Source: a bacterium (GTDB taxonomy: Bacteria; Spirochaetota; Spirochaetia; JABEVK01). From it: a DNA stretch of 6,507 nucleotides. The DNA is taken from positions 1 through 6,507 of the forward strand of contig JAJXWL010000117.1 in the NCBI GenBank assembly GCA_021781625.1, read 5' to 3'. Each line of letters opens with the position of its first letter. The first letter of the stretch is position 1. Position numbers and translations under genes: made by a program. Of this stretch, positions 1 to 6,507 are shown in pieces. The notes below the pieces were generated by a model. That model saw only the letters and a program-made list of their open reading frames with translations. It had not been told where the DNA came from and did no database searches.

Positions 1-189
1 GGAAAAATCGTTTCGGTCGATCGCCGCAAGGGTCGCGCCAAGATAGTTCTCGATTTCGATCGCAATCAATTTACCATTAACCTGGCTTTTGAAGTTCTCG
101 AAGCCGCGGCTGAGGCTCCTGTTGGCCCCTCCGGCCCTGTTGGCCAATCAGCTTCTACCGCACCGACCCCTCAGGGAAATGCGTCATGA
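1..189 (+). CDS. NusG-family transcription antiterminator, C-terminal KOW domain (5' truncated by window)
   Basis: The first 62 codons read in phase from base 1 to the TGA at 187-189. The visible start, GKIVSVDRRKGRAKIVLDF, is the pattern of a NusG/RfaH/LoaP/UpxY KOW domain (G-x-V-x-x-[IV]-D-x-x-[KR]-G-R-A-x-V), and the next stretch (TINLAFEVLE) fits the last strand. KOW domains of NusG proteins contact ribosomal protein S10 or Rho, while the missing N-terminal domain binds RNA polymerase. After the KOW fold comes a tail of about 25 residues rich in Ala, Pro, Gly and Ser, which is not part of the usual NusG core. The stop overlaps the next ATG as ATGA, so the protein is encoded at the head of, or inside, the sugar operon. 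This fits a specialised paralogue promoting processive transcription of a long polysaccharide operon rather than housekeeping nusG, which normally lies between secE and rplK. The family call is fairly firm; the specialised role is inferred. Confidence 0.8.
   Translation, partial: GKIVSVDRRKGRAKIVLDFDRNQFTINLAFEVLEAAAEAPVGPSGPVGQSASTAPTPQGNAS
118..145 (+). repeat. Short direct repeat in the NusG-like tail
   Basis: The 10-mer CCTGTTGGCC occurs at 118-127 and again at 136-145, one repeat per 18 nt (six codons). It encodes the PVG...PVG part of the tail. It looks like a small in-frame duplication in a low-complexity linker, not a regulatory element. Confidence 0.5.
173..177 (+). promoter_or_regulatory. 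Ribosome binding site for the dehydratase gene
   Basis: AGGGA lies 8 nt before the ATG at 186, inside the end of the NusG-like gene. With the ATGA stop/start overlap it supports 186 as the start and coupled translation. Confidence 0.5.
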
Positions 190-1658
190 GCTCCCGTCGG
201 TTGGTAATCATAGGCGCAGGCTTTGCGGGGCGGGCGCTAGCACGCGAAATCCGTGAGCGCTTTCCCGACCGAAGTCTCGAAGCGTTTTGGGACGATGACC
301 CGGCAAAGATCGGTTCCTTGTTGGACGGTGTTCCTGTTTTTGGTCCTATTTCAGCCCTGCAAACCCGTGAACCGGTCCCTGACGAAGCCATTCTCGCCAT
401 CCCCAGTGCCACCAAAGGCCAACTCAAACAAATTTACAACGCTGTTGTGCAGACAGGCATCCCTCGTATTCGAATTTTACCAGCTATCAGTCAAATCGTG
501 GACGGCGAGGCGCATTTTGTTCTGACTCGAGATATCGATCCCCAAGACCTTTTAGGTCGCAATCCGGTGCAGATTTCGCTTCGTCAAAGTCTGCGCTACC
601 TTAGGGGCAAGCGGGTCTTGATTACCGGCGCTGGCGGCAGTATCGGAAGCGAGCTAGCCCGTCAGCTTTTGTCAGGGGGGGCCGAACGCCTCTACCTCTT
701 GGGACACGGTGAAAACGCCATCTACCAAATCGATAAAGAACTGCGTCTTCTTCAAGCGGGGGGAGTTGGCGAGAAAGCCACCATCGTCCCCATCGTCGCC
801 GATCTTAAGGACGCCCACCACCTGCAGTTTCTTTTGTCACGCCTCAAGGCTGATGTGGTGTTTCACGCGGCCGCCCACAAACACGTTCCCATGATGGAAG
901 CCAACCCTGTAGAGGCCTGCGCCAATAACGTCTTGGGAACAAAAAACCTCTTGGAGGCTTGCCTTGAGCATCAGGTGAAAAAGTTTGTGCTGATTTCTAC
1001 CGATAAAGCGGTGCTGCCGCACTCAGTCTATGGGGTGACGAAAAAGATCAGCGAAGATTTGGTGCTTGAGGCCGGTCTGCGAGGGCAAGGTCAGTATATG
1101 ACTGTCCGCTTTGGCAATGTGCTCGGTTCCCGAGGGAGTATTGTTCCTCTCTTTCGTGAACAAATTCTGGCTGGCGGACCTGTCACCATAACCGACCCAG
1201 CCGCCTCCCGGTACTTCATGACCATTCCTGAGGCTGTGAGCTTGGTGCTCCAAACAGGAGGAATGGGCCAGGCGGGTCAGCTCTACCTTTTAGACATGGG
1301 TGAGCCCATTCTGATCGAAGATCTAGCGGCGCAAATTATACGATTTTATGGCAACGAACCGGGCAAAGATATTGCTATTCAGTACATTGGCCTGCGCCCC
1401 GGCGAACGGCTCGAAGAACGGCTTTTTGCCCCCGACGAAGAACCTGTCCCCACGGCGTATGCAAGGATCAACCGTTTGGTTCGTGCACCCGGCTCGGAGA
1501 TCTCACCACACCGGCTTGACGAGTTGCTACTCAAGCTAAAACCGGTTTGTGTTTACCACCCCGACACGGCAGGACAATACCGAAACAGGCGGGTTTTACG
1601 CGAGATTCTCCGCGAGTTTTACCCTACCCTGGAGGCCAAGAATGAACCCGAGTTCTAA
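186..1658 (+). CDS. CapD/FlaA1-family NDP-sugar 4,6-dehydratase (probable UDP-GlcNAc dehydratase), without membrane domain
   Basis: A 490-residue protein with two Rossmann units. Residues 5-60 form a CoA-binding-like domain starting LVIIGAGFAGRALA, as in long CapD/PglF/WbpM proteins. Residues about 140-415 are the extended SDR dehydratase: NAD-binding TGAGGSIG at 147-154, HAAAHKHVPMME at 227-238, STDKAV at 271-276 with catalytic Asp273/Lys274, a Y-x3-K pair at 282-286, RFGNVLGSRGSI at 308-319 and LRPGERLEE at 403-411. Family members remove water from UDP-GlcNAc to give a UDP-4-keto-6-deoxy sugar, the first step towards bacillosamine, pseudaminic acid or QuiNAc-type sugars. Long family members run about 600-650 residues with four N-terminal membrane helices; here these are absent and the ATG overlaps the upstream stop, so the protein should be soluble. 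Tyr282 stands where PglF-like enzymes have Met, as in the short PseB/FlaA1 type. The next gene, an aminotransferase, would use the product. Exact substrate is uncertain. Confidence 0.92.
   Translation: MSSRRLVIIGAGFAGRALAREIRERFPDRSLEAFWDDDPAKIGSLLDGVPVFGPISALQTREPVPDEAILAIPSATKGQLKQIYNAVVQTGIPRIRILPAISQIVDGEAHFVLTRDIDPQDLLGRNPVQISLRQSLRYLRGKRVLITGAGGSIGSELARQLLSGGAERLYLLGHGENAIYQIDKELRLLQAGGVGEKATIVPIVADLKDAHHLQFLLSRLKADVVFHAAAHKHVPMMEANPVEACANNVLGTKNLLEACLEHQVKKFVLISTDKAVLPHSVYGVTKKISEDLVLEAGLRGQGQYMTVRFGNVLGSRGSIVPLFREQILAGGPVTITDPAASRYFMTIPEAVSLVLQTGGMGQAGQLYLLDMGEPILIEDLAAQIIRFYGNEPGKDIAIQYIGLRPGERLEERLFAPDEEPVPTAYARINRLVRAPGSEISPHRLDELLLKLKPVCVYHPDTAGQYRNRRVLREILREFYPTLEAKNEPEF
1631..1635 (+). 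promoter_or_regulatory. Ribosome binding site that fixes the aminotransferase start
   Basis: GGAGG lies 6 nt before the ATG at 1642. It selects this start over an in-frame ATG at 1549, which would add 31 residues overlapping the dehydratase with no family similarity. Confidence 0.8.
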
Positions 1659-2838
1659 GGTCACCAGCGTTCCCTTCTCGCGTCCTGTTCTTGGTCCCGA
1701 AGAGGAACAAGCGGTCGTAGAGGTTTTGAGGTCCGGTTGGCTTACCACGGGCCCGCAGGCTCAGGCCTTTGAAACTGAGTTTGCCGACTACGCCGGAACC
1801 AAGTTTGCGCTTGCCGTCAACAGCGCGACGGCAGGCCTGCATTTAGCCCTCGAAGCGCTTGGAGTTGGCCCCGGGGATGTCTGTGCTGTTCCCGATTACA
1901 CCTTTACAGCAACAGCAGAAGTTGTCCGGTACCAGGGCGCCGACCCGGCATTTTTAGATTGTTCGCCCGAAAGCCCGAATTTTGACCCCCAACGACTCGA
2001 AGATCTTTTAAAAAAACAGCGCGTTAAGGTGGTGCTTCCCGTGCATTTGACAGGTGAGCCCTTTGACAGCGAGGCCTTGTCTTTTCTTCAAAACCGTTAC
2101 GGTTTTGCCGTTGTTGAAGATGCCGCACACATGATTCCCTCGCGACGTCCCGACGGCCGTTTGTGGGGAGCCGGAAGTGAGGTTGGTGTGTTTTCTTTTT
2201 ATGCTAACAAGAATATGACCACCGGCGAAGGGGGGATGATTGTCACGGACAACGAAGCCTGGGCCCACCGTATGCGCCGTATGCGACTCCATGGCATCGA
2301 CCGGGATGCCTTTGACCGCTTTACCTCGCGGCGGGGCTCTTGGGAGTATCAAATTGTCGCTCCCGGCTTTAAGTACAACATGACTGATGTTGCGGCGGCG
2401 ATTGGCCGTGTCCAGTTGACCAAAGCCCAAGCTTTTTGGACGGCACGCCAACGATTGGTTCAACGCTACCGCGAAGGTTTGGCGTCCTGCCACTCTTTAG
2501 AGTTACCAAGCTGGCGCGAGGATCATGCCTGGCATGTCTTCAGTCCGTTGCTGGCACCCGCCGTGTCCGCTTGGCGGGACCGCTTTGTTCAAGAATTAAC
2601 GCAACGAGGCGTTGGCATCTCGGTGCACTACACTCCCCTTCATCGCATGCAATATTGGCGCGAAACTTATGGGCTTAGCTCTGAGGCGTTTCCCCACTCA
2701 GCATCACGCGGCGAAAGAACATTTTCGCTTCCCCTTTTCCCTTCGATGACCGAAGCCCAGCAAGAGTTTGTCCTTGATGCGGTTATACAAGTTCATCAGC
2801 AGATGAGCCAGGAGGTCGACTCTGGCCACTCGCCGTAA
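1642..2838 (+). CDS. DegT/DnrJ/EryC1/StrS (ArnB/PseC-type) PLP-dependent sugar aminotransferase
   Basis: A 398-residue protein, normal for this family. Motifs in order: PFSRPVLGPEEEQAVVEVL and SGWLTTGPQ near the N-terminus; VNSATAGLHLAL for phosphate binding of PLP; PDYTFTATAE; PVHLTGEPFD; VVEDAAHMIPS with Asp160 pairing to the pyridine nitrogen; SFYANKNMTTGEGGM with Lys190 as the Schiff-base lysine; then VHYTPLHRMQYWRETYG and SLPLFPSMT, typical of ArnB/PseC/PglE-like C4 aminotransferases. These transfer an amino group, usually from glutamate, to a UDP-4-keto-6-deoxy sugar. The catalytic Lys is present and no iron-sulfur cysteine cluster is visible, so this is an aminotransferase and not a ColD/E1-type 3-dehydrase. 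It overlaps the dehydratase by 17 nt, so the pair would yield a UDP-4-amino-4,6-dideoxy sugar. The translation start is set by GGAGG 6 nt upstream. The regio- and stereochemistry cannot be read from sequence. Confidence 0.93.
   Translation: MNPSSKVTSVPFSRPVLGPEEEQAVVEVLRSGWLTTGPQAQAFETEFADYAGTKFALAVNSATAGLHLALEALGVGPGDVCAVPDYTFTATAEVVRYQGADPAFLDCSPESPNFDPQRLEDLLKKQRVKVVLPVHLTGEPFDSEALSFLQNRYGFAVVEDAAHMIPSRRPDGRLWGAGSEVGVFSFYANKNMTTGEGGMIVTDNEAWAHRMRRMRLHGIDRDAFDRFTSRRGSWEYQIVAPGFKYNMTDVAAAIGRVQLTKAQAFWTARQRLVQRYREGLASCHSLELPSWREDHAWHVFSPLLAPAVSAWRDRFVQELTQRGVGISVHYTPLHRMQYWRETYGLSSEAFPHSASRGERTFSLPLFPSMTEAQQEFVLDAVIQVHQQMSQEVDSGHSP
2810..2815 (+). promoter_or_regulatory. Ribosome binding site pointing to a CTG start
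   Basis: AGGAGG lies 6 nt before CTG at 2822, the same spacing as at the aminotransferase start. No ATG, GTG or TTG in the correct frame follows it until the ATG at 2909, which is 93 nt away and too far to be served by it. Confidence 0.65.
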
Positions 2839-4948
2839 GACGTCATCAGACCCCATTCGCGACCCTCTCTTTCACCCCGATCCCCGGCTTTTCGAGACTC
2901 CACCGGGAATGCTTTTTGGCTTAACCCTTCGTTCGCCGGTCGCGCATGGCAAGCTTTTGGCTATGGTTCACCCCCCGCTTCCCGAGGGCTTTACGCTTTT
3001 GCGGGCTGAAGATCTTCCGGGAAGCGATGTTCTACACGTGCTAAAAAGCCGTCTGCCTCTGCTCAACGGTGATCTCATACGCTATGTTGGTGAACCGATT
3101 GCTTTGGTGTCAGGACCAAATGAAACTTTGGTGCGCTCCTGGGCCAAAAAGGTACGCTTTTTATTTCAGAAACCGACTCTGGACCAATATAGCCAGGGTA
3201 TACGGCTCAAATCGCGGTCGCTGGCAGGGGGGCACTACATCCCTGATGACCAAAACGTGCGCCTCATCGAGGGGGTCTACTCGACAGGGGCTCAAGATGC
3301 CGGGGTATTTGATGCCTGCGAAGCTACTGCCCTTGTTCAGAACGACGAGGCCTGGCTGAGCGTCAAAAGCCAATGGCCAGGAAATGTGGTTCACAGTGTC
3401 GCCCGCGCCTTGGGGCTCGAAGCGAACAAGGTGAAGGTCAAAGCGCGGCCGTCGTCAGCCCACCTCAATAGTCAAGTTTGGTTTCCGACAGTGCTTGCCG
3501 TCCACGCCGCCCTGTTGTCGCAAGCTAGTGGGCATCCGGTCAGAATGACGCTGAGCAAGGACGAAGAGTTTTTCTATTCGCCCAAGCGACCAGAGTCCCG
3601 AATTCTCCTCCGCTCAACCGTTGACGCCCAAGGCCGCATTCTCGACTTCTCGGCAGACGCCGTGCTCAATGTTGGTGCTTATGGTGTCCTCGAAGAGGAA
3701 TTGCTTGATCGCTGTATCCTGGGCCTCTTGACGCCTTACCGTTTTGGGGCGTTCCAAGCCAATGCTCATGCCGAGCTGAGCCACACTCCTCCTCGTGGTC
3801 CCGTAGGGGGCATGGGAGAAAACCTAGGAACGTTTGCGCTGGAAAGCCACGTTCAAGATATCTGCGAGGCTCTCGAGCTGGACCCCCTTGCCTGGCGAAA
3901 GGATAACGCACTGGGCCGTGATCAAATCGCTTTTACGGGCGAAGCGTGGAAAGCAGATGCCCCCTTAACAGCGCTCGTTTCTGAGCTAGGCAAAGCGTCA
4001 GATTTTGGGCGCAAATATGCTAGCTTTCATCAACTGAATTCGCGAACGCAAGAATGGCGAGATGAAGCTCTCCCCTTAAGAGGCATAGGGCTGGCTACGG
4101 GTTTTCAAGGAAACGGCTTTTTAGCCGGGGGAACTTCTACGGTGAATCTCGAGATACGGCTTGAGACAGATTCCAGCTTGAGTATCTTCTCCCCCTTGGT
4201 AACCGCCAACGAACACTTAGAAGCTCTTTGGAAACACGCGCTTGGCGACCCCCTTGGTATTCCCCCTGAACAGGTTCGCATTTGTCCTGTTCTGACCGGG
4301 GAACATCCTACCGGCGGCCCGTCGCTGGCATCACGCTCTTTCGAAATCTTACCGAAATTATTAGCCAAAGCTGGACATACGCTGGCTCAGCGACGAGCTC
4401 ATCAGCCCTTGCCTTTGCATCTTCATACCCTCTTCAGGCGCAAGGCCAACCCGGCCTGGGACCCAGAGAACTTTACCGGTCAGCCCTTCTTATCGTTGTC
4501 GTGGGTCGGGGCGGTAGCCGAAGTGGAAGTTCTTCCCCTACTTTCAGAAATTCGTATTAAAAAAATCACAGTGATGGCGGATGCCGGGCCCCTGATGGAC
4601 GAAACCTCTGCCCGAGATGCGATTACTGAGGGTGTTTTGTCAGCGGTGGGCTGGGTGTTTTCTGAGAACATCTTTTGGGAGAAACTCACCATCCCTCGGT
4701 CGATCTTTCAAAAATATCGACTACCCAGTGTGCGTGAGGTTCCTCGCCTAGAAATTCTATTTTTTCAGAATCCTAAGGGGAGCTCACCACGCGGCTTAGG
4801 GTCCCTAGGAAGCAGTGCAACAGCTCCAGCACGCTTATCAGCGATTCGACAGGCTCTGGCACCCAGCTGGAGGCATTTACCAGTGACGAGAAAAATGTTA
4901 GACGAGGCTTTGAGAAAACATGAAGCAGAACTTGATCCTGAACGGTGA
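2822..4948 (+). CDS. Molybdenum hydroxylase (xanthine dehydrogenase/CoxL-like) large subunit homologue with degenerate Mo site
   Basis: Read from CTG 2822 the protein has 708 residues, somewhat short for CoxL/XdhA-type subunits (about 750-800). Family marks, in this numbering: PPGMLFGLTLRSPVAHGK at 27-44, IRYVGEPIALV at 86-96, EGVYSTGAQ at 150-158, VRMTLSKDEEF at 240-250, NVGAYG at 283-288, FALES at 338-342, RGIGLATGFQGNGF at 420-433, TGGPSLASRS near 497-506, and VGAVAEVEV at 562-570. The first ATG (2909, residue 30) lies inside the conserved GML-x4-LRSP motif, so translation must begin upstream; CTG with AGGAGG is the only supported choice. Key active-site features are missing: the GGGFGGK loop reads SSAHLNSQ (211-218), AFRGFG reads PVGGMG, and the C-terminal GxGE reads GLGSLGSS. 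Active enzymes hydroxylate substrates at a Mo-pterin centre; this one probably cannot do so in the normal way. It overlaps both neighbours. Family call is sound, function unknown. Confidence 0.82.
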   Translation: MATRRKTSSDPIRDPLFHPDPRLFETPPGMLFGLTLRSPVAHGKLLAMVHPPLPEGFTLLRAEDLPGSDVLHVLKSRLPLLNGDLIRYVGEPIALVSGPNETLVRSWAKKVRFLFQKPTLDQYSQGIRLKSRSLAGGHYIPDDQNVRLIEGVYSTGAQDAGVFDACEATALVQNDEAWLSVKSQWPGNVVHSVARALGLEANKVKVKARPSSAHLNSQVWFPTVLAVHAALLSQASGHPVRMTLSKDEEFFYSPKRPESRILLRSTVDAQGRILDFSADAVLNVGAYGVLEEELLDRCILGLLTPYRFGAFQANAHAELSHTPPRGPVGGMGENLGTFALESHVQDICEALELDPLAWRKDNALGRDQIAFTGEAWKADAPLTALVSELGKASDFGRKYASFHQLNSRTQEWRDEALPLRGIGLATGFQGNGFLAGGTSTVNLEIRLETDSSLSIFSPLVTANEHLEALWKHALGDPLGIPPEQVRICPVLTGEHPTGGPSLASRSFEILPKLLAKAGHTLAQRRAHQPLPLHLHTLFRRKANPAWDPENFTGQPFLSLSWVGAVAEVEVLPLLSEIRIKKITVMADAGPLMDETSARDAITEGVLSAVGWVFSENIFWEKLTIPRSIFQKYRLPSVREVPRLEILFFQNPKGSSPRGLGSLGSSATAPARLSAIRQALAPSWRHLPVTRKMLDEALRKHEAELDPER

Positions 4949-5402
4949 GGACGTAAGCCTCAAGGGCGAAGATGAAGACTCTCTTTTTGCCGTTCTAAAA
5001 GCAGAAACCAAACTTTTTTCGGGCATCATCTGTTGTCAGAAGGGTTTCTGCGGCCGCTGTCATGTACTCTTAGAGGGCCGCGAAGTTCCCTCGTGTTTGG
5101 TGCCATTTTATCAGGCTCGCCAGCGAGAAGTCGTGACCCCCGAAGGCTTCGCTGCCACCGAGGAACACCGGATTTTTCGCCAGCTTCTCGATGAGGAGGG
5201 GCTGGTGTTTTGCCACCAATGTACCGAAGCTCAAATCTTTCACCTGAGTGCCTACCTCGAACAGTTCCCCGCCCCCGAAGAAGAAGAATTGCGAACCGCG
5301 ATTTCTGAGATACCCTGCCGTTGTGGTAGCCGTCCTGTTCTCGAACGTGCCGTACGCCGACTGGCCGCCCTCAAGGAGTCCGACCGTGCCGGACGAAGAT
5401 AA
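4920..5402 (+). CDS. 2Fe-2S subunit of the molybdenum-hydroxylase-like complex (CoxS/XdhC-type)
   Basis: A 160-residue protein of the size usual for CoxS-type small subunits. The N-terminal half is a plant-ferredoxin fold with Cys39-x4-Cys44-x2-Cys47-x11-Cys59 (core CQKGFCGRC), the first 2Fe-2S site. The C-terminal helical half keeps Cys98-x2-Cys101 and the Cys133-Arg-Cys135 pair of the second site. Surrounding residues differ from the norm: CHQCTEA where most have CGFCTPG, and CRCGSR where most have CRCTGY. An additional Cys38 sits next to Cys39. In working enzymes these clusters pass electrons from the Mo site to FAD. The start overlaps the large subunit by 29 nt; its ribosome site is weak (GAGG at 4904-4907, 12 nt away, or GAG at 4912-4914), suggesting translation coupled to the upstream gene. 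All eight cluster cysteines are present, so both clusters should form. Confidence 0.92.
   Translation: MKQNLILNGEDVSLKGEDEDSLFAVLKAETKLFSGIICCQKGFCGRCHVLLEGREVPSCLVPFYQARQREVVTPEGFAATEEHRIFRQLLDEEGLVFCHQCTEAQIFHLSAYLEQFPAPEEEELRTAISEIPCRCGSRPVLERAVRRLAALKESDRAGRR
5373..5378 (+). promoter_or_regulatory. Ribosome binding site selecting a GTG start for the FAD subunit
   Basis: AAGGAG lies 7 nt before GTG at 5386. An in-frame ATG at 5248 would add 46 residues lying wholly inside the 2Fe-2S gene with no family resemblance, so GTG is preferred. Confidence 0.75.
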
Positions 5403-6246
5403 CCTCCCACCCCTGGTTCATACGCCAAAAACTCTAACTGAAGCTTTGGCGCTACTTAACGCCTATCCGAAAGCCCAGCTGTGGGCAGGCGGCACTGCCA
5501 GTCCCGAACAAGATTTTAGTTCACCGATCCGTCTACCGACTACCGTGGTGTCGTTGCACCTTGTCGAAGACCTGAAGCGGGTGCAGTACGGAGACAGGTT
5601 TGTTGATTTAGGGGCGGGAATGACGCTGAACCAAGTTTTGCATGTCATGAAAGCCTTTCTCAACCCGGCGCTCCGTCAAGCGATTTTAGCTACTGGCTAC
5701 ACGGCGTTGCGAAACTTAGCAACCTTAGGGGGGAACCTCTGTCAAAAAGGATTCTTTGGCGATCTGTTCCCTGTCCTGCACCTCATTGGTGCGCAATTTG
5801 AGTTTCGTGGTCTTAGGTCAGCAAGGTGGCTCACCTCGACACAGGTTTCTGATGAAGGTAGGCTTACCCCCCTTGCCGGAGAAATCCTCACACGAGTCCG
5901 CATTCCCCAAGAGGATTGGCCGCATTTCTTTTATCAAAAAATTGGGAACTTTCGCACGCCTTGGGATGAGCGTCTTTCGATGACAGCGTTGGCGCGTACA
6001 AAACATGGCCTCGTGGAAGCACTCCGCTTAATTTTTTACCTTCCCCACACCGGTCTTTTGCGCCATCGAGGTCTCGAAGCTGAATTCGTTGGCCAACGGG
6101 TACCTTTTGCCCCCCGTTTACGTCAAGAAGCCTTAAAAAGCATTCAGGAGGCGATGCAGGAACTATCGTTACCTCCCAGCCTTTTTCAAAAGGATCGTGT
6201 CCTTCACATGACCCGTTGGGTGCTTTCGCAAATTCAAGACGATTAA
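5386..6246 (+). CDS. FAD-binding subunit of the molybdenum-hydroxylase-like complex (CoxM/XdhB-type)
   Basis: Read from GTG 5386, the protein has 286 residues, the normal length for stand-alone FAD subunits of this family. It has the two-part FAD_binding_5 pattern: AGGT at 34-37 for the pyrophosphate, then RNLATLGGNLC at 109-119 followed by GDLFPVLHLIGA at 125-136. LAGEILTRVRIP at 163-174 and the FYQKIGNFR segment near 182-190 match the transition into the CO_deh_flav_C domain, which fills residues about 180-280. In active enzymes this subunit takes electrons from the 2Fe-2S clusters and hands them to NAD+, a quinone or another acceptor. It overlaps the 2Fe-2S gene by 17 nt and is the last gene of the operon. 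No strong loss of FAD contacts is visible, in contrast to the large subunit. The electron acceptor or donor cannot be told from sequence. Confidence 0.88.
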   Translation: MPDEDNLPPLVHTPKTLTEALALLNAYPKAQLWAGGTASPEQDFSSPIRLPTTVVSLHLVEDLKRVQYGDRFVDLGAGMTLNQVLHVMKAFLNPALRQAILATGYTALRNLATLGGNLCQKGFFGDLFPVLHLIGAQFEFRGLRSARWLTSTQVSDEGRLTPLAGEILTRVRIPQEDWPHFFYQKIGNFRTPWDERLSMTALARTKHGLVEALRLIFYLPHTGLLRHRGLEAEFVGQRVPFAPRLRQEALKSIQEAMQELSLPPSLFQKDRVLHMTRWVLSQIQDD

Positions 6247-6279
6247 GCCTCAAACGGACAAAATTTGCTCGAAGAGAGT
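6247..6279. other. Short convergent intergenic gap, no clear terminator
   Basis: Only 33 nt separate the operon's last stop from the stop of the minus-strand gene. I see no GC-rich hairpin followed by a T run on either strand, so termination is Rho-dependent or lies inside the facing genes. Confidence 0.5.
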
Positions 6280-6507
6280 TCAGGTTTTGAAGGGGCCGCC
6301 AGGTCGCCCCGAGCCTAGGCGAGACCGGGCTTCGGCTATCGCTTGCTTCCACAGTCGCGACACCATCACATTCAACTTTTCTTGCCTCTGTACAAAAAAC
6401 GACAGCGACCGGTGAAAAATGCGCAGGGCGGCCAAAACATCGGGTTTAAGAGTATTTCTTGAGGCGCCATAACCAAAGTTTTCGATGGGACGCAGGAACT
6501 TCCAGTG
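6280..6507 (-). CDS. C-terminus of an unrecognised basic protein (5' end beyond window)
   Basis: On the minus strand an open frame enters at base 6507 and runs 75 codons to a TGA at 6282-6280. It begins HWKFLRPIENFGYGASRN, continues through a predicted helical stretch rich in Arg, Lys, Leu and Phe (about residues 21-62 of the visible part), and ends in a Gly/Pro/Arg-rich tail (GSGRPGGPFK). The frame fills the region not covered by the operon and stops just before it, as expected for a real convergent gene. I do not recognise the family; no catalytic motif, signal peptide or membrane segment is clear in this part. It could still be a chance open frame, since there is no start codon context to test. 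Confidence 0.5.
   Translation of the reverse strand, partial: HWKFLRPIENFGYGASRNTLKPDVLAALRIFHRSLSFFVQRQEKLNVMVSRLWKQAIAEARSRLGSGRPGGPFKT

Follow-up and report, generated by a model that had tools for sequence, protein, structure and literature searches.

Molybdenum hydroxylases such as Rhodobacter capsulatus XdhAB and bovine xanthine oxidoreductase are annotated by fold. Loss of the metal is known from another molybdoenzyme relative, NuoG of respiratory complex I, which became an electron-transfer or structural subunit and whose fold is that of DMSO reductase, not that of xanthine oxidase. Enzymes of the xanthine dehydrogenase (XDH) family usually require the chaperone XdhC, according to PMC2997495. 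The stretch of 6,507 nt analysed here (the window) contains six genes on the same strand, each overlapping the next one:

1 to 189, + strand: 3′ end of a gene for a NusG-like (RfaH/LoaP-type) antiterminator; match to the C-terminal LoaP model of NCBIfam (3.7e-5) under the cut-off
186 to 1,658, + strand: UDP-sugar 4,6-dehydratase-like SDR (PF02719, 2.7e-103)
1,642 to 2,838, + strand: DegT/PseC-like sugar aminotransferase (PF01041, 1.2e-106)
2,822 to 4,948, + strand: XDH-like large subunit, predicted to be Mo-free, with a CTG start
4,920 to 5,402, + strand: 2Fe-2S subunit (PF01799, 5.1e-9)
5,386 to 6,246, + strand: FAD subunit with a GTG start (PF00941, 7.9e-28; motifs AGGT and ATLGGN)

The nearest genome record, a Spirochaetales MAG (locus L001), shows 93% identity and an identical gene order, and its NusG-like gene is full length, with matches to PF02357 and KOW. 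In the window, the TGA of the NusG-like gene overlaps the ATG of the SDR gene. The SDR keeps the glycine motif, S-T-D-K and YxxxK, as predicted for a PF02719 dehydratase, and the DegT protein keeps the PLP lysine of an aminotransferase, in NKNMTTGEGG. The frame of the large subunit runs without a stop from 2,822 to 4,948, in agreement with its prior description as full length and uninterrupted. Its start codon is not ATG but a CTG, 6 bases downstream of AGGAGG, which gives an overlap of 17 bases with the preceding DegT gene; the alignment of its relatives begins at this same codon.

By fold and sequence homology, the large subunit belongs to the xanthine oxidase family. Bovine positions were mapped onto it through an alignment to R. 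capsulatus XdhB and intact relatives; the numbers of Glu802, Glu1261 and Arg880 come from published papers. The positions of interest are:

3,371 to 3,376, + strand: Q184 (bovine Gln767, kept) and W185, a family-specific Trp
3,452 to 3,487, + strand: former GGGFGGK-E loop, now SSAHLNSQVWFP; V219 is at the Glu802 position and W220 is family-specific
3,710 to 3,712, + strand: R297 (bovine Arg880, kept)
3,794 to 3,823, + strand: former FRGFG loop, now RGPVGGMGEN; G329 is at the Arg912 position
4,001 to 4,015, + strand: family motif D394-F-G-R397-K398
4,190 to 4,225, + strand: former MGQG region; E464 is at the Gln1040 position
4,793 to 4,816, + strand: former GxGE, now GLGSLGSS; S661 is at the Glu1261 position

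The window therefore contains neither the loops that bind the molybdenum cofactor (Moco), GGGFGGK, FRGFG and MGQG, nor the catalytic residues Glu1261 and Glu802, and the Gln1194 position is occupied by S607. The original prediction, that of a Mo-hydroxylase large subunit without its Mo active site, was confirmed by alignment, including the replacement of GGGFGGK by SSAHLNSQ at residues 211–218 (3,452–3,475), exactly where it had been placed. It also held that AFRGFG, with the active-site Arg, had become PVGGMG, which was found at residues 327–332; however, the Arg of this motif is Arg912, and the substrate Arg880 is elsewhere and present. The reported change of the GxGE glutamate to serine (residues 658–665) stands for the window's clade but does not extend to the family, where Glu is kept in 34/91 and 23/70 proteins. 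Hence, among the four bovine residues named with that prediction, Arg912 and Glu1261 are gone, but Gln767 and Arg880 are kept. No intact Glu or cofactor loop was seen elsewhere in the protein in the alignments, structure being compared at the level of the fold. These observations support the view that this is a full-length Mo-hydroxylase scaffold without a recognisable Mo-cofactor site, apparently maintained for another function.

Close relatives with equal losses were recovered by protein search, and 228 of the 392 genomes of the phylum had a match of some type, intact or degenerate. Loci were the strongest, hence non-random, matches and were classified by motif; in the second set, intact meant that Phe798 and Arg912 were both present. 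The first set has 64 classified loci (57 degenerate and 7 intact) and the second 78 usable loci (70 degenerate and 8 intact), excluding three rows (second hits in L238, L243 and L244), which aligned badly and were pieces of different XDH genes. The 127 degenerate loci include 126 from the 392-genome draw and one, G005, from a separate search, with G001 uncounted. The degenerate clade is carried by at least 126 of the 392 genomes of this one phylum, and the degenerate relatives for which the source gives an organism (P0030, P0035 and P0125) are all from spirochaetes.

Glu802 and Arg912 were absent from all of 91 degenerate proteins (the 57 first-set loci plus database proteins, some being identical genes), Phe798 and Gln1040 were each found in two, and Glu1261 in 34. 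The 70 further degenerate proteins likewise contained neither Glu802 nor Arg912, with Phe798 in seven, Gln1040 in one and Glu1261 in 23. Gln767 was kept in 77/91 and 42/70 proteins, and Arg880 in 62/91 and 54/70; part of the Mo pocket may still be used, since these two residues and Glu1261 are often kept. All 18 intact proteins have Arg912 and Glu1261, and 14 of them Glu802, while the eight intact proteins of the second set have all three. In a tree of the 109 proteins, the 91 degenerate ones split from the 18 intact with a support of 1.0 and a long branch (0.62). The residue losses are beyond chance, because Glu802 and Arg912 are missing from every one of the 91 and 70 degenerate relatives and dN/dS is 0.058.

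This last value is that of the large subunit against L001, and those for the FeS and FAD subunits, SDR and DegT were 0.051, 0.039, 0.057 and 0.093, respectively. The large subunit also has constraints of its own. W185 occurs in 99% of the 91 degenerate versus 6% of the intact proteins (68/70 of the further degenerate ones), W220 in 93% versus 6% (55/70), D394 in 96% versus 17% (62/70), R397 in 99% versus 22% (66/70), W470 in 87% versus 0% (59/70) and E293 in 82% versus 0% (56/70), and K398 is found in 97% of the 91 and in 67/70. Both W185 and W220 sit immediately after the positions of Gln767 and Glu802. Such conserved clade-specific residues fit a repurposed, constrained site better than decay and, together with the dN/dS against the nearest relative, bear out the earlier proposal that the gene is maintained for another function and is not decaying.

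The 2Fe-2S subunit of the window keeps all eight cluster cysteines, that is, the ligand sets of two [2Fe-2S] clusters, and has Phe in place of the pterin Gln112, a glutamine that is found in none of the 123 Fe-S subunits of degenerate type, among which that of the window is counted. All eight cysteines are present in 79 of the 123; another 36 score seven through a shift from CxC to CC, all 36 having CC, and eight show plain loss of cluster cysteines, so electron transfer is not needed by the whole family. One of these eight, the Fe-S subunit of L118, probably from T. pallidum, has none of the four cysteines of the plant-type cluster. Judging from PF00941 and its motifs, which are mostly kept across relatives, the FAD subunit of the window is predicted to bind FAD, and the redox chain is likely active in the window's clade.

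We consider that the large, 2Fe-2S and FAD subunits form a Mo-free, repurposed trio, with a probability of around 0.8 as judged from sequence, and that the complex most likely does not bind the molybdenum cofactor. The complex would descend once from an XDH-type molybdenum hydroxylase. In the window's clade, electrons, probably taken from NAD(P)H, would still pass along a short chain of FAD and the two [2Fe-2S] clusters, the large subunit would be a binding scaffold, and the conserved tryptophans beside the Gln767 and Glu802 positions may close or reshape the old Mo cleft. The electron path and the partner of the complex are proposed only tentatively.

DegT was directly upstream of the large subunit in 49/57 and 59/70 degenerate loci (108/127) and adjoined it in none of 15 intact loci, and a NusG-like gene was present at 30 of the 57 first-set degenerate loci. 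Flagellin (PF00669) was found in 59/63 and 66/70 genomes; one of the eight without it, G389, has an intact gene only and was left out of further counts. An adjacent DegT was seen in 0/7 degenerate carriers without flagellin versus 108/120 with flagellin (Fisher p 5.6e-7), although the effective number is lower because those seven carriers are spread over three separate clades. DegT is not adjacent in 12 degenerate loci from flagellated carriers, but at least two of these (L178 and L206) reach the end of their contig, so their neighbourhood is not informative. From the first set, the DegT-less loci L226, L230, L235, L240 and L232 were all expected to be without flagellin; the first four are, and L232 has it, this expectation having been recorded only afterwards. 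A close SDR was not found elsewhere in the three flagellin-less carriers searched (G375, G244 and G233) nor in the flagellated carriers G362 and G221, which makes the link between SDR and flagellin imperfect.

The 4,6-dehydratase and the aminotransferase would probably yield a 4-amino-sugar nucleotide for flagellin glycosylation. We know of no genes synthesising the glycan of Treponema denticola FlaB proteins. As described in PMC9481697, this glycan has 450.2 Da, and filaments do not assemble without it. On the simplest view, flagellin glycosylation is the task of SDR and DegT, and the role of the trio is distinct and more persistent. Flagellin glycosylation as the sole role of the whole operon is ruled out for the trio, which is kept by the seven flagellin-less carriers; its survival where flagellin and the sugar genes are gone indicates a function of its own.

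The main rival, which we deem rather unlikely, is that the trio helps to make the sugar of the operon, for instance as a reductase or a scaffold for a DegT-bound intermediate, by analogy with 3-deoxysugar synthesis, in which E3 serves E1. The overlapping genes, their conserved order and the 108 of 127 degenerate loci with DegT beside the large subunit are what such a role would predict, but the seven carriers without flagellin maintain the trio with no adjacent DegT (and, in the three searched, no close SDR), and in one clade of seven loci, among them L178, which ends at a contig edge, the large subunit does not adjoin DegT. Moreover, DegT keeps its aminotransferase lysine, so no electrons are expected in its step.

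It is much less probable that the complex is an active hydroxylase of an unusual type, with Moco or a Moco variant still bound by its backbone and by Gln767 and Arg880, both of which are kept. These two residues and the Pfam Moco-domain matches that persist in the large subunit of the window speak for it, whereas the replacement of GGGFGGK, FRGFG, MGQG and Gln112 speaks against it. We also examined cofactor supply in the 63 genomes of the first set, many of them drafts in which single absences are weak: MoaA (PF06463) matched in 25, 13 of them above the cut-off, MoeA (PF03453) matched in 23, and XdhC (PF13478) exceeded its cut-off in 21. Neither a MoaA hit nor MoeA was found in 38 of the 57 genomes carrying the degenerate gene, which argues against Moco binding, nor in 31 of the 49 with DegT beside it. 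Nevertheless, neither was found in G233, which has an intact-type paralogue, and MoeA was not found in G389, which has one too, so some of these absences are false negatives or have another cause.

MoaA and MoeA are both present in G001, the genome nearest to the window, and in G005 and G007, in favour of Moco binding, and the presence of Moco in G001 is thus compatible with its genome content. G001 also has DMSO-reductase-family genes, whose products would use Moco, one of them sharing a contig with MoaA and MoeA, and the same is true of G007. G005 is without genes of that family and has XdhC, plus two strong PF02738 matches on the contig bearing MoaA and MoeA. Moco is probably available in the window's clade, with another likely user; XdhC gave no hit in G001, a draft, or in G007, a further point against its binding by the complex. 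Finally, a decaying remnant held only through operon linkage could account for the faster divergence of the large subunit than of SDR (21–33% versus 53–63% identity to the window from L039 onward, omitting L097 and also L046, where the SDR search hit a paralogue) and for the Fe-S ligands lost in some members, but it is rejected on account of dN/dS and of family-specific residues conserved in both sets, and a length of 648–733 in the 57 first-set degenerate loci and the retention of the large subunit in the 1.1 Mb genome G063 make it highly improbable.

Many spirochaetes carry this conserved XDH relative without a Mo site, probably including the syphilis bacterium, since G063 is presumably T. 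pallidum from its gene order. Protein P0125 of Treponema parvum is identical to that of L089, which ties genome G335 to this species, and its source names it xanthine dehydrogenase family protein molybdopterin-binding subunit. A broader reading, to which we give somewhat less than an even chance, is that in spirochaetes an XDH became, a single time, a Mo-free complex with a redox or scaffold function, that this complex is now widespread, has a new active site where the Mo cleft was and matters enough to have been retained in the reduced genome of the probable T. pallidum and in flagellin-less carriers, and that the treponemal proteins annotated as "xanthine dehydrogenase family, molybdopterin-binding" are this complex. 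Annotation as a Mo hydroxylase misleads here, because the fold occurs without the cofactor site, in many cases in genomes that gave no MoaA or MoeA. The family could account for the molybdoenzyme-like genes of treponemes and lends itself to the study of what the XDH scaffold can do without Mo, and its operon connects a pair of sugar genes with flagellins. No paper describing it was found in the literature searched, to which subscription papers largely do not belong.

Compared with R. capsulatus XdhAB and bovine xanthine oxidoreductase, the window is devoid of GGGFGGK, Glu802, Arg912, Gln1040 and Glu1261, and its nearest genome of an XdhC hit. The intact XDH relatives of the same phylum (L063, L070, L074, L075, L087, L093 and L121), six of which belong to the group of intact proteins closest to the degenerate clade, likewise have the large, FeS and FAD gene set, with no FAD subunit found beside L121; they keep GGxFGGK, FRGFG and MGQG and, unlike the window, none adjoins SDR and DegT genes. 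The sugar genes resemble PglF/PglE and PseB/PseC in pairing a 4,6-dehydratase with a DegT aminotransferase and in keeping the active-site residues, but they are under the curated cut-offs for PseB and PseC and, unlike those pairs, are followed by the XDH-like trio. By analogy, this trio would be to the xanthine-oxidase fold what NuoG is to that of DMSO reductase.

The large subunit of the window probably starts at a CTG codon (2822-2824): an AGGAGG motif lies six bases 5′ of this codon, the frame opened there shares 17 bases with the DegT aminotransferase gene, and the earliest ATG in the same frame, at position 2909, is already within the conserved region.

In two related loci, L057 and L240, the trio gene order is retained and the Fe-S subunits seem to have lost nearly all of their cluster cysteines, the L240 subunit being identified by a weak match (56 bits). 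Searches for the cofactor synthesis proteins MoaA and MoeA in genome G233 found neither; its locus L121 codes for a large subunit of the intact type.

A divergent gene situated 5′ of the operon forms a cluster across 37 loci, and its product looks to be secreted; an ORF of locus L039 resembling this gene (12025-13272) contains a SPOR domain. In locus L072 the operon has an additional gene, which separates the SDR gene from the DegT gene:

L072, 4271-5575: peptidase S41 gene

In L219 (genome G144), the gene for the degenerate large subunit immediately adjoins the SDR gene, with no DegT gene between them.

Past the trio there is an opposite-strand gene, with a fuller copy in the nearest relative, L001:

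Window, 6280-6507, minus strand: the 3′ part of the gene only
L001, 8322-9272, opposite strand: counterpart gene, coding for a 316-residue protein

A Pfam search with the L001 protein gave no match at E 0.1.
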